From Candidatus Hydrogenedentota bacterium (GTDB lineage Bacteria > Hydrogenedentota > Hydrogenedentia > Hydrogenedentales > JAEUWI01), in assembly GCA_016182605.1 (NCBI GenBank), contig JACPGE010000106.1, positions 62,001 to 126,000 on the forward strand: a stretch of 64,000 bases of DNA. The letters are read 5' to 3'. Of the stretch, positions 1 through 64,000 are shown in pieces. The position numbers and the translations under genes are program-made. Within the stretch, counting starts at the first letter, position 1. The number at the start of each line of letters is the position of its first letter. The notes below the pieces were generated by a model. It ran no database searches, was not told where the DNA came from, and was given only the letters and a program-made list of their open reading frames with translations.

Positions 1-1
1 T

Positions 2-3000
2 CGCGGCCGCTGGGCGGTGGTGGAAAATACGCTGCTCCGCAACGAGTATCCGCGCGTGGACAACTGGCCACTCGGTCTGGATGACGGTTTGCTTCCTGTT
101 GACCGCCAGAACCTGGCCGGCAGCCGTGCTGCGCGCATTCTGAAACAGCACGTCGAATCCGGCTCCGATCCAACGGCCATGCTCGGCTTCAACCTTGCGG
201 GCAGCGATGACCCGCGCGTGAACAACACCGGTGAAGTGGGCATCAACCGCATTACCGTCGCCTTCTGGGGCCCGGAACTGAGCACCAAGGATTTTGCCAA
301 GCTCGACGAAAACGGGGAGAACGTAACCTCGGGCGTGCTGCTTTATGAAGACACCAACCAGAACGGCGTGTTTGACGGACCCCTGCAATCCGACGTTTCC
401 GCCAACATCCAGTTCCGGGACGCCATCGTGCCGCTCACACCGCGCACCCTGGCCTGGCCCGTGAATGGCGCAGAGCCCATCGACTTGGACGGAGACTTCG
501 TTCCCGACGATATGAGCGGCGATGACGTGGTGGTCTCCCTCGATGTGGAGCCCTTCATGACCGCCGCCGAGCGGACCGAGTTCTTTAACGCCAACGTGGG
601 CCCGGACATCGCAGAGCGCACCGGCCTCACGGGCGCCGCGCTTACCGCGGAGATTGCCGCGCAGCTTGCCCGCTGGGACGGCCTGAGCGACAACGCTTTC
701 GTGCTGCGTCTCCAGCCTAATGGCCGCTGGACCCTGCCCCATGCGGACAACCGTTCGGGCGTGGCCGTGGCCAAGAACAGCCTCCTGGATGAGGGCGCCG
801 AAGAAAAGCCACGCGGTGTGAACTGGCCGAGTTTCTTTACGGAAACCCCGACCCTGCTCGATCTCCAACCCGTTCTTGACAACACCCAGGCCGTAACCAA
901 GGCCCTCGCAACCGACGCAAACCAGGGGGACGATCTGTTCCTGGCCGTGCGCACTTCGGAAACCGTCAGCGCATTCGAGAATTTCCGCGTGGTCGTGCCC
1001 GCCCGTCTGCCGGGCCGCGCAACGCCCCCCGGGCCCATTCAGGCGGCCCTTGCGGGCATCGAGATGTCCCCCTTCTCTTACAGCGTGGTGCAGTCCTTCG
1101 AAAAATCCAGTCCGGATGAAGGCGCGGTGCAAGACTTCTTCGGTCACGACATGCTTGAAGCCAACGTTGCCGTCCGCCTGACGGATCTCTCCGAGGACTT
1201 CATCGCCGAAGGCAATACCGCGCCGACCCTGGAACCGGGCAGCCCGGCCGCGGCCGTGATCGGTATCGACGCATCGCAGAACCGGCCAGAAAACCTGATC
1301 GCCACGGGCGCCTCGGGCACACTGGGCACGGGGGGCAATTTCTTTACCGTAACCGGCGTCACCCTCAATCCGCTGGCGGATCCGCAATTCGCCGATCCGG
1401 CGAACTGGACCGGTCTGTGGCTCGTGGGCCTGAACCAGATCGGCGCGACACCCTCCAACGGCGCGGGCTTCGATCCTGGGCTTGCCGACGGCTTCGAAGC
1501 GTGGGAAATTCTCGGCACGAACCAAACGACACTTACCCTTCGTGGCGGCGCGCCGCGCAACGGCAGCCGCTGGATGGTGATGAAAGACCCAACCTTCCTG
1601 GAGCAGGTGGTCGTCGAACTTTATGACGAGGGCAAGGACGACGGCTTCAATCTCGAAGACGACTTGCTCGAGATGAACTACGAAGATCCCAAGAACGGTT
1701 TCATCAGCGGCCTGGCCCTCTACCGCGACAACGATTGGCACCCGATGAACCGCAATGGCGTGTTTGACGCGCCCATTCGCGACGCCGATGGTGACATCAT
1801 CGAGTATATCGACTTCCCCGTGCGTCTCGACGATCCGCCCATTCACATTGGCCGTCCGGGCGAGCCGGAGATGCAGGTGAAGTTTGTCTTCAGTTCCCCG
1901 GGCACCGACGGCCTCGTGGGCCGTTTTGCGCAATCCTACGAAGCTCAGCCCGATCTCCGGCAGATCATTCCGAGCAAATTCGGCCAGTCGGTAAACGTGG
2001 ATCCGGAATTCGGCCCCGACTTCTTCGTGGTCATGCGCACTACCCGCCTCATGCAGGAGGGGGACAATTTCCGCGCGGCCATCGTTTCCTGGGGCCCGAA
2101 CACGCCCACCGAACCCGATCCGGACAACTTCTCCGTGGCCATCGAGCCGGGCGACCTGCCGGGCCAGACCGAAGACGAGTTCGACATCTTCAGCGAGTTC
2201 CCGTTTGCCTCGCGCGGGCTGGGTTTCATCACCTTCTTCCGTGAAGAGCCCGCAGTGCGCTTCTGGAGCTTTGATCGGGTCCAAGAGCAGATCGTGCCCC
2301 GCACCGAACGTGACGCGAGCCTGGATTATGACGACCTGCAGACCTGGGTGCGCACCAACGTGAACAAGTACCTGCGCACCGCTGTAATTACGGCCACGGA
2401 TCCGCCGCTCATCGATTTCATTGCGAACCGCACCCGCCAGCTCCCGGGCCAGCCGATCGTTTTCTACTTTGCGGCCACGGGCGAATTGGCCTCTATCTTT
2501 TGGGATTTCGGCGACGGCGAGACCTTTATGGATAGCAACCCCACTCCGATAACCACGCTGCCGGCCGACATCCAACTCCCCCTGGAAGGCGTGCCGGGCG
2601 TGCAGTACTACCAGTACACCCACGTTTACAACCAGCAGGGCCTCTTCGATGTGACGGCCGTGGCCACCGATCAATTTGGGACGGAAGATTCCGTCACCAA
2701 GGTGGAATACATCGAGATCATCGGCGCGCCGCTGGTGGATTTCATCGGCCGCCCGACCTCCGGCAGCATCACGCCCGATCCCCTCGGCGTCGACGAACCC
2801 TTCTTCGGCGTGCAGTTCACCGATCTGCATATTGACTCCGACGTGTATCTGGCCTCCTCGTTCTTCTGGAGCTTCGGCGATAACACCACCTCCGCAGAGC
2901 GCAACCCCTTGCACCGCTACCGCGAAGCCGGGGTCTACACCGTGACCCTGGAGGTCACCTTCACCAACCGGAACGACCTTAGCGACACCCTCCCGCTTCA

Positions 3001-6000
3001 GTTCACACGGGAAGAATACATCGTGGTGCAACCCTGCACGAGCTGTCCGACGGGAGAAGGCGAAGGGGAAGGCGAAGGGGAAGGCGAGGGAGAAGGCGAG
3101 GGTGAAGGCGAAGGAGAGCCGCCGGCCATCAGCTTTGATTCCGCCTTACTCATAAAAGACGGCGAGAGCCTCGTGCCCCTGATGGATTGGGTGCCCCTGA
3201 TCAATTTCGTCATCTCCATTCCGGAAGACCAGGTTGGCAACCCCAATGCGGAACGCTTTCTGGAGACCCTGACCTACCGCATCGTGGGCGACTCCCGGGG
3301 CCCCGATGATTTGGCATACATCAACGCGGGTGGACCGGCCATATCCGACCTGCTTGAGTTCGGGCTCTTCCGCGAACGATTCGCCGATGGCGAGGAAGAC
3401 CGGAATCTCGAGAACGTCTTTGATGAATTGCTCTTCACCTGGGACGCGGCCGGCGACGATTTGGCCACCGTGACCACCAGCTTCGGGCAAATCAATTATG
3501 CGCTCAACTTTATCGGCAATGGTTCCTCGGTCACGCCGCAGTATCCCGTGGCCGGAAACTGCGACTGCAATGGCGGCGGGGAGTCGTACATCATCGCGGT
3601 GCGCACCTCCGCAACCTGGAGAGACCAGCTCACGCTGGATGCCGACCTGCTTGACGCGCGCATGATCATCCCCTCCACCGGGACGTTTCCAACGAACGAC
3701 ACCGGCGAGGCGATCGATTCCTACTCGCCGGATTTCACCATGGGCGAAACCTTGAACGAAGACATCGGCTATTCGTCTAGCTTTGGCGTCTTCGATACCA
3801 CCGGCGGTTACGCGGAACGCGACGATGTGGTGTGGCTCAACCAATGGAATCATCTCGCAAACTTCTATCTGCCGCTCAACGAACTTTCCCGGCCGCGCTG
3901 GGGCGCCCTGGACCAGATCCTGGAAGCCGTGGGTGGCGAGACGCTGGAGATGCGGCGCCTCATTGGTCTCGAGGAATGGCGTCAGGTCGTTGGCATCAAC
4001 GTGCATTCGACGAAAGCGGTGCACTTCGATGAAAACGAGCCCGGCATCTTCTTCCGCGATCCTGACGAAGAGACCCGGGCCTCCATGACCGAAGTAAATC
4101 TCATTCTCACGGATATTGGCGCGGATCCCCATGGCCCCGCGGGGAACGGCGGCTTCAATCCGCGAACCGACCTGAAGCCCGTTTCTTACAGATTTGAAAC
4201 AGAAGGTCAGACGACGGAGAACGAGACCAATATCACCGGCGAGCACATTGCCTACAACGGGATTTGGGTCTGGTCGGACGACAACAACAACGGCGTCTAT
4301 GATCCGCCGACCCAGTCGGAAGAAGGCTCCGGCATCACCTATGCCGGGGATCGGCCGATGATACCGTTGTATTCTAGCGATAGCTGGGAATATATCCCCT
4401 TCCCGCCAGACGGCGGCGATCCCTGGTGGAAGACGACCCTGCGATTCTACCCCGGAACGCCCCTCGAAGATTTGACAACCCGGCGCACGATCGAGCTTGT
4501 GCCCGACGTGCCCGCAAGCTATACCGGTATCGACGGCAACAGTTTTGGCATCGACTATCACGTAGTCGTGCGTACGGACAGCGGATTCCAGGACGTTTCC
4601 AATGCCGCGGGTGACGGGAATGGCGTCAAGCCGGGCGCGGACTTCCGGGCCTTCATCGAGCCGCGCCGTTTCGACACGGCCAATGGAACCTTCGAGGGCG
4701 GCATCTATATCGACAGCATGATCCCGGCCATCGACGTGTTCTTTGGGGCGGGGCTGAACAGCCTCTACAGCCTGTGGCAAGACGATTTCCGCTGGGGCAC
4801 ACTGGAACCGTGGTGGCCGGATCGCACCATGAATCAGTACAGCGCCAAGCCGAACCGGGTGGGATTGGAAGTCCATGACCTGGCGATGACCTACGAGTCG
4901 TTTTCGAACTATGCAGTACCCAGCTTTGAGTTTGGTTTCGACGATCCCTTCACGCTCTCGATCTGCTTTGGCTTTGCGACCAACACGTTTACCGAGCGCA
5001 CCGATTTCGGGCTCTTCCTCGATCCCTTCAGCATCACCCGCAACCGTTTCCTGAATCTTCATGAGCCGGGCGTACGGCGGGATGATCTCGAATTCACTTT
5101 TGTCTTCACCGTAGGCGGCATCGATGGCGCCGGGAATCCGGTTACCGACAACATCTTCCTTGCTTCCGAACCGCTCGATTCCGGGGGGCAGTTCGCCTTC
5201 GAGTCGGCGCCGTTCTTTAACACGACACTCGATTTTTCAGACTTGCCGCCCGGCGGACCGCGCTCCAATGCCTTCGCGGTGCCGCCCTTTGCGCCGGAAT
5301 TGCCGGCCTATGAAACCTGGCCGCCCACGCTGAACCCGGGCGAGTACCCACGCCTGAGCAATTGGGCGGATCAGAACAACCGCCGCCGGCTGCTCTCGCA
5401 GAAGATCGATATCAATGCGCAGCACACGGCGCTGCTGGGTCTGAACCTCGTTGGTTCCGGAGATCCACGCGTCAATGCGCGGCGCCCGCAGCAATTGAAT
5501 GGATTCTATTTGGCTTTCTGGGGACCCGATTTCACCCCGGCGGATTTGAAGTCACTCGATCCGGATGGGCTGAGCCGCGATTCCGGCATTCTGCTCTGGG
5601 AAGATAGCGATCAGTCGGGAACCTTCCTGAGCTTTGAAACCATTAAGGATTATCCCACGACGCCGCTTACGGTTTTCACTGGACCCGACGGCGTGGTGCC
5701 GCTTCAAAACCTGAGCTGGGGCAACCAGCCCGAGCAGATAGATCAGAATGGCGATGGTGTGCCGGACGACATGAACGGCGATGGCGTGCTGGACGATCGC
5801 GACCGCGCCTGGGTGGTGCACGTCCAGCCCAAGACCGCGTGGCGTCTGCCGAGCAGCGATGAGGATACCAATCCCCTCTCGGTAAGTACGCGGCTTATCA
5901 ATTGCAGCCTCTTCGAGATCATCGATACCGGCGAAGGCGAGGGCGAAGGAGAGGGTGAAGGCGAAGGCGAAAGCAACGATCTGCTCTATCTGCACGGAAC

Positions 6001-8845
6001 CGCCGGCAGCAATTGGCTCAGCAATAGTCTGGACGAGGCATTGCAGGCGAAGGCCTATGTGGACGAACGGAACGACATCCGCCAGAACCGCGATCTTACG
6101 CCGGATACCGGCCGGCCCGATTCGCTTGCGCCGATTCCGGGCAACAACACGAATATGAACCACTGGATGCTGTGGTTCAATGATTACCTGAACACCCTGT
6201 ACACCTTCGATGCGAGCGACGGCGAAAACAACATCGTTGTCTTCGGCGGCGATCCTTCGGTAAGTCTGGTGTCCGCCACCGGCACCGGCGGCGACCCCTT
6301 CTCCGCCGCGAAGACCGTGGCCAATTATCAGGCCGTGTTCCGCCATCCCGGCGGGCGCGGCAGCACCTACAGCGATACGGCAGGCAACACCTACCTTCCC
6401 CTGGAAGATGTCTTTGCCCAGAATCCGGACCGGCTCTTCGTCTTCGTGACGGCGCCGCCCCGGCCCGAAGGCCTGACCACGACGGACGAAGCCGATCTCG
6501 CCCGTGATTTCAACAACTGGGTCACCGATCAATGGCTTCCGGACTATAATGAGCGGAATCCGGGTCTGAACAACGTGGCGATCTTCGATTGGTTCGATTT
6601 CCTGGCGAACCCCGACAATGCCTCCATCGCGACGCGCAACCGGCTGCAAGAGCGCTTCGAGCGTGGCGGATCCAGCGACCAGCCGAATGACGTGGGCAAC
6701 GCGGAATCCACGGCGGTCTTTGCGGCGAATACGACGCCGCTGAATGTGCTGGACAGCGCCGTACAAGGGCACCCGCGCATACCCTTCCGCCTGACCAAGC
6801 AACTTACGGCGCAGGCCGGGCAGAAGGCGCTGGAACTGGGCGTGGCCCAGCCCGGCGACGACCTTTTTGTCACGGTGCGCACGTCGGAAAAGGCACGGCG
6901 CTTCGAACAGTTCCGCGCGGTGATCCCGGCCACCCTGCCAGAGCGCACGCCCGAGAAGCGCGCTGCCGGTATGACCATTACAAACGCCGAATCGGTGAGC
7001 GCCGGCGGTTTCGAGAAGCGCAGCCCCGAAGAAGATCCGGTGCAGGACTTCTACGGCCACGATGTGCTGGAAGTGAACGTGCCCGCGATCATCGTGGACA
7101 TGACCAATCAGTCGGACAGCATCACGATAGGCGGCCCGGCCAAGGCGATGCTGGGTCTGGACCTTTCGACGAACCGGCCGGAAGCCACAGCGGCCAGCGG
7201 CGCTTCGGGCACGGGTTCCGAAGAAACCTTTAATGTTGCCAGCGCTGCCTGGACCCCCGATCGATTCGTGGGCAGTTTCCTCATCGACAACCATTTCGAG
7301 AGCTTCGAGATCATAGGAAACTCCGCGAACTCCCTTGCGCTGCTCAGCGGCGAGCCCGCGGACGGCGCATGGCGCATTGTGGATTCGCCCACCTTCCTGG
7401 AGCAGGTGATTGTCGAATTCTACAATGAGGGCGCCGATCAGGCCTTCAGCGCGCCCAACGACTTACTGCCCCTCAATATGGACATGGAAATCAGCGGCGT
7501 GGCCCTCTACCGCGACAACGACAACCATCCGAGTAACCGCAATGGTCTCTTCGATGTGGACATCGACATTCCGGTTACGTTGGATGGCGCACCCCGCTAC
7601 ATCGGCCAGGCCGGCGAAGAAGTGCAGGCCGTATTCGTGTTCTCGTCGCCCGGCACGGACAATGTGCCGCGGGCCATGGCCCAGCAGTCCCGCAACCGCC
7701 AGTGGGTGCCCGACTCCTTTGGGGTCAATGGCGCCGGGGTGGATGCCGGTCCGGACTTCTTTGTGGTGGTACGCCCGTCGTCCAACATGCAGGAGCGCGA
7801 CAATTTCCGTGTGGGGATTGTGAACTGGGGTCCGAACACGCCCACCGAGCCCGATCCCGACACCTTTATCTGCCCGCCGGGAACCCCTGCGGGCCAGTGC
7901 CCCGATTACCAGGACAGCAGCCTCTTCCAGGAATTCCCCTTCGGATCGCGCGCGCTTGGCTTCGTGACGGTCTTCAAGGATCCGCCGGTGCGTTACTTCA
8001 TGGATGGCATGAAGGCCGGCCAGAAGACGGATAACAGCGGTTTCAACTTCGTCCGTTCGCACGGTTCGGTCAAGCGCCGCAGCGGTGTGGTCGTGGGCGA
8101 ACTCCGCCAGATCTCCGTGACTTCGGTCATTATTTCCGGCGCCACGGCCACGGTGTTGCCACAGCAGACGCTGCCCGGCAGCCCCTTTGGGCTGACCATC
8201 ACGGGCGCGGGCTTCGGCGCCCATACCCAGGTGCAGATCGGTGGTTACGATGTGGTTGTGACCTCCGCGTCTCCGACGGCAGTGAGTGTCAATATCTCGA
8301 CGACCGGTGGCGTGGTGCCGCAGGAGCCCATTGTGGTCATCGTGCGCAACCCCGATACCAAGGAAGAAGCCAGCCGCTCCGATCTCTTCACGTTGGGCGT
8401 GGCGTCTTCGAACCTGACCCCGCAGATCTCTGGGGTGAGTCCGAATCGCGCCCAGAAAGAGCAGTTCCCGGTCACCGTGAACGGCGCGAATTTCGATACG
8501 GCAGACAATATCGAGGTGGTCTTTGGCACCACGATCATGCCGGTGCTGAGCGTGAACGCCTCGGGAACGCAGATTTCGGTGGGCTTTCCGCAGGGCGGCA
8601 TTGCCGAAACGGGCAAGATAGACGTGACAGTGCGCAACACGGCCAAGCAAACCCAGGCCGTGCTGGTGGATGGATTCGAATATGTGAACGATATATCACG
8701 GCCGGAGAAGACCGGATTTGGATGCGGCGCCGGCGCCTCGGGCGGCAAAGCGGGCTGGACCGATGCATTGGTGGCGCTGTTCGCGGCGGCTGGCCTCGCG
8801 TGGGCGGCCCGCAAAACGCGGCCCACGGAAAAGGATGAAGCCTGA
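2..8845 (+). CDS. Giant repetitive surface protein with PKD, SGNH-like and IPT/TIG domains (5' partial)
   Basis: The frame is open to the window edge, so the true start lies upstream; 2947 residues are visible. A large unit near the N-terminus (motifs DDLFLAVRTSE, FENFRVVVPA, DFFVVMRTT, NWGPNTPTEPDP-like) recurs in the last third (DDLFVTVRTSE, DFFVVVRPSS), with a more diverged unit between, so the protein grew by internal duplication. Two PKD domains (WDFGDGE, WSFGDN) span about residues 800-1013. A (Gly-Glu)11 linker follows at 1018-1039 and a (Gly-Glu)7 linker at 1977-1990. An SGNH-hydrolase-like domain (LYLHGTAGSNWL ... FVFVTAPP) occupies about 1991-2240. Two IPT/TIG domains lie at about 2700-2897. 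Asp/Asn-rich stretches such as EDTNQNGVFD resemble calcium-binding repeats. The end has Cys2908, a hydrophobic segment at about 2919-2936 and a basic tail, like a C-terminal sorting signal. Probably an exported, anchored adhesive or structural protein; substrate unknown. Confidence 0.85.
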   Translation, partial: RGRWAVVENTLLRNEYPRVDNWPLGLDDGLLPVDRQNLAGSRAARILKQHVESGSDPTAMLGFNLAGSDDPRVNNTGEVGINRITVAFWGPELSTKDFAKLDENGENVTSGVLLYEDTNQNGVFDGPLQSDVSANIQFRDAIVPLTPRTLAWPVNGAEPIDLDGDFVPDDMSGDDVVVSLDVEPFMTAAERTEFFNANVGPDIAERTGLTGAALTAEIAAQLARWDGLSDNAFVLRLQPNGRWTLPHADNRSGVAVAKNSLLDEGAEEKPRGVNWPSFFTETPTLLDLQPVLDNTQAVTKALATDANQGDDLFLAVRTSETVSAFENFRVVVPARLPGRATPPGPIQAALAGIEMSPFSYSVVQSFEKSSPDEGAVQDFFGHDMLEANVAVRLTDLSEDFIAEGNTAPTLEPGSPAAAVIGIDASQNRPENLIATGASGTLGTGGNFFTVTGVTLNPLADPQFADPANWTGLWLVGLNQIGATPSNGAGFDPGLADGFEAWEILGTNQTTLTLRGGAPRNGSRWMVMKDPTFLEQVVVELYDEGKDDGFNLEDDLLEMNYEDPKNGFISGLALYRDNDWHPMNRNGVFDAPIRDADGDIIEYIDFPVRLDDPPIHIGRPGEPEMQVKFVFSSPGTDGLVGRFAQSYEAQPDLRQIIPSKFGQSVNVDPEFGPDFFVVMRTTRLMQEGDNFRAAIVSWGPNTPTEPDPDNFSVAIEPGDLPGQTEDEFDIFSEFPFASRGLGFITFFREEPAVRFWSFDRVQEQIVPRTERDASLDYDDLQTWVRTNVNKYLRTAVITATDPPLIDFIANRTRQLPGQPIVFYFAATGELASIFWDFGDGETFMDSNPTPITTLPADIQLPLEGVPGVQYYQYTHVYNQQGLFDVTAVATDQFGTEDSVTKVEYIEIIGAPLVDFIGRPTSGSITPDPLGVDEPFFGVQFTDLHIDSDVYLASSFFWSFGDNTTSAERNPLHRYREAGVYTVTLEVTFTNRNDLSDTLPLQFTREEYIVVQPCTSCPTGEGEGEGEGEGEGEGEGEGEGEPPAISFDSALLIKDGESLVPLMDWVPLINFVISIPEDQVGNPNAERFLETLTYRIVGDSRGPDDLAYINAGGPAISDLLEFGLFRERFADGEEDRNLENVFDELLFTWDAAGDDLATVTTSFGQINYALNFIGNGSSVTPQYPVAGNCDCNGGGESYIIAVRTSATWRDQLTLDADLLDARMIIPSTGTFPTNDTGEAIDSYSPDFTMGETLNEDIGYSSSFGVFDTTGGYAERDDVVWLNQWNHLANFYLPLNELSRPRWGALDQILEAVGGETLEMRRLIGLEEWRQVVGINVHSTKAVHFDENEPGIFFRDPDEETRASMTEVNLILTDIGADPHGPAGNGGFNPRTDLKPVSYRFETEGQTTENETNITGEHIAYNGIWVWSDDNNNGVYDPPTQSEEGSGITYAGDRPMIPLYSSDSWEYIPFPPDGGDPWWKTTLRFYPGTPLEDLTTRRTIELVPDVPASYTGIDGNSFGIDYHVVVRTDSGFQDVSNAAGDGNGVKPGADFRAFIEPRRFDTANGTFEGGIYIDSMIPAIDVFFGAGLNSLYSLWQDDFRWGTLEPWWPDRTMNQYSAKPNRVGLEVHDLAMTYESFSNYAVPSFEFGFDDPFTLSICFGFATNTFTERTDFGLFLDPFSITRNRFLNLHEPGVRRDDLEFTFVFTVGGIDGAGNPVTDNIFLASEPLDSGGQFAFESAPFFNTTLDFSDLPPGGPRSNAFAVPPFAPELPAYETWPPTLNPGEYPRLSNWADQNNRRRLLSQKIDINAQHTALLGLNLVGSGDPRVNARRPQQLNGFYLAFWGPDFTPADLKSLDPDGLSRDSGILLWEDSDQSGTFLSFETIKDYPTTPLTVFTGPDGVVPLQNLSWGNQPEQIDQNGDGVPDDMNGDGVLDDRDRAWVVHVQPKTAWRLPSSDEDTNPLSVSTRLINCSLFEIIDTGEGEGEGEGEGEGESNDLLYLHGTAGSNWLSNSLDEALQAKAYVDERNDIRQNRDLTPDTGRPDSLAPIPGNNTNMNHWMLWFNDYLNTLYTFDASDGENNIVVFGGDPSVSLVSATGTGGDPFSAAKTVANYQAVFRHPGGRGSTYSDTAGNTYLPLEDVFAQNPDRLFVFVTAPPRPEGLTTTDEADLARDFNNWVTDQWLPDYNERNPGLNNVAIFDWFDFLANPDNASIATRNRLQERFERGGSSDQPNDVGNAESTAVFAANTTPLNVLDSAVQGHPRIPFRLTKQLTAQAGQKALELGVAQPGDDLFVTVRTSEKARRFEQFRAVIPATLPERTPEKRAAGMTITNAESVSAGGFEKRSPEEDPVQDFYGHDVLEVNVPAIIVDMTNQSDSITIGGPAKAMLGLDLSTNRPEATAASGASGTGSEETFNVASAAWTPDRFVGSFLIDNHFESFEIIGNSANSLALLSGEPADGAWRIVDSPTFLEQVIVEFYNEGADQAFSAPNDLLPLNMDMEISGVALYRDNDNHPSNRNGLFDVDIDIPVTLDGAPRYIGQAGEEVQAVFVFSSPGTDNVPRAMAQQSRNRQWVPDSFGVNGAGVDAGPDFFVVVRPSSNMQERDNFRVGIVNWGPNTPTEPDPDTFICPPGTPAGQCPDYQDSSLFQEFPFGSRALGFVTVFKDPPVRYFMDGMKAGQKTDNSGFNFVRSHGSVKRRSGVVVGELRQISVTSVIISGATATVLPQQTLPGSPFGLTITGAGFGAHTQVQIGGYDVVVTSASPTAVSVNISTTGGVVPQEPIVVIVRNPDTKEEASRSDLFTLGVASSNLTPQISGVSPNRAQKEQFPVTVNGANFDTADNIEVVFGTTIMPVLSVNASGTQISVGFPQGGIAETGKIDVTVRNTAKQTQAVLVDGFEYVNDISRPEKTGFGCGAGASGGKAGWTDALVALFAAAGLAWAARKTRPTEKDEA
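3053..3118 (+). repeat. Hexanucleotide repeat encoding (Gly-Glu)11
   Basis: Eleven in-frame copies of GGN-GAR form an acidic, flexible linker between the second PKD domain and the next unit of the giant surface protein. Third positions vary, so the array is not a perfect microsatellite, but it is repetitive enough for slippage or recombination. Confidence 0.9.
5930..5971 (+). repeat. Hexanucleotide repeat encoding (Gly-Glu)7
   Basis: Seven in-frame GGN-GAR units sit exactly at the junction between the second copy of the large repeat and the SGNH-like domain. The same linker type occurs at 3053 and, shorter, inside the GspH-like pseudopilin. Confidence 0.9.
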
Positions 8846-8882
8846 GCTACCGGCCATACAGCCGGGCACGGTGGAAGGATAC

Positions 8883-11360
8883 ATGTTGAACAGGAAAAAT
8901 GGTTTGGGATCCCTCGCGGCATTGATGGCCGTGCTCCTTTGGTCCACCAGTGCCGCCGCCTTCTTTCCTATTGGCGGTTTCGACGTGGGCGAGGTCTTGC
9001 GTATCGCGCGCTGGAAGGTAGGCGACTTCGACAGCAACAACGACGGCCTGATCACCCCGGACGAGGGCTTGGAATATCTGGTGGAGAAGGGCCCGCGGGG
9101 TTTCACGGCGGCGGAGATCGCGGAGATTGAACAGGCATTTCAGATCTGGGAAGATGTGCCCACGTCGTATGCCGCATTCAAGAAGGTGGGGGAACCCACC
9201 GATCCCATCATTTCTGGCGGGGCGCCCGATCAAACCGTAACGATTCAGATGGAAGTGACCGGCTTCATTGATGCCGATGGCGATGGCTTCCCCGATCCGG
9301 ATGTCCTCCCCGATCCTGTGGACGTGATTACCGGCGCCGTGGGCAATGGCGTGCTGGGCGTGACTTTCGTGGGCTTTGCCGCCGACGAATCGGTGATCGA
9401 TGTGGGCAACGACCAGCTCATCATTTCGGCAGGCACCGTCGTTGACATGGACATCATCATCGATCCCGTGGCGCACCGCGTGCCGGAAGATGGAACAGAA
9501 GCGCCTGTCGACCTTCTGTCGACCATGGTGCATGAGATTGGGCACCTGCTGGGGCTGGACCATCCCGCCCTGAACAACCTGCGGGCCACCGCGGTAGACC
9601 CGGCGAATCCGACCATCATTGGCGGTTTCGTCGAGAACGAAGTCTTCTGGTTTACGCAGCCCAGCGGCGTCTCCCGCTTGATGGGGGTCACGCCCACCAT
9701 GTTCCCCATTCTCTTTGAGACCGAGAACGCCTCCGGCGATCGTTTTGACGGCGGGCTCGATCTCGCGCCGGACGATATCTCCGCCATTTCGTGGATGTAT
9801 CCGCGCGGGGACCAAAGCAATTTCTTCAATTTGCGGGGCGAAGCGCGCACCCAGGTGCGCACGGGTTCGGGCGCCCCATCGATTCCGCTGACTGGCGGGC
9901 ACATCGTGGCGTGGGCCGACCATGACGACGACCCGGGCACCTCGAGAATTCCCATGTTCAGCACGATGTCGGGTCTCTACGAGATCGCTTCGAACGACTA
10001 CGATGAAGGCCTGTTTAATCTCATCGGCTTGTGGAAGCAGTTTGAGGTGCCTGGCGGCGGCGGCTCGCTCTTCAATCCCACGTACACCTTTACGATGATC
10101 ACCATGAACCAGACGGGCCTGGAGCGCCAGGCGCCGCCGGCGATTCTGGCTCCCGATATCGATACGATTCAGGGACCCTTGAGTTTCAGCACGGTAACAC
10201 GCGCCACCGATGATTACACCTCCTTCGCGCCGTCGGAAGTATTCCATGAAGTGGAGAACGTCATCGATGTGTCCAACAAAGATGTCGGCACGCCCATGGT
10301 GTGGAGCTTCGATCGGGACACCCTGATCAGTGACAACACGGGCAAGACCTTATCGTCCATTCTATCGGATGGGCGGCCGGTCTTTGGAGACCCGAATGAC
10401 GCGTGCCCGTTGAACATCATCAGCGGGGATACCGGCGGCACAACGACCACGGGCGCCGGGGCGACGCTCCTCAGCGGCAACAACCGCCTCCGGGGATTCC
10501 GCGACAACGTACTACTGCGGAGTGGTACCGGCATGGCGCTTGTCAACGTGTATTACGTCACGGCGCCCAACCTGGCGCAGCTTCTCTCGGAGCAGCCGGC
10601 GCTGCGCGCGGTCTTCACGGCGGGCGTCACCGCCTTTTATTTGTTCTTGGAGCATGGCGCCGCGGGCGCCCTGCTCGCAGCCTGCGCCGTGATGCTGGCG
10701 TGGGCAGTGCGCCGCCGGATGCACCGCGCCGGATTGTTTCTGGCGCTTGTTGCCGCCCTGTCCGCCGTGCCGGACTCCGCAGAGGCGCGGTTGTACTACA
10801 TGACGCAAGCGCGTTTTGTGGCAAGCGCGACCGATATCTTCACGGGCACCGTGGAATCCACCTCCAGCCGCTTCCTGCGCACCGGACACATCGTTACCGA
10901 TGTGGTCATTTCCGTGGACACCGTCGCCAAGGGCCGCCAGAACAAACAGTCGCAAGTCACGGTCACCGTGCCGGGCGGCCGCACCGAGGGCCTTGTGATG
11001 CGCGCCTCGGAGATGCCTTCGTTCAGCGAAGGAGAACGTGTTCTGGTCTATGTCCGCGAGCTGGACAACGTGGGCTACGTCATCAACGGTGGTGTTCGCG
11101 GCAAGGTGACGATCAGCGTCAATGCGAAGACGGGCGAGGAGGAGTTGCAGGCAGACAACCTGGCTTCCGCGCTGGACCTCAAGGCGGCCGAAGCGGACGC
11201 CGGCGCCACCGGGAACAAGCAGCAGGAAGACGATGCGGCGCCCAGCGCGGAGGCGACCCAGGAATCGCTCGACGCGGAGGTGGAGGTGAAGACCAGCGTA
11301 CCGCTGAGCAGTTTTATGGAGCATCTGAAAGAACTGGTCCGGGAGGAGCGCCGCAATTAG
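8883..11360 (+). CDS. Exported matrixin-like zinc metalloprotease fused to a second exported domain
   Basis: The start is the ATG after GGAAGGA; an earlier in-frame ATG would overlap the previous gene. Predicted product 825 aa. It opens with a Sec signal peptide (ALMAVLLWSTSAAA) and has an EF-hand-like DSNNDGLITPDEG near residue 50. The metzincin zinc site HEIGHLLGLDH follows with His217, Glu218, His221 and His227, then a Met-containing segment (SRLMGVTPTMFP) that may be the Met-turn. Residues about 585-611 form a hydrophobic segment ending in Arg-rich RRR, like a C-terminal anchor. Immediately after, from Met613, a second signal-peptide-like stretch ends in DSAEA. It leads a domain with FTGTVES, VPGG and GERVLVYVRE motifs of a type often seen beside matrixins. 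This looks like two exported proteins joined in one frame. It sits between a surface protein and the secretion operon, so it may be a secreted protease; specificity unknown. Confidence 0.8.
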   Translation: MLNRKNGLGSLAALMAVLLWSTSAAAFFPIGGFDVGEVLRIARWKVGDFDSNNDGLITPDEGLEYLVEKGPRGFTAAEIAEIEQAFQIWEDVPTSYAAFKKVGEPTDPIISGGAPDQTVTIQMEVTGFIDADGDGFPDPDVLPDPVDVITGAVGNGVLGVTFVGFAADESVIDVGNDQLIISAGTVVDMDIIIDPVAHRVPEDGTEAPVDLLSTMVHEIGHLLGLDHPALNNLRATAVDPANPTIIGGFVENEVFWFTQPSGVSRLMGVTPTMFPILFETENASGDRFDGGLDLAPDDISAISWMYPRGDQSNFFNLRGEARTQVRTGSGAPSIPLTGGHIVAWADHDDDPGTSRIPMFSTMSGLYEIASNDYDEGLFNLIGLWKQFEVPGGGGSLFNPTYTFTMITMNQTGLERQAPPAILAPDIDTIQGPLSFSTVTRATDDYTSFAPSEVFHEVENVIDVSNKDVGTPMVWSFDRDTLISDNTGKTLSSILSDGRPVFGDPNDACPLNIISGDTGGTTTTGAGATLLSGNNRLRGFRDNVLLRSGTGMALVNVYYVTAPNLAQLLSEQPALRAVFTAGVTAFYLFLEHGAAGALLAACAVMLAWAVRRRMHRAGLFLALVAALSAVPDSAEARLYYMTQARFVASATDIFTGTVESTSSRFLRTGHIVTDVVISVDTVAKGRQNKQSQVTVTVPGGRTEGLVMRASEMPSFSEGERVLVYVRELDNVGYVINGGVRGKVTISVNAKTGEEELQADNLASALDLKAAEADAGATGNKQQEDDAAPSAEATQESLDAEVEVKTSVPLSSFMEHLKELVREERRN

Positions 11361-11389
11361 GGCGCCAAGACATCGCAACGACGACGGCC

Positions 11390-11429
11390 GCGCCGGACAC
11401 ACGGGTGTGTTCCGGCGCCCGTTTTTTTT
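11390..11429 (+). terminator. Intrinsic terminator after the metalloprotease gene
   Basis: GCGCCGGA pairs with TCCGGCGC and the stem continues through CACAC/GTGTG with one bulged T. A run of eight T follows two bases later. It separates the metalloprotease gene from the gsp operon. Confidence 0.9.
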
Positions 11430-11513
11430 GGGGCAGCCCTGCCCGAAGTGATCGCTTGTGCTGTGGCCGGGCATGGTATTGGGGCGCAATGTGCCCTATA
11501 TTCTTCGCTACCT

Positions 11514-11543
11514 TTGCGTTCGCGGAAAACAATAGGCTACACT
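11514..11543 (+). promoter_or_regulatory. Candidate sigma70-type promoter for the gsp operon
   Basis: TTGCGT, an 18-base spacer and TACACT lie about 145 bases before the gspC-like start and after the terminator. Nothing else gene-like was seen in the 327-base gap. Match by eye only. Confidence 0.35.
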
Positions 11544-11687
11544 GAGCCCGCGATTTCAGGGAGGGGCGCGCGACTGCGGCAGGGCTGTCAACCTGTGCCG
11601 TGGCGGGCGCGTTCCATCCTGTATCTAAGTGCGCCTATCCAAAGACGTTATACGACAGCCCGCCTTAGCGGCCGGAATGGGAATTCG

Positions 11688-12620
11688 ATGGTACGAGGTT
11701 TAGTGACACGGCAAATCTTTGTGCTGCTGGATCTGGCGCTCGTCGTTTTTTGTGTTGGCACTTTTGGCGCCATTTCCGTGCGCTTTCTGGCCAACGAAGA
11801 TGCGGTCAAGATTATTGACGTGCCCGTGGATTCCGAGGCGATGCCCGCCGGTGAATTGCCCAAAATGGCGGCCCTCACCGAATACAGCGTGATTCAGAGC
11901 AGCGGCCTCTTCGGCCCCGCCGGGAAATGGGACCCGAACTCCAAGCCCGCAGAGCCCCCGGCGCCCATAGAAGACCCCACCGACGACGTGCCAGAAACGG
12001 AATTGAATCTGAAACTCACGGGCGTGGTGGCCTTGGAACCCACGGGGCCCTTTTCCAGCGCGGCGATAGAAGACACGAACATCCGGGACAGCCGCAAGGT
12101 CTTCTTCGTGGGGCAGGAAGTTTCCCCGCAGGTGGAGTTGCTCGAAGTTCACGATCGCCTGGTCTTCCTGCTCAACCGGCGCAAGGTTCCCCATGCCAAG
12201 GAGCGCCTCAGCATGGATGAAGAGGAAGAGCAATTGGCCGTAGCCAAGCTCGACGGCGGCGGCCAGCCCTCACGCGAGGCGCGATCGGCGGTGTCGGAGC
12301 GCATCAATCTCAACCGGGCCGAAATAACCGCGGAACTCTACGACAGCTACGCCGACCTGGTCACCAAGATCAAGCCCGAGGTTGTGCGCGACGAGAACGG
12401 CGATGTGCTGGGCATCACCGCGAAAAATATTGAGCAGGTGCCGCTCGCGGAGAAGCTGGGCATTTCCGAAGGCGATATCCTGCAAACGGTAAACAACGAG
12501 AAGATAGACAGCCAGCAGAAGATCATGGAGATGGTGCAGAAGTATCAGAGTGCGTCCTCCTTTCGCATTGGCATCCAACGCGACGGGAAACCCAAGATCA
12601 TCACGTACCGATTGAATTAA
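11688..12620 (+). CDS. gspC: Type II secretion inner-membrane clamp protein GspC-like
   Basis: 310 aa from the ATG preceding VRGLVTRQ. A short cytoplasmic start is followed by one membrane helix (about residues 9-28, FVLLDLALVVFCVGTFGAI). A periplasmic region with a homology-region-like segment (LNLKLTGVVAL ... SAAIED) comes next, and a C-terminal PDZ domain (GISEGDILQTVNNEKI) spans roughly residues 230-305. This is the GspC layout, which couples the inner-membrane platform to the GspD secretin. It is the first gene of the gsp run, 72 bases before gspD. The ribosome binding site is weak (GGAATGGG), so the exact start is less certain than the identity. Confidence 0.85.
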   Translation: MVRGLVTRQIFVLLDLALVVFCVGTFGAISVRFLANEDAVKIIDVPVDSEAMPAGELPKMAALTEYSVIQSSGLFGPAGKWDPNSKPAEPPAPIEDPTDDVPETELNLKLTGVVALEPTGPFSSAAIEDTNIRDSRKVFFVGQEVSPQVELLEVHDRLVFLLNRRKVPHAKERLSMDEEEEQLAVAKLDGGGQPSREARSAVSERINLNRAEITAELYDSYADLVTKIKPEVVRDENGDVLGITAKNIEQVPLAEKLGISEGDILQTVNNEKIDSQQKIMEMVQKYQSASSFRIGIQRDGKPKIITYRLN

Positions 12621-12692
12621 GCCGCTGACCGCGCCCCTGTCACCGCGCAAGAGGACAGGGGGAGGCGGCCGGCAACTTTGGAAGGAACGACC

Positions 12693-15236
12693 GTGTTCAA
12701 CAAGCGGATACTCTATCAATTCGGGCTGGCGCTGCTTATTGGTCTGCTGCTGCATCCGGCTTGGGCGCAGGAGGAGGTCATCGAGGACAGCGCACCGGCA
12801 GAGGTCATCGAAGCCGAGCCCGTTCCCGAGGAGCACGTGGAAGAGATGGCCGAGGAGGCCCCCCTGGAGGAGCCGCCCCTGGAAGAGTCTCCCGCGGAAC
12901 CCACGGCGCGCCCCGCGCGCACTCCTCGCCCCGTGCCGCCGCGCGGCCCGCGCCCCGGCGTGCCACAGCCTGCCGGCGCCGCGGTACCGCAACCGAAGGT
13001 GAACAACGAAACGCTGACCGGCGCGATCCCGGAAGACAGCGACTTCGTGAGTTTTAATTTTGTGGATCAGCCGCTCATCGAAGTTATTCAGCAGATCGGC
13101 AAGCTTACCGGCCGCAACTTCGATGTGGATCCCAGCGTGAACCAGGGAACGGTAACGCTCATCACGCACGACCGTATTCCGCCCGAGATGGCGTATGAAG
13201 TGCTGGAGTCCATCCTCAGCACCCGCGGCTACAGCATGGTGCCCAACGTGGACGGCCACGTGATCCAGATTATTCCCCGCGCCGATGTGAAGTCTTCCAC
13301 CAAGCCGCCCCTTCAAGACGGCAAGGACAATATTCCCGAAGGCTTTGACGTGTTCTCCACGCACATTGTTCCGGTGGAGTTTGCGGACGCGGCGGAGCTT
13401 TCCAACGTGCTTACCCAGTTGGGTTCCGCCGATGTGGAAATTCAGGTCTATGCGCCCACGAACACCCTTGTGATAACCGATACGGCCGATGGGTTGCGCC
13501 GCATTTTCAAACTCCTTGAAGAGGTGGACGTCACCGGTTTCGAAACGGAGCTGGAAATCTTCACGCTTGAATGGACTCGCGCGGAGGTGGTCGCAACCCA
13601 GCTCGAGCAGGTCTTGCTGGATCAGCAGGCAGGCGGCCGCGCGACGGCGGGCGCTGCCGGCGCCACCCGTGCGCCTACGCCCACGCGCCCAACCCGCACA
13701 ACGACCCGCGCCACCCCCGGCGCCGCCGCACCCAACATTATCGGCGCGCGCGAGGATGTCCTGCGCATGGTTCCCGATGAGCGCCTGAACAGCCTCATCG
13801 TCATGGCTTCCACGGGCATGCTGGATCGCGTTCGCAGCCTCATCAAACGGCTGGATACGCCGACCCCCTATGAATCGAACAACCTGCACATCTACCAGTT
13901 GCTCAATGCCGATGCCGAACAGGTGGAGCAGGCGCTCCAGCCCCTTATTGGCACGGCTCCGCGCCGTCAATCCGGCGGAGGCGGGGGCGGGGGTGGTGGC
14001 GGCGCCGGGGGCGCGGCTGGTGGCGCTGCCGCGGCTGGGGGGGGCGGATCGGTAAGCAACCCGGACGTGCAGCCCTTCGAACAAGAGGTTCAGATCACCC
14101 GCTACGATCAAACGAATTCGCTGTTGATCGTGGCCTCCCCCCAGGACTACAAGCTGCTTGAGGCCTATATTGCACGCCTGGACGTGCCCCAGCGCCAAGT
14201 CTATGTCGAGGCCATGGTGCTCGATGTCACCATGTCGGACTCCTACGGGCTCACCGTGGAGGCCGCAGGCATCTCGGGCAACGACGGATTCGGACTAACC
14301 AGCACCGAAAACCTCACGGGTTTGGCTACGGCCGCCGCCGCAGCCACCACGGCCGCCACGGGCGCGGGCGCCTTCGCCTCCGCGCTGTTGGGTCTCGGCG
14401 GGGGCGGCGGACTGACCACGGGTATATTCGACGACATCACGGTCGAAGTGGGCGGGCAGGAGGTCAGCATACCCTTCGTCCCGGTCTTCCTTCAGGCCGT
14501 GGAAACCCTCACCGATCTCGAAGTGCTTTCCCAGCCCAGCCTGGGCACGGTGGACAACGAAGAAGCCTCCATTACCGTGGGTCAGGAAGTGCCCTTTGTC
14601 ACGGCGTCGAACGCGGGCCGCCAGGTCGACAATGACGACGACAACGTGAACACGTTCAGCAGCGGTTTCACGCGCATTCAGCGCGAGGAAGTGGGGGTCA
14701 AACTGAAGGTCACCCCGCAGATCAGCGAAGGCGACAATGTGCTGCTGGATCTGGAGATTGAAATCTCCGATCTCGACGCGGACCAGATCGGCTCGGTCGA
14801 CATTCTCGGCCCCACGACCAACAAGTCGCTGATCCAGGGCCGCGTGCTGGTGAAGGACGGATCCACCGCGGTCATTGCGGGCCTCATCCGGGACAGCGCC
14901 AACCGGCGGAGAAACCAGGCCCCCATATTGGGCGACATCCCGCTCCTGGGCAACCTCTTCAAGAACAAATCCAGCGGCCGCCAGAAGCGGAACATGGTGG
15001 TGCTGGTCACGCCGCACGTGGTGAAAGAGCGCGTCGATCTGGAGCGCGTCACCACGCACAAACTCCAGCAGTATCAGGAGTCCAACATCAATGAACTCTA
15101 TGAGAAGGGCTTCTTCAAGAAGGTGAAGACAAAGCAAGACCGGCGCAAAACCTACCGCCCGACCCAGGAACGCACCGAAGAATTGACCGGTCAGCGGAGC
15201 ACAGACCGTTTTGGCCGCGGCGATATCGAGAGGTAG
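12693..15236 (+). CDS. gspD: Type II secretion outer-membrane secretin GspD
   Basis: The start is GTG, six bases after GAAGGA; an in-frame TTG upstream is less likely. 847 aa. A signal peptide ends at HPAWAQ, followed by a Pro/Glu/Arg-rich segment (to about residue 105). Then come N0/N1-type domains (SFNFVDQPLIEVIQQI; HIVPVEFADAAELSNVL), N2 and N3 domains (LNSLIVMAS; NSLLIVASPQDYKLL), and the secretin core (VLSQPSLGTVDNEEASITVG, ending before KNMVVLVTP-like strands). Two low-complexity insertions interrupt the ring domains: a Thr/Pro/Arg/Ala stretch near residue 320 and a poly-Gly stretch near residue 430. GspD forms the outer-membrane channel through which folded substrates leave. Confidence 0.95.
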   Translation: MFNKRILYQFGLALLIGLLLHPAWAQEEVIEDSAPAEVIEAEPVPEEHVEEMAEEAPLEEPPLEESPAEPTARPARTPRPVPPRGPRPGVPQPAGAAVPQPKVNNETLTGAIPEDSDFVSFNFVDQPLIEVIQQIGKLTGRNFDVDPSVNQGTVTLITHDRIPPEMAYEVLESILSTRGYSMVPNVDGHVIQIIPRADVKSSTKPPLQDGKDNIPEGFDVFSTHIVPVEFADAAELSNVLTQLGSADVEIQVYAPTNTLVITDTADGLRRIFKLLEEVDVTGFETELEIFTLEWTRAEVVATQLEQVLLDQQAGGRATAGAAGATRAPTPTRPTRTTTRATPGAAAPNIIGAREDVLRMVPDERLNSLIVMASTGMLDRVRSLIKRLDTPTPYESNNLHIYQLLNADAEQVEQALQPLIGTAPRRQSGGGGGGGGGGAGGAAGGAAAAGGGGSVSNPDVQPFEQEVQITRYDQTNSLLIVASPQDYKLLEAYIARLDVPQRQVYVEAMVLDVTMSDSYGLTVEAAGISGNDGFGLTSTENLTGLATAAAAATTAATGAGAFASALLGLGGGGGLTTGIFDDITVEVGGQEVSIPFVPVFLQAVETLTDLEVLSQPSLGTVDNEEASITVGQEVPFVTASNAGRQVDNDDDNVNTFSSGFTRIQREEVGVKLKVTPQISEGDNVLLDLEIEISDLDADQIGSVDILGPTTNKSLIQGRVLVKDGSTAVIAGLIRDSANRRRNQAPILGDIPLLGNLFKNKSSGRQKRNMVVLVTPHVVKERVDLERVTTHKLQQYQESNINELYEKGFFKKVKTKQDRRKTYRPTQERTEELTGQRSTDRFGRGDIER

Positions 15237-15239
15237 CGC

Positions 15240-16976
15240 ATGAGTTCGGGTCAAGATCTACAGTTGTGTGAAATTCTGATCACCAGGGGCTGCGTGCACC
15301 TGGAGCAGATTACGGAAGCGCTGGAACTGCAAAAACTGCGCCCCAAGCGCGTCGGCGAAATCCTGCTGGATCTCGGCTATGTTGAAGAAGAACATATCCT
15401 GGAGGCGCTCGGCGAGCAGTTCAACATCCCCGTGGAACTGAGCCTCTCGGGCGAGGTGGACTCCGCGCTTACCTCGAAGGTCCCGATCAACTTCATTCGC
15501 GAATACCGCATGGTGCCCTACAAGAAGAATGGCGTCGCCTACTACGTCGCGGTGAACGATCCCGTCAATCTGCTGCCGCTCGACGATCTGCGCCTGCTCC
15601 TGGATGGCCCCGTGATCCCCGTACTCTGCCGCCATGCCGACATCGAGCGCATCATCGACACCTACTTCGAGCAGCAGGGCCAGAACGCTGCCGACATGAT
15701 CGACAGCATCACGATGACCGAGACGGCCGGCGGCGAGATCAGCTCGCTGGAAGGATCCGAATCCGAGCGCGACCTGCTCGATCTGGCCAACGAAGCGCCG
15801 ATCATCAAGCTCATCAACCTGGTAATCACCGGCGCCGTGAAAGAGCGCGCCTCCGATATTCACATGGAGCCCTTCGAGCGCGAGGTGCGCGTGCGTTACC
15901 GCATCGACGGCGTGCTCTACGAAAAATTCAGCGTGCCCAAGAGCCAGCAGGCCGCGGTCATCTCCCGCGTCAAGATCATGGCCAACCTCAACATTGCGGA
16001 GCACCGGCTGCCGCAGGATGGCCGCATCAAGATCCGGCTCAGCGGCAAAGAGATCGACATCCGCGTGAGCATCATTCCCATTGCGCACGGCGAGCGCGTG
16101 GTGATGCGTATCCTGGAGAAGGGCAATTTCGTCTTCAGCCTGGAAGAACTCGGCATGCACGTGCGCGATCATTCCCGGCTCGACAAGCTCATCCGCAGTT
16201 CGCACGGCATCATACTGGTCACGGGTCCCACGGGATCGGGCAAGTCCACCACACTCTATGCCGCGCTGCAGCGCGTGAATTCGCCCGACAAGAACATCAT
16301 CACCGTGGAAGACCCGATCGAATACCAGATTGAAGGCATAGGCCAGATCCAGGTGCGTCCCAAGATCGGGCTCACCTTCGCCGCTGGATTGCGCAGTATC
16401 TTGCGTCAAGACCCGGACATCATTCTGGTGGGGGAAATCCGCGACTTGGAAACGGCGGAGATGGCCGTGCAGGCCTCGCTTACCGGCCACCTGGTCTTCT
16501 CTACGCTGCATACCAACGACAGCGCCGGCGCCATCACTCGTCTGGTCAACATGGGCATCGAACCGTTCCTGGTCACCTCGTCCACCATTGCCATTCAGGC
16601 GCAGCGCCTGGTGCGCCGGCTTTGCCCGCACTGCAAGCAGCCCTACACGGCCGACACGGAGGCCTTCCGCGAGCTGGGCATCAAGGAAAAAGACATCAAG
16701 GATCGCACGCTGTACCAGCCTCAGGGCTGCAACGCGTGCGCACAGCGCGGCTACTACGGCCGGAACGGCATCTTTGAACTTATTGTCATGAATCCCCACA
16801 TACAGGAACTCGCGCTTCAGGGCGCCGATTCCAACATGATCAAGCGGGAAGCCCGGAAGTATGGCATGCGCACCCTGCGCGAAGACGGCGTCGAACGCGT
16901 GCTGCAAGGCTTCACGACGCTGGAAGAGATCATGCGCGTAACCCGCGACGATCTCGTGGAAGAAGTCACCGACTGA
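15240..16976 (+). CDS. gspE: Type II secretion ATPase GspE
   Basis: 578 aa, starting three bases after gspD stops. An N-terminal GspE domain (about residues 1-150) precedes the RecA-like ATPase core. Walker A GPTGSGKSTT lies near residue 326, followed by an Asp box and the Walker B/His-box region LVGEIRDLETAEMA and STLHTNDS. A four-cysteine zinc motif (CPHC near 462, CNAC near 497) marks it as a GspE/PilB-type assembly ATPase rather than a PilT retraction enzyme. It powers pseudopilus assembly on the cytoplasmic face, working with GspF and GspL. Confidence 0.97.
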   Translation: MSSGQDLQLCEILITRGCVHLEQITEALELQKLRPKRVGEILLDLGYVEEEHILEALGEQFNIPVELSLSGEVDSALTSKVPINFIREYRMVPYKKNGVAYYVAVNDPVNLLPLDDLRLLLDGPVIPVLCRHADIERIIDTYFEQQGQNAADMIDSITMTETAGGEISSLEGSESERDLLDLANEAPIIKLINLVITGAVKERASDIHMEPFEREVRVRYRIDGVLYEKFSVPKSQQAAVISRVKIMANLNIAEHRLPQDGRIKIRLSGKEIDIRVSIIPIAHGERVVMRILEKGNFVFSLEELGMHVRDHSRLDKLIRSSHGIILVTGPTGSGKSTTLYAALQRVNSPDKNIITVEDPIEYQIEGIGQIQVRPKIGLTFAAGLRSILRQDPDIILVGEIRDLETAEMAVQASLTGHLVFSTLHTNDSAGAITRLVNMGIEPFLVTSSTIAIQAQRLVRRLCPHCKQPYTADTEAFRELGIKEKDIKDRTLYQPQGCNACAQRGYYGRNGIFELIVMNPHIQELALQGADSNMIKREARKYGMRTLREDGVERVLQGFTTLEEIMRVTRDDLVEEVTD

Positions 16977-17004
16977 TACAAAGAATGGCGGTCCGTTAAC
17001 ACCC

Positions 17005-18225
17005 ATGCCAGTCTACGAATACAAAGCCATCTCCCGCGCCACGGGCAAGAAGGTGAAGAGCGTCATCGATGCCGAGAGCCTGCAAAAGGCACGGCAACGC
17101 CTGCGCGAGCAGGATCTCTACCCCACCGACATCGTGGAATCGAAAGACGGCGGTGTGGCCACGGAAGCCTCGCCCGGGCGCCGCGCCATGGGCCGCGTCT
17201 CCCCCCGGGATCTCGCGCTCATGACCCGCCAGTTCGCCGTGCTGCTGCGCGCCGGCATGCCCATGGTGGAGTCGCTAGGCGCCCTGGTCGAGCAGACCTC
17301 CCGACCGCGGCTGCAGTCCGCCATTTACGATATTCGCGACAAGGTCAACAGCGGCAGCACCCTGGGCGACGCCCTGGCGGAGCACCCGCGCCTCTTTTCC
17401 TCGCTCTATGTAAACATGGTGCGCGCGGGCGAGGTGAGCGGCACGCTGGAAACCGTGCTTTTCCGGCTCGCCGACATTCAGGAGCACCAGGCGAAGCTTC
17501 GTGCCCAGATTATGTCCAGTCTGGCCTATCCGGCATTCATGGCGCTTTTCGCGGTGTCCGTGATCGTCTTTCTGATGACGGTCATCGTGCCGCGCATTAC
17601 CCAGATCTTCGAGAGGCAGGAAGCCGAACTGCCCAAGATGACCAAGGCCCTTATCGCCTCCTCCTCCTTTATCGGCCACTACTGGTGGTTGATCATCGGG
17701 GTTGTCATCGGAATCTACTCCCTGTGGCGTTACTATATATCGCGGGACGAAGGCCGCCGCCAGTGGGACCGGGTGAAGCTGCGCTTTCCGCTTTACGGCG
17801 GCTTGCATCTCAAGCTGGTCTGCGCCCGCTTCTCGCGCACCCTGGGAACGATGCTCAGCAGCGGGCTGACCATGCTGCCCGCCATGAACGTGGTGATCTC
17901 CGTGCTCGACAACCGGCATATCCAAATGCACATGGACGACGTGAAGGCCGGCGTGCGGCGCGGCCGGGATCTGGCGAAACCGCTGAAGGAGACGGGACTC
18001 TTTCCGCCCATGATGATACATATGATTGAACTCGGGCAGCGCAGCGGCGAGATAGAAGACATGCTGCTCCGCGTGGCCGATACCTACGACGACGACGTTC
18101 GATTGACAATACAGGCCATTGTGGGGCTCATCGAACCCATTATCATCATTGTGATGGGCATCTTTATCGGCTTCCTGGTGCTGGCGATCCTCCTGCCGAT
18201 TCTGAACATGAGCCAAAATATCTAA
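17005..18225 (+). CDS. gspF: Type II secretion platform protein GspF
   Basis: 406 aa, the usual GspF length. Two repeats of the T2SF domain (QFAVLLRAGMPMVESLGAL and ARFSRTLGTMLSSGLTML) are separated by hydrophobic segments near residues 170-195 and 220-240. A third membrane helix lies at the C-terminus (IIIIVMGIFIGFLVLAILLP). It is a polytopic inner-membrane platform that receives the GspE ATPase and builds the pseudopilus. It is followed after 13 bases by gspG with an AAGGAG ribosome binding site. Confidence 0.95.
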   Translation: MPVYEYKAISRATGKKVKSVIDAESLQKARQRLREQDLYPTDIVESKDGGVATEASPGRRAMGRVSPRDLALMTRQFAVLLRAGMPMVESLGALVEQTSRPRLQSAIYDIRDKVNSGSTLGDALAEHPRLFSSLYVNMVRAGEVSGTLETVLFRLADIQEHQAKLRAQIMSSLAYPAFMALFAVSVIVFLMTVIVPRITQIFERQEAELPKMTKALIASSSFIGHYWWLIIGVVIGIYSLWRYYISRDEGRRQWDRVKLRFPLYGGLHLKLVCARFSRTLGTMLSSGLTMLPAMNVVISVLDNRHIQMHMDDVKAGVRRGRDLAKPLKETGLFPPMMIHMIELGQRSGEIEDMLLRVADTYDDDVRLTIQAIVGLIEPIIIIVMGIFIGFLVLAILLPILNMSQNI

Positions 18226-18238
18226 GGAGATTGAAATT

Positions 18239-18670
18239 ATGGCGACGCACCCGAAATACAAACACCAATCCAATGCGGCCGGCTTCACGCTGGTGGAGTT
18301 GATGGTGGTTATCTCCATCATCGCCATTCTCGCCGCCATCGTGGGTTTCAATGTGCTCGGCGCCGTGGACGACGGCAACGTGGCCGCGGCCAAAGCCCAG
18401 ATCAATGCCTTCGAAACCGCGCTGGTCGCCTACAAAATCAAGTTCAAGAAGTTCCCGGACTCCCTGGACCAGCTCGTGAATCCCCCCAGCGGCGATGGCA
18501 TTCTCAAGGGCGGAGCCATCCCGAAGGACCCCTGGGGCAACGACTACACCTACACCCTGGAAGGCAGCCGCAAGTACACCATCGTCTCCCTCGGCGCCGA
18601 CGGCGCCCCCGGCGGCGCAGACTACGACGCAGACATCAGCAGCGACAATCTGGGCGGGGAACCGCAGTAG
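18239..18670 (+). CDS. gspG: Major pseudopilin GspG
   Basis: 143 aa. A short positively charged leader is followed by the prepilin peptidase site AAG^FTLVELMVVISIIAIL, with Gly(-1), Phe(+1) and Glu(+5). The globular part carries the GspG signatures KFKKFPDSLDQLV, PKDPWGNDYTY and a calcium-loop-like GADGAPGGADYDADI near the end. GspG polymerises into the pseudopilus shaft. A perfect hairpin downstream may set its mRNA level apart from the minor pseudopilin genes. The processing enzyme GspO/PilD is not in the window. Confidence 0.97.
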   Translation: MATHPKYKHQSNAAGFTLVELMVVISIIAILAAIVGFNVLGAVDDGNVAAAKAQINAFETALVAYKIKFKKFPDSLDQLVNPPSGDGILKGGAIPKDPWGNDYTYTLEGSRKYTIVSLGADGAPGGADYDADISSDNLGGEPQ

Positions 18671-18676
18671 CGCGCC

Positions 18677-18695
18677 GCCCGGCGCTATGCCGGGC
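18677..18695 (+). other. Perfect hairpin between gspG and gspH
   Basis: GCCCGGC and GCCGGGC form a 7 bp stem around a five-base loop, seven bases after the gspG stop. There is no T-run, so it is more likely an mRNA 3'-end stabiliser or attenuator than a full terminator. Confidence 0.5.
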
Positions 18696-18741
18696 CCAAC
18701 CCTGGAGCGCGCCGGCGATCCGGCGCGGTGAGCAGCATCCC

Positions 18742-19626
18742 ATGACGGATCTCCCCATAGCCCCCAAGGGGAACACCGGCGGTGCGCCGCATGCCGCGCT
18801 CCTGCCGCGGCGTCATGCGCGCGCAGGTTTTACCCTGCTGGAACTCTGTGTGGTGATGTTCATCATCGCGCTCGTGGCGGCCATCGCCGTGCCTTCTTTA
18901 TTGCCGGCCATCGTCTTCAGCGAACTCGAAGGCAGCGCACGCCACCTCGCCGGATTCGGACGCGCCATTCTGGCGGAGGCCGCCTTTCAGCGCGAGGACA
19001 TTACCATTCGCTTCGACATGGATGCGCAGCAGTATTACGCGATCCGGCTGGTCTATCCGCAGGATGAGGCCGGTGGTGAAGGGGAAGGCGAGGGCGAAGT
19101 CGAGGAGGATCAGTGGGCAAAACTCCGCGAATTGCAGGAGGCGGGAAAAGTTCCCAAGGGCGACAGCCTGGCGGAATCGCTGGCAAGCGGCAAAGAAAAC
19201 GTGTACCCGGAGGACTTCGATCAGGAACTGGCCGACCAGCAGATGCAGGATCGCGTCTACCGCTATGCGCGCAGCCTTAACGAGGCCCGGGCCAGGAACG
19301 TGAAGCATGAGGACAGTTTCCTGGAGGAGGTGGGCCCCCTCTTCGACAAGGAATACGCTTCCGAAGAAATGCAGCCCACGGAAGAGGAACTGGGCGGCCC
19401 CACGCTTGGGCGCAGCCGCGTGCCTGAAAGTGTGACGGTGGATACGATCGAAATCGACGGCGAAGCGTTGCGCAAAGGGGTGGTCGAGTTTCAGGTGGGC
19501 ATGCTCGGATTCACCCAGGAAGTGGTGTTTTACCTGATTAACGAAGACGGCGACGCCTTTACCGTGGTGTGGGACCCCGTTTCAGGCAACACCAACGCCG
19601 CCATGGGCGACAAGAAACCTGTATGA
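18742..19626 (+). CDS. gspH: Minor pseudopilin GspH-like, with a large acidic insertion
   Basis: 294 aa, far longer than usual GspH proteins (roughly 150-200 aa). The N-terminal signal is RAG^FTLLELCVVMFIIALVAA with Glu(+5). Position between gspG and gspI and the domain start DITIRFDMDAQQYYAI support GspH. From about residue 112 a highly charged stretch begins with (Gly-Glu)4 and continues through EVEEDQWAKLRELQEAG and EEMQPTEEELGG before the fold resumes at SVTVDTIEIDGE. The stop overlaps the gspI start by four bases (ATGA), which suggests coupled translation. The symbol rests on position and signal, not on close similarity. Confidence 0.75.
   Translation: MTDLPIAPKGNTGGAPHAALLPRRHARAGFTLLELCVVMFIIALVAAIAVPSLLPAIVFSELEGSARHLAGFGRAILAEAAFQREDITIRFDMDAQQYYAIRLVYPQDEAGGEGEGEGEVEEDQWAKLRELQEAGKVPKGDSLAESLASGKENVYPEDFDQELADQQMQDRVYRYARSLNEARARNVKHEDSFLEEVGPLFDKEYASEEMQPTEEELGGPTLGRSRVPESVTVDTIEIDGEALRKGVVEFQVGMLGFTQEVVFYLINEDGDAFTVVWDPVSGNTNAAMGDKKPV
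19075..19098 (+). repeat. Short repeat encoding (Gly-Glu)4 inside gspH
   Basis: Four GGN-GAR units open the acidic insertion of the GspH-like pseudopilin. They are the same linker coding type as the arrays at 3053 and 5930. Confidence 0.8.
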
Positions 19627-20090
19627 GCGCACACCGCACGAGAAGCGCGCAGCGCGGATTCACCCTCATGGAAGTGCTCTTCGCACTCGCCATTGTGGGC
19701 ACGGCGTTGTTCGTCCTTATCAGCGCGCATCAGACCGCCCTCGGCCTCCACATCTCCATGGAAGAATCCATCGTGTTGCGCAGCCTGCTGGAGCAAAGCG
19801 TGGCCCAGGCCGAGATTGGGGTGCTCGCGGGGGAACTGAGCGGCGGCGGAGACTTCGGTTCACGCTTCCCGGAATACAGTTGGAACTACGAGGCGTTGCT
19901 CCCAGCCGAAGACTCGCTCTTGACCTTGTACCAGGTGTCGGTCTATATCACCGGGCCCGACATCGAAGAATCCAGGGAGTTCTTTGTTTTCGATGGCAAT
20001 GACGTAGAGGCCGTGCAGCCCGGTTCCGGCGCCAGCAATAATAAGCAGAAGAACACCAACAAGAACCCGTCTCCAGGGCCCAAGCCATGA
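19623..20090 (+). CDS. gspI: Minor pseudopilin GspI-like
   Basis: 155 aa from the ATG that overlaps the gspH stop. Prepilin signal QRG^FTLMEVLFALAIVGTAL with Glu(+5); the MEVLFALAI form is typical of GspI. The C-terminus is a polar Asn/Lys/Pro-rich tail. It is expected at the pseudopilus tip complex with GspJ and GspK. Its stop overlaps the gspJ start by four bases. Confidence 0.85.
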   Translation: MSAHRTRSAQRGFTLMEVLFALAIVGTALFVLISAHQTALGLHISMEESIVLRSLLEQSVAQAEIGVLAGELSGGGDFGSRFPEYSWNYEALLPAEDSLLTLYQVSVYITGPDIEESREFFVFDGNDVEAVQPGSGASNNKQKNTNKNPSPGPKP

Positions 20091-21004
20091 GCCAAGGGAA
20101 CCGGCATAGCCCATTCCGCGGCGGATTCACGCTGGTGGAACTCCTCGTGTCCATCACCATCCTGGTCCTCATAGTTTCGGTCGTATCCGGCGCTTTTCTC
20201 TCCGTAACGAGCACCATGGATCTCGCGCGCACTGGCGCCGAGCGGCTTCGATACCGCCAACTGCTCTACCGGATCGTTACCGAGAACCTTTCCGCAGTCT
20301 ACGCGGACGCCGCCACGCAACGCTCCGATTTCCAATTTCTCGGCGAGGATGAGAGTGGCGCCTTTGGCGACGCGGACCGGCTCAGTTTTTGCACCTCCAT
20401 GAGCATGCCGGGCGCACGCGCGTTGCCGGGCATCCTGCGCAAGGTTACGTTTGAGGTGGTGAACGAACGCGAGGCGGCCGCCTTGGGCGATACCGGATCG
20501 GGCGCCCTCGCGGTGGACGCCGCCGCGTATGAAGAGAATGCGGAGGCGCTTCAAGGGCAGACCCTCGTCATTACCATGTCCCCCCTCAACACCACGGAGT
20601 CCTTTCTCGACAAGGATTCGGGCGCCTCCAAATCCAATGCGGACCGTGCCAGCGAAGATGTGCCGGCCGATCGGGTCTACATCCGGAAGATACCCGTGCG
20701 CAGCGTCAATTTCACCTATTGCCGCGGCGAGGATCTGGAAGACGAGTGGGACGACACATGGGATTCCAATGAGGAAGGGCGCATGCCTTGGGCGGTGAAG
20801 GTCAGTGTCAATTTCGCCCGCACCGAGGAGGAGTACCAGGAAGATATCGCCTCGGGCATCAGTTTTGATGAGGAAGCGGATTTTGAGATGGTGGTGCCCA
20901 TACCCCTGGGCGCTGCCGCACTCAACCCCATGGCCGACCTGAACCACTTCCGCCCCTTCGAAGTGGAAAAAGGCGATGGCACCTTCGATTTGAACACCTC
21001 ATGA
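20087..21004 (+). CDS. gspJ: Minor pseudopilin GspJ-like
   Basis: 305 aa. Prepilin signal RGG^FTLVELLVSITILVLIV with Glu(+5), then a long globular domain. It is larger than the typical GspJ (about 200 aa). The LRYRQLLYRIVTENLSAVY helix and the order I-J-K support the call. It overlaps both neighbours by four bases, so gspH to gspK are probably translated as one coupled group. Confidence 0.85.
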   Translation: MSQGNRHSPFRGGFTLVELLVSITILVLIVSVVSGAFLSVTSTMDLARTGAERLRYRQLLYRIVTENLSAVYADAATQRSDFQFLGEDESGAFGDADRLSFCTSMSMPGARALPGILRKVTFEVVNEREAAALGDTGSGALAVDAAAYEENAEALQGQTLVITMSPLNTTESFLDKDSGASKSNADRASEDVPADRVYIRKIPVRSVNFTYCRGEDLEDEWDDTWDSNEEGRMPWAVKVSVNFARTEEEYQEDIASGISFDEEADFEMVVPIPLGAAALNPMADLNHFRPFEVEKGDGTFDLNTS

Positions 21005-22281
21005 AGCATCCGCACCTCCCATATTGCAGCCGGGCGCATGCGCCCCTGCAAAGCATGCCCCGCGGCGCGCGCGCGGAACATGGCGAGCGCGGCGTGGCGC
21101 TCATACTCGTGCTGGTCTTCATCGTGCTGCTCAGCGTGCTGGTGGTGGAGTTCAACTACGAAACCCGGGTAGAGGCTTCGTTTGCGTTGAATCAGGAGAG
21201 CGAATTTGACCTCAGGCTCGCGGCACGGTCCGCCGTGGCCCAGGGCATGTCCCTCTTGCAGCAGGACCTTCTGGACGCCAAGGAGTTTGGCGAAAACTAC
21301 GACAGCCTGATCGACTCCTCCCGCTGGTCGGACGGCCTCCCGTTTCAGCCGCTGGGGGATGCCCAGATGCGCACCACCATTTCCGATGAGTTTGGCAAGA
21401 TCAATCTCAACGCCCTTTTCTATCTGGAGGACGACGTGCAAAAGCCGCGCGTGTGGCTTCAGGAACTCCTTCTGACCCTGTTGACCGTGCGCGCCGAGAC
21501 CGGCCAGTTCGAGAACGATCCCAAGGTCGTGTCCGATTCCATCCTGGACTGGCTGGATTTCAGCGAAACCGGAGATGAAGAAGAGCGGGACGATGGTGCC
21601 GAAGACGACTTCTATGAGAATTCCGAGATTCCCTACGCCTGCAAGAACGGTCCCATGGACACCATCGAAGAGCTGCTGCTCATCCGCGGCATGACCCCCG
21701 ACTTTTACTATGGCGATCCCACCCTGGATCCGCCGCAGTTGCCCCTCAACGAATACCTGACGGTGCACGGCGATGGGCACGGCCGCATAAACATCAACAC
21801 CGCCCTGCCGGATGTGCTTGCCGTATTGGTGGATCATTTTGGCGGTGACCCGGCGGATGCCGGGGAGATAGAGCTGCAGCGGAGCGAAACGCCCCTGCAA
21901 GACGTGGCCATGATTGAGTCCCAGTTCGGAGTCTTCCTGCCGGAACTTCTATCGGGGCAGCAGGGGCAGGGGCAGGGGCAGGGCGGCGGGAACAGGCCGC
22001 CCAGACCCCAACCGGGCGCGGGCGCGACGAGTAACGAGACCTATGACGACGTCTTTGTGGTGTCCAGCGCGATCTTCCGTATCTATGGCGATGCCATGCT
22101 CGAAGAGGGCGTGGCCCGGCTGGAAACCTTTGTGCTCCGGCAGCCCCTGGACGAAAACCTGCTGCCGGGCATCACCACGGACCAGATCGCCCACACGGAT
22201 GCCATGCTTCAGGCGACGGGAGTGAGCGCAGCCTCACCCGAGGAACAGTTTCGTATTCTAGACTCGAAATTTATACAATAG
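21001..22281 (+). CDS. gspK: Minor pseudopilin GspK (tip protein)
   Basis: 426 aa with a long N-terminal leader before GERG^VALILVLVFIVLLSVLVVEF. The prepilin segment lacks the usual Glu(+5), which is characteristic of GspK at the pseudopilus tip. The large globular domain has the family features EFDLRLAARSAVAQG, ISDEFGKINLNALF and INTALPDVLAVL. Near residue 320 a Gln-Gly repeat (GQGQGQGGG) precedes the last domain, a low-complexity loop like the Gly-Glu runs elsewhere in the operon. Confidence 0.92.
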   Translation: MKHPHLPYCSRAHAPLQSMPRGARAEHGERGVALILVLVFIVLLSVLVVEFNYETRVEASFALNQESEFDLRLAARSAVAQGMSLLQQDLLDAKEFGENYDSLIDSSRWSDGLPFQPLGDAQMRTTISDEFGKINLNALFYLEDDVQKPRVWLQELLLTLLTVRAETGQFENDPKVVSDSILDWLDFSETGDEEERDDGAEDDFYENSEIPYACKNGPMDTIEELLLIRGMTPDFYYGDPTLDPPQLPLNEYLTVHGDGHGRININTALPDVLAVLVDHFGGDPADAGEIELQRSETPLQDVAMIESQFGVFLPELLSGQQGQGQGQGGGNRPPRPQPGAGATSNETYDDVFVVSSAIFRIYGDAMLEEGVARLETFVLRQPLDENLLPGITTDQIAHTDAMLQATGVSAASPEEQFRILDSKFIQ

Positions 22282-22333
22282 CCGCTGTTCCGGGCGGCTG
22301 GCCCGGCACTTAACCCGGTGTGGAGAGTTCTGA

Positions 22334-23779
22334 ATGTTGTTCAGTGCAAAAGTGGGCGCCATCGAAATCGCGGGCGACGAGGTCCGCGTGGCCGTGGCGA
22401 AAGTGGGGGGGAAGCAGCCCCAGATTCTGGAAGTGGCCTCGTGCCGGGCGGAATACACCGAGCCCGAAGCGCGCTTCGAGGCCATGGCTGCCGCGCTCAA
22501 CACCGCCCTCGACCAGTTGAAGTCCAAGCCGGTGCTCTATGTCCTCTGTGCGAATTGCATGTACAGTGTGGTGCGCACGCTCACCGTGCCCTTCCGTGGC
22601 CGCAAGGTGGCCGCCGCAGTGCCCTTTGAGCTGGAGCCTTACCTGGCCTTTCCCATTGAGGAATTGATGCTCGACTACCAGGTCATCCGCGAGTCCGGCC
22701 GCGAAACGGAAGTGCTCGCGGTGGGCATGCGCCGCCAGCAGGTCGATGAACAATTGGCCCTGCTCGCCGCCGCCAGTATTGACGTGGACGCCATCAACCT
22801 CGACGTAACCGCCATTACGGCGCTGTGGGCCGCGCGCGTCAAGCCGGGCAAGGGGCTGCACGCCCTGCTCCACGTCCGCGATACCGGCTCCACGCTGGCC
22901 ATTGTGCAGCAGCGAAAGCTCATCTATTTCCGCCACCTCACTTGCAATGCCGAGCAACTCCACGAAGACGCCGGGGTGCTTGCCCGCGAAGTGCAGAACA
23001 CCCTGCGCGCCTTCCTCACGCAGAAACAGGGGCCCGACGCCTTGTCCGGTCTCTACGTCACCGGCGTGGAATTGACGCCCCAGGCCAGCCAGCGCCTGTC
23101 CGAGGCTGCCCGGGTGCCGGTGCAGTCGGAAGTCTTGCTTCAACGATTCCGCGGGGGCTCCAAGGTGGCCGCGAATCACGAGATCGCGCACAACCGCTGG
23201 GAGGCCGTGGTGGGCGCGGCCCACGCAGCCGCGGGCGGCGCCTTCTTCCTCGATTTCAAGCCTCCCGAAGAAGCGATGCATGGCACCCTGCGCGCGGTGG
23301 TGAACCACCTGCTCTATTCCTCGTGTCTCGCGTTGTTCGGCCTGCTCGCCTGGGCCTTCTATTACCACCAGAGCAAGGTGCAATACGAAGGCCGCATCGA
23401 AGCCCTGCAACAGGAACTCGAATCCATCAATCAGGAAAACGACCGCCTGGAAGCCACCGGGCTCGGCATCGACATGGCCATGTTTCAGGAGGCGAACCAG
23501 CTCGATATCCTCAAGGAGATCGGTGCGCGCGTTACCACGGACAAGGTCACTGTCACCGTCGTCCGGCTGCCTCCGCCGAACCTGCGCGAAAAATCCGGCT
23601 GGATCAGCATCCAGGGCACCGCGAGCGATACCGACGCTCTCAATCAGGTTCTCGCACAGTTGCGGGAGAGCACCCTCTTCCGCATCGATGAAGAACCCGC
23701 CCTCAGCACCGAAGGCGGCATCACGAGTTTTACGATCAAGGCCTTCGCCAAAGAGGTGACCGACGATGAAACAACTTGA
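22334..23779 (+). CDS. gspL: Type II secretion assembly protein GspL-like (PilM/PilN-type actin fold)
   Basis: 481 aa, with GGAGAG seven bases before the ATG. The N-terminal half (to about residue 310) is an actin-like PilM/GspL domain (KVGAIEIAGDEVRVAV, LTVPFRGRKVAAAVPFELE, LLHVRDTGSTLAIVQ). One membrane helix follows near 325-345 (YSSCLALFGLLAWAFYYH), then a coiled-coil (EALQQELESINQENDRLEA) and a small periplasmic ferredoxin-like domain. This is GspL architecture, linking GspE to GspM. It overlaps gspM by 14 bases. Confidence 0.88.
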   Translation: MLFSAKVGAIEIAGDEVRVAVAKVGGKQPQILEVASCRAEYTEPEARFEAMAAALNTALDQLKSKPVLYVLCANCMYSVVRTLTVPFRGRKVAAAVPFELEPYLAFPIEELMLDYQVIRESGRETEVLAVGMRRQQVDEQLALLAAASIDVDAINLDVTAITALWAARVKPGKGLHALLHVRDTGSTLAIVQQRKLIYFRHLTCNAEQLHEDAGVLAREVQNTLRAFLTQKQGPDALSGLYVTGVELTPQASQRLSEAARVPVQSEVLLQRFRGGSKVAANHEIAHNRWEAVVGAAHAAAGGAFFLDFKPPEEAMHGTLRAVVNHLLYSSCLALFGLLAWAFYYHQSKVQYEGRIEALQQELESINQENDRLEATGLGIDMAMFQEANQLDILKEIGARVTTDKVTVTVVRLPPPNLREKSGWISIQGTASDTDALNQVLAQLRESTLFRIDEEPALSTEGGITSFTIKAFAKEVTDDETT

Positions 23780-24290
23780 ACTGGATCGCGGGGAACGCCT
23801 GGGCCTGCTGTGCGGGGTGATCGCCCTGATCTTCGTGATCTTTCTCGCCGTATACATTCCCCTGGGCCCGAAGAAGCAGTTTGACCGCGCCTACGCCCGC
23901 GTGGTCTCCCTCACCAATGACATCGCCTCCGCCAAGGTGGACAAGAGCGTCATCGAAGAGCAGCTTGCCAGCGAAGAGGCCCTCAAGAAACAGTTGGAAA
24001 GCCGCAGCCAGAATTTCGATCTCTTCTCCTTCATGAACCGCCTGTTGAAGGAACAGAACATCCTCGCGCGCGCCACCGTGGAAAACACCCGCGCCGCGCG
24101 CAACCAGGCCGAGAACGAGGTCATGGTAGACGTGCAGATGAACGGGGTTTCCCTTGCGGAAGTGGTGAATCTTCTCCACACGGTCTACGCCTCGGAGAAT
24201 TTGGTGCGCATGTTCAAGATGGAGATCCGGCCCATGGCCCGCGACGAAGGCCTGCACTGTGAGATGACCTTCATGACCGTGCGTGTATAG
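23766..24290 (+). CDS. gspM: Type II secretion protein GspM-like (PilO-type)
   Basis: 174 aa. A short cytoplasmic start precedes one membrane helix (LGLLCGVIALIFVIFLAVYI, about residues 13-32). A coiled-coil (VEKSVIEEQLASEEALKKQ-like) and a compact periplasmic domain (AENEVMVDVQMNGVSLAEVV) follow. This fits GspM or its type IV pilus relative PilO as GspL's partner. The overlap with the upstream gene and the last position in the run support the role. It ends head-to-head with a minus-strand operon 24 bases away. Confidence 0.82.
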   Translation: MKQLELDRGERLGLLCGVIALIFVIFLAVYIPLGPKKQFDRAYARVVSLTNDIASAKVDKSVIEEQLASEEALKKQLESRSQNFDLFSFMNRLLKEQNILARATVENTRAARNQAENEVMVDVQMNGVSLAEVVNLLHTVYASENLVRMFKMEIRPMARDEGLHCEMTFMTVRV

Positions 24291-24314
24291 GGGCCGCGCC
24301 GGACGCCAGGCGGA

Positions 24315-25502
24315 CTACCGGCCGGCCTGCCCAACGGCGGCGTAGATGCGCACGTGTTCCCGCGCAATGGTTTTCCAGGAGTAGCGCTCCAGCACCACAT
24401 CGCAAATAACCCGATAGCGCGCCCGCGCGCCCTCGTAATCCCCGAGTACCGCGCGCATGCGCGCCGCGAGTTCCCCCGCGTTGCCCGGCGGCACCGTCCA
24501 CGCCGAGTCACCATTCACCCAGTCGGGCAGGCCTCCCACCCGGGAGACTATCGTGGGCACGCGGTAAGGAAGGAGCTGGGCGCCGACCGCGCTTTGCGCA
24601 TCGAAGTGGGTGTAGGGCAAAAGCAGCAGGTCCGCCGCAGTGATAATGGCGGGAATCTCACCCGCGGGAATGTACTCCAGGCGCGTGTGGACACGGTCTT
24701 CCAGGCCATGCCGAGCGATGCGTTCCGCATAAGGGCTCCAATCCAGCCAGGGCTTGCCGCAGATGTGCAATTGCGCCGCGGGAAACTCCGCCTTTAACTG
24801 TGCAAAGGCCTCGATAAGGTGGTCGACGCCCTTGTACTCGCGAATGATGCCGAAAAAGAGGAGTACCTGCGCATCCCCGGGAATACCAAGCTGCTGCCGG
24901 GCCCCGGCGCGTGTGAGACTGCGATCGATGTCCGTGAACACGCCCATCGGCAGGACGCAGGTCTTCGATTCGGGCAGGTGATAGTGCCGGTGAAGCTGCT
25001 CCCGGTTTTCCGCACTGTGCACGATGACGCGATCGGCCAGGCCATAGATCCAGGCGCTTGCCCGCAAAAAGGTCTTGTTTGGTTCGTGGGGCAACACATT
25101 GTGCCCGGTGACGACGACGGGCTTGCCGCGCAGCTTCATCACCAGGAGGAAGAGCAGGGTGACCGGGGCCAGGGGCAGGCTCCACCACTGCGCGTGAAAG
25201 ACATCGCAGGGCGTGGTGAGCGCCTGCCAGAGCCAGCCGAGAGGGTGGTACCACGCGAGCCGGTGGCTCAGGTGAAGATGCGGGGCCTGCGGCACGGACT
25301 TGGTGGGGTCCATGGCTGTCTTCACGCCGGGGAAGAGCGCCGCGGGATACATGGCGCGAAAACCCACGGCGTGCACCGCGATCTCCTGGCCGAGCGCAGC
25401 GGCGAGTTCCCCGCAATAGTCGTGGATGCCCTGGGCCTGCGGGGGGAAAGCGCCCAGCAGCGCAACGCGCAGGCGAGGTGGATTGCCGGGTTCCGAGTTC
25501 AT
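24315..25502 (-). CDS. Glycosyltransferase family 4-type protein
   Basis: 395 aa with a two-Rossmann (GT-B) layout. The N-terminal domain includes LGAFPPQAQGIHDYCGELAAAL, and the HAQWWSLPL and VTGHNVLPHE segments are typical of the acceptor side. The C-terminal domain has FFGIIREYKGVDHLIEAF and the donor-binding EX7E-like region (PYTHFDAQSAVGAQLL ... PTIVSRVGGLPD). Such enzymes move sugars from nucleotide donors onto glycans or lipids. It is last in a four-gene minus-strand operon, 41 bases after the ATPase gene. Donor and acceptor cannot be read from the sequence. Confidence 0.88.
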   Translation of the reverse strand: MNSEPGNPPRLRVALLGAFPPQAQGIHDYCGELAAALGQEIAVHAVGFRAMYPAALFPGVKTAMDPTKSVPQAPHLHLSHRLAWYHPLGWLWQALTTPCDVFHAQWWSLPLAPVTLLFLLVMKLRGKPVVVTGHNVLPHEPNKTFLRASAWIYGLADRVIVHSAENREQLHRHYHLPESKTCVLPMGVFTDIDRSLTRAGARQQLGIPGDAQVLLFFGIIREYKGVDHLIEAFAQLKAEFPAAQLHICGKPWLDWSPYAERIARHGLEDRVHTRLEYIPAGEIPAIITAADLLLLPYTHFDAQSAVGAQLLPYRVPTIVSRVGGLPDWVNGDSAWTVPPGNAGELAARMRAVLGDYEGARARYRVICDVVLERYSWKTIAREHVRIYAAVGQAGR

Positions 25503-25543
25503 GAGCAGGATTGTACCCGATCCGCGTCTGCGGAAGGCGGCGC

Positions 25544-26128
25544 CTATCGCGCGGCGTGGTAATCGTAGAGTTCGAAAAAGACCTCGCGCAGGTTTCCCTT
25601 GCGTCGAAGGAGCGTCTGGTGCGCCAGATTGCGCACGCTGGCGTCACATTCCGGGGCCAACTCCTTCAGGAGGGCGTCCAGCAGGGGGGCTGAGGTCTCG
25701 CAACGGTAGACTTCCGGCAGGCGCCCCGGCGCGTGGCACGTAACGATGAATCCCCGGAATTTCCGCGTGCGCCATTTCACGTAGCGCCAGGAGAGCGGGC
25801 CCAACTGTTCTGCGCCATCCAGCAGGAAGATGGTGTCTGGGCCGCAGGCCAACAGTTGATTCCGGACCTGGGAGAGCGCGCCGCGCCGGTTGTCACTGTT
25901 CAAGAAACCATGCGCCACTGCCAGGCCCCGGCTCCGCAGGTGGGCGGCAATCCGTTCCAGCAACGTGGTCTTGCCGGCGCCGTGTGGCCCGGTGATGGCG
26001 CCGCAAAACCGAAGCGCCTCCAGCCGCGCACAGAGTTGCGCCCACGCTTCCTCCGGCATGCGGTAGGGAATTGCGTCAATCCGGCGCGCGGAAAAAGGGT
26101 TGTCCGCCGGGCGCATCCGTGCGTGCAT
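25544..26128 (-). CDS. Small P-loop ATPase (AAA/ExeA-like)
   Basis: 194 aa, starting at the ATG whose last base begins the stop of the upstream gene (ATGA overlap). Walker A GPHGAGKTTL lies near residue 42; the Walker B strand TIFLLDGAEQLG follows near 95. A possible sensor region (GFIVTCHAPGRLPEV) and a C-terminal helical lid (NLAHQTLLRRKGNLREVFFELY) complete a compact AAA-type module. The closest general type is the ExeA/TniB-like ATPase that senses a target and loads a partner. It is tightly coupled to the arrestin-like gene, so the two products may act together. Function unknown. Confidence 0.75.
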   Translation of the reverse strand: MHARMRPADNPFSARRIDAIPYRMPEEAWAQLCARLEALRFCGAITGPHGAGKTTLLERIAAHLRSRGLAVAHGFLNSDNRRGALSQVRNQLLACGPDTIFLLDGAEQLGPLSWRYVKWRTRKFRGFIVTCHAPGRLPEVYRCETSAPLLDALLKELAPECDASVRNLAHQTLLRRKGNLREVFFELYDYHAAR

Positions 26129-26505
26129 CACCCGAGTTCTTCCACCTCTTGGGGCAGCCGCACTTCGGTCTCCCACGGTGACACAAGCACGTCCAGCCGG
26201 TGAAGATCTTCGCCGTTGTCGAGCAGCAGCTCGATGGCCCAGTGCAACGTAATGAGTTTGCCGGAAAAACTGTAAGGCCCGTTGGGCAGGGTCAACTCAA
26301 AGGGCGCTTCATAGATCGCTGAGGGGTGTTGCGCCTCAATCCCGGAAACAATGCCCATGTCGGAAGTGCCCCGCCCTTCCGTGCGCCACAGCAGCGTGAG
26401 CATGGCCCGGCCGGGCGCCTGGGCACAATCCCATCCATAAACGCCGCGCACGGTGTCCCCGGGGGCAAAACCAGTCTGATCGTTGCCGGTGCGTATGTAC
26501 AGCAT
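26128..26505 (-). CDS. Small arrestin-like beta-sandwich protein, function unknown
   Basis: 125 aa. The pattern GDTVRGVYGWDC, LTLLWRTEGRGTSDMG, FELTLPNGPYSFSGKLITLHWAIEL and LDVLVSPWE resembles the N-terminal arrestin-like fold found in small bacterial proteins of unknown role. There is no signal peptide. AAGGG lies seven bases before the ATG. It starts 15 bases after the MBL gene and overlaps the ATPase gene, so the three are probably one transcript. Fold assignment is from pattern recognition only. Confidence 0.6.
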   Translation of the reverse strand: MLYIRTGNDQTGFAPGDTVRGVYGWDCAQAPGRAMLTLLWRTEGRGTSDMGIVSGIEAQHPSAIYEAPFELTLPNGPYSFSGKLITLHWAIELLLDNGEDLHRLDVLVSPWETEVRLPQEVEELG

Positions 26506-26520
26506 ACAAAGCCCTTGTCC

Positions 26521-27189
26521 TTAATCGTGGCGCAGTCCAGAAACGAAACGCTGCAATCCATCCGGATCGCGCCAGGGCGGCCCGTGGCCAAAGCAGACCA
26601 GTTTCGGGTTCAGCGCGGCCAGTTTGCGCGCCGAGTTGCGGTTCATCGCCGGGTCCACCGTGAACAGCGTGGGCGGTTCGTGGAGCCCTGTTTGCGTCGT
26701 GATCAGGTTCATACCGTTCAACACATCGCCCAGTATCAGCAGCCCGTCGCGCTCCCGCCAATACGCCACCTGACCCGGCGAATGGCCCGGCGCATCCACA
26801 ATCTGGAAGCCCGCCACCTCGTCGCCCTCTTTCAGGCGGCGCGCCACGGGATGCGGCGGCCCCGTCCAGAACTGGTACTGTGCGCTCGTGTTCCAGTTGT
26901 ACGGAATCGTCTTGGAGTAATCGCCGGTCTCCATGGCATCCGCATCGTTCTCACCGCACCACAAGGGTGAGCCCAAGGCCTCGCAGACGGCATGGCTCGC
27001 GCCCTGGTGATCGGGGTGTGCATGGGTGAGCGCGTGCGCCGTGACCGTGCGCCCCGCGATTTGCCGCAGGATACGTCCCCGGGCCAGGCGCGTGCCCGCG
27101 TCGAGCAGCACATCGCCGATTAGGTAGATATTGATCGCGTAGCGCGGAAAGCCCTTTAAGAGAAAGATGTCTTCGGCAATCTTTTCCAT
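26521..27189 (-). CDS. Metallo-beta-lactamase-fold hydrolase
   Basis: 222 aa from the ATG eight bases after GAGG; a longer in-frame extension upstream is rich in Arg/Ser and is unlikely to be translated. The metal-binding motif THAHPDH is followed by a second-site His (DAPGHSPGQVAYW), a metal-bridging Asp (LLILGDVL) and a last His (VCFGHGPPW). This is the glyoxalase-II-like MBL pattern for a two-metal hydrolase. It is first in the operon with the arrestin-like, ATPase and glycosyltransferase genes. Substrate unknown. Confidence 0.85.
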   Translation of the reverse strand: MEKIAEDIFLLKGFPRYAINIYLIGDVLLDAGTRLARGRILRQIAGRTVTAHALTHAHPDHQGASHAVCEALGSPLWCGENDADAMETGDYSKTIPYNWNTSAQYQFWTGPPHPVARRLKEGDEVAGFQIVDAPGHSPGQVAYWRERDGLLILGDVLNGMNLITTQTGLHEPPTLFTVDPAMNRNSARKLAALNPKLVCFGHGPPWRDPDGLQRFVSGLRHD

Positions 27190-27366
27190 GGCGGGATCCT
27201 CATTGCGAACGGTAATCCATCCTAGTAGATGCGCCAACACGAAGCAAGCAGCATGGCCGCCGCGGGATGGAACTGCCCGGGAACTTGGCCGTACTATACA
27301 CACTACAGCACTTGCCCGCGAAGCGGCCACCGCGCGCCGCCGCACTGAATACTACGGGGATCCGCC

Positions 27367-29784
27367 ATGTTTTATTCGACGACCCGGAAAACATTTTGCA
27401 GCCTCCTCTTTTTTGTCCTGGCCGGCGCTACCGCCGCCGCGGAGAAGCCGCTGGTGCTCTGGTATGACGCGCCCGCGGAGAACTGGGAGACCGAGGCGCT
27501 GCCGCTGGGCAATGGCCGGCTGGGCGCGATGGTCTTTGGCGGGCCCGCGCACGAGCGCATCGCGTTGAATGAAGACACGCTGTGGTCCGGCGGACCGAAA
27601 GATTGGAACAATCCCGACGCGAAGACCTGGATTCCCGAGGTGCGCCGGCTCATTGACGCGGGGGAATATGAAGCCGCGGACAAGGCCGCGCAGAAAATGC
27701 AGGGCCCATTCACGCAATCGTACATGCCTCTCGGCGATCTGCTCTTAGAGTTCCCCGGCCTGGGCGGGGTTTCGGCGTACCGGCGCAGTCTGGATCTCAA
27801 CACCGCCACGTGCTCGGTATCGTTCAATGCCGGAGGCGTGGACTACCAACGCGACTATATTGCAAGCCATCCCGCGGATCTCATCGCTGTGCGCTTCACC
27901 GCGTCCCGGCCCGGCATGATTTCCTTCGACTTGGGCCAGACCAGCCAGCTTCGCGCGCAGACCCAGGCGGAGGCTGGCGGACGGCTCATCATGCGCGGCA
28001 AAGCCCCTGCGCACGTGGATCCCAACTACCACGACAAGTCCAAGGAACCGGTGATTTACGAAGAGGACGGCGGAGAGGGCATGACTTTTTATGGCGAGGC
28101 GCGGGTCCTGCAGGAGGGCGGAACGGTGACACCCGATGGAGAGCTGCTGCGGGTGCGCGATGCCAATGCGGTCACGCTGCTGTATGCGGCGGGCACGAGC
28201 TTCAACGGCTTCGATCGATCGCCGGGACGGGATGGCATCGATCCGTCGCTTGCGCCGCAACAACGGCTGGATGCGGCGGCAGGTGTGGCGTGGGACACGC
28301 TCCTGAGCGAACATGCGAAGGACCATCAGGCCCTGTTTCATCGCACCGCGCTCGATCTGGGGGGTGTGCCCAACACGGCCCCCACGAACGAGGTGATCGC
28401 CGCATTCCGGACGAACCGCGATCCGTACCTCGCCGAACTGCTCTTTCAATTTGGGCGCTATCTCATGATTGCCGCCTCGCGGCCGGGATCCCAGCCCACG
28501 AACCTGCAAGGCATCTGGAACGACAAGCTGCGGCCGCCCTGGAGCAGCAACTATACGGTCAACATCAACACGGAAATGAACTACTGGCCCGTGGAGAGCG
28601 CCAACCTCGCCGAATGCTTTGAGCCCTTGCTGCGGATGGTGGAAGAGGTCTCGGTGACGGGACGCAACACGGCCGCAACCAACTATGGGCTCGACGGCTG
28701 GGTGGCGCATCACAATGTGGATTTGTGGCGGCACTCTTCGCCCGTGGGCGACCTCGCAGGGGACCCCGTGTGGGCCAACTGGCCCATGGGCGGCGTGTGG
28801 CTTTGTCAGCCCGTGTGGGAGCACTACGCCTTCAGCCGTGACGAACAGTATCTGCGCGAGCGCGCCTGGCCGCTCATGGAAGGCGCGGTGCGCTTCTGCC
28901 TGGGCTGGCTCTATGAGAACAAAGACGGCTACCTGATCACGTCGCCCTCCACGTCGCCCGAGCACAAGTTCAAGACGCAGGGCGGGCAGCAGGCGGCCGT
29001 GAGCGCGATGACGGCCATGGATCGCAGCCTGATCTGGGACCTGTTCACCAATTCCATCGAGGCGCTGGATGTGCTCGGCATCGAGCCGGCATTGCGGGAG
29101 CGCATTGCGGCGGCGCGCGAGAAGCTTCTGCCCTTGCAGAAGGGCCCCCAGGGCGAACTGCTGGAATGGAGCCACCCCTGCGTGCCGGAAGACCCGCACC
29201 ACCGCCACATGTCGCATGTTTTCGGGTTGCACCCGGGGCGGGAGTTCACGCCAGAGACTTCCCCCGAGTGGTACGAAGCGGCGCGTCAGGCGGTGCTGCT
29301 GCGTGGCGATGAAGGCACGGGATGGAGCCTGGGGTGGAAGATCAACCTGTGGGCGCGCCTGCGCGACGGCGATCATGCGCACCGCCTCATCGAATATCTG
29401 CTCACGCCCGCGGGCACCAAGAGCAACTATCAGCGCGGCGGCATCTACGCGAATTTCCTCGACGCCCATCCGCCCTTTCAGATCGATGGCAACTTCGGCG
29501 CCACAGCGGGTATCGCCGAGATGCTGCTTCAGAGCCATGCAGGGGCGATTCATTTGTTGCCGGCCTTGCCCGCGAATTGGCCGGCGGGTTCGGTGACCGG
29601 TTTGCGCGCGCGGGGCGGGTTCACGGTGGATATTTCTTGGGCGGAGGGCAAGCTGGCGTCCGCGGCGATTCGCGGCCCGGAAGGCGCAACGGTGGTCTTG
29701 CGGTGTGGCGATGTGGAGAAGACCATGCCCATGCCGAATGGACAGATTTTACGGGTGAGCGATCCGGCGCTGAACGCGGGTTAG
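27367..29784 (+). CDS. Glycoside hydrolase family 95 protein (alpha-L-fucosidase type)
   Basis: 805 aa. A signal peptide ([16 protein letters not shown]) predicts export. The N-terminal beta-domain has the GH95 opening [14 protein letters not shown] and [10 protein letters not shown]. The (alpha/alpha)6 domain carries [19 protein letters not shown] (Asn399, Asn401), SPSTSPEH (Glu532 as the likely general acid), [11 protein letters not shown] and [10 protein letters not shown] (Asp707). These match the catalytic Asn-Asn-Glu-Asp set of GH95, which removes alpha-1,2-L-fucose (some members alpha-L-galactose) by inversion. The TAG stop lies in the first bases of the adjoining intergenic repeat. 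It is divergent from the MBL operon across 177 bases. Confidence 0.93.
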
Positions 29785-29992
29785 CCCGGATAAATCACGG
29801 GCTCCTAACAATGTAGTCTTAACACCCACTCACACATATCGTTATCCCAACTTCAAATCTGGGAATGACAAACAACCCGTGATTTAGCCTGCCCGGTGAA
29901 CGCCAGCACTATCGCCACGCTGAGCAGATTTCACCACGTGGCCAATCCGAATGTAATCTGGAGGCCTCAGAGTGGTGAAATATGCGGGTTAG
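29781..29992. mobile_element. Two-hairpin intergenic repeat, copy A (MITE-like)
   Basis: A 204 bp body is bounded by TTAG on both sides. The end sequences CCCGGATAAATCAC and, inverted, CCCGCATATTTCAC match at 11 of 14 bases, like terminal inverted repeats. Inside are two hairpins: CCCGGATAAATCACGGG (29785) with its partner near 29876, and GCAGATTTCACCAC (29924) with its partner at 29972. The core between them (TGCCCGGTGAACGCCAGCAC onward) is almost identical to copy B at 46655, while both loops differ. No coding capacity. It separates two convergent genes and provides both of their stop codons. Confidence 0.75.
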
Positions 29993-31848
29993 CCCGGCAG
30001 CAGGCGTTCGCGCACCACGTAGATCGTTTCCCGAAGCGAAGGCACCGCCAGGGGCGCGATGGAAACGGCAACCGGGCCGCCATCCACGCAGGTACCGGCG
30101 CCGTGCCACGCCGTGCCGGCGGCGCGTTGTGCGTCGAGCTGCATGTAGAAATCCGGCGCATCAGGCCGGGTGAGGCTGTGCAGCGATCTGCCCAGCGCCT
30201 CGGTCTCACTCAGGCCCGACATGCGTTCATAGCTGCGGTTCATATACAACACCCGCCCGGAACTTGTGCACAGCAGCACGCTTTCCTCACTGTTCTCCAC
30301 GACGGCGGCAAGCCGTTTGGCTTCTTCCACTGCGCGCGTTCCCGCCGTGATGTCCCATTGCATGCCCCACGCGCTAACGATGGAATTCCCCTCGAGATCG
30401 GCCGAGAAAGAGAGCAGCACCGTAATGGGTTCGCCCGTGGGCAGGACAAAGCGGGCTTCCTCGCTGTCCAACTGATAACCGCTCTTGATAAAGCGCGAGA
30501 TACGCCCGCGCACCTGCGCCTCCGGCTCCCGCCAGATCTCCAGGAGCCGGAGCCCCTGCACGGCATCCCGGGATGCGAATCCGTGAAGGCGGGCAAAGGC
30601 CGCATTGCAGAGCGCCACGCGCGCGTGTTCGAAGAGGTGCTGGGTCTGCTCTTCCGGCGGGGCCGTAATATTCAGCGGGGGGGCGATGTCCATGCGCACG
30701 ATGCCCTGCCCGGTCAGATCCAGGAAGCGGTGCAGCCGCGCGTCGCTGCGTTGCAGGTCTGTTTCCAGCGCCTTCTCGCGCGACAGGTCGATCAGCACGC
30801 CCTCGATGTGCTGGGCAAGCCCGGCGTCGTCATAGATGGCCCGGCCCCGATCGCGCACCCACCGTTCTCCGCCATGGGGCAGGCACAGCCGGTAGCTCAC
30901 GTCAAAATCCGCGCCCTGTTCCATCTGCCGCCGAATCTCATCATAGACAGCCGCGCGCTCGTCTTCGTGAATGAGTGAGGCAAAGGCTACCCCCCGATCT
31001 TGAATCATCGCTGCAGCTTCCACGCCGGTGAGTTCGGCGACGGCGCCCTCCAGGCGTTGCATGGTGCGTGCCGCGCTGCAGGCGCATGAGTAGCGCACCG
31101 CATCCAACTGCGTCAAGAGAATCCCTGCCGGGCCCTCGGAGGAAGCGCTGCCAGATCCCGCAGGCTGGCAGGCACTGCGGACCAGCACGCTGCCTGCAAG
31201 CAGCAGCGCCCCCAGCGCCGTCTCTTGCAGCGGGAAGAGGAAGGGCCCCCGGAGGGAGGCGAATCCTTCGAACACAGCGCAGACGAGGGCCACGAGAAGC
31301 GCCAGGACCGCCCACCGGGTGTCCACGCCGTGCAAGCGCCGCCGCAGATCGCCCAGGGCCATTGCCGCGCAGCCGTAGAACAGAGCCGGTGCGGTCCAAT
31401 AGAGAAACGCCAGGGGATTGGGCCTGCCATCGGCAAGCGCATAGTGCGCGCCATCCACCAGCGGGACTTGTACCAGCCCAAACACATACTCGTAGCGCAG
31501 GGTGAAGGGCTGGAGGAGATTAAGCACGATACACGAAAGGGCAAGCACTGCGGTCAGGGCATGCATGGCCCCGGTGAGGCCACGCGGCCGCTGGACGAGG
31601 AGGGGCAGAAATAACGCCAGTGCCGCCAGGTGCGTGGCGAGGTTCCAGCGCAGGAAAAGCATATGGTCTTCAATCGTTTCGCTGGAGAGGGCGAGGCCCA
31701 TGCTGACGAAACTGAGCAGGGCCGCGCACGCGAACAGGCTCAGGTGCAGCCGCAACGGGTGCACGGAGCCCTGGCGGTAGAGGCGCGCATGACGCACCGC
31801 AATCCACAGCGCCATGCCAGCCAACGATCCCAGGTACAGCGTTAACAA
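29989..31848 (-). CDS. Membrane-bound PAS-domain sensor without an output domain
   Basis: 619 aa if translation starts at TTG, eight bases after AAGGG. The open frame runs further upstream, but that part crosses a palindromic repeat and then lies antisense to the LmbE gene. The N-terminal half has about seven hydrophobic segments (SLAGMALWIAV, CAALLSFVSMGLAL, LAALALFLPLLV, TAVLALSCIVLNLL, and others). At least three PAS/PAC modules follow (FDVSYRLCLPHGGERWVRDRG; HRFLDLTGQGIVRMD; ENSEESVLLCTSSGRVLYMNRSY). It ends after the last PAS with no kinase, GGDEF or HTH. Probably an environmental sensor or a shortened signalling protein; its stop codon lies in the repeat. Confidence 0.75.
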   Translation of the reverse strand: MLTLYLGSLAGMALWIAVRHARLYRQGSVHPLRLHLSLFACAALLSFVSMGLALSSETIEDHMLFLRWNLATHLAALALFLPLLVQRPRGLTGAMHALTAVLALSCIVLNLLQPFTLRYEYVFGLVQVPLVDGAHYALADGRPNPLAFLYWTAPALFYGCAAMALGDLRRRLHGVDTRWAVLALLVALVCAVFEGFASLRGPFLFPLQETALGALLLAGSVLVRSACQPAGSGSASSEGPAGILLTQLDAVRYSCACSAARTMQRLEGAVAELTGVEAAAMIQDRGVAFASLIHEDERAAVYDEIRRQMEQGADFDVSYRLCLPHGGERWVRDRGRAIYDDAGLAQHIEGVLIDLSREKALETDLQRSDARLHRFLDLTGQGIVRMDIAPPLNITAPPEEQTQHLFEHARVALCNAAFARLHGFASRDAVQGLRLLEIWREPEAQVRGRISRFIKSGYQLDSEEARFVLPTGEPITVLLSFSADLEGNSIVSAWGMQWDITAGTRAVEEAKRLAAVVENSEESVLLCTSSGRVLYMNRSYERMSGLSETEALGRSLHSLTRPDAPDFYMQLDAQRAAGTAWHGAGTCVDGGPVAVSIAPLAVPSLRETIYVVRERLLPG

Positions 31849-31910
31849 TGATTCAACCCTTGAAGACAGAGCCGACAGAAGTCCGGGCTCCTTGAAATCC
31901 GCGCAGGATT

Positions 31911-31958
31911 CTACATCCCCCTTAATCCCCCTTCGAAGGGGGACCAAGGGGGATGTAG
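31911..31958. repeat. 48 bp palindromic repeat (REP-like)
   Basis: CTACATCCCCCTT, AA, an 18-base central palindrome (TCCCCCTTCGAAGGGGGA), CC and AAGGGGGATGTAG form a near-perfect dyad. This C5TT/AAG5 type of repeat is widely seen between genes in diverse bacteria. It lies in the 363-base divergent region between the PAS sensor and the LmbE gene, where I found no gene and no convincing promoter. Confidence 0.85.
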
Positions 31959-32211
31959 ATTTTGGAGCAAGTTCTACTTTTGCCGGCCTCGCCCTTGTAA
32001 GCGAAGTAATGGGACAAGAAATTCTGCCGCGTTGTGACACGGAGGGCGTCCGGCCCACCCTGCCGGCCCGCGGCACAGGCAGTCTAGGCAATTTGCGCGG
32101 GGGAAGCAAATCCATGCGGCGTTTGGCAGTGCAATTGAAACATGTAAAGGTGTATCTTGGTCTCGTTACAGCATCGCTAGATGGTCCGCAACAGGAAAGG
32201 AACCCGCCGCC

Positions 32212-33072
32212 ATGCTCCGCCGAACTTTGCCGGCCCTTGCCATTCTGGGCCTCGTGATTCTGGGCGCTGGGCCCGCCAATGCCCAGCCCATCTCGGCAGA
32301 TCTCGTTAATCCCGTCGAGGTGGCGTACGCCGATCGGGTGGAGAAGCTTTCGGGCAAGTCCATTCTCGTCTTTACGCCGCACCCGGACGACGAAACGTTT
32401 TCGATGGGCGGCACGCTGGCGGTGCTCGCAAAGAACGGGAACAAGATCACCATCGTGATCTACACCAACGACAACAAGGGTTCCCTCGACCAGGAAATGA
32501 CCAGCGAACGGCTCGCCCGGATTCGCCGCGCGGAAGAGGAGAAGGCGTGCGAGATCCTGGGTATTGCCCAGGAAAACATCGTCTGGCTCGGCTATGAAGA
32601 CGGCGACTTGGAATATGCCGATCCCCAGCGGCTGCGCGGGGAGGTGGCCCGCCAGATCAAGATTCACCGGCCAGACGTGGTCTTCTCGCCCGATCCCGGC
32701 GCGAAATGGGAACAATGGCACAAGACCGATCACCGCATGTCCGCATTTATCACGAAGGACGCCTTCATCGCGGCGGAGTGGCACCTCTATTATCCGCAGC
32801 ACCTGCTGGACGAGAAGCTTCAGCCCTACCAAGTGCCGCTGGTCTACCACTACTATTCCCACGAACCCAACTACGAAGTTGACGTGACCGAGGTCTTCGA
32901 TTTGAAAACCCGTGCCGCCGCGGCGCACGTATCCCAGTTTGAACCTTCGACCAGCAAGTACACCCCCGACATGCCGGAACTGGTGGCGAAGGAAATCGAC
33001 AAGGGATTCCGGGAGCGCAATGCAAGCAATGGCCGGCTCGTGGAACGATTCCGCCGCGAAGTGGCGCCCTGA
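32212..33072 (+). CDS. Exported LmbE/PIG-L family deacetylase
   Basis: 286 aa with AAAGGAA ahead of the ATG. A Sec signal peptide (LAILGLVILGAGPANAQ) is followed by the family's metal and catalytic motif TPHPDDETFSMGG near residue 57. RRAEEEKACEILG, VVFSPDPG and KTDHRMSAF (likely third metal-ligand His) follow. PIG-L/LmbE enzymes remove N-acetyl groups from GlcNAc-type substrates with zinc. The signal peptide places this one outside the cytoplasm, so a glycan or cell-surface sugar is more likely than a cytosolic thiol precursor. It converges with the TrhO gene 18 bases away. Confidence 0.9.
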   Translation: MLRRTLPALAILGLVILGAGPANAQPISADLVNPVEVAYADRVEKLSGKSILVFTPHPDDETFSMGGTLAVLAKNGNKITIVIYTNDNKGSLDQEMTSERLARIRRAEEEKACEILGIAQENIVWLGYEDGDLEYADPQRLRGEVARQIKIHRPDVVFSPDPGAKWEQWHKTDHRMSAFITKDAFIAAEWHLYYPQHLLDEKLQPYQVPLVYHYYSHEPNYEVDVTEVFDLKTRAAAAHVSQFEPSTSKYTPDMPELVAKEIDKGFRERNASNGRLVERFRREVAP

Positions 33073-33090
33073 GCGCGCCAGCGGAACGCG

Positions 33091-34041
33091 TTATGAATTT
33101 GGGTTCCGCTTGCCGACGTGCCGATCATGGCGCGCTTCGGCCAGGCGCACCTGCCGGTGGCGCTCCGTCCTGCCCCGGCGCTGGGCCTCGCTCAGCGTGC
33201 CGTGGCAACGGTGGCAGCACACGCCCTCGATGAAGTGGGGGGAGTCTTTGTCTGCGGTGGAGACCGGCTTGCGGCAGCCCCGGCAGAGGTCGTAGTGGCC
33301 TCGCTGCAACTGGTGATCCACGGAGACACGCTCGTCGAAGACGAAGCACTCGCCGTGCCATTTGCTTTCCGATTCCGGCACACGGGCCAGGTAGTTCAGG
33401 ATCCCGCCATCGAGATGGTAGACCTCCTTGAAGCCCTGGTGCAGCATGTAGGCCGTCGCACGTTCGCAACGGATGCCGCCGGTACAAAACATGGCCACCC
33501 GCGGGGTCCGCTCCGGGTCGAGGTGCTGCGCCACATAGCCTGGGAATTCCGTGAACGCTTCCGTTCCCGGATTCAACGCGCCTTCAAAGGTGCCCAAGGC
33601 CACCTCGTAATCGTTGCGCGTGTCCACCAGCACCACCCCGGGCTCGGCGATGAGCGCGTTCCAGTCCTCCGGCGCCACGTAGGCGCCCACCTGCGCGAGG
33701 GGATCGGCGCCGGGCACGCCCATGGCCACAATTTCTCTCTTGAGCCGCACCTTCATGCGGTAAAAGGGCATGGCGGCGGTATAGGACTCCTTCACCCTCA
33801 TCGCGGCGAATTCGGGCTGGCGCCGGATATACTCCACCACACTGTCAATGGCGCAGCGGTCCCCCGCAATGGTACCGTTGATGCCTTCCGCCGCCAGCAG
33901 CAGCGTGCCCTTGATTCCGGCCATTTCGCAATGATCCAGCAGCGGCGCCCGAAACGCCGCGTAGCGTTCGAAACGCGCGAAGTGGTAGAGGGCGGCGACG
34001 ACGATGGGTTTGGAGATGTCTTGTGCGGAAGGCGTGTTCAT
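33091..34041 (-). CDS. trhO: tRNA uridine-34 hydroxylase TrhO (rhodanese family)
   Basis: 316 aa from the ATG before NTPSAQDI; an upstream ATG would add 13 unconserved residues. The N-terminal acylphosphatase-like domain (GIKGTLLLAAEGINGTIAG) is joined to a rhodanese domain (VVLVDTRNDYEVALGTFEGA) with the active-site loop FCTGGIRCE. A C-terminal Cys-rich tail (LCRGCRKP ... CCHRCHG) completes the YceA/TrhO form. TrhO carries out oxygen-dependent 5-hydroxylation of U34 in tRNA. It appears to be a stand-alone gene. Confidence 0.93.
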   Translation of the reverse strand: MNTPSAQDISKPIVVAALYHFARFERYAAFRAPLLDHCEMAGIKGTLLLAAEGINGTIAGDRCAIDSVVEYIRRQPEFAAMRVKESYTAAMPFYRMKVRLKREIVAMGVPGADPLAQVGAYVAPEDWNALIAEPGVVLVDTRNDYEVALGTFEGALNPGTEAFTEFPGYVAQHLDPERTPRVAMFCTGGIRCERATAYMLHQGFKEVYHLDGGILNYLARVPESESKWHGECFVFDERVSVDHQLQRGHYDLCRGCRKPVSTADKDSPHFIEGVCCHRCHGTLSEAQRRGRTERHRQVRLAEARHDRHVGKRNPNS

Positions 34042-34111
34042 GATCGGTGCCTGGTGCTTGGAGTGAAGCCAGTATAGCATTCGTTCCGCCCGCGGCGCCT
34101 CTGTACGCGCC

Positions 34112-35266
34112 TCAGGGCTCCTGCCGCTGGGGTCCCGCCGCCGCGTCCGTGACGGCCGTTTCCTCCGCGGGCAAATTCAATGATCGCACGGCCCGCCCTG
34201 GGAAGGCGGGGAACGGCGCTGTGGGCAGGGTCTGATACCAGAAGGCCGTGGAGCACACGTCATCCACCCGCTCGAAATTGCCCCCGGGTGCGTCCTTCCG
34301 GTACTGGCCCGCGCGGATAAACGGATCCATGGCGGCGCGATCCCCCGGCTTCAAAGGATCCACACTGCCGTCGTTGCCGATCTGCTGCAGGGTCACCTTG
34401 AGTTCGCGGGCGAAGTAGACTGGGTCGTGCCCGTGAAAGCGGTAGAAGGAGAAGTAGGGGCTCTCCACCAGCGGCGCGCCGAATTCCGGCGCATGAAAAG
34501 CGCCCATTCCCCAGGCGGTGCCCGCGTAGTCTTCTGTGCCCGTGCCACAGATCGTGGGATACCCGGTGTCCCCGTCAAGATAAATCTTCACCTCGCCCTC
34601 GCCCCACCACGCGTCGCATGCGTGATAGCGATCCACAATGCCAATGACCGCGCCGAGATAGCGGCCCCGGCCGCGGATGCCGTCGAGTACTACGTAGTCC
34701 TCGTAAAGCGTCGTCTCGGGAACGCGCCGGAACTGGGCATGGAAGCGCGGGGTGTCCGCATCCACGCAATCGCCAAGGGTGTAGTCAATCTGGTAGAAGA
34801 GCATGCTACCGTCTTCTTCGCCCTCGTTCGTGAGGGTGATCCGCGCACGGGTCGAAAATGGCATGACAAAGTAGCTGTTCATGCCCTTGCCCTCCGCGAG
34901 GGTGAGGAAGTGGGAAGAGAAGGCGCGAAGCCGGCCGTGTGCCACACCGAAGAAATCGGAGAGGGGCGCCTCGACCGACGGATCGCCCTGATCCCGCCAA
35001 TACATGCGCAGTATGTAGTTCCGCAATTGGACCGGCTTGCGGTTCGCAATGGTGAGCCAGATGTGGCGAATGGCGCCGGGACCGTCCATCTCCGCCAGGG
35101 TGACAGTCTCCCCCGCTTTCAGGTTGGGGTGACCTGGGCGGCCCTTTCTCCCTTTCGCGGCCTGCCCTCCCGCGCCCCGCGCGCCGGTGGGGTTCTCCGC
35201 CGTAATGGAGCGGCTCTCCAGGCGTGAATCGTAGAGCGGTGTGCCAAAGATGGAGAAGGAATTCAT
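34112..35266 (-). CDS. DUF2961 / glycoside hydrolase family 172 protein
   Basis: 384 aa from the ATG after AAAGG. DUF2961 is now known to include GH172 enzymes that act on D-arabinofuranosyl and fructofuranosyl linkages. Family features are the RSITAENPTGARG opening, GPGAIRHIWLTI, LRMYWRDQGDPSVEAPLSDFF-like strands, and the motif CGTGTEDYAG, whose Glu is conserved in the family. There is no signal peptide from this start, so it would be cytoplasmic. A good minus-strand promoter lies about 52 bases upstream. Substrate cannot be inferred with confidence. Confidence 0.85.
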   Translation of the reverse strand: MNSFSIFGTPLYDSRLESRSITAENPTGARGAGGQAAKGRKGRPGHPNLKAGETVTLAEMDGPGAIRHIWLTIANRKPVQLRNYILRMYWRDQGDPSVEAPLSDFFGVAHGRLRAFSSHFLTLAEGKGMNSYFVMPFSTRARITLTNEGEEDGSMLFYQIDYTLGDCVDADTPRFHAQFRRVPETTLYEDYVVLDGIRGRGRYLGAVIGIVDRYHACDAWWGEGEVKIYLDGDTGYPTICGTGTEDYAGTAWGMGAFHAPEFGAPLVESPYFSFYRFHGHDPVYFARELKVTLQQIGNDGSVDPLKPGDRAAMDPFIRAGQYRKDAPGGNFERVDDVCSTAFWYQTLPTAPFPAFPGRAVRSLNLPAEETAVTDAAAGPQRQEP

Positions 35267-35317
35267 GCAGCAGCCTTTTTTTGATATGCGTTTTATGGGG
35301 GCGATCCCGCCGGGCCG

Positions 35318-35346
35318 ATTATATAGGATCGTCCGGGGGATGAAAA
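35318..35346 (-). promoter_or_regulatory. Candidate promoter of the DUF2961/GH172 gene
   Basis: On the minus strand TTTTCA, a 17-base spacer and a perfect TATAAT stand about 52 bases before the ATG. The rest of the 314-base gap (to 35580) shows no gene or other signal that I can support. Confidence 0.55.
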
Positions 35347-35580
35347 AATGCGGACTGCCGGAAATGGCGCCAAATTTTCGTGCAGTATTGATTTCGCATG
35401 CGCCTTTCAAGACTTTCTACCTGTTTGATGGGATGCAGGCGGGTACTTCGACGCGGAATGCCTACGCTCATCGAGCGAAGGCCTACTTTGGTGGCGTGTC
35501 TGATGGTAGCACGCTGCCCGCCGAGCGGCGTGATTTGGGGTGCGGCGGCAAAAGTTAGCGCCATTCCAGTCTGACGGGCA

Positions 35581-38037
35581 CTACGCCAGCAGCTTCTCCC
35601 GCCCGGGGTCATAGGGTGCGCGCAGGTGGGGCGTGGCCGGCACGGCGCGGCCATCCACGGTGATCGTGAAGCGCTGCTGACGAACGAAGTCCGCTGTAAT
35701 GGGCTCCTGCGCGCGGATATAGCCCAGGCCCACGGCGGCGCCCAGAGTGTGGCCATAGGCGCCCGACGTGGTGTGCCCTGCGAGCTGCCCATTGCAATGA
35801 ATGGGTTCGCTGCCCCACAGCGTCTCCGCGGGATCGTCGAGGACGAAACTCAACAGGCGCTTCGTCAGGGGTTCACCGCGCCGGGTCTCCAGGGCGTCCT
35901 GCCCCAGAAATTCCATGGGCTTGCTCCAGTCGAGGGTGAAGCCGAGACCCGCCTCGAAAGGCGTTTCGTCGATGGAGAGTTCCGCGCCCCACGCGCGATA
36001 GGCCTTTTCGAGGCGCAACGCGTTGATGGCGTAGTGGCCGGCGTTTGCGGCGCCATATGGGCGCCCCGCCTCCCACAAGGCATCGTAAATCGCGGCCATT
36101 TGATCCATCGGCACATGCAGTTCCCAGCCCAACTCGCCCACATAGGTGATGCGCACGGCGAGGGCGGAGCCCAGTCCCACGGAGACGTTCTGCGCGGATC
36201 CAAAGGGGAAGGCCGCATTGCTGAAATCGGTCTCGCTCACGCTTTGCAGGAGATCGCGGGAGCGTGGCCCCATCACGCCGATGACGCCATAGGCCGTTGT
36301 GACATCGGTGAGCGCCGCGCCACGGGCGGGCAGGTGCTCCTGAATCCAGGCGAAGTCGTGAAGGGTCTGCGTGGAGGACGTGATAATATAGAAGGCATTC
36401 TCCGCAGTGCGGACCACCGTCAAATCGGTTTCGTAGGTACCGCGGGCATTGAACATGCCGGTGTAGACCGCCCTGCCCACGGGCACGTTCAGGTTCGCGC
36501 CGCAGAGGTATTGCAGCGTATCGAGCGCGGCCTCCCCCTCCAGGCGGTACTTGGAGAAAGAGGTCTGATCGAAAAGCGCCACACGCTCCCGGGTGGCGCG
36601 CTGTTCCTCGGCCACCGCCTGAAACCAGTTCTGTTTTCCAAAGCTGTATTGCACCTCGGGCGTTGTGCCCGGCGCTGCGAACCAGTTGGGCCGTTCCAGC
36701 CCCATTTTGCTGCCGAAACACGCGCCGGCCGCCGCGAGCCGCGCATGAAGCGGACTCTGGCGCAGGTTCCGGCCGGTCTCGAATTCCAGGTTGGGCCACG
36801 CGGGCATGTAGTGCAGGCCAAGCACCTCGCTCACGCGGGCGCGCAGGAAACTGCGGTTGTTGTGGAAGGGCAGGAAGCGGCGCACATCGACCGACCAGAG
36901 GTCCATGGGCATGGCGCCGCCCGCAATCCAGTCCGCGAGGTATTTGCCTGCGCCGCCCGAAGACGCAATACCCACCGAGTTAAACCCGCCGAGCACAAAG
37001 ACCCCGGCGAGTTCCGCGGTCTCCCCCATAAGGAAGTTGTTGTCGGGGGTGAAACTTTCCGGGCCATTGACGAACTTGGGAAAGGCCGCGTGTTCCAGCA
37101 CCGGAAGCCGGTGTTTCGCCGCCGCCAGGGGCTCGGCAAACTTGGGCCAGTCGGCCTCCAGCAGGCGAAAGGAGAAATCATCGGGCACGCGATCCACCAT
37201 CCAGGGGTGGGAGTGCTTCTGAAACGCGCCCACCATAATGGCGTCGCCTTCCGATCGGAAGTAGATCGCCTCGTCGGGGTCGCGCCCGCAGGGCAGGTTG
37301 CCGTGCATGCCCTCGATGGGTTCGCTCACGATATAGTGGTGCTCCACGGGATAAACCGGTAGGGTGAGGCCGTTGTCCAGGCCGAATTGGCGCAGCCACA
37401 TGCCGCCAGAGAGTACGGCGATTTCACACGTGATGTCGCCGTGGCCCGTGCGCACGCCGGTAAGGCGGCCATTGTGTTTCAGGAGCGCCGTGGCGCGCAC
37501 GCCCTCCACGATGCGTACCCCGCCTCGTTGCGCGCCGTGGGCCAGGGCCTTTGCCGTGAGTTCGGGCTGCACCTTTCCATCGTGGGGCAGCCACGCCGCG
37601 CCCAAGAGATCCTCGTGCCGCATCCACGGCCACTTGTCCCGGGCTTCCGCGGGCGAGATCATGTGTGCTTCCACGCCAAAACGTTCGGCCATGGCGGTGG
37701 TGCGGCGAAGCTGGGTCATCCGCGCTTCGTTATGCGCCACGATCAGGCTGCCCACCTCGTTCCAGCCCGTGGGCATGCCGGTTGCCGCTTCCAGGCCCTT
37801 GTACAGTTCGACGCTGTACTTGTTCATCTGGGTCATGTTGTTCGACGTGCGCAACTGGCCCACCATGCCCGCGGCGTGGAAGGTGGCGCCGCCGGCGAGC
37901 AGATTTTGCTCCAGCAGCACCACGTCCGTCCAGCCGAGCTGGGCAAGATGGTAGGCCACGCTCGACCCGGCGATGCCGCCGCCAACAATGACAACGCGTG
38001 CGGAAGCGGGCAGGGCGGCGGAGACTTCGTTGCTCAT
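35581..38037 (-). CDS. Sarcosine/dimethylglycine dehydrogenase-like FAD oxidoreductase with GcvT domain
   Basis: 818 aa. The N-terminal dinucleotide fold RVVIVGGGIAGSSVAYHLAQ binds FAD, followed by the DAO domain (LLEQNLLAGGATFHAAGMVG with a His near the usual flavin-linkage position). An FAO_M-like middle part (from about residue 390) and a folate-binding aminomethyltransferase module (DQTSFSKYRLEG, GVMGPRSRDLLQ, ELGWELHVP) complete it. This is the layout of enzymes that demethylate dimethylglycine, sarcosine or related N-methyl compounds and pass the C1 unit to tetrahydrofolate. The exact substrate is open. It lies downstream of the PASTA gene on the same strand, but a 92-base gap with a hairpin separates them. 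Confidence 0.88.
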   Translation of the reverse strand: MSNEVSAALPASARVVIVGGGIAGSSVAYHLAQLGWTDVVLLEQNLLAGGATFHAAGMVGQLRTSNNMTQMNKYSVELYKGLEAATGMPTGWNEVGSLIVAHNEARMTQLRRTTAMAERFGVEAHMISPAEARDKWPWMRHEDLLGAAWLPHDGKVQPELTAKALAHGAQRGGVRIVEGVRATALLKHNGRLTGVRTGHGDITCEIAVLSGGMWLRQFGLDNGLTLPVYPVEHHYIVSEPIEGMHGNLPCGRDPDEAIYFRSEGDAIMVGAFQKHSHPWMVDRVPDDFSFRLLEADWPKFAEPLAAAKHRLPVLEHAAFPKFVNGPESFTPDNNFLMGETAELAGVFVLGGFNSVGIASSGGAGKYLADWIAGGAMPMDLWSVDVRRFLPFHNNRSFLRARVSEVLGLHYMPAWPNLEFETGRNLRQSPLHARLAAAGACFGSKMGLERPNWFAAPGTTPEVQYSFGKQNWFQAVAEEQRATRERVALFDQTSFSKYRLEGEAALDTLQYLCGANLNVPVGRAVYTGMFNARGTYETDLTVVRTAENAFYIITSSTQTLHDFAWIQEHLPARGAALTDVTTAYGVIGVMGPRSRDLLQSVSETDFSNAAFPFGSAQNVSVGLGSALAVRITYVGELGWELHVPMDQMAAIYDALWEAGRPYGAANAGHYAINALRLEKAYRAWGAELSIDETPFEAGLGFTLDWSKPMEFLGQDALETRRGEPLTKRLLSFVLDDPAETLWGSEPIHCNGQLAGHTTSGAYGHTLGAAVGLGYIRAQEPITADFVRQQRFTITVDGRAVPATPHLRAPYDPGREKLLA

Positions 38038-38066
38038 GGGGCGGCGGGTCCTTCACGCATTAAGCA

Positions 38067-38100
38067 CAACGGCTCTCCTCTTCCATGAAGAAAGCCGTTG
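38067..38100 (-). other. Hairpin between the PASTA lipoprotein gene and the flavoprotein gene
   Basis: CAACGGCT and AGCCGTTG pair perfectly, with a second short stem CTTC/GAAG inside the loop. No T-run follows on the minus strand. It could be a transcript end or an RNA processing site after the PASTA gene. Confidence 0.4.
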
Positions 38101-38129
38101 CTCAGATTCAATCAACGGGAATTCGGACG

Positions 38130-41100
38130 CTAGTAGTTGAACACATCGATAGAGGCGGTTTCCTGTTTTCCGCGCACGATACGGCGTCCTGCCGCGTCCA
38201 GCACGTAAACCGGCGCCTGGCCATTGAGGATCCGGACTTGTTCACTCGCGATCACGTCCAGCGTGCTTGCGTTCACCGCAGTCACCGTCTCGTGAAGCAA
38301 GCCCTCCACGTCTTCCACGGTCAAGACCCAGAAGACCTGGAGCTTCAGGTCCATACCGAAAATAATGCCATTGACGGGAAGCTCGCGGTCAACGATGGCT
38401 GCCGTTTCCGGGTCGAGGGCCTGGGGGCCCAGGAAGAGCACGTCTCCGGCGCCGTCGTAGAACATCCAGCCCGTGGGCATGTTCGGCGCCGTCAGGATCG
38501 CGCTGACTATGGGCGAAACGTCCTCCGATCGAATGCGGCTGAAGCCGTTGTTGCCATCGAAAATGTGCAAGACCCCGCTTTGAACTTCGAGCACATAGAG
38601 GAGATTGCGGCCAGGCTCATGGAGTAGCTGCATCTGGCCGGGGCCGTCGCCCGTGTCCCCCGTATTCGCGCCGGGAATCTCCAACAGGTCGTCACGCGTG
38701 CCGCCCGGGAGGTTGGCCACCAGGACCTGCCCCAGCTCGGGGTAGGCGAGAAAGGCGAGACTCCCTTCCGCGTCGATGGCGAGCGCAGGTGTGCGGCTCG
38801 TGGAACCCATCGTCAAATCGGTCGTTACTTCCGTGAGATTGCCGGAGGCCACATCGAGAAGCGAGATTGAGGCATCCCAATCGTTCAGCACGGCCATCGT
38901 CTCATCGCCCGATTCCGGCCTGAAGCGCTGCAGTGTTGAGGCCCGCGTGCCACCCATATACATCTGGAATGCGGCACTGTTCAGGTTCAGTCCGAACACG
39001 TAGCCGCCGCCCAGATGGTTCACACCGAAGAGGGTTGTGCCGTCTTGCGAGAGGGCCAGGGCATCCACACTCTGCCCAAGGCGGTGGGGCGTCGCTACGT
39101 CGTAAGGGTTGGTGGGCACATCGAAAACGGAGGCGGTACCCGCATCGGGCACGAAGAGCCGGTTCTCTTCGGGGGCCAATGCGAACTGAAGCGCCTTCGC
39201 GCCTACGGCGAGTTCATGGATGGGCGTGTTACCCGTGCCGCCAAACGCGTTGTAGGTGTGGAGGAGGGATCCCAGTCCGGCCACTTCGCTGCCTTGGGGC
39301 AATGCGGTACCCAATACGACAAGCAGCTTTTGCGCTGCATCATACTCAGCGTGCACGTACTCCAGATCGACGTTGAAGGAAATCTGCCTACGCACGGTGC
39401 CATTTCGCCGGTGAGCGCTAATGCCATTGTTCGTCCGCACCACGAAGCCCGGCTCAGCGGCATCCCAGAAGAGTTGCAGCGGGGAGTCGGCGGCCACACC
39501 GGGCAGATCGATGGTGACCGTCTCCGTGACCATCTGCGTGTCCGGATCGTAGACGGCGATGTGGCCCTCGGTGACGCCCGTCTCCCGCGCGAGCACGTAG
39601 AGGTCGCCCGCGACCTCGTCGAACACCGCGTCCACGGGCGGACTGCTCAAGGGCATGACCGTGTCGAGCACCGCCATGCTCACCGGGTCGACCGTGTCGA
39701 GGGCGTCGTCGCGGAGCACATACAACACATCGCGGCCCGGATCGTAGACCGGGTCGAGGGAAGCCGAGGGCAGGTTCAGCGTGTTGCCGATGGCGCCGCT
39801 TTCCACATCCATTCTGCGAATGGCGAAGGGCGCATCGACGCGCACATAGAGGGATTGGGTCTCGCCCACGGCGGTCAGGTGCTTTTCCACACCGGCATTG
39901 ATACCCGTATCCAGCGTGGATACAAAGGCATTGCTCTCGGTGCTGAAGACGCCAATGTGCTGCGTGCGCACACCCGACACGAAGATCACGCGGTAGACAC
40001 GGTCATAGGCCGCGCTGAACAGTTGCAGCACGTTGTGGGCCACCGGATCGGTCTTGAGGGCCAGCAGACTGTAGCTTTCCGCCGGTGCAATTGCGATGGG
40101 ACGTAGCACCACCACCAGGGTTACGGTGCTGCCCATGTCGACCACGGCGCCGCCATCGGGATCCTGATCGCTCACCTCCCCCTCCGGAAGCACGGCATCC
40201 GTGATGTAGGTTACCGCGACCACGAGGTTGAGGGCTTCCAGCACGCCGCGCGCGACGTCCTCCGTCTCGCCCACAACATCGGGCACACTCACGGTTGTCT
40301 CGGGCCCCAGGGAGATCACGAGGTCCACGGCACTACCCGGATTCAGCAGCGTGCCGGCGGGGGGATTCTGCGAGATAACATTGCCCGCGGCCACCGTCTC
40401 GCTCGTGGCCTGGCTGATAGAACCCGTGACGAGTCCGGCCGCGGTCAACGCAGCCGCGGCCGCAGCCTGGCTGAGCCCCGCGAGATCCGGCGCCGTCACC
40501 TGCGCGGGTCCGGTTGAAATGACGAGACTCACGTTCGAGCGAAAGTCCGCCATGCCCCCCGCAGCAGGATCCTGACTGATCACATTGCCCGCAGGAACCA
40601 CCGAACTTGCGGTCTGGGTAACGGCCCCAAGGTTGAGCCCGGCGGCGATCAGCGCGGCTTCCGCTTCCGCCTGGCTCAGCCCCGCCACATCGGGCACGCT
40701 TACCTGGCCCGTGGCGCCGCTGGAGACCACGATGTTCACCGACGAGCCGCTCTCCGTCTCCGATCCGGCTGTGGGATTCTGGCTGACGATCGAACCGGCA
40801 GGAACGGTCGCACTGATTTGCAGGGAGACATCGCCGAGGAAGAGCCCGATCGCGTTGAGGGCGGCGGTGGCCGCCGCGTCGGTGAGTCCCACCAGATTGG
40901 GCACCGTCACCGGGCCATCGGGGCCAGACGAGACCGTGAAGTCCACCGTGGCGCCAAAGGTGACGTCGCTGCCTTCCGCAATCGACTGACTGATGACCTC
41001 GCCCGAGGGAACGGTATCGCTGTTGGCGTAGGAGATCATGCCGACGGTCAGGTTGGCGGACTCCAGTGCAGCGATGGCCTGGGCAAGATTCAATCCCGAA

Positions 41101-41894
41101 AGCGCTGGCACTTCTTCAATCTGGTTGCCGTTGGAGATCTGCAGGTCGATGGCGGAGCCTTGGGCAAGCAGCGTTCCCGCCGCGGGATCCTGCGAGAGCA
41201 CCTCCCCCGCCGTGGCAGCGTTGTCCACAAAGACCGCAGCGCCCACAACAAAACCGGCGGCCTCGATGGCGAGCCGGGCCGCAGCCCGATCCAATCCCGT
41301 CACGCCGGGCACAGCCACTTCAGGCGCTCCGGTAGAGATCACCAGGTTCACCGCGCTGTCCTGGTTCAACAGCGTGCCGGCCGTGGGCTCCTGACTGATC
41401 ACCAGCCCCGCAGGCACCGTCGCGCTTGTAGCAGTCGTAATGTCCCCCGCGACAAAGCCCGCCGCGGCCAGGGCGGCTTCGGCGGCGGCCTGGGTCTGGC
41501 CGGTCACATCGGGCACCGCCGCGAGCGGGCCCAACACGGTAATGCGCACTTCGTCCGCAATGCTGAGGTCCCCGCCACTGTCCTGCACGACCAGACTAAC
41601 GACGTAGTCTCCCCTGAAGTCGGGCACAAAAGTGGGGCTGTCGGTGTTCTGGCCCTGGAGCGTGACCGAACTGCCTGCGGGCACCGTTACAAACGCCCAG
41701 ATATACCCGGAAATCACCCGGCTCGCCGCGGTGTCCGCGGTTGAGGCGCTGCCATCCAGCGTTACGGTCGCGCCGAGCACGACGGTTTGGTCCGGGCCGG
41801 CCGCGGCGACCGGCCGCACGGGAGGCACGCAGCCTTGAAGGAAGAAGCAGCAGACAAATACGAGTGATGTGAGGCCCATCCAGGTGCGGCGCAT
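38130..41894 (-). CDS. Lipoprotein with PKD-like domain, seven PASTA repeats and a probable beta-propeller
   Basis: 1254 aa from the ATG preceded by GGAGG. A lipoprotein signal ends in FLQGC. A PKD-like domain (GPDQTVVLGATVTLDGSAS) is followed by seven PASTA repeats across about residues 135-620. Each has the form VPDVxGLSQAxAxAALxAAGL and an ISQDPAAGT-like second half. The C-terminal half (about 640-1254) has repeated strands such as DVLYVLRDDALDTVDP, LYVLARETG and LYVLEVQSGVLHIFDG, suggesting a YVTN/NHL-type propeller. PASTA domains are known from peptidoglycan-binding kinases and penicillin-binding proteins. Its place 100 bases after anmK on the same strand suggests a cell-wall role, for example glycan binding at the outer or inner membrane surface. 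Confidence 0.85.
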   Translation of the reverse strand: MRRTWMGLTSLVFVCCFFLQGCVPPVRPVAAAGPDQTVVLGATVTLDGSASTADTAASRVISGYIWAFVTVPAGSSVTLQGQNTDSPTFVPDFRGDYVVSLVVQDSGGDLSIADEVRITVLGPLAAVPDVTGQTQAAAEAALAAAGFVAGDITTATSATVPAGLVISQEPTAGTLLNQDSAVNLVISTGAPEVAVPGVTGLDRAAARLAIEAAGFVVGAAVFVDNAATAGEVLSQDPAAGTLLAQGSAIDLQISNGNQIEEVPALSGLNLAQAIAALESANLTVGMISYANSDTVPSGEVISQSIAEGSDVTFGATVDFTVSSGPDGPVTVPNLVGLTDAAATAALNAIGLFLGDVSLQISATVPAGSIVSQNPTAGSETESGSSVNIVVSSGATGQVSVPDVAGLSQAEAEAALIAAGLNLGAVTQTASSVVPAGNVISQDPAAGGMADFRSNVSLVISTGPAQVTAPDLAGLSQAAAAAALTAAGLVTGSISQATSETVAAGNVISQNPPAGTLLNPGSAVDLVISLGPETTVSVPDVVGETEDVARGVLEALNLVVAVTYITDAVLPEGEVSDQDPDGGAVVDMGSTVTLVVVLRPIAIAPAESYSLLALKTDPVAHNVLQLFSAAYDRVYRVIFVSGVRTQHIGVFSTESNAFVSTLDTGINAGVEKHLTAVGETQSLYVRVDAPFAIRRMDVESGAIGNTLNLPSASLDPVYDPGRDVLYVLRDDALDTVDPVSMAVLDTVMPLSSPPVDAVFDEVAGDLYVLARETGVTEGHIAVYDPDTQMVTETVTIDLPGVAADSPLQLFWDAAEPGFVVRTNNGISAHRRNGTVRRQISFNVDLEYVHAEYDAAQKLLVVLGTALPQGSEVAGLGSLLHTYNAFGGTGNTPIHELAVGAKALQFALAPEENRLFVPDAGTASVFDVPTNPYDVATPHRLGQSVDALALSQDGTTLFGVNHLGGGYVFGLNLNSAAFQMYMGGTRASTLQRFRPESGDETMAVLNDWDASISLLDVASGNLTEVTTDLTMGSTSRTPALAIDAEGSLAFLAYPELGQVLVANLPGGTRDDLLEIPGANTGDTGDGPGQMQLLHEPGRNLLYVLEVQSGVLHIFDGNNGFSRIRSEDVSPIVSAILTAPNMPTGWMFYDGAGDVLFLGPQALDPETAAIVDRELPVNGIIFGMDLKLQVFWVLTVEDVEGLLHETVTAVNASTLDVIASEQVRILNGQAPVYVLDAAGRRIVRGKQETASIDVFNY

Positions 41895-41994
41895 GAACAA
41901 TCCTCCAAGCGGGTAGCCCCCAGTCACGGCAACGGCAACTGGACGGGCAGGTTGTATTCAAGCTGGCGCAAACTGCCCGCGCCCTCTTGGATCG

Positions 41995-43152
41995 TTACGG
42001 CGGTGTAATCTTTCCCAGCACCCGCTGCCCTTCGGCGCCAGTGGCCTGCGGCACGTTGGCCGGCGTGCTGAACAACGTCTCGTTCCCCAGAATGGCAAAG
42101 GCGATGGCTTCGCGCGCGGCTGAAGGGATGCCATACTGATCGCACGAATAGACCGGCACGCCATCGAAGCCCTTTTGCAGTTGCTTCATAAGCGTCTTGT
42201 TCTTGGAGCCGCCTCCGCCCACGATCACCTGTGCAATCTCATACTGCGGCTTGATGAAACGCTCAAACGCCTCCAGGATGCTCCTGGATACGGACAGTGT
42301 CACCGTGGCCATGAGGTCTTCCAGGGAATGTTCCTTGCGCGCCATCAGGGCATCGCGCAGGTAGACGTTGGTGCCGAATTCCTCGCGGCCCGTGCTCTTC
42401 GGCGGCACCTTGTTGAAATAGCGGTGCTCCAGCAGGTACTTCAGAAATTCATCGATGACAATCCCCTTGGAGGCGGCCTTGCCCCCGTCATCGTAGACCT
42501 GATCGCCCTTGGTCAGGATGCCCATCGCTCCGTCGAGCACCATGTTCGCCGGGCCCGTGTCGAAGGCCAGAATATTGCGGAACTTCGGCGTGACCACGGT
42601 GTAGTTCGCGATCCCGCCCAAGTTCAGGCAAAGCACCTGTTTGTTCAGCTTGTGAAAGAGCAGCCAGTCGGCATAGGGCACCAGCGGCGCACCCTGGCCC
42701 CCAGCCGCCATATCCCGCGCGCGGAAATCCGAGATGACCGGCAGCCCCGTGCGCTCCGCGATAATCGCGGGCTCGCCGATCTGAAGTGTTCCGATGCGGC
42801 TGTTGCCAGGCGGCGGGTAGTGCCCCACCGTGTGGCCGTGAGACGCCACGAAGTCGACGGTTTCTCCGTCATGGCCGGCCGATTCCATCATGGCGCGCGC
42901 CGCTTCGGCAAAGCGCTCGCCCAACTCGAAACTCAACAGACACACATCCTTCGCGGAGAGGTTTTCGCTGAGCAGTTGCGTGCGGAACGCAGGCGTATAC
43001 GGAAAGGTCTTGTGTTTGAGCAGCTTCATGGCCAGGCTGGGCCCCGTGCCCTTCAGCCGAACCAGCACCGCGTCCACACCGTCACACGACGTGCCGGACA
43101 TAAGGCCGACGACAAAGCGGGCCGGTTTTTCCCGAAGCGCAACGATGTCCAT
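41995..43152 (-). CDS. anmK: Anhydro-N-acetylmuramic acid kinase AnmK
   Basis: 385 aa. The signature GLMSGTSCDGVDAVLV opens the protein. SHGHTVGHYP, LQIGEPAIIAERTGLPVISDFR, LNLGGIANYTVV, AFDTGPANMVLD and VIVGGGGSKNKTLMKQL follow as in AnmK. The enzyme cleaves the 1,6-anhydro ring and phosphorylates the sugar, giving MurNAc 6-phosphate. The start codon shares bases with the stop of the SpoIID gene (ATGA), so translation is probably coupled. Together with the kinase-MurQ fusion two genes upstream it forms a peptidoglycan recycling route. Confidence 0.95.
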   Translation of the reverse strand: MDIVALREKPARFVVGLMSGTSCDGVDAVLVRLKGTGPSLAMKLLKHKTFPYTPAFRTQLLSENLSAKDVCLLSFELGERFAEAARAMMESAGHDGETVDFVASHGHTVGHYPPPGNSRIGTLQIGEPAIIAERTGLPVISDFRARDMAAGGQGAPLVPYADWLLFHKLNKQVLCLNLGGIANYTVVTPKFRNILAFDTGPANMVLDGAMGILTKGDQVYDDGGKAASKGIVIDEFLKYLLEHRYFNKVPPKSTGREEFGTNVYLRDALMARKEHSLEDLMATVTLSVSRSILEAFERFIKPQYEIAQVIVGGGGSKNKTLMKQLQKGFDGVPVYSCDQYGIPSAAREAIAFAILGNETLFSTPANVPQATGAEGQRVLGKITPP

Positions 43153-44750
43153 CAATACAACCTTTGCAGTTCGATGCCTGTAAAGTAATGGCTTAGAATA
43201 GCGGAATAAGTACCGCCTTTCAACGACATTCCTTTTGCGCCCGCCTGACACAACCCCACGCCGTGGCCGCGGCCCGCGCCCTGAAAGCGGAAATGGAGGC
43301 CGCCCGCCTTGTCTTTCCAGGTTGAAACCGTGAATAGTGCGCTCGGCAACCCGCCCAGTGCGCGGCGAATCGGCAATTCCTTCTCCACGGTCACCGTGCC
43401 CTTGTCGCCCTTGATCTGAACCGACTTGAGCCGCCCGCTCACGCCCCGGTTGCCGCATGTCACCTGCCGCACCGTGCCCACGGCATGGCTCTTGTTGACC
43501 GCAACGCTCAGTTCTGCGGCGCTGAAATCCCGGGTCCAGCGGTGGTTCGCCGAAGCGTCCGCGCACCACGCGCTGCCTGCGCCGCCCACCCATTGCTTCA
43601 CCGCCGATTCGCTGCCCAGTGTGGCATAGGGCGCTTTGCCGTCCCCATCGTAGCGCCCGCGCAGGGTGGCTTGCGCGGGGCCGGCCCACACGGTGTCGTT
43701 GTTTTCGGTCCATCCGCCGCAGTTTGCCGAAAAGACCGTGGGCACGGCGCGCCCTTCACTTACCAGAATGGCGCCGCGGGTGTCCGCGAGCGCGGCGTCT
43801 GTGGCGCCGCCCTGCAATGCAAATCCACCGTAGACGCGGCAATGCTCCTTCGTGCAGAAGTCGAATCCCTCCAGCTTGTGCTTGCCGGCCAGGTTGGCCA
43901 GCACCTCGCTGCGCGCCGCCACGGCCTGGGCCTTGAGCGCTTCCACCGGCCAGCTTGCCGGCATCTCGTAGGGCAACACCCCCTTGAGATAACGCTCAAT
44001 CTCGAGCGTGGCGACGGCTTCGAGGCCGCCTTTCATCGCCTGGGCGAATTGAAAATCGCCGCCCACGCGCAGGGCCTCTTTCGCCCCTTCAAAGCGCAAT
44101 GCAACTTCGCCGGTTCCCTCGAAGGCCGCGGGCAACGCAATGGTCCGCGCGGGCGCCCCGTCGCGCCGCAGGTGCATCACCGCCACGCCCTCGTCGCGCT
44201 TCTCTTCCCGGTGCCACGCCCAAATGGACTGCTTGCCGAGCTGCGCCTTGAGCGGCGCCACGCTGGATTCCCGATCGAAAATTCCCAGGGCCACCCAATA
44301 CTGGCGGTTGTCGGCGTCCGCACCGTTGAGCCCTTCGAAGTGCCTGCCGAACACGTGCACCTCGGGCTGAAAGCCCTGCTGCCGCATCTGTCCGAGATAG
44401 GCCTGCAAGAGCGCGTCTTCATTGGAGAGAAAGGCCTTGGCGTAAACGGAAAAGCGGGTTTTCGGCAGCCGTTTCGTTTCGATGCTCACCGTCCACGCAC
44501 CCGCTTCCAGTTCTATACGTTCCTTCCCGTGGAGGAGCACGGCGGGCGCCTGGGTGTGCAGGGACAGGCTTTTCGCTGCGATGCCGTACTGCACCGCAAC
44601 CGTGATGGAGCGATCGATTGCAGGCTTCGCCGGACGTTCCGGCGGCGGGCCTGCAAGCCCGGTGTGGGCGCACCCGCACAAGATAAACAGCGTGCCGGAC
44701 AGACACGCCCAGCGTCTAATCGCGGTCAAGCGCGCGCTTGAGATGGCCAT
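43152..44750 (-). CDS. SpoIID/LytB-type lytic transglycosylase lipoprotein
   Basis: 532 aa, starting four bases after AGGGAG and overlapping the end of the murQ fusion gene by 35 bases. A lipoprotein signal ends in LCGC. The SpoIID core spans roughly residues 225-525: LKGVLPYEMPASWPVEALK with likely catalytic Glu262, AQAVAARSEVLANL, FSANCGGWTENNDTVWAG and GRGHGVGLCQAGAKGM. SpoIID enzymes cut denuded glycan strands between MurNAc and GlcNAc, leaving 1,6-anhydroMurNAc ends. The product matches the substrate of AnmK encoded next. This organism shows no other sporulation genes here, so the family is probably used for ordinary wall turnover. Confidence 0.92.
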   Translation of the reverse strand: MAISSARLTAIRRWACLSGTLFILCGCAHTGLAGPPPERPAKPAIDRSITVAVQYGIAAKSLSLHTQAPAVLLHGKERIELEAGAWTVSIETKRLPKTRFSVYAKAFLSNEDALLQAYLGQMRQQGFQPEVHVFGRHFEGLNGADADNRQYWVALGIFDRESSVAPLKAQLGKQSIWAWHREEKRDEGVAVMHLRRDGAPARTIALPAAFEGTGEVALRFEGAKEALRVGGDFQFAQAMKGGLEAVATLEIERYLKGVLPYEMPASWPVEALKAQAVAARSEVLANLAGKHKLEGFDFCTKEHCRVYGGFALQGGATDAALADTRGAILVSEGRAVPTVFSANCGGWTENNDTVWAGPAQATLRGRYDGDGKAPYATLGSESAVKQWVGGAGSAWCADASANHRWTRDFSAAELSVAVNKSHAVGTVRQVTCGNRGVSGRLKSVQIKGDKGTVTVEKELPIRRALGGLPSALFTVSTWKDKAGGLHFRFQGAGRGHGVGLCQAGAKGMSLKGGTYSAILSHYFTGIELQRLY

Positions 44751-46533
44751 GAAGCTCCCTTAATACCCGTTCCGCCCGGTCACGCGGCCACGCCTTCTGG
44801 TGCATCAGCACGGCCACCCGGATATCCTGCCCGGCAGCCGCCAACAGAACCGCCCCGTCTTCGAAGGAAAGTCCCGTAAGTTCTGCCACGATCCGCACCG
44901 CCCGCTTTCCAAGTTTGTCGTTGACGGGACGCACCCCCACCATGCGGCCATGATACACGAAACCGGAGCGCGCCAGCGCACCCGTGCTGATCCGGTTCAG
45001 CACCAGCTTGGTGGCGGTGCCCGCCTTGAGGCGCGTCGATCCCGGCAGCACCTCGGCGCCGGTGGGCACCGCGATGCACAAGGTGCCATCGAAGGCCGCC
45101 TGAGGATTGCAGCTCAACAGAATGGTGGCCGCGCCTGCCTCGCGCGCGCGGTCCAATGCAGCACGCACATACGGCGTGTTGCCCGAGGCCGCAATGCCCA
45201 CAACCACATCCACCGCACGCACGCCGCACGCCTCGATATCGGCGCGGCCCTGCTCCCGATCGTCCTCGGCCCCTTCTATCGATCGGGTCAACGCGCCTTC
45301 GCCCCCCGCGATGATTCCCGTCACCTGCTCCGGCGCGACACCGAATGTGGGCGGACACTCCGACGCATCCAGTACCCCCAGCCGTCCGCTCGTGCCCGCG
45401 CCGATGTAGATTAAGCGCCCGCCCTGTGCGAAGGCATCGCTCACCAGATCGATGGCCCGGGCAATTTCTTCGTGAACGGTGGCGGCCGCGCGAAGGCATT
45501 CCTCGTCCGCTGCCTGCATGGTCTCCACAATCTCCGCCGCACTCAGGGCATCCAGGGGGCGCTGGCCCGCGCGCGCTTCTTCTGTTGCAGACAGGGCGGG
45601 GAGTACGCCGTCCGCCGGACGCTCCCACCACAGGGTCCAGGGGCAGGTGTCCCGGTGATCGCGCAGTGCCGCGACTGCGGCGTGCCCTTCCACGCGCGTC
45701 GGCTGCACGGTGCATGAAAGCCGTGTTTGCACGGCCACTTCAAAGGCCGCACGAAAGCCATGACATTCCCGGAACACACCGCCGTGAACGAATAGGGGCA
45801 CGGATTCAACGTTCGCGAATACGCCGCGCAGCGACGCCGTGAATATGGCAAGCTTCTCCGCTTCCGAATTGATGCAGGCCTGCGCCACCCTGTCTCCCGC
45901 CGCCGCCGCTTCCGACACCTGCCGCGCAAGCGACGCAATGGCGCCCTTGCCCGCGCGCGCAAGATATTCCGGCCAGGCGCGCTCCACGCGCAACGCCAGG
46001 AATCGCGGCGTCAGCGTTGTCGCCTCGCCAATGCCGTCCAACTCGGCAGCCATGGCCTGAAGTCCGCGCATCGCGATTTGATAGGCACTGCCGCAATCCC
46101 CGAAATGGGCTCCCCGTCCGCCCCGCCGCATCCAGCCGCCATCCGGGCTGTGCGCCAGAATGGACGAGCCGGTGCCTGCGATCGCGAGCACACCCGGTGT
46201 GGCGCCCAGATTTGCCAGCAGGATCGGGTGCAGATCGGTGGTAATGCCAATACGATCGACGGGAAGCGATGCCGCAAGCCCCTCGGCCAAGGCACGCGCC
46301 AGTTCGGGGTCGCCTGCGCCCGCCAGGCCGGCGAAGATTGTGCCGATGTTCCCGGGGTGCAGTTTCAGCATGCCCTCCGCGGTGCGCACGATGCGCTGGA
46401 TGCAAGCGGGCGCGCCATCGGCCACGAGGTTCAGGCTTCCGCCCGTGAGATCCTCCAGCAACAGACCCGCCGCGTCGTACAGGCCAAAACGCGAATGCGT
46501 GCCACCCCCTTCAATTGCAAGCAGCAGCGCCAT
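44716..46533 (-). CDS. murQ: Fusion of GlcNAc kinase (BadF/BadG family) and MurNAc-6-phosphate etherase MurQ
   Basis: 605 aa. The N-terminal half (about 1-305) is a BadF/BadG/BcrA-type sugar kinase: AIEGGGTHSRFGLYD, FAGLAGAGDPELAR, VLAIAGTGSSILAHS and GGRGAHFGDCGSAYQIA, as in eukaryote-like N-acetylglucosamine kinases. The C-terminal half (about 330-605) is MurQ: LSAAEIVETMQAADE, the SIS domain YIGAGTSGRLGVLDASECPPTFGV, EGAEDD and LKAGTATKLVLN. Both conserved Glu regions of the etherase are present. One polypeptide would phosphorylate free GlcNAc and convert MurNAc-6P to GlcNAc-6P plus lactate. The full frame is unbroken, so this is a real fusion and not two adjacent genes. It heads the recycling operon. 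Confidence 0.92.
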   Translation of the reverse strand: MALLLAIEGGGTHSRFGLYDAAGLLLEDLTGGSLNLVADGAPACIQRIVRTAEGMLKLHPGNIGTIFAGLAGAGDPELARALAEGLAASLPVDRIGITTDLHPILLANLGATPGVLAIAGTGSSILAHSPDGGWMRRGGRGAHFGDCGSAYQIAMRGLQAMAAELDGIGEATTLTPRFLALRVERAWPEYLARAGKGAIASLARQVSEAAAAGDRVAQACINSEAEKLAIFTASLRGVFANVESVPLFVHGGVFRECHGFRAAFEVAVQTRLSCTVQPTRVEGHAAVAALRDHRDTCPWTLWWERPADGVLPALSATEEARAGQRPLDALSAAEIVETMQAADEECLRAAATVHEEIARAIDLVSDAFAQGGRLIYIGAGTSGRLGVLDASECPPTFGVAPEQVTGIIAGGEGALTRSIEGAEDDREQGRADIEACGVRAVDVVVGIAASGNTPYVRAALDRAREAGAATILLSCNPQAAFDGTLCIAVPTGAEVLPGSTRLKAGTATKLVLNRISTGALARSGFVYHGRMVGVRPVNDKLGKRAVRIVAELTGLSFEDGAVLLAAAGQDIRVAVLMHQKAWPRDRAERVLRELHGHLKRALDRD

Positions 46534-46654
46534 CGGCTACGCGCCCAACCGGCGGCCGCCGCGACGCATATGTGCACCATGGGGAATCAAGTACAGCAAG
46601 GTCTCCGTGAATTAAGGGCCTCGTTCAAGCGTATACAAAGCGCCGGGAACAAAT

Positions 46655-46867
46655 CTAGCCCGGATAAATCACGGGCTCCACGCGTTCGTTCCGTAACTCC
46701 TTCTTGGACCCGCAATTGCCGCAACATGCTCGGCGGTATCGCCGGACAGCCCGTGATTTATCCTGCCCGGTGAACGCCAGCACCATCGTCACGCTGAGCA
46801 TATTTCACCACCTTCCAAGTCGAACTCGTTGCCAAGAAGCCTTGAAGTGGTGAAATATGCGGGCTAG
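46655..46867. mobile_element. Two-hairpin intergenic repeat, copy B (MITE-like)
   Basis: A 205 bp body is bounded by CTAG on both sides. The first hairpin pairs CCCGGATAAATCACGGGCT (46659) with AGCCCGTGATTTATCC (46748); the second has a perfect 14 bp stem, GCATATTTCACCAC (46798) with GTGGTGAAATATGC (46847). The 38-base core after CCTGCCCGG differs from copy A at 29781 in two positions, while the hairpin loops are unrelated. It fills half of the 409-base divergent gap between murQ and the DprA-like gene; the remainder shows no gene. Confidence 0.75.
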
Positions 46868-46942
46868 CCCGGACAGCAATAGCTCCTGTATTTTCGAAAC
46901 GCTATCTGCATCCATTGACACGCCCCGGGTCTTCGATTCAAT

Positions 46943-47914
46943 ATGGCCCATCGTGTTCTGTGTTTCGCCTCCGGAGAGATCGACGCTGTGTCCAGCGATG
47001 CCCTTTATACACTCCTGCTCGCATTGCAGTGCCGGCACGGCCTCGGCCCCGCAAGGCTCGCGGAACTGATCCAGGTGGCCCAGGATCGGTTGGAGCCGCT
47101 CCTGGCGTCGCCAGGAAGACCCCTGCGGGAACTCGCCCAGCACTTTCCAGCGCTCTCCCAGGAGGCCTTGCTGGCCCTGCACCGTTGCACGCAGGAAGAC
47201 TTGGCGCAGGGGCGCGGTTTTTTCGCCGAAGGCCGCGAACGCGGCATCCAGTGGAGCACCCCCGGCGACACCCCGTTGCTCTTCGAATTGCTGGCGCCGT
47301 TGGAAAAAGAGGCGCCGCCCCTCCTGCATTACCGGGGAAATCTCGATCTCCTCAGCCGGCCCCGCGCAGGCATTGCCGGAACGCAGCACCCCAGTGCCGG
47401 GGGAACCGCGCTCGCAGGACACTGCGCACACGCCGCCGCCGAACTCGGTTGCGTCGTGGTCACCGGCGGGGCAAAGGGTGTCGATACGGCCGCCTTCGAG
47501 GCTGTGCTCCAGTCTGGCGGCGCCACCATCCTCGTCTTGCCCTATGGACTTTCCCGAACGCCGGAAGCACTGTTGCGCCACCTGCATCCCGGCGGCCCCA
47601 TGCTGCTCCTTTCCGAGTGCCCGCACGATGCCCGCTGGAGCACCACCGCTGCCGTGATGCGCAACCGTCTCATTGCGGCGCTTTCCCAATGGTTGTGTGT
47701 CATTGAATCCCGCAGTCCGGGAGGCGCCACCCGGACTGCCGAATACGCCGTCAGGCTGGGGCGGCCCCTGTTCTACGCCGGCGGGCTTGCCGAACAGCGC
47801 TTCCGGCCCACGGGTATCGGTCAGACGATCCCAGAGATCCCTACAGCAGGCTGGTTCCAGGAGCGCATCGCCGGCGGCGGGGTGGGCAAACCGCATCAGG
47901 GCGACCTGTTCTGA
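46943..47914 (+). CDS. DprA/Smf-like DNA-processing protein
   Basis: 323 aa from ATG. A GTG 45 bases later has a better ribosome binding site (GGAGAG) and would give 308 aa beginning just before the helical N-terminal domain. The Rossmann core shows IAGTQHPSAGG, VVVTGGAKGVDTAAFEAVLQSGGATILVLP-type strands, MRNRLIAALSQWLCVIES and GATRTAEYAVRLGRPLFY. These correspond to DprA motifs for single-strand DNA binding and RecA loading in natural transformation. It is rather diverged: the usual SGGARGID is VTGGAKGVD, and no C-terminal winged helix is seen. The call is to the family; a competence role is not shown. Confidence 0.82.
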   Translation: MAHRVLCFASGEIDAVSSDALYTLLLALQCRHGLGPARLAELIQVAQDRLEPLLASPGRPLRELAQHFPALSQEALLALHRCTQEDLAQGRGFFAEGRERGIQWSTPGDTPLLFELLAPLEKEAPPLLHYRGNLDLLSRPRAGIAGTQHPSAGGTALAGHCAHAAAELGCVVVTGGAKGVDTAAFEAVLQSGGATILVLPYGLSRTPEALLRHLHPGGPMLLLSECPHDARWSTTAAVMRNRLIAALSQWLCVIESRSPGGATRTAEYAVRLGRPLFYAGGLAEQRFRPTGIGQTIPEIPTAGWFQERIAGGGVGKPHQGDLF

Positions 47915-48278
47915 GACCTGCCCAGTCTCGCCGTGGGACCGGGCGAGGGCCCAGAATGCATCACAAAGGCTTTTTGTGCTACACTTTAGCCACTTCCAAG
48001 CCTCCCGATACCGCCACGCGCCAGATGAGTTTCCGGCGTGGCGCCGCGGGGGAATAAAGGCTAAGTCCCTTCTGTTATTATGGTTGGGAAGGGCGCTGGG
48101 AACCATGGCGCACGGGTCTCGCGCCTGCTTCTCCACAAATTCCTGCGGAACAGGAGTTTGTCTGATTTTCTGCCCGTCCGCGTGGGAATCCTCCGCGATA
48201 CGGCAGCCGCTTCCCGAAACACTGGTCGCATGCGGGTGAGGTGCCCCCGGGGCGTCCCCCGAATTGCAGGAGAATCCC
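47915..48278 (+). other. 364-base leader region upstream of sufB
   Basis: No coding sequence was recognised. A possible -10 element TACACT lies at 47980-47985 without a clear -35, and the sufB ribosome binding site (GCAGGAG) is at the end. No SufR or IscR operator could be identified by eye. Confidence 0.3.
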
Positions 48279-49778
<1,500 letters not shown>

Positions 49779-49780
49779 TC

Positions 49781-50542
49781 ATGTTGGAAGTACGCAATCT
49801 CAAGGCTTCGGTAGACGGCAATCCGATCCTTCGCGGGATCGATCTCACCGTGAAGGAAGGCGAAGTCCACGCCATCATGGGGCCCAACGGCTCCGGCAAG
49901 AGCACCTTTGCCCAGGTCCTCGCGGGCCATGCGGCCTATGAAGTGGAAGAGTCCAGTTCAGTGACCTTCCTCGGTGAAGACCTGCTGGACATGCCCGCCG
50001 AAGAGCGCGCGCGCCTTGGCCTTTTTCTGGCCTTCCAGTATCCCGTCGAGATTCCAGGCATCACCAACAGCTATTTCCTCAAGGCGGCCGTGAACGAGAT
50101 CCGCGTGAGCCGCGGCCTGGAAGAACTCGATGCCATGGATTTCGCCGATCAACTCAAGGAAAAGATGGAACTCATCAACGTCGATCCGCGCTTCGCGGAA
50201 CGCTTTGTGAACCACGGCTTTTCCGGCGGCGAAAAGAAACGCAACGAGATCCTGCAGTTGGCCGTCATGGAGCCGCGCCTCGCCATCCTCGATGAAACGG
50301 ACTCGGGCCTCGACATCGACGCCCTGCGCGTCGTGTCGGAAGGCGTGAACAAGCTCCGCTCGGAAAACCGGGCGTTCATCCTGGTCACGCACTACCAGCG
50401 CCTGCTGGATTACATCGTTCCCGACTTCGTGCACGTCCTCTACAAGGGGCGCATCGTCCGCTCCGGCGGCAAGGAACTTGCCCTGGAACTGGAAGAAAAA
50501 GGCTACGACTGGCTGCGGGAAACGGAAGACGCCCTCGTCTGA
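49781..50542 (+). CDS. sufC: Fe-S assembly ATPase SufC
   Basis: 253 aa, starting two bases after sufB stops. ABC-ATPase motifs are all present: Walker A GPNGSGKSTFAQVLAG, the Q-loop region, the signature FSGGEKKRNEI and Walker B/D-loop LAILDETDSGLDIDAL. The His switch lies in ILVTHYQRLL. The protein has the SufC-specific ending (LALELEEKGYDWL). It drives conformational change in the SufBCD complex during cluster assembly. Confidence 0.97.
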   Translation: MLEVRNLKASVDGNPILRGIDLTVKEGEVHAIMGPNGSGKSTFAQVLAGHAAYEVEESSSVTFLGEDLLDMPAEERARLGLFLAFQYPVEIPGITNSYFLKAAVNEIRVSRGLEELDAMDFADQLKEKMELINVDPRFAERFVNHGFSGGEKKRNEILQLAVMEPRLAILDETDSGLDIDALRVVSEGVNKLRSENRAFILVTHYQRLLDYIVPDFVHVLYKGRIVRSGGKELALELEEKGYDWLRETEDALV

Positions 50543-50567
50543 GACGCGTGTGCGCAGGAGTTACGTG

Positions 50568-51896
50568 ATGAGTGAAATCCCACAATCCAAGGTGCGCGAC
50601 GCCTACCTGGCGTTGACCGCCGCACGCCCCAACGGCAACACGCCCGCGTGGGTGCAGGCGCTTCATGCCGAGGGCGAGTCGCTGCTGCGCGAGACGGAAT
50701 TGCCCCACACGCGCATGGAAGAGTGGCGGCAGACGAATATCAACGCCATCAACGAGCGAACCTTTGCGCCGCTGACCGACGCGCCGGATCATGGCGTCGA
50801 CGCGGACAGCGTGGCCGCCCTGCGCTTTGTCAACGGCGTATGCAGCGAATCCGTATTCGTCAATGGGTTCCATGTCCCCGGTCTTGGCTCCCGCAAGGAT
50901 CTGCCGGCCAAGGTGGCTGTTACCGGCCTATGCAACGCCCAGTTGGGCGATCATGCAGAGACCGTGAAGGCACACCTGAACCATCATCTCGGCGCGCGCA
51001 ACGCCTATACGGCATTGAACACGGCTTTCCTGCAGGATGGCGCCTTCGTGCACGTGCCGCGCAATACGGTGGTTGAGACGCCGATTCATCTGCTGTTCCT
51101 GGCCACGCCCGCGCTGGAGGACTGCTCTGCCGCCATCCGCAACCTCATCGTGCTGGAAGAAGGCGCGCAGGCCACCATCATTCTCTCTTTTGCGGGCAAC
51201 GCGGGCGCCGCAGCCTACCTCTCCAACGTGGTGGACGAAATCAGCCTCGGCGCAAACGCCTCGCTTACCCTGTGCAAGCTCGTGCGCGAGGGTGCGCAAG
51301 GCAACCACCTCGCGACCACCGAAGTCCATCAGCACCGCGACAGCCGCTTCCACGCCCACACCTTTTCCATGGAAGGCGCGGTCATCCGCAACCAGTTGTG
51401 CGTGAATCTTGCCGGCGAGGGCGCCGAGTGCAAGCTCAACGGCCTGTACCTGAACGACGGCAACCGGCTCATTGACAATGCGCTCCAACTCACCCACACG
51501 GTGCCCCGGTGCAGCAGCCGCATTGCCTACAAGGGCATTCTCGATGGCAAGAGCAAATCGGTCTTTACGGGCAAGGTAAACGTGCTCCGCGATGCGCAGA
51601 AAACCGATTCGAACCAGATCAGCAACAATCTGATGCTCTCCGACACGGCGGCCATCGACGCGAAACCCCAATTGGAAATTTATGCGGACGACGTGAAGTG
51701 CACCCACGGCGCCACCGTGGGGTCGTCGCCGCCGGAAATCATCTTCTACTTCCGCAGCCGCGGCATTGATGAAGCCACCGCCCGCGGCATGCTAACCTAC
51801 GGGTTCGCCGGCGAAATCGTGGATGAAATGAATATCGACGCCGTACATGCCCCGCTGTCCGCCTACATTTACGACAAGTACAGCCCGAAGATCTGA
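50568..51896 (+). CDS. sufD: Fe-S assembly scaffold subunit SufD
   Basis: 442 aa from the ATG after GCAGGAG. The N-terminal helical domain (LPHTRMEEWRQTNI) is followed by the SufB/D beta-helix core (LQDGAFVHVPRNTVVETPIHLLF, IAYKGILDGKSKSVFTGKV). The ending DDVKCTHGATVGSSPPEIIFYFRSRGI-like region is typical of SufD, including the conserved His of CTHGATVG. It pairs with SufB and SufC in the scaffold complex. Confidence 0.95.
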   Translation: MSEIPQSKVRDAYLALTAARPNGNTPAWVQALHAEGESLLRETELPHTRMEEWRQTNINAINERTFAPLTDAPDHGVDADSVAALRFVNGVCSESVFVNGFHVPGLGSRKDLPAKVAVTGLCNAQLGDHAETVKAHLNHHLGARNAYTALNTAFLQDGAFVHVPRNTVVETPIHLLFLATPALEDCSAAIRNLIVLEEGAQATIILSFAGNAGAAAYLSNVVDEISLGANASLTLCKLVREGAQGNHLATTEVHQHRDSRFHAHTFSMEGAVIRNQLCVNLAGEGAECKLNGLYLNDGNRLIDNALQLTHTVPRCSSRIAYKGILDGKSKSVFTGKVNVLRDAQKTDSNQISNNLMLSDTAAIDAKPQLEIYADDVKCTHGATVGSSPPEIIFYFRSRGIDEATARGMLTYGFAGEIVDEMNIDAVHAPLSAYIYDKYSPKI

Positions 51897-51908
51897 CGGG
51901 AACCCCCC

Positions 51909-53165
51909 ATGGCCATCCGCATCTCCGATATAGCCGCCGAGGAAGCCCTCCTGGACGTGGAAGCGATCCGCGCGGACTTCCCCATTCTCGATCTGGTCCG
52001 CAATGGCAACCCCCTGGTCTACCTGGACAACGGCGCCACCTCGCAAACTCCCCGGTGCGTTATGGATGCCATTGAGCATTACTACGCTGCGCGCAACGCG
52101 AATGTGCACCGCGGCGTGCACTACCTGAGCCAGGCGGCCACCCACGACTTCGAAGAAGCGCGCAAGAAGGCGGGCCGCTTCATCGGCACGCCCCTCGCCT
52201 GCGAAGTCATCTTCACGCGCGGCACCACCGAAGCCATCAATCTGGTGGCCCAGTCCTATGGCCGCACGCACGTGGGCGCGGGAGATGAAGTGCTTATCTC
52301 CTACATGGAGCACCACAGCAACATCGTGCCGTGGCAGATGCTGTGCGAAGAGAAGGGCGCGCACCTCAAGGTGATCCCCATCAACGATGCGGGCGAATTG
52401 GACATGGACGCCTTTGAACGCCTGCTCAATGAACGCACCAAGATCGTAGCGGTCACCCATGTCTCGAATGCGCTCGGCACCATTACCCCCATCAAGGAAA
52501 TCATCCGCATCGCCCATTCAGCGGGCGTGCCGGTGCTGCTCGATGGGGCCCAGGCCATTCCGCACATGCCCATCAACGTGTATGAACTCGGCTGCGACTT
52601 CTACGCCTTCTCCGCCCACAAAATGTATGGCCCCACAGGCATGGGCGTGCTTTATGGAAAGGCGCGCCTCCTCGATGCCATGCCCCCCTGGCAGGGCGGC
52701 GGCGATATGATCATGTCGGTCACTTTCGAGAAGACCACCTACAATACCCTGCCCTACAAATTTGAAGCCGGAACGCCCAACATCGAAGGCGCCATCGCCC
52801 TGGGCGCGGCCGTGGATTATCTTGAGCGGCTCGGCATGAATGCGATCGCCGCCCACGAACACCAATTGCTCACCTATGCCACCCGCGCGCTTCAGGAAGT
52901 GCCCGGACTCACCATCATCGGCACGGCCAAAGAAAAGGCCGCGGTGATCAGCTTTGTCCTGGAAAGCGCACACCCGCACGATATCGGCCAGTTGCTCGAC
53001 GATGCCGGCATTGCCGTGCGCGCCGGACACCACTGCGCCCAGCCGGTGATGCAGCGCTTCGGCATTCCCGCCACCACGCGCGCCAGCCTCGCCCTCTACA
53101 ACACACGGGAAGAGATCGACGCGCTTGTGGCCGCGCTCCACAACGTGAACAAGGTCTTCGGTTGA
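51909..53165 (+). CDS. sufS: Cysteine desulfurase SufS
   Basis: 418 aa, a class V aminotransferase fold. VYLDNGATSQTPRCVMDAI is the start signature and HRGVHYLSQAATHDFEEAR follows. The PLP Lys lies in FYAFSAHKMYGPTGMGVLYG, and the catalytic Cys in VRAGHHCAQPVMQRFG. The RAGHHCAQP form is typical of SufS (group II) enzymes rather than IscS. It takes sulfur from cysteine and passes it to the partner encoded next, SufU. Its stop overlaps the sufU start. Confidence 0.96.
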   Translation: MAIRISDIAAEEALLDVEAIRADFPILDLVRNGNPLVYLDNGATSQTPRCVMDAIEHYYAARNANVHRGVHYLSQAATHDFEEARKKAGRFIGTPLACEVIFTRGTTEAINLVAQSYGRTHVGAGDEVLISYMEHHSNIVPWQMLCEEKGAHLKVIPINDAGELDMDAFERLLNERTKIVAVTHVSNALGTITPIKEIIRIAHSAGVPVLLDGAQAIPHMPINVYELGCDFYAFSAHKMYGPTGMGVLYGKARLLDAMPPWQGGGDMIMSVTFEKTTYNTLPYKFEAGTPNIEGAIALGAAVDYLERLGMNAIAAHEHQLLTYATRALQEVPGLTIIGTAKEKAAVISFVLESAHPHDIGQLLDDAGIAVRAGHHCAQPVMQRFGIPATTRASLALYNTREEIDALVAALHNVNKVFG

Positions 53166-53617
53166 TGTCCAGTACCCGGGCGCTCTACGAGCAGGTCATT
53201 CTCGATCACAACAAGAACCCGCGGAACTTCGGCGTGCTCCGGGAGCCCGACCATACCGTAGAGGGCTTCAACCCGCTCTGTGGCGACCACTTCACCATCT
53301 ACGTGAAACTGGACGGCGATCGCATCTCCGAGATCACCTTCGAAGGCGCCGGGTGTGCCATCTCCAAGTCCTCCGCCTCCGTCATGACCACCGTGCTCAA
53401 GGGAAAGACCGTGAAAGAGGCCGAGGTCATCTTCAAGGATTTCCACCACATGATTACCTCCGCCCCCGACGCCCCCGTGGACGAAGAAGCCGTGGGCAAG
53501 CTCCGCATCTTCAGCGGGGTGCGCGAGTTTCCCGTGCGTATCAAGTGCGCCACCCTCGCCTGGCACGCCATGAACTCCGCCCTCCACGGCAAAGACAGCG
53601 CCATCTCCACCGAGTAA
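53165..53617 (+). CDS. sufU: Sulfur-transfer protein SufU
   Basis: 150 aa. The start is the ATG overlapping the sufS stop (TGATG). The three conserved cysteines lie in NPLCGDHFTIYV, FEGAGCAISKSSAS and VRIKCATLAWHAM, with the Asp of CGD as a zinc ligand. The long loop between the second and third cysteines marks the zinc-containing SufU type rather than the IscU scaffold. SufU accepts persulfide sulfur from SufS. No SufE is encoded nearby, consistent with this partner choice. Confidence 0.95.
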   Translation: MSSTRALYEQVILDHNKNPRNFGVLREPDHTVEGFNPLCGDHFTIYVKLDGDRISEITFEGAGCAISKSSASVMTTVLKGKTVKEAEVIFKDFHHMITSAPDAPVDEEAVGKLRIFSGVREFPVRIKCATLAWHAMNSALHGKDSAISTE

Positions 53618-53645
53618 GCAGCGCTTCTTGCGAAACGCGGGGAAA

Positions 53646-53675
53646 TTGACTCTTTTCGCCGCCATGTGCCATACT
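53646..53675 (+). promoter_or_regulatory. Candidate promoter for the gap-pgk genes
   Basis: TTGACT, an 18-base spacer and CATACT follow shortly after the suf operon. This places the start of transcription near 53682 and gives a leader of about 380 bases before the gap ATG. Confidence 0.5.
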
Positions 53676-54062
53676 TCTGGCGATTGCATCCGGAATATTC
53701 GGAGGACGAAGACCATCGGAATTCTGGATTCGGGCGCGAGGTTGCGCCCGCCCTTCGCTGCGGTTGGCGCCGCCATCCCAGCGGATGGTTCCATACCTAC
53801 GCGTTGCTCATAGGGGTGCCCGCCCGGAAGTGCGGGGACCGTGCACCGGTCGGGGGCCGGTCACATCACCTTTTCGCATCGCCGAGAAGCGGCAAACCGG
53901 ACCTTGCATTACAACCGGGAATACCCGGCTGCCTTACGACCGCAACATGTGCATCGCATCCGCTCACCACTGGGCGGGCAAGGTGCAGATGACGCACTCT
54001 ATAGCCCTTGATTTCGGGCCCTGCAAAACCCGGGGCCCGCACCGCGAAAGGAGTCTTCCCTC
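53676..54062 (+). other. Long leader upstream of gap
   Basis: About 385 bases without a convincing gene. It has several GC-rich inverted segments (for example GACCGTGCACCGGTC at 53838-53852) and ends with GAAAGGAG ahead of the gap ATG. I cannot match it to a known riboswitch. Confidence 0.35.
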
Positions 54063-55058
54063 ATGGCTACTAAGATTGGTATCAACGGATTTGGCCGCAT
54101 CGGCCGCAATGTCTTCAAACTGCTCCACGCCAGCAGCGATTTTGAAGTGGTGGGCATCAACGACCTCACCAATGCCAAGACCCTGGCCCACCTGCTCAAG
54201 TACGACAGCGTCAGCGGCGTCTACGCCAGCAAGGTCTCCTCGACCGCCGATGCCATCGTGGTCGACGGCAAGACCGTGAAGGTTACCGCGATCAAGAACC
54301 CCGCGGAAATCCCCTGGGGTGAAATGGGCGTGGAGATGGTGCTCGAGAGCACCGGCGTGTTCCGTTCCAACGAAAAGTGCCGCCTCCACATTCAGGGCGG
54401 CGCCAAGAAGGTGCTGCTGAGCGTGCCCCCCTCCGACGCGGTGGATGCCGTTATCGTTATGGGGGTCAACGACAACACTTTGAAGGCCACTGACGTTGTG
54501 GTCTCGAACGCAAGTTGCACCACGAACTGCCTGGCCCCCGTCGCCAAGATCCTGCACGAAAAATTCGGCATCGTCCGCGGTCTCATGACCACGACCCACG
54601 CCTACACGAACGACCAGGCCGTGCTCGACGTGCCCCACAGCGATCTGCGCCGCGCACGCGCCGCCGCCCACTCCATCATCCCCACCAGCACTGGCGCCGC
54701 CCGTGCAGTCGGTGAAGTGCTGCCGGAATTGAATGGCAAGCTCGACGGCATGGCCATGCGCGTTCCCGTGATCGACGGTTCCGTGGTCGACCTGGTTGCC
54801 GTGCTGGGCAAGACCGTGACCAAGGCCGAGATCAATGCGGCCATCAAGGAAGCCTCCGAAGGCGCCCTCAAGGGTATCCTGGAATACACGGAAGACCCGA
54901 TCGTCTCCTGCGACGTCATCGGCAATTCGCACTCCAGCATCTTCGACGCCCTCAGCACCACCGTGATGGACGGCAACTTCATCAAGGTCATCTCCTGGTA
55001 CGACAATGAATGGGGTTATTCCAACCGCTGCGTCGACCTGTTCCGCAAGATGGCTTAA
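54063..55058 (+). CDS. gap: Glyceraldehyde-3-phosphate dehydrogenase, type I
   Basis: 331 aa, the standard length. The NAD-binding start KIGINGFGRIGRNVFKLL, the catalytic Cys in SNASCTTNCLAPVAKIL, the HAYTNDQAVLD segment and SWYDNEWGYSNRCVDL near the end identify the enzyme. It converts glyceraldehyde 3-phosphate to 1,3-bisphosphoglycerate with NAD. It has an AAGGAG-type ribosome binding site and is followed after 80 bases by pgk, so the two glycolytic steps are consecutive in gene order. Confidence 0.97.
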   Translation: MATKIGINGFGRIGRNVFKLLHASSDFEVVGINDLTNAKTLAHLLKYDSVSGVYASKVSSTADAIVVDGKTVKVTAIKNPAEIPWGEMGVEMVLESTGVFRSNEKCRLHIQGGAKKVLLSVPPSDAVDAVIVMGVNDNTLKATDVVVSNASCTTNCLAPVAKILHEKFGIVRGLMTTTHAYTNDQAVLDVPHSDLRRARAAAHSIIPTSTGAARAVGEVLPELNGKLDGMAMRVPVIDGSVVDLVAVLGKTVTKAEINAAIKEASEGALKGILEYTEDPIVSCDVIGNSHSSIFDALSTTVMDGNFIKVISWYDNEWGYSNRCVDLFRKMA

Positions 55059-55138
55059 GTCCTGTTGCTCCCCGGTGCCGGTTGCAGCCCGTTCAGGTGC
55101 TCCCGGCGCCGGTTTCCATACCAAGGAGTAGACGCATC

Positions 55139-56332
55139 ATGAACAAATTGAGCATTGAAGATCTGAAGCTCCAGGGCAAGACCGTCCTCATGCGCGTGGA
55201 TTTCAACGTCCCGCAAAATGCCGATGGCTCCGTGCGCGACGACCGCCGCATTCAGGAAGCCCTCAAAAGCATCAACTACGTCTGCGAGAAGGGCGGCAAG
55301 CTCATTCTCATGTCCCACCTGGGCCGCCCCAAGGCCGGTGAAGACAATACCAAGTACAAGATGGACCCCATCGCGGCCCATCTCGCCACGCTGGTGAAGT
55401 CGAAAGTCACCAAAGTGGACGAAGTCGTCGGCCCCGCGGTGGAAGCCGCGGTCGCCGCGCTCCAATCGGGCGACATCCTGGTGCTGGAAAACACCCGCTT
55501 TCACCCCGGTGAAACGAAGAACGACCCGGAACTCTCCAAACAGCTTGCGGCCCTGGGCGATATCTATATCAGCGATGCTTTTGGCACCGTGCACCGGGCC
55601 CACGCCTCCACGGAGGGCATCACCCACTTCATCGGCCAAAGCGCCGCAGGCTTCCTGGTCGCCCGGGAAATGGCCTATTTTGGCCGGGTCCTGAGCGATC
55701 CCGACCGGCCCCTCGTTGCCATTCTGGGCGGGGCCAAGGTCTCCGACAAGATTACCGTTATCGAGAATTTGCTGAACCTGGTGGACACCCTCATTATCGG
55801 TGGCGGCATGGCCTACACCTTCATGAAGGCCCAGGGTCACGAAATCGGAAACAGCCTCCTCGACGCGGCCGGGCTGGACACCGCCAAGAATATTATGGCA
55901 ATAGCCCGGGAAAAAGGTGTAGAATTACTCCTTCCCACCGACAATGTCGTGGCGGACGCCTTCTCGAACGATGCGCAGTGGAAGGTTGTGCCCTTGGGTG
56001 GGATAGAGCCGGGCTGGGAAGGGCTGGACATCGGTCCGGAAACCCTGGCCCGCTTCAGCGAGGTCATCACCAAGGCACACACCGTGGTCTGGAACGGCCC
56101 CGTGGGCGTGTTTGAGATGGAGAACTTCGCGAAAGGTACCCGGGGCATCGCGGAACTGCTCGCAGCGCACCCGGAAATTACCAGCATCATCGGCGGTGGC
56201 GACTCGGCGGCGGCAGTGAAACAGTTTGGTCTCGACGAGAAGATGTCGCACGTTTCGACGGGCGGCGGCGCATCCCTGGAGATGCTCGAAGGCAAGATTC
56301 TACCCGGGCTCGCGGCGCTTACAGACAAGTAA
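55139..56332 (+). CDS. pgk: Phosphoglycerate kinase
   Basis: 397 aa from the ATG after AAGGAG; the open frame further upstream crosses the end of gap and is not likely translated. Family motifs are [51 protein letters not shown] and [15 protein letters not shown]. The nucleotide-binding end is [13 protein letters not shown] and [18 protein letters not shown]. It makes ATP from 1,3-bisphosphoglycerate, the product of gap. Confidence 0.97.
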
Positions 56333-56351
56333 GCCGCTGCGGTCTGGAAAC

Positions 56352-56370
56352 TGCCGGCATTGGGCCGGCA
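56352..56370 (+). other. Perfect hairpin between pgk and rpsO
   Basis: TGCCGGC and GCCGGCA form a 7 bp stem with a five-base loop, 20 bases after pgk. There is no T-run. It may be a processing site or part of an rpsO leader bound by S15; I cannot decide by eye. Confidence 0.45.
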
Positions 56371-56453
56371 TGGATAGGTGCCCCTGACTCGGCCGCGCGA
56401 TCCGCACCGGCGGCGGACTGGGCGTGGGGCGAATGCAACATGAAAGGTGACCC

Positions 56454-56723
56454 ATGTCGATTACGAAAGAACGCAAAGCAGAGATCATTGAGAAGTTTGG
56501 CAAGAGCGGCAAGAACACCGGCTCGACCGAAGTGCAGATTGCCCTCCTTACCGCGCGGATCAATGAACTGACCGAACACTTCAAGACCCACTCCAAGGAC
56601 CACGCGGGACGCCGCGGGCTGCTCCGGCTCGTCGGACGCCGCCGCAATCTCTTGAAGTACATCCAAGACAACAATCTCGAAGGGTACCGGGAACTTATCA
56701 AAGAACTCGGCCTCAGAAAATAA
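56454..56723 (+). CDS. rpsO: Small ribosomal subunit protein uS15
   Basis: 89 aa, the exact usual length. [39 protein letters not shown] and LLKYIQDNN are the S15 core that binds 16S rRNA early in small-subunit assembly. AAAGGTG lies a few bases before the ATG. The order rpsO then pnp is conserved in many bacteria. An intrinsic terminator follows, so part of transcription should stop before pnp. Confidence 0.98.
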
Positions 56724-56733
56724 CGTCCGGGAT

Positions 56734-56767
56734 CGGGGCGGCGCTTGCGCCGCCCCGGCCCCTTTTT
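56734..56767 (+). terminator. Intrinsic terminator after rpsO
   Basis: CGGGGCGGCGC pairs perfectly with GCGCCGCCCCG over an 11 bp stem, followed by GCCCC and five T. Confidence 0.88.
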
Positions 56768-56768
56768 A

Positions 56769-56874
56769 TGCATTCGAACCGGGCGCCGGTCGCAGGATAG
56801 TGTGTACCCCATCGCGGGCACGCTGCCAACGTGATGGGGTACACACGATCCTGCGAACGTCCGTTGCGAATGCA
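56769..56874 (+). promoter_or_regulatory. Large nested stem-loop in the pnp leader
   Basis: An outer 8 bp stem (TGCATTCG with CGAATGCA) encloses a long inner stem. The inner stem pairs CGCAGGAT, GTGTGTACCCCATC and CG with CG, GATGGGGTACACAC and ATCCTGCG, with single mismatches between blocks. Total inner pairing is about 24 bp, centred on 56823. In Escherichia coli a leader stem-loop before pnp is cut by RNase III and lets PNPase repress itself. This element has the right place and shape for the same use, by analogy. Confidence 0.7.
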
Positions 56875-56964
56875 CACCATTTTGGCTACAAAGAACAAAA
56901 ACAGCATGATGGTACGCAATAAAAGCCGAAACAGGCATTGCGCCATCGCAGGAGCAACAAGACG

Positions 56965-59283
<2,319 letters not shown>

Positions 59284-59302
59284 GTAGAGTAGATACCCAC
59301 AA

Positions 59303-59328
59303 GGCGCCCCCAACACGGGGGCGCCTTT
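59303..59328 (+). terminator. Intrinsic terminator after pnp
   Basis: GGCGCCCCC and GGGGGCGCC form a perfect 9 bp stem with a five-base loop, followed by TTT and a pyrimidine run. Confidence 0.85.
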
Positions 59329-59374
59329 CCCCTTATATACGCGCATGGCGCGAACTCCGGCGAAGGAAACCTGA

Positions 59375-60646
59375 ATGGCAGAAGCGGCGCACAGCGACCA
59401 CGCAATCAAACTGGTGACGCTCGAAAATGGCATGCGGGTGGCCCTGGAGCGCCTGCCCTACCTGCACTCCGCGAGCATGGGCGTCTGGATTCGCGTGGGC
59501 TCTGCCCACGAGCAGGCCGCGGAGGCCGGCATCGCACACTTTCTGGAGCATCTCTTCTTCAAGGGCACCGAGACCCGCACCACACGTCAGATCATGGAAG
59601 CCGTCGAAAGCCGCGGCGGTCAGCTCAACGCCTTCACTTCGCGCGAATACACCTGCCTCTATGCCAAGGTGCTCGAAAGCCACGTGGCCGCAGGCATCGA
59701 GATCCTGGCGGACATCACCTGCAATTCCACCTTCAACGATTTGGAGAAAGAGCGCAACGTCATCCTCGAAGAGATCGCCTCCGTCGAAGACACGCCCGAC
59801 GAATTCGTCTTCGATCTGCTCTCGACCTACCACTGGCCGGACCACCCCCTCGGCCGCGCAGTCTCCGGAACGCAGGAAAGTGTCTCCGCGCTCGGCCTCG
59901 AAGATGTCCGCCGTTTTTACCGGCAATGGTACGTTCCCGAGAACATGATCTTTGCCATCGCGGGCAACTTCGATGAAGACCGCGTGCTGGAACAGGTTAA
60001 AGAAGTCTTTGGCGGCATGCCCGCAGGCGCCGTGGACGGTGGCGGCACCTGCCCCGGCTTCCGCCCGGGCGCAATACTGGCCGCGCGCGATATCACCCAG
60101 GCCCACGTCACCTTCGCGTTTCCCGGACCCGCCCTGGGCACCCCCGATCGTTTCATCTGCGATCTCGCCAGCAATATCCTCGGCGGCGGATCCACCTCGC
60201 GCCTCTTCGAACGCATCCGTGAAGACGAAGGCCTCGCCTACGCCATCTACACCTTCGACTCCTTCTACCGCCACTCCGGCATGATGGGCATCTACGCCGC
60301 CGTCGCCCCGCAGAATTTCAACAAGACAATCGATCTCACCCTGGAAGAGTTGAAGACCTTCTGCGAGACCCCGGTTTCCGAGGAAGAACTCGAGATGAAC
60401 CGCGAGCAGCTCAAGGGCGGCATGCTCATGTCGCTCGAAGGCACCTTCAACCGCATGTCGCGCATGGCCAAGTCCCTCATGTACTACGGCCGCGTGATTC
60501 CCGTGGATGAAGTCATTACCCGCCTCGATGCCGTGCAGCCCGCGGATATCCAGAACTTTGCGCGCAACACCTTCACCGAGGCGACTACCGCGCTCGTCGT
60601 GCTCGGGCCGGAGTCCCTCGTGCTGCCCGAAAGGATCGCACCGTGA
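59375..60646 (+). CDS. M16 family zinc peptidase
   Basis: 423 aa, single-chain processing-peptidase size. The inverted zinc motif HFLEH (in [18 protein letters not shown], near residue 56) and the downstream Glu ([19 protein letters not shown]) give the metal site. The second half has the substrate-chamber features [10 protein letters not shown] and [21 protein letters not shown]. There is no signal peptide, so it is cytoplasmic. M16 peptidases beside pnp and dut are common in several phyla, so the order rpsO-pnp-M16-dut is a conserved neighbourhood. Its stop overlaps the dut start. Confidence 0.94.
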
Positions 60647-61104
60647 ACTCCGTGAATCATGAGGTCCTTGTGCAGATTATGCGCGTGCCCGGCGCCGAAG
60701 ATATTCCCCTCCCCGCCTATGAGACCGAACATGCCGCTGGCATGGACCTGCGCGCCGCGATCGATACGGCCACCAGCATCGGGCCCGGCGAGCGCGCTGC
60801 TATCCCCACCGGCATCCACATCGCGCTGCCGCCCTTCACCGAGGCGCAGATCCGCCCCCGCAGCGGCCTCGCACTGCGCCACGGCATCAGCATGGTGAAC
60901 ACGCCCGGCACCATCGACGCCGACTACCGGGGCGAGATCAAGGTGATTCTCATCAACCACGGCTCGGAGCCGTTCAGCATACGGCGCGGCGATCGTATTG
61001 CGCAGATGGTGATCGCGCCGGTACTCCGCGCAACGTGGGAAGAAACGCCCCGTCTGGACGATACCCCCCGCGGCGCCGGCGGCTTCGGTTCGACCGGAGT
61101 ATAA
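60643..61104 (+). CDS. dut: Deoxyuridine 5'-triphosphate nucleotidohydrolase
   Basis: 153 aa from a GTG that overlaps the stop of the M16 gene (GTGA). All five trimeric dUTPase motifs are present: [39 protein letters not shown] and [10 protein letters not shown]. It hydrolyses dUTP to dUMP, keeping uracil out of DNA and supplying thymidylate synthesis. Translation is probably coupled to the protease gene. Confidence 0.97.
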
Positions 61105-61202
61105 GCGCTTCGCTCCTCATACCTGCTTTGTTCAACACAGGTAGCCCTGGCCTTGCACGGGTTCTTTTGCCCTGCTCCCACCTTTCCGATCCTGGAACTT
61201 CC

Positions 61203-61231
61203 TTGCCGAAAATCGTGTTAGCAGCTACAAT
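61203..61231 (+). promoter_or_regulatory. Candidate hicBA promoter
   Basis: TTGCCG, a 17-base spacer and TACAAT end 26 bases before the hicB ATG. Spacing is ideal and the -10 box matches the consensus in five of six positions. Confidence 0.6.
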
Positions 61232-61232
61232 A

Positions 61233-61249
61233 GTGAAACCACGTGAAAC
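61233..61249. promoter_or_regulatory. Paired direct repeats downstream of the hicBA -10 box
   Basis: GTGAAAC occurs twice with a 10-base period, that is, one helical turn, and the palindrome CACGTG sits between. The position over the likely transcription start suits an autoregulatory operator. Confidence 0.4.
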
Positions 61250-61257
61250 AAGGGTGA

Positions 61258-61476
61258 ATGACTGGGATGAATCAATACACCGCAATATTGAAAGAAGAGG
61301 ACGGCTGCTGGATCGGCTGGATTGAGGAAGTTCCGGGTGTGAATTGCCAGGAGGCAACACGGGAGGATCTCATGGAATCCCTCAAAGAAGTGTTGAAAGA
61401 GGCAATCGAAATGAACCGGCAGGATGCCGCAGCGGCGGCCTCGGGTGGCTTCGAGAAAGCTATCTTGCGTCTATAA
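61258..61476 (+). CDS. hicB: HicB-family antitoxin
   Basis: 72 aa. The partial RNase-H-like HicB fold is seen in NQYTAILKEEDGCWIGWIEEVPG, then NCQEATREDLMESLKEVLKEAIEMN. The ATG follows AAGGGTG directly; an ATG nine bases later has no ribosome binding site. No C-terminal ribbon-helix-helix or HTH is present, only a short Ala-rich tail, so DNA binding would need another part of the complex. HicB neutralises the HicA toxin encoded one base after its stop. Confidence 0.88.
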   Translation: MTGMNQYTAILKEEDGCWIGWIEEVPGVNCQEATREDLMESLKEVLKEAIEMNRQDAAAAASGGFEKAILRL

Positions 61477-61477
61477 C

Positions 61478-61669
61478 GTGAAGCGAACGGAATTCCTCAA
61501 GCATCTTCAAACCCACGGCTGCTTCCTCGTACGGGAAGGCAGTCGGCATTCATGGTGGGGAAACGCTGCAAACACGCGGCGATCATCCGTTCCACGCCAC
61601 CGCGAGATCAACGATCTGCTGGTGCGGAAAATCTGCAAAGATTTGGATGTTGTTGCACATGGGGAATAG
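61478..61669 (+). CDS. hicA: HicA-family mRNA interferase toxin
   Basis: 63 aa from a GTG just after the hicB stop. KRTEFLKHLQTHGCFLVREG, GSRHSWWGN (catalytic His), SSVPRHREIND and LVRKICKDLDV match small double-strand RNA-binding-like HicA toxins, which cut mRNA and inhibit translation. Antitoxin-first order and near contact of the two genes give tight coupling. A longer in-frame extension upstream would overlap hicB and is not needed. Confidence 0.9.
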   Translation: MKRTEFLKHLQTHGCFLVREGSRHSWWGNAANTRRSSVPRHREINDLLVRKICKDLDVVAHGE

Positions 61670-61796
61670 TAACCGTTTCGTGTGTCCAGAACGATCGAAG
61701 CTGGATCTTGCGTTCGAGACTCCAAACAGACGAGGTCAGGATATAAAGTTTCCGTGCGGCCCCGGCACTTTATCTCCAAAGGAGCGGCCCGCCATT

Positions 61797-62564
61797 TCAA
61801 GTGTCTTGACGCAAGCATCCGGCGTAGAGCCGCGTGTCATATTCGAAAATTACTTCTCCACCCGTCTGATGCGCCTCGTAGATTTCCCGCAATGCCCCCA
61901 TGAATTGCGCGTGTGCCGGGTGTCCTTCGCCCGGAACATAAGAGCAAGAAAGCGCCCGCCCGCGCAGGCCTTCCCAGTCGAAGTGTTGCGCGTTGGGCAG
62001 TTCCACCTGCAGGTAGTTTCCCGCGCCAAAGAACCGCGCAAGCTGCGCATCGTCCACGTTGCGGTGGTTCACTTCGTTGTAGTCGATGGCCTGCGTCACC
62101 AGAAGGCGTTCGTAGCTTTCGAGAAACGGTGTCGCGCCGGGCTTGCGATCGTTCCATACCAGCGCCACATAACCGCCCGGCCGCAAGATGCGCGCAAACT
62201 CACGGTGCGCACGATCCCGATCGAACCAGTGAAAGGCCTGTCCCGCCGTGACGAGATCCACACTCTCCGCGGCCAGCCCTGTGTCCTCCGCGCTTCCGGC
62301 CACACTGTGAAAAGAGCCGTGCGCCCCCAAGAGCCGCTCGGCCGCTTCGCGCATTTCCTGGTTCGGCTCCACGCCATACACCGTGTTGCCATGCGACAGA
62401 AGCACCGCACTCAGAATCCCCGTGCCCGATCCCACGTCCGCCACGACCCAGGACGCATCCAACCCAATGCGCTCCTCCAGCGCGTCCATCAATCCCGCCG
62501 GATAGCCCGGCCGGAAGCGAATATAGTTCTCCACCCGATCGGAAAATCGCGCCGTTGGATCCAT
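61797..62564 (-). CDS. Class I SAM-dependent methyltransferase
   Basis: 255 aa. The SAM-binding motif VVADVGSGTGILSAVLLSHG is followed by VYGVEPNQEMREAAE, SVDLVTAGQAFHWFD and ILRPGGYVALVWND, the order of Methyltransf_11/25-type enzymes. The opening FSDRVENYIRFRPGYP is shared with a broad group of small-molecule methyltransferases. Substrate unknown. It stands alone between the hicBA pair and the TIM-barrel gene. Confidence 0.92.
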   Translation of the reverse strand: MDPTARFSDRVENYIRFRPGYPAGLMDALEERIGLDASWVVADVGSGTGILSAVLLSHGNTVYGVEPNQEMREAAERLLGAHGSFHSVAGSAEDTGLAAESVDLVTAGQAFHWFDRDRAHREFARILRPGGYVALVWNDRKPGATPFLESYERLLVTQAIDYNEVNHRNVDDAQLARFFGAGNYLQVELPNAQHFDWEGLRGRALSCSYVPGEGHPAHAQFMGALREIYEAHQTGGEVIFEYDTRLYAGCLRQDT

Positions 62565-62657
62565 GTTTGCACATCCCTCTGACGATGCTCACAGTATGCC
62601 ACAAGATTGAATGTGGAGGAGAGGGCCTGCCCTATTCGCCGCATTTATCCAACACAC

Positions 62658-62696
62658 AAAATGGGCGCGCCATGCCGGAGTGGCTTGACGCGCCCA
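62658..62696 (-). terminator. Intrinsic terminator after the TIM-barrel gene
   Basis: On the minus strand TGGGCGCG pairs with CGCGCCCA across a 19-base loop, followed by TTTT. It lies 25 bases past the stop of the gene ending at 62722. Confidence 0.6.
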
Positions 62697-62721
62697 GAGA
62701 TTCTCCGCACCGTGATCCGCG

Positions 62722-63666
62722 CTAGGCCAGCGCCTTGCGAATCCCTTCCAGCATCTTCTCCTTACCGGTCTTCGCCACTTCATAGGGATCTTGTTCCCAA
62801 TGCGCGCGGTTAAACATCTCCAGCGAGAGCGTGCCGAAATACCCGATCTCTTTCAGGTCTTTCAGGGCCTGCACCAGCGGCAAGACGCCATCACCCGGGT
62901 AGATCCGGTGCGCGTCACCTTGTTCCTCGCGCGGCACGTCGCCCGGCACATCGTTCCAGTGGAAGTTGCCGATCAAATTGGGCGCCATCATCTTGATCCC
63001 GTTGAAGCCCGAGCCCCCGCGGAACAGGTGAAAGGTGTCCATGATCAGGCACGCTTCCGGATCGTCGGAGTCAATCGCCACCGCCGCCGCCTGGCCCGTG
63101 CGGTGCACACCCTTGAAGAACCCAATAAACTCGAAGGCCACCTTGATGTTGTAGTCTTCCCGGCCGATGCGCATCAGTTCGCGGTATTTGTCCGCGCCCC
63201 ACTTCAGATCGAAGTCTGTGCGGTCTGGCTGGGGAATGGCCGCCGCATGCACCGATCCAATCTCCGACATGCGGCGCATGCGCTCCCGCGTGGCCGGAAG
63301 CGACGCCTGGAATTCTTCCTCCGTCGCGGGCATGCAGTCCCACAGGCCGATGATGTTCGGCACCCACATGCCCTTGTCCGCGATTTCTTTCGCAGCATCC
63401 TTCAGGCTCTTGCCTTCCGCTTCATGCTGTTCCAGATCGCTGATCCACGGCTCGATCGCGTCGTAGCCGGCCGCCGCCGCCGCGCCGATCTTGTCCGCAA
63501 AGGACGCGGGCCGGATTGTGCTCACGTTCAGGCAGAGGGGCCACAGGCTCTCCTTCTCCTGATAGCGTTTCTGCTTCGCCTCCGCGGGCGCAGCCACGGT
63601 GGACAACAAGGCTCCGGCGCCTGCCGCGCCCTGCAAAAATCCCCGGCGATTCATCGAAGTACTCAT
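62722..63666 (-). CDS. Tat-exported sugar isomerase/epimerase-like TIM-barrel protein
   Basis: 314 aa with a twin-arginine signal (MNRRGFLQGAAGAGALLS) and an AEA cleavage site. The body is an AP-endonuclease-2/xylose-isomerase-like barrel: AAAAGYDAIEPWISDLEQ, NIIGLWDCMPATEEEF, KVAFEFIGFFKG, CLIMDTFHLFRGG, IGNFHWNDVPGD and FGTLSLEMFNRAHWEQDP. The Glu, Asp, His and Glu positions at strand ends fit the metal site of hydroxypyruvate isomerase or sugar epimerases. Exported copies of this family are common in polysaccharide-degrading Planctomycetes relatives. The substrate is unknown. Confidence 0.88.
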   Translation of the reverse strand: MSTSMNRRGFLQGAAGAGALLSTVAAPAEAKQKRYQEKESLWPLCLNVSTIRPASFADKIGAAAAAGYDAIEPWISDLEQHEAEGKSLKDAAKEIADKGMWVPNIIGLWDCMPATEEEFQASLPATRERMRRMSEIGSVHAAAIPQPDRTDFDLKWGADKYRELMRIGREDYNIKVAFEFIGFFKGVHRTGQAAAVAIDSDDPEACLIMDTFHLFRGGSGFNGIKMMAPNLIGNFHWNDVPGDVPREEQGDAHRIYPGDGVLPLVQALKDLKEIGYFGTLSLEMFNRAHWEQDPYEVAKTGKEKMLEGIRKALA

Positions 63667-63733
63667 GGGTTCCGTTTCTCCTTCATAAGCCAGACGGAAG
63701 AGCCCGTTCTGGCCTCCTCGTACAGATTCATTT

Positions 63734-64000
63734 CTACATGCAGTGGGCTTGTGCCAGGGCCGTACGCGCCGCTTCTGTCACCGTTCCCAGGGCCTGCTGC
63801 GAAACCGCTACCGCCGCCAGGGTTTTCACGGGCCGGTCTTGCGCGTCTGCAAGCCGGGCCTCTCCCAGACCCTGCAACGTTGCACGGCCCTTGTCCCCGC
63901 TAATCTGGCACGGGAACAACTTGCCCGGTGCATTCACCCGAACCACGATCCGCATACGCTCCGCGGTCTCGGCCACCACCAACTGATACGCGCCATCCCC
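63734..64000 (-). CDS. C-terminal fragment of an unidentified gene (cut by the window end)
   Basis: 88 codons plus stop are visible and the frame is open to the window edge, so the start lies beyond it. The visible end (RIVVRVNAPGKLFPCQI ... VTEAARTALAQAHCM) shows no motif I recognise. It lies 67 bases upstream of the TIM-barrel gene on the same strand, so the two may share a transcript. Confidence 0.5.
   Translation of the reverse strand, partial: GDGAYQLVVAETAERMRIVVRVNAPGKLFPCQISGDKGRATLQGLGEARLADAQDRPVKTLAAVAVSQQALGTVTEAARTALAQAHCM

What the first reader, a model, noticed from the sequence alone, without database searches (positions are those of the whole stretch)
29781..29992. A two-hairpin, MITE-like intergenic repeat with conserved stems and free loops (copy A of two)
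Copies at 29781 and 46655 share terminal sequences (CCCGGATAAATCAC in and GTGAAATATGCGGG out), two hairpin stems and a 38-base core differing at two positions, yet their loops are unrelated. Each copy is flanked by its own matching tetranucleotide (TTAG twice here, CTAG twice in copy B), as expected of a target duplication of type YTAG. Stem pairing kept while loops drift points to selection or a transposition mechanism acting on structure. Caution: similarity continues about 10 bases past the right flank (CCCGG-CAGCA), so the true border may differ.
Basis: partly seen in the sequence, partly recalled or inferred. Interest (0 to 1): 0.7.

Follow-up and report, generated by a model that had tools for sequence, protein, structure and literature searches.

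The report
Two-hairpin MITE moved by IS1380 transposase
The repeat is a small, gene-less jumping element (about 205 bases, well over a hundred related ends in this genome) whose ends and target sites match those of a common bacterial transposase family (IS1380), so it is a good but essentially ordinary example of a parasite that borrows another element's enzyme.

Summary
Observation confirmed: the repeat is a 204/205-bp mobile element, 29785-29988 (copy A, TTAG on both sides) and 46659-46863 (copy B, CTAG on both sides). The genome carries 179 right ends (at most 1 mismatch). 54 of the 73-74 full copies compared have identical 4-bp flanks, mostly YTAR, although YTAR is strongly depleted in this DNA. 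A paralogous unoccupied site supports the border. Another family of the same order (G041) has 146 right ends with the same terminus, a different interior and YTAR flanks. The likely enzyme source is an IS1380-family IS: complete in a relative (G006), and in the own genome as left and right ends at four contig ends, body unassembled. Its right end matches the repeat 17/17, its left end 12/16. Named IS1380 relatives in many phyla have similar ends and YTAR flanks. So this is a type I MITE. The right hairpin also occurs alone with its own duplications (five cases). Ordinary in kind; the modular anatomy is the interesting part.

The parts
29781..29784 (+). left target-site duplication TTAG of copy A; its TAG is also the stop codon of the GH95 gene 27367-29784
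29785..29988 (+). copy A of the MITE, 204 bp (loop-1 lineage 3, loop-2 lineage 1)
29788..29803 (+). stem 1, 5' arm = left terminal sequence (CCCGGATAAATCACGGG begins at 29785)
29874..29889 (+). stem 1, 3' arm = inverted internal copy of the left end (one A.G mismatch, shared by most copies)
29890..29923 (+). conserved linker between the two hairpins
29924..29937 (+). stem 2, 5' arm = inverted internal copy of the right end
29972..29985 (+). stem 2, 3' arm = right terminal sequence; GTGGTGAAATATGCGGG (29972-29988) is identical to the right end of the genome's own IS1380 element
29989..29992 (+). right target-site duplication TTAG of copy A; its complement supplies the TAA stop of the convergent ORF 29989-32928
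46655..46658 (+). left target-site duplication CTAG of copy B
46659..46863 (+). copy B of the MITE, 205 bp (loop-1 lineage 1, loop-2 lineage 2)
46864..46867 (+). right target-site duplication CTAG of copy B
35427..35539 (+). paralogous unoccupied version of a repeat that in contig C10 (L041) is split by a full MITE copy at CTAG: the empty-site comparison

Best explanation
The repeat is a non-autonomous miniature transposable element (type I MITE). An IS1380-family DDE transposase, from full-length IS copies in the same genome, most likely recognises its ends (CCCGGATAAATCAC... and ...GTGGTGAAATATGCGGG), excises it and inserts it at YTAR tetranucleotides, duplicating the 4 bp. Each end has an inverted copy inside the element, which makes the two hairpins; the right hairpin alone, with its inner copy turned into a proper CCCG end, also moves as a 68/69-bp element. 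Shown: copy number, borders, duplications, target preference, ends shared with the IS, stand-alone and composite derivatives, mosaic loops. Inferred: that this transposase does the moving, the cut-and-paste chemistry, and that the conserved linker and inner arms matter for transposition.
For: 179 right termini in the genome; 54 of 73-74 full copies with identical 4-bp flanks, 46 of them YTAR although YTAR is about 9-fold depleted in the window. Empty site for copy L041. Complete 1712-bp IS1380 elements in relative G006 (NF033539 E 1.2e-118, PF13701 E 1.7e-152) with ends CCCGGAAATTTCACGG / GGTGGTGAAATATCCGGG, flanked by YTAR. Own genome: IS1380 left ends at contig ends C99 and C118, both breaking at the same base, with the N-terminus MNTECSASQLEFQGFGSRK; right ends at contig ends C94 and C126 with GGGGTGGTGAAATATGCGGG|YTAR and what reads as the transposase C-terminus. 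Named IS1380 relatives from many phyla mostly begin YTAR|CCCGSATWTCTCAC and, where the right end was found, finish GTGAGAWATSCGGG|YTAR. G041 has 146 termini of the same sequence with another interior and YTAR flanks.
Against: The IS1380 body is not assembled in the own genome (PF13701 finds nothing), so an intact transposase there is not shown. MITE and IS share only the termini (left end 12 of 16 positions), so descent from this IS by deletion is not shown. The two complete IS copies in G006 have YTAR on both sides but not identical ones (TTAG/CTAA and CTAG/TTAG). G041 has no PF13701 hit in its assembly either.
Confidence: 0.92

Rival explanations
1. The repeat is a structured RNA or DNA element (sRNA, cis-regulator, REP-like element) kept for a cellular function, and its two hairpins are under selection as structures.
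For: Stem and linker diversity is far below loop diversity; folding energy z-scores are -3.3 to -3.8; three different MITE interiors have inverted repeats next to the right end.
Against: No compensatory change in 30 pairs over 68 copies, and pairs are broken without repair. No Rfam match at the gathering score. The copies are flanked by target duplications and the shared part is the IS end itself.
Confidence: 0.08
2. It is an element of the IS200/IS605 or REP/RAYT kind: single-strand transposition guided by hairpins beside a tetranucleotide.
For: Hairpins beside a conserved tetranucleotide, head-to-tail pairs about 209 bp apart.
Against: True 4-bp duplications that differ from copy to copy but match within a copy, inverted CCCG/CGGG ends, and ends shared with a DDE (IS1380) element. 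From general knowledge the IS200/IS605 family makes no target duplication. No search for Y1 (tyrosine) transposases was made.
Confidence: 0.02
3. A different transposase family with the same YTAR target (for example IS701 or the IS5 group) moves it.
For: From memory these families also make YTAR 4-bp duplications. An IS1182-type transposase next to C94 has CTAG beside its ends too.
Against: No PF13546 (DDE_5) match in the genome. The C94 neighbour's ends (GGTCCGGCCAGAAA) do not resemble the MITE ends, whereas the IS1380 right end matches 17 of 17.
Confidence: 0.04

Closest known systems
IS1380 family insertion sequences (PF13701, NF033539)
   Same: Terminal sequences CCCG..TCAC / GTGA..CGGG and YTAR flanks
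   Different: The repeat has no transposase gene, is 205 bp instead of about 1.7 kb, and has an unrelated interior with two hairpins
Type I bacterial MITEs (moved by the transposase of an IS with the same inverted repeats; term as used in PMC3542288)
   Same: Short, gene-less, many copies, ends shared with a resident IS, target duplications
   Different: Each end has its own inverted internal copy, so the element is two joined hairpins of which one also moves alone; mosaic loop lineages
piggyBac superfamily (TTAA target; IS1380 used as outgroup in PMC10813416)
   Same: Ends often begin CCC and the target is a 4-bp TTAA site; minor piggyBac sites include TTAG and CTAA (PMC10813416)
   Different: Eukaryotic; relation to this element only through the IS1380 transposase and not tested here
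REP/BIME and ERIC intergenic repeats
   Same: Intergenic, hairpin-forming, many copies
   Different: Here there are clear 4-bp duplications and IS-type ends; no sequence relation was tested

Membership tests
MITE (type I) | short, no coding capacity, many copies | tested here: met
   204/205 bp; 179 right ends at <=1 mismatch
MITE (type I) | target-site duplication at the borders | tested here: met
   54 of 73-74 full copies identical at 4 bp
MITE (type I) | terminal inverted repeats | tested here: met
   imperfect in the 205-bp form (CCCGGATAAATCAC / rc CCCGCATATTTCAC); near-perfect in the 68-bp form L249
MITE (type I) | same ends as an IS in the same genome | tested here: met
   right end 17/17, left end 12/16 positions against IS1380 ends at C94/C126 and C99/C118
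MITE (type I) | empty sites without the element and with one target copy | tested here: met
   one paralogous site, window 35427-35539 against L041, with a 3-base indel at the joint; no orthologous site available
MITE (type I) | mobilised in trans by the IS transposase | not testable with these tools
   needs a transposition assay
IS1380 family (as the source of the enzyme) | DDE_Tnp_1_4 / NF033539 transposase between these ends | tested here: met
   G006 L153 2954-4665
IS1380 family (as the source of the enzyme) | intact transposase in the own genome | tested here: inconclusive
   only the two ends are assembled
Structured RNA element | compensatory base changes in the stems | tested here: not met
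   0 of 30 pairs, 68 sequences
IS200/IS605 or REP/RAYT | no target duplication | tested here: not met
   4-bp duplications present
IS200/IS605 or REP/RAYT | Y1 (tyrosine) transposase with these ends | not tested
   no search for such a gene was made
IS701 family | DDE_5 (PF13546) transposase | tested here: not met
   no match in the own genome

The most novel reading that the evidence does not exclude
A modular MITE in which both transposon ends were duplicated in inverted orientation, so that each half is a potential element of its own: the right half moves alone (five 68/69-bp cases with duplications), a third form joins a left end to a right-half element and has moved as a unit (two loci with different flanks), and loop lineages are exchanged between copies. 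The conserved linker and inner arms could be internal transposase or host-factor sites that raise transposition frequency.
Probability: 0.3. Interest if true: 0.45.

Novelty: new member of a known kind. Interest (0 to 1): 0.33.

Why it matters
It gives IS1380, a family related to eukaryotic piggyBac, a high-copy MITE system with clean YTAR duplications in at least two genomes from different families of one bacterial order. That allows target choice, end requirements and copy-to-copy exchange to be measured by sequence comparison alone. For annotation it warns that hairpin repeats with variable loops need not be RNAs. My literature search in the open-access library found no description of an IS1380 MITE, but that library is incomplete.

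Tried and rejected
IS701/DDE_5 as enzyme source: no match. The IS1182-type transposase beside C94: different ends. Rfam: nothing at gathering score; two weak sub-threshold hits. Insertion at stop codons as a special preference: copy A sits exactly in the stop codons of two convergent ORFs, but 25 of 73 copies against 23 of 53 ordinary YTAR sites in the window lie at the end of an ORF of at least 80 codons, so this follows from where YTAR occurs. Exact hairpin pattern in genome contigs and terminus in viral contigs: no hits (the own genome may be left out there). Core search in 60 genomes (own plus relatives): only the own genome, so this interior is confined to it among those tested. A left-hairpin-only element: one doubtful match (L017), not a free element.

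Full report
What is there. Copy A is 204 bp (29785-29988) between two TTAG, copy B 205 bp (46659-46863) between two CTAG. From left to right: left end CCCGGATAAATCACGGG; loop 1; inverted internal copy of the left end (CCCGTGATTTA[T/G]CC); a conserved linker; inverted internal copy of the right end (GCATATTTCACCAC); loop 2; right end GTGGTGAAATATGCGGG.

How many. In the own genome (6.76 Mb, 130 contigs) the right terminus occurs 179 times with at most 1 mismatch and 0 times for the reversed control; the terminus plus YTAR occurs 150 times with at most 1 mismatch. Among 74 full copies extracted (73 after one spurious row is dropped), nearly all 204 or 205 bp, 54 have identical 4-bp flanks: TTAG 21, CTAA 11, CTAG 9, TTAA 5, CTAT 4, ATAG 2, CCAA 1, CTAC 1. 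YTAR is rare here: 65 sites in the 64-kb window against about 565 expected from base composition, so the preference is strong. Flanking bases outside YTAR show little more than a C after it.

Empty site. The flanks of copy L041 (contig C10), joined with one target copy, match a dispersed repeat that is unoccupied in the window (35427-35539, 87%) and in L052 (83%); element and border coincide with the CTAG, apart from a 3-base indel at the joint. Orthologous sites were not compared, because no genome of the same genus appeared among the relatives.

The loops. Loop 1 falls into three lineages (40, 21 and 11 copies; 38-57% different from each other) and loop 2 into two (38 and 34; 55% different), alignable almost without gaps. 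All six combinations occur, so copies are mosaics. Copies A and B carry different lineages at both loops, which is why they looked unrelated. Mean pairwise difference is 1-3% in the terminal arms and 8% in the inner arm plus linker.

The stems. In 68 distinct copies and 30 pairs there is no change on both sides of any pair; 57 of 68 copies share an A.G mismatch at pair 6-104 and 10 lose pair 146-198. Folding is better than in shuffles (z -3.3 to -3.8), as expected of any inverted repeat. The data therefore show conserved sequence, not selected structure.

The enzyme. PF13546 is absent. Following right ends without a hairpin led to contig ends C94 and C126, which share 146 bp at 99-100%, and to two complete 1712-bp elements in G006, a genome of the same family. 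Their 476-aa protein is an IS1380 transposase (NF033539 E 1.2e-118; PF13701 E 1.7e-152). The own genome has the left end of such an IS at contig ends C99 and C118, both broken at the same base, and the right end at C94 and C126: I infer at least two copies whose body was not assembled. The right end is identical to the MITE's over 17 bp; the left end agrees at 12 of 16 positions. Among named IS1380 relatives from Chloroflexi, Hydrogenedentota, Planctomycetota, Proteobacteria and others, most show YTAR|CCCGSATWTCTCAC or close to it at the left and, where found, GTGAGAWATSCGGG|YTAR at the right.

Other architectures. Right-hairpin-only elements of 68/69 bp with identical flanks: L047 (TTAG), L104 (TTAG), L243 (TTAG), L246 (CTAA), L249 (CTAG), with loops of both lineages. 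A 106/107-bp composite (left end plus part of loop 1 plus a 68/69-bp element) sits at two loci with different flanks, CTAA and TTAG, which suggests that it moved as a unit. A 65-bp internal deletion is flanked by CTAT (L066). Head-to-tail pairs about 209 bp apart share one YTAR, and L089 shows an insertion at a TTAA inside loop 1 of an older copy.

Other genomes. G041, another family of the same order, has 146 exact termini with a different interior of about 177 bp and YTAR flanks, and G048 has a short version with its own stem. This supports one end-and-target system used by several MITE families.

Mechanism. Shown: ends, target, duplications, copy number, derivatives. Inferred: the IS1380 transposase binds the shared ends, cuts the element out and joins it at a 4-bp staggered YTAR. 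The piggyBac superfamily, for which IS1380 serves as outgroup, uses TTAA with occasional TTAG and CTAA (PMC10813416), which fits. Conservation of linker and inner arms across copies that differ at half of their loop positions suggests they matter to the copies that transpose, but other causes (gene conversion, recent common sources) are not excluded.

Copy A and genes. Copy A lies exactly in the overlapping stops of a GH95 gene (27367-29784, PF22124 E 2e-170) and a convergent PAS-domain ORF (29989-32928 minus); the duplication leaves each with its own stop. The 979-aa ORF's start is uncertain. This position is not enriched beyond YTAR sites in general.

Noticed in passing
window 27367-29784 (+) and 29989-32928 (-): GH95 glycoside hydrolase gene and a convergent PAS-domain ORF end in the two TTAG copies of MITE copy A; before insertion their stop codons would have overlapped in one TTAG.
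   Followed up: yes
window 1-64000: CTAG, TTAG and CTAA are about 9- to 20-fold rarer than base composition predicts (11, 13, 13 against about 220, 122, 143).
   Followed up: partly
window 35427-35539: Dispersed repeat, also in contigs C10 and C5 (L041, L052), coding-like; function not examined.
   Followed up: partly
L105 5861-7750 (-): Transposase with PF13751/DUF772 domains (IS1182-like) whose ends GGTCCGGCCAGAAA/TTTCTGGCCGGACC lie beside CTAG, next to an IS1380 right end.
   Followed up: partly
L119-L138 (genome G041): A second MITE family with the same ends but another interior (about 177 bp, GC-rich inner hairpin, alternative right-end hairpin CCCCGCCACGGCGGGG), 146 exact right termini in a 3.6-Mb genome.
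   Followed up: partly
L155 around 1561-1650 (genome G048): Short element CCCGGATTCCTCAC...GGCGGTGAAATATGCGGG between TTAG and TTAA with its own right stem.
   Followed up: no
L103/L245 (contig C99 start): An IS1380 left end directly adjoins the CCTGCCCGGTGAACGCC part of a MITE copy, as if the IS had inserted at the TTAG inside stem 1.
   Followed up: no
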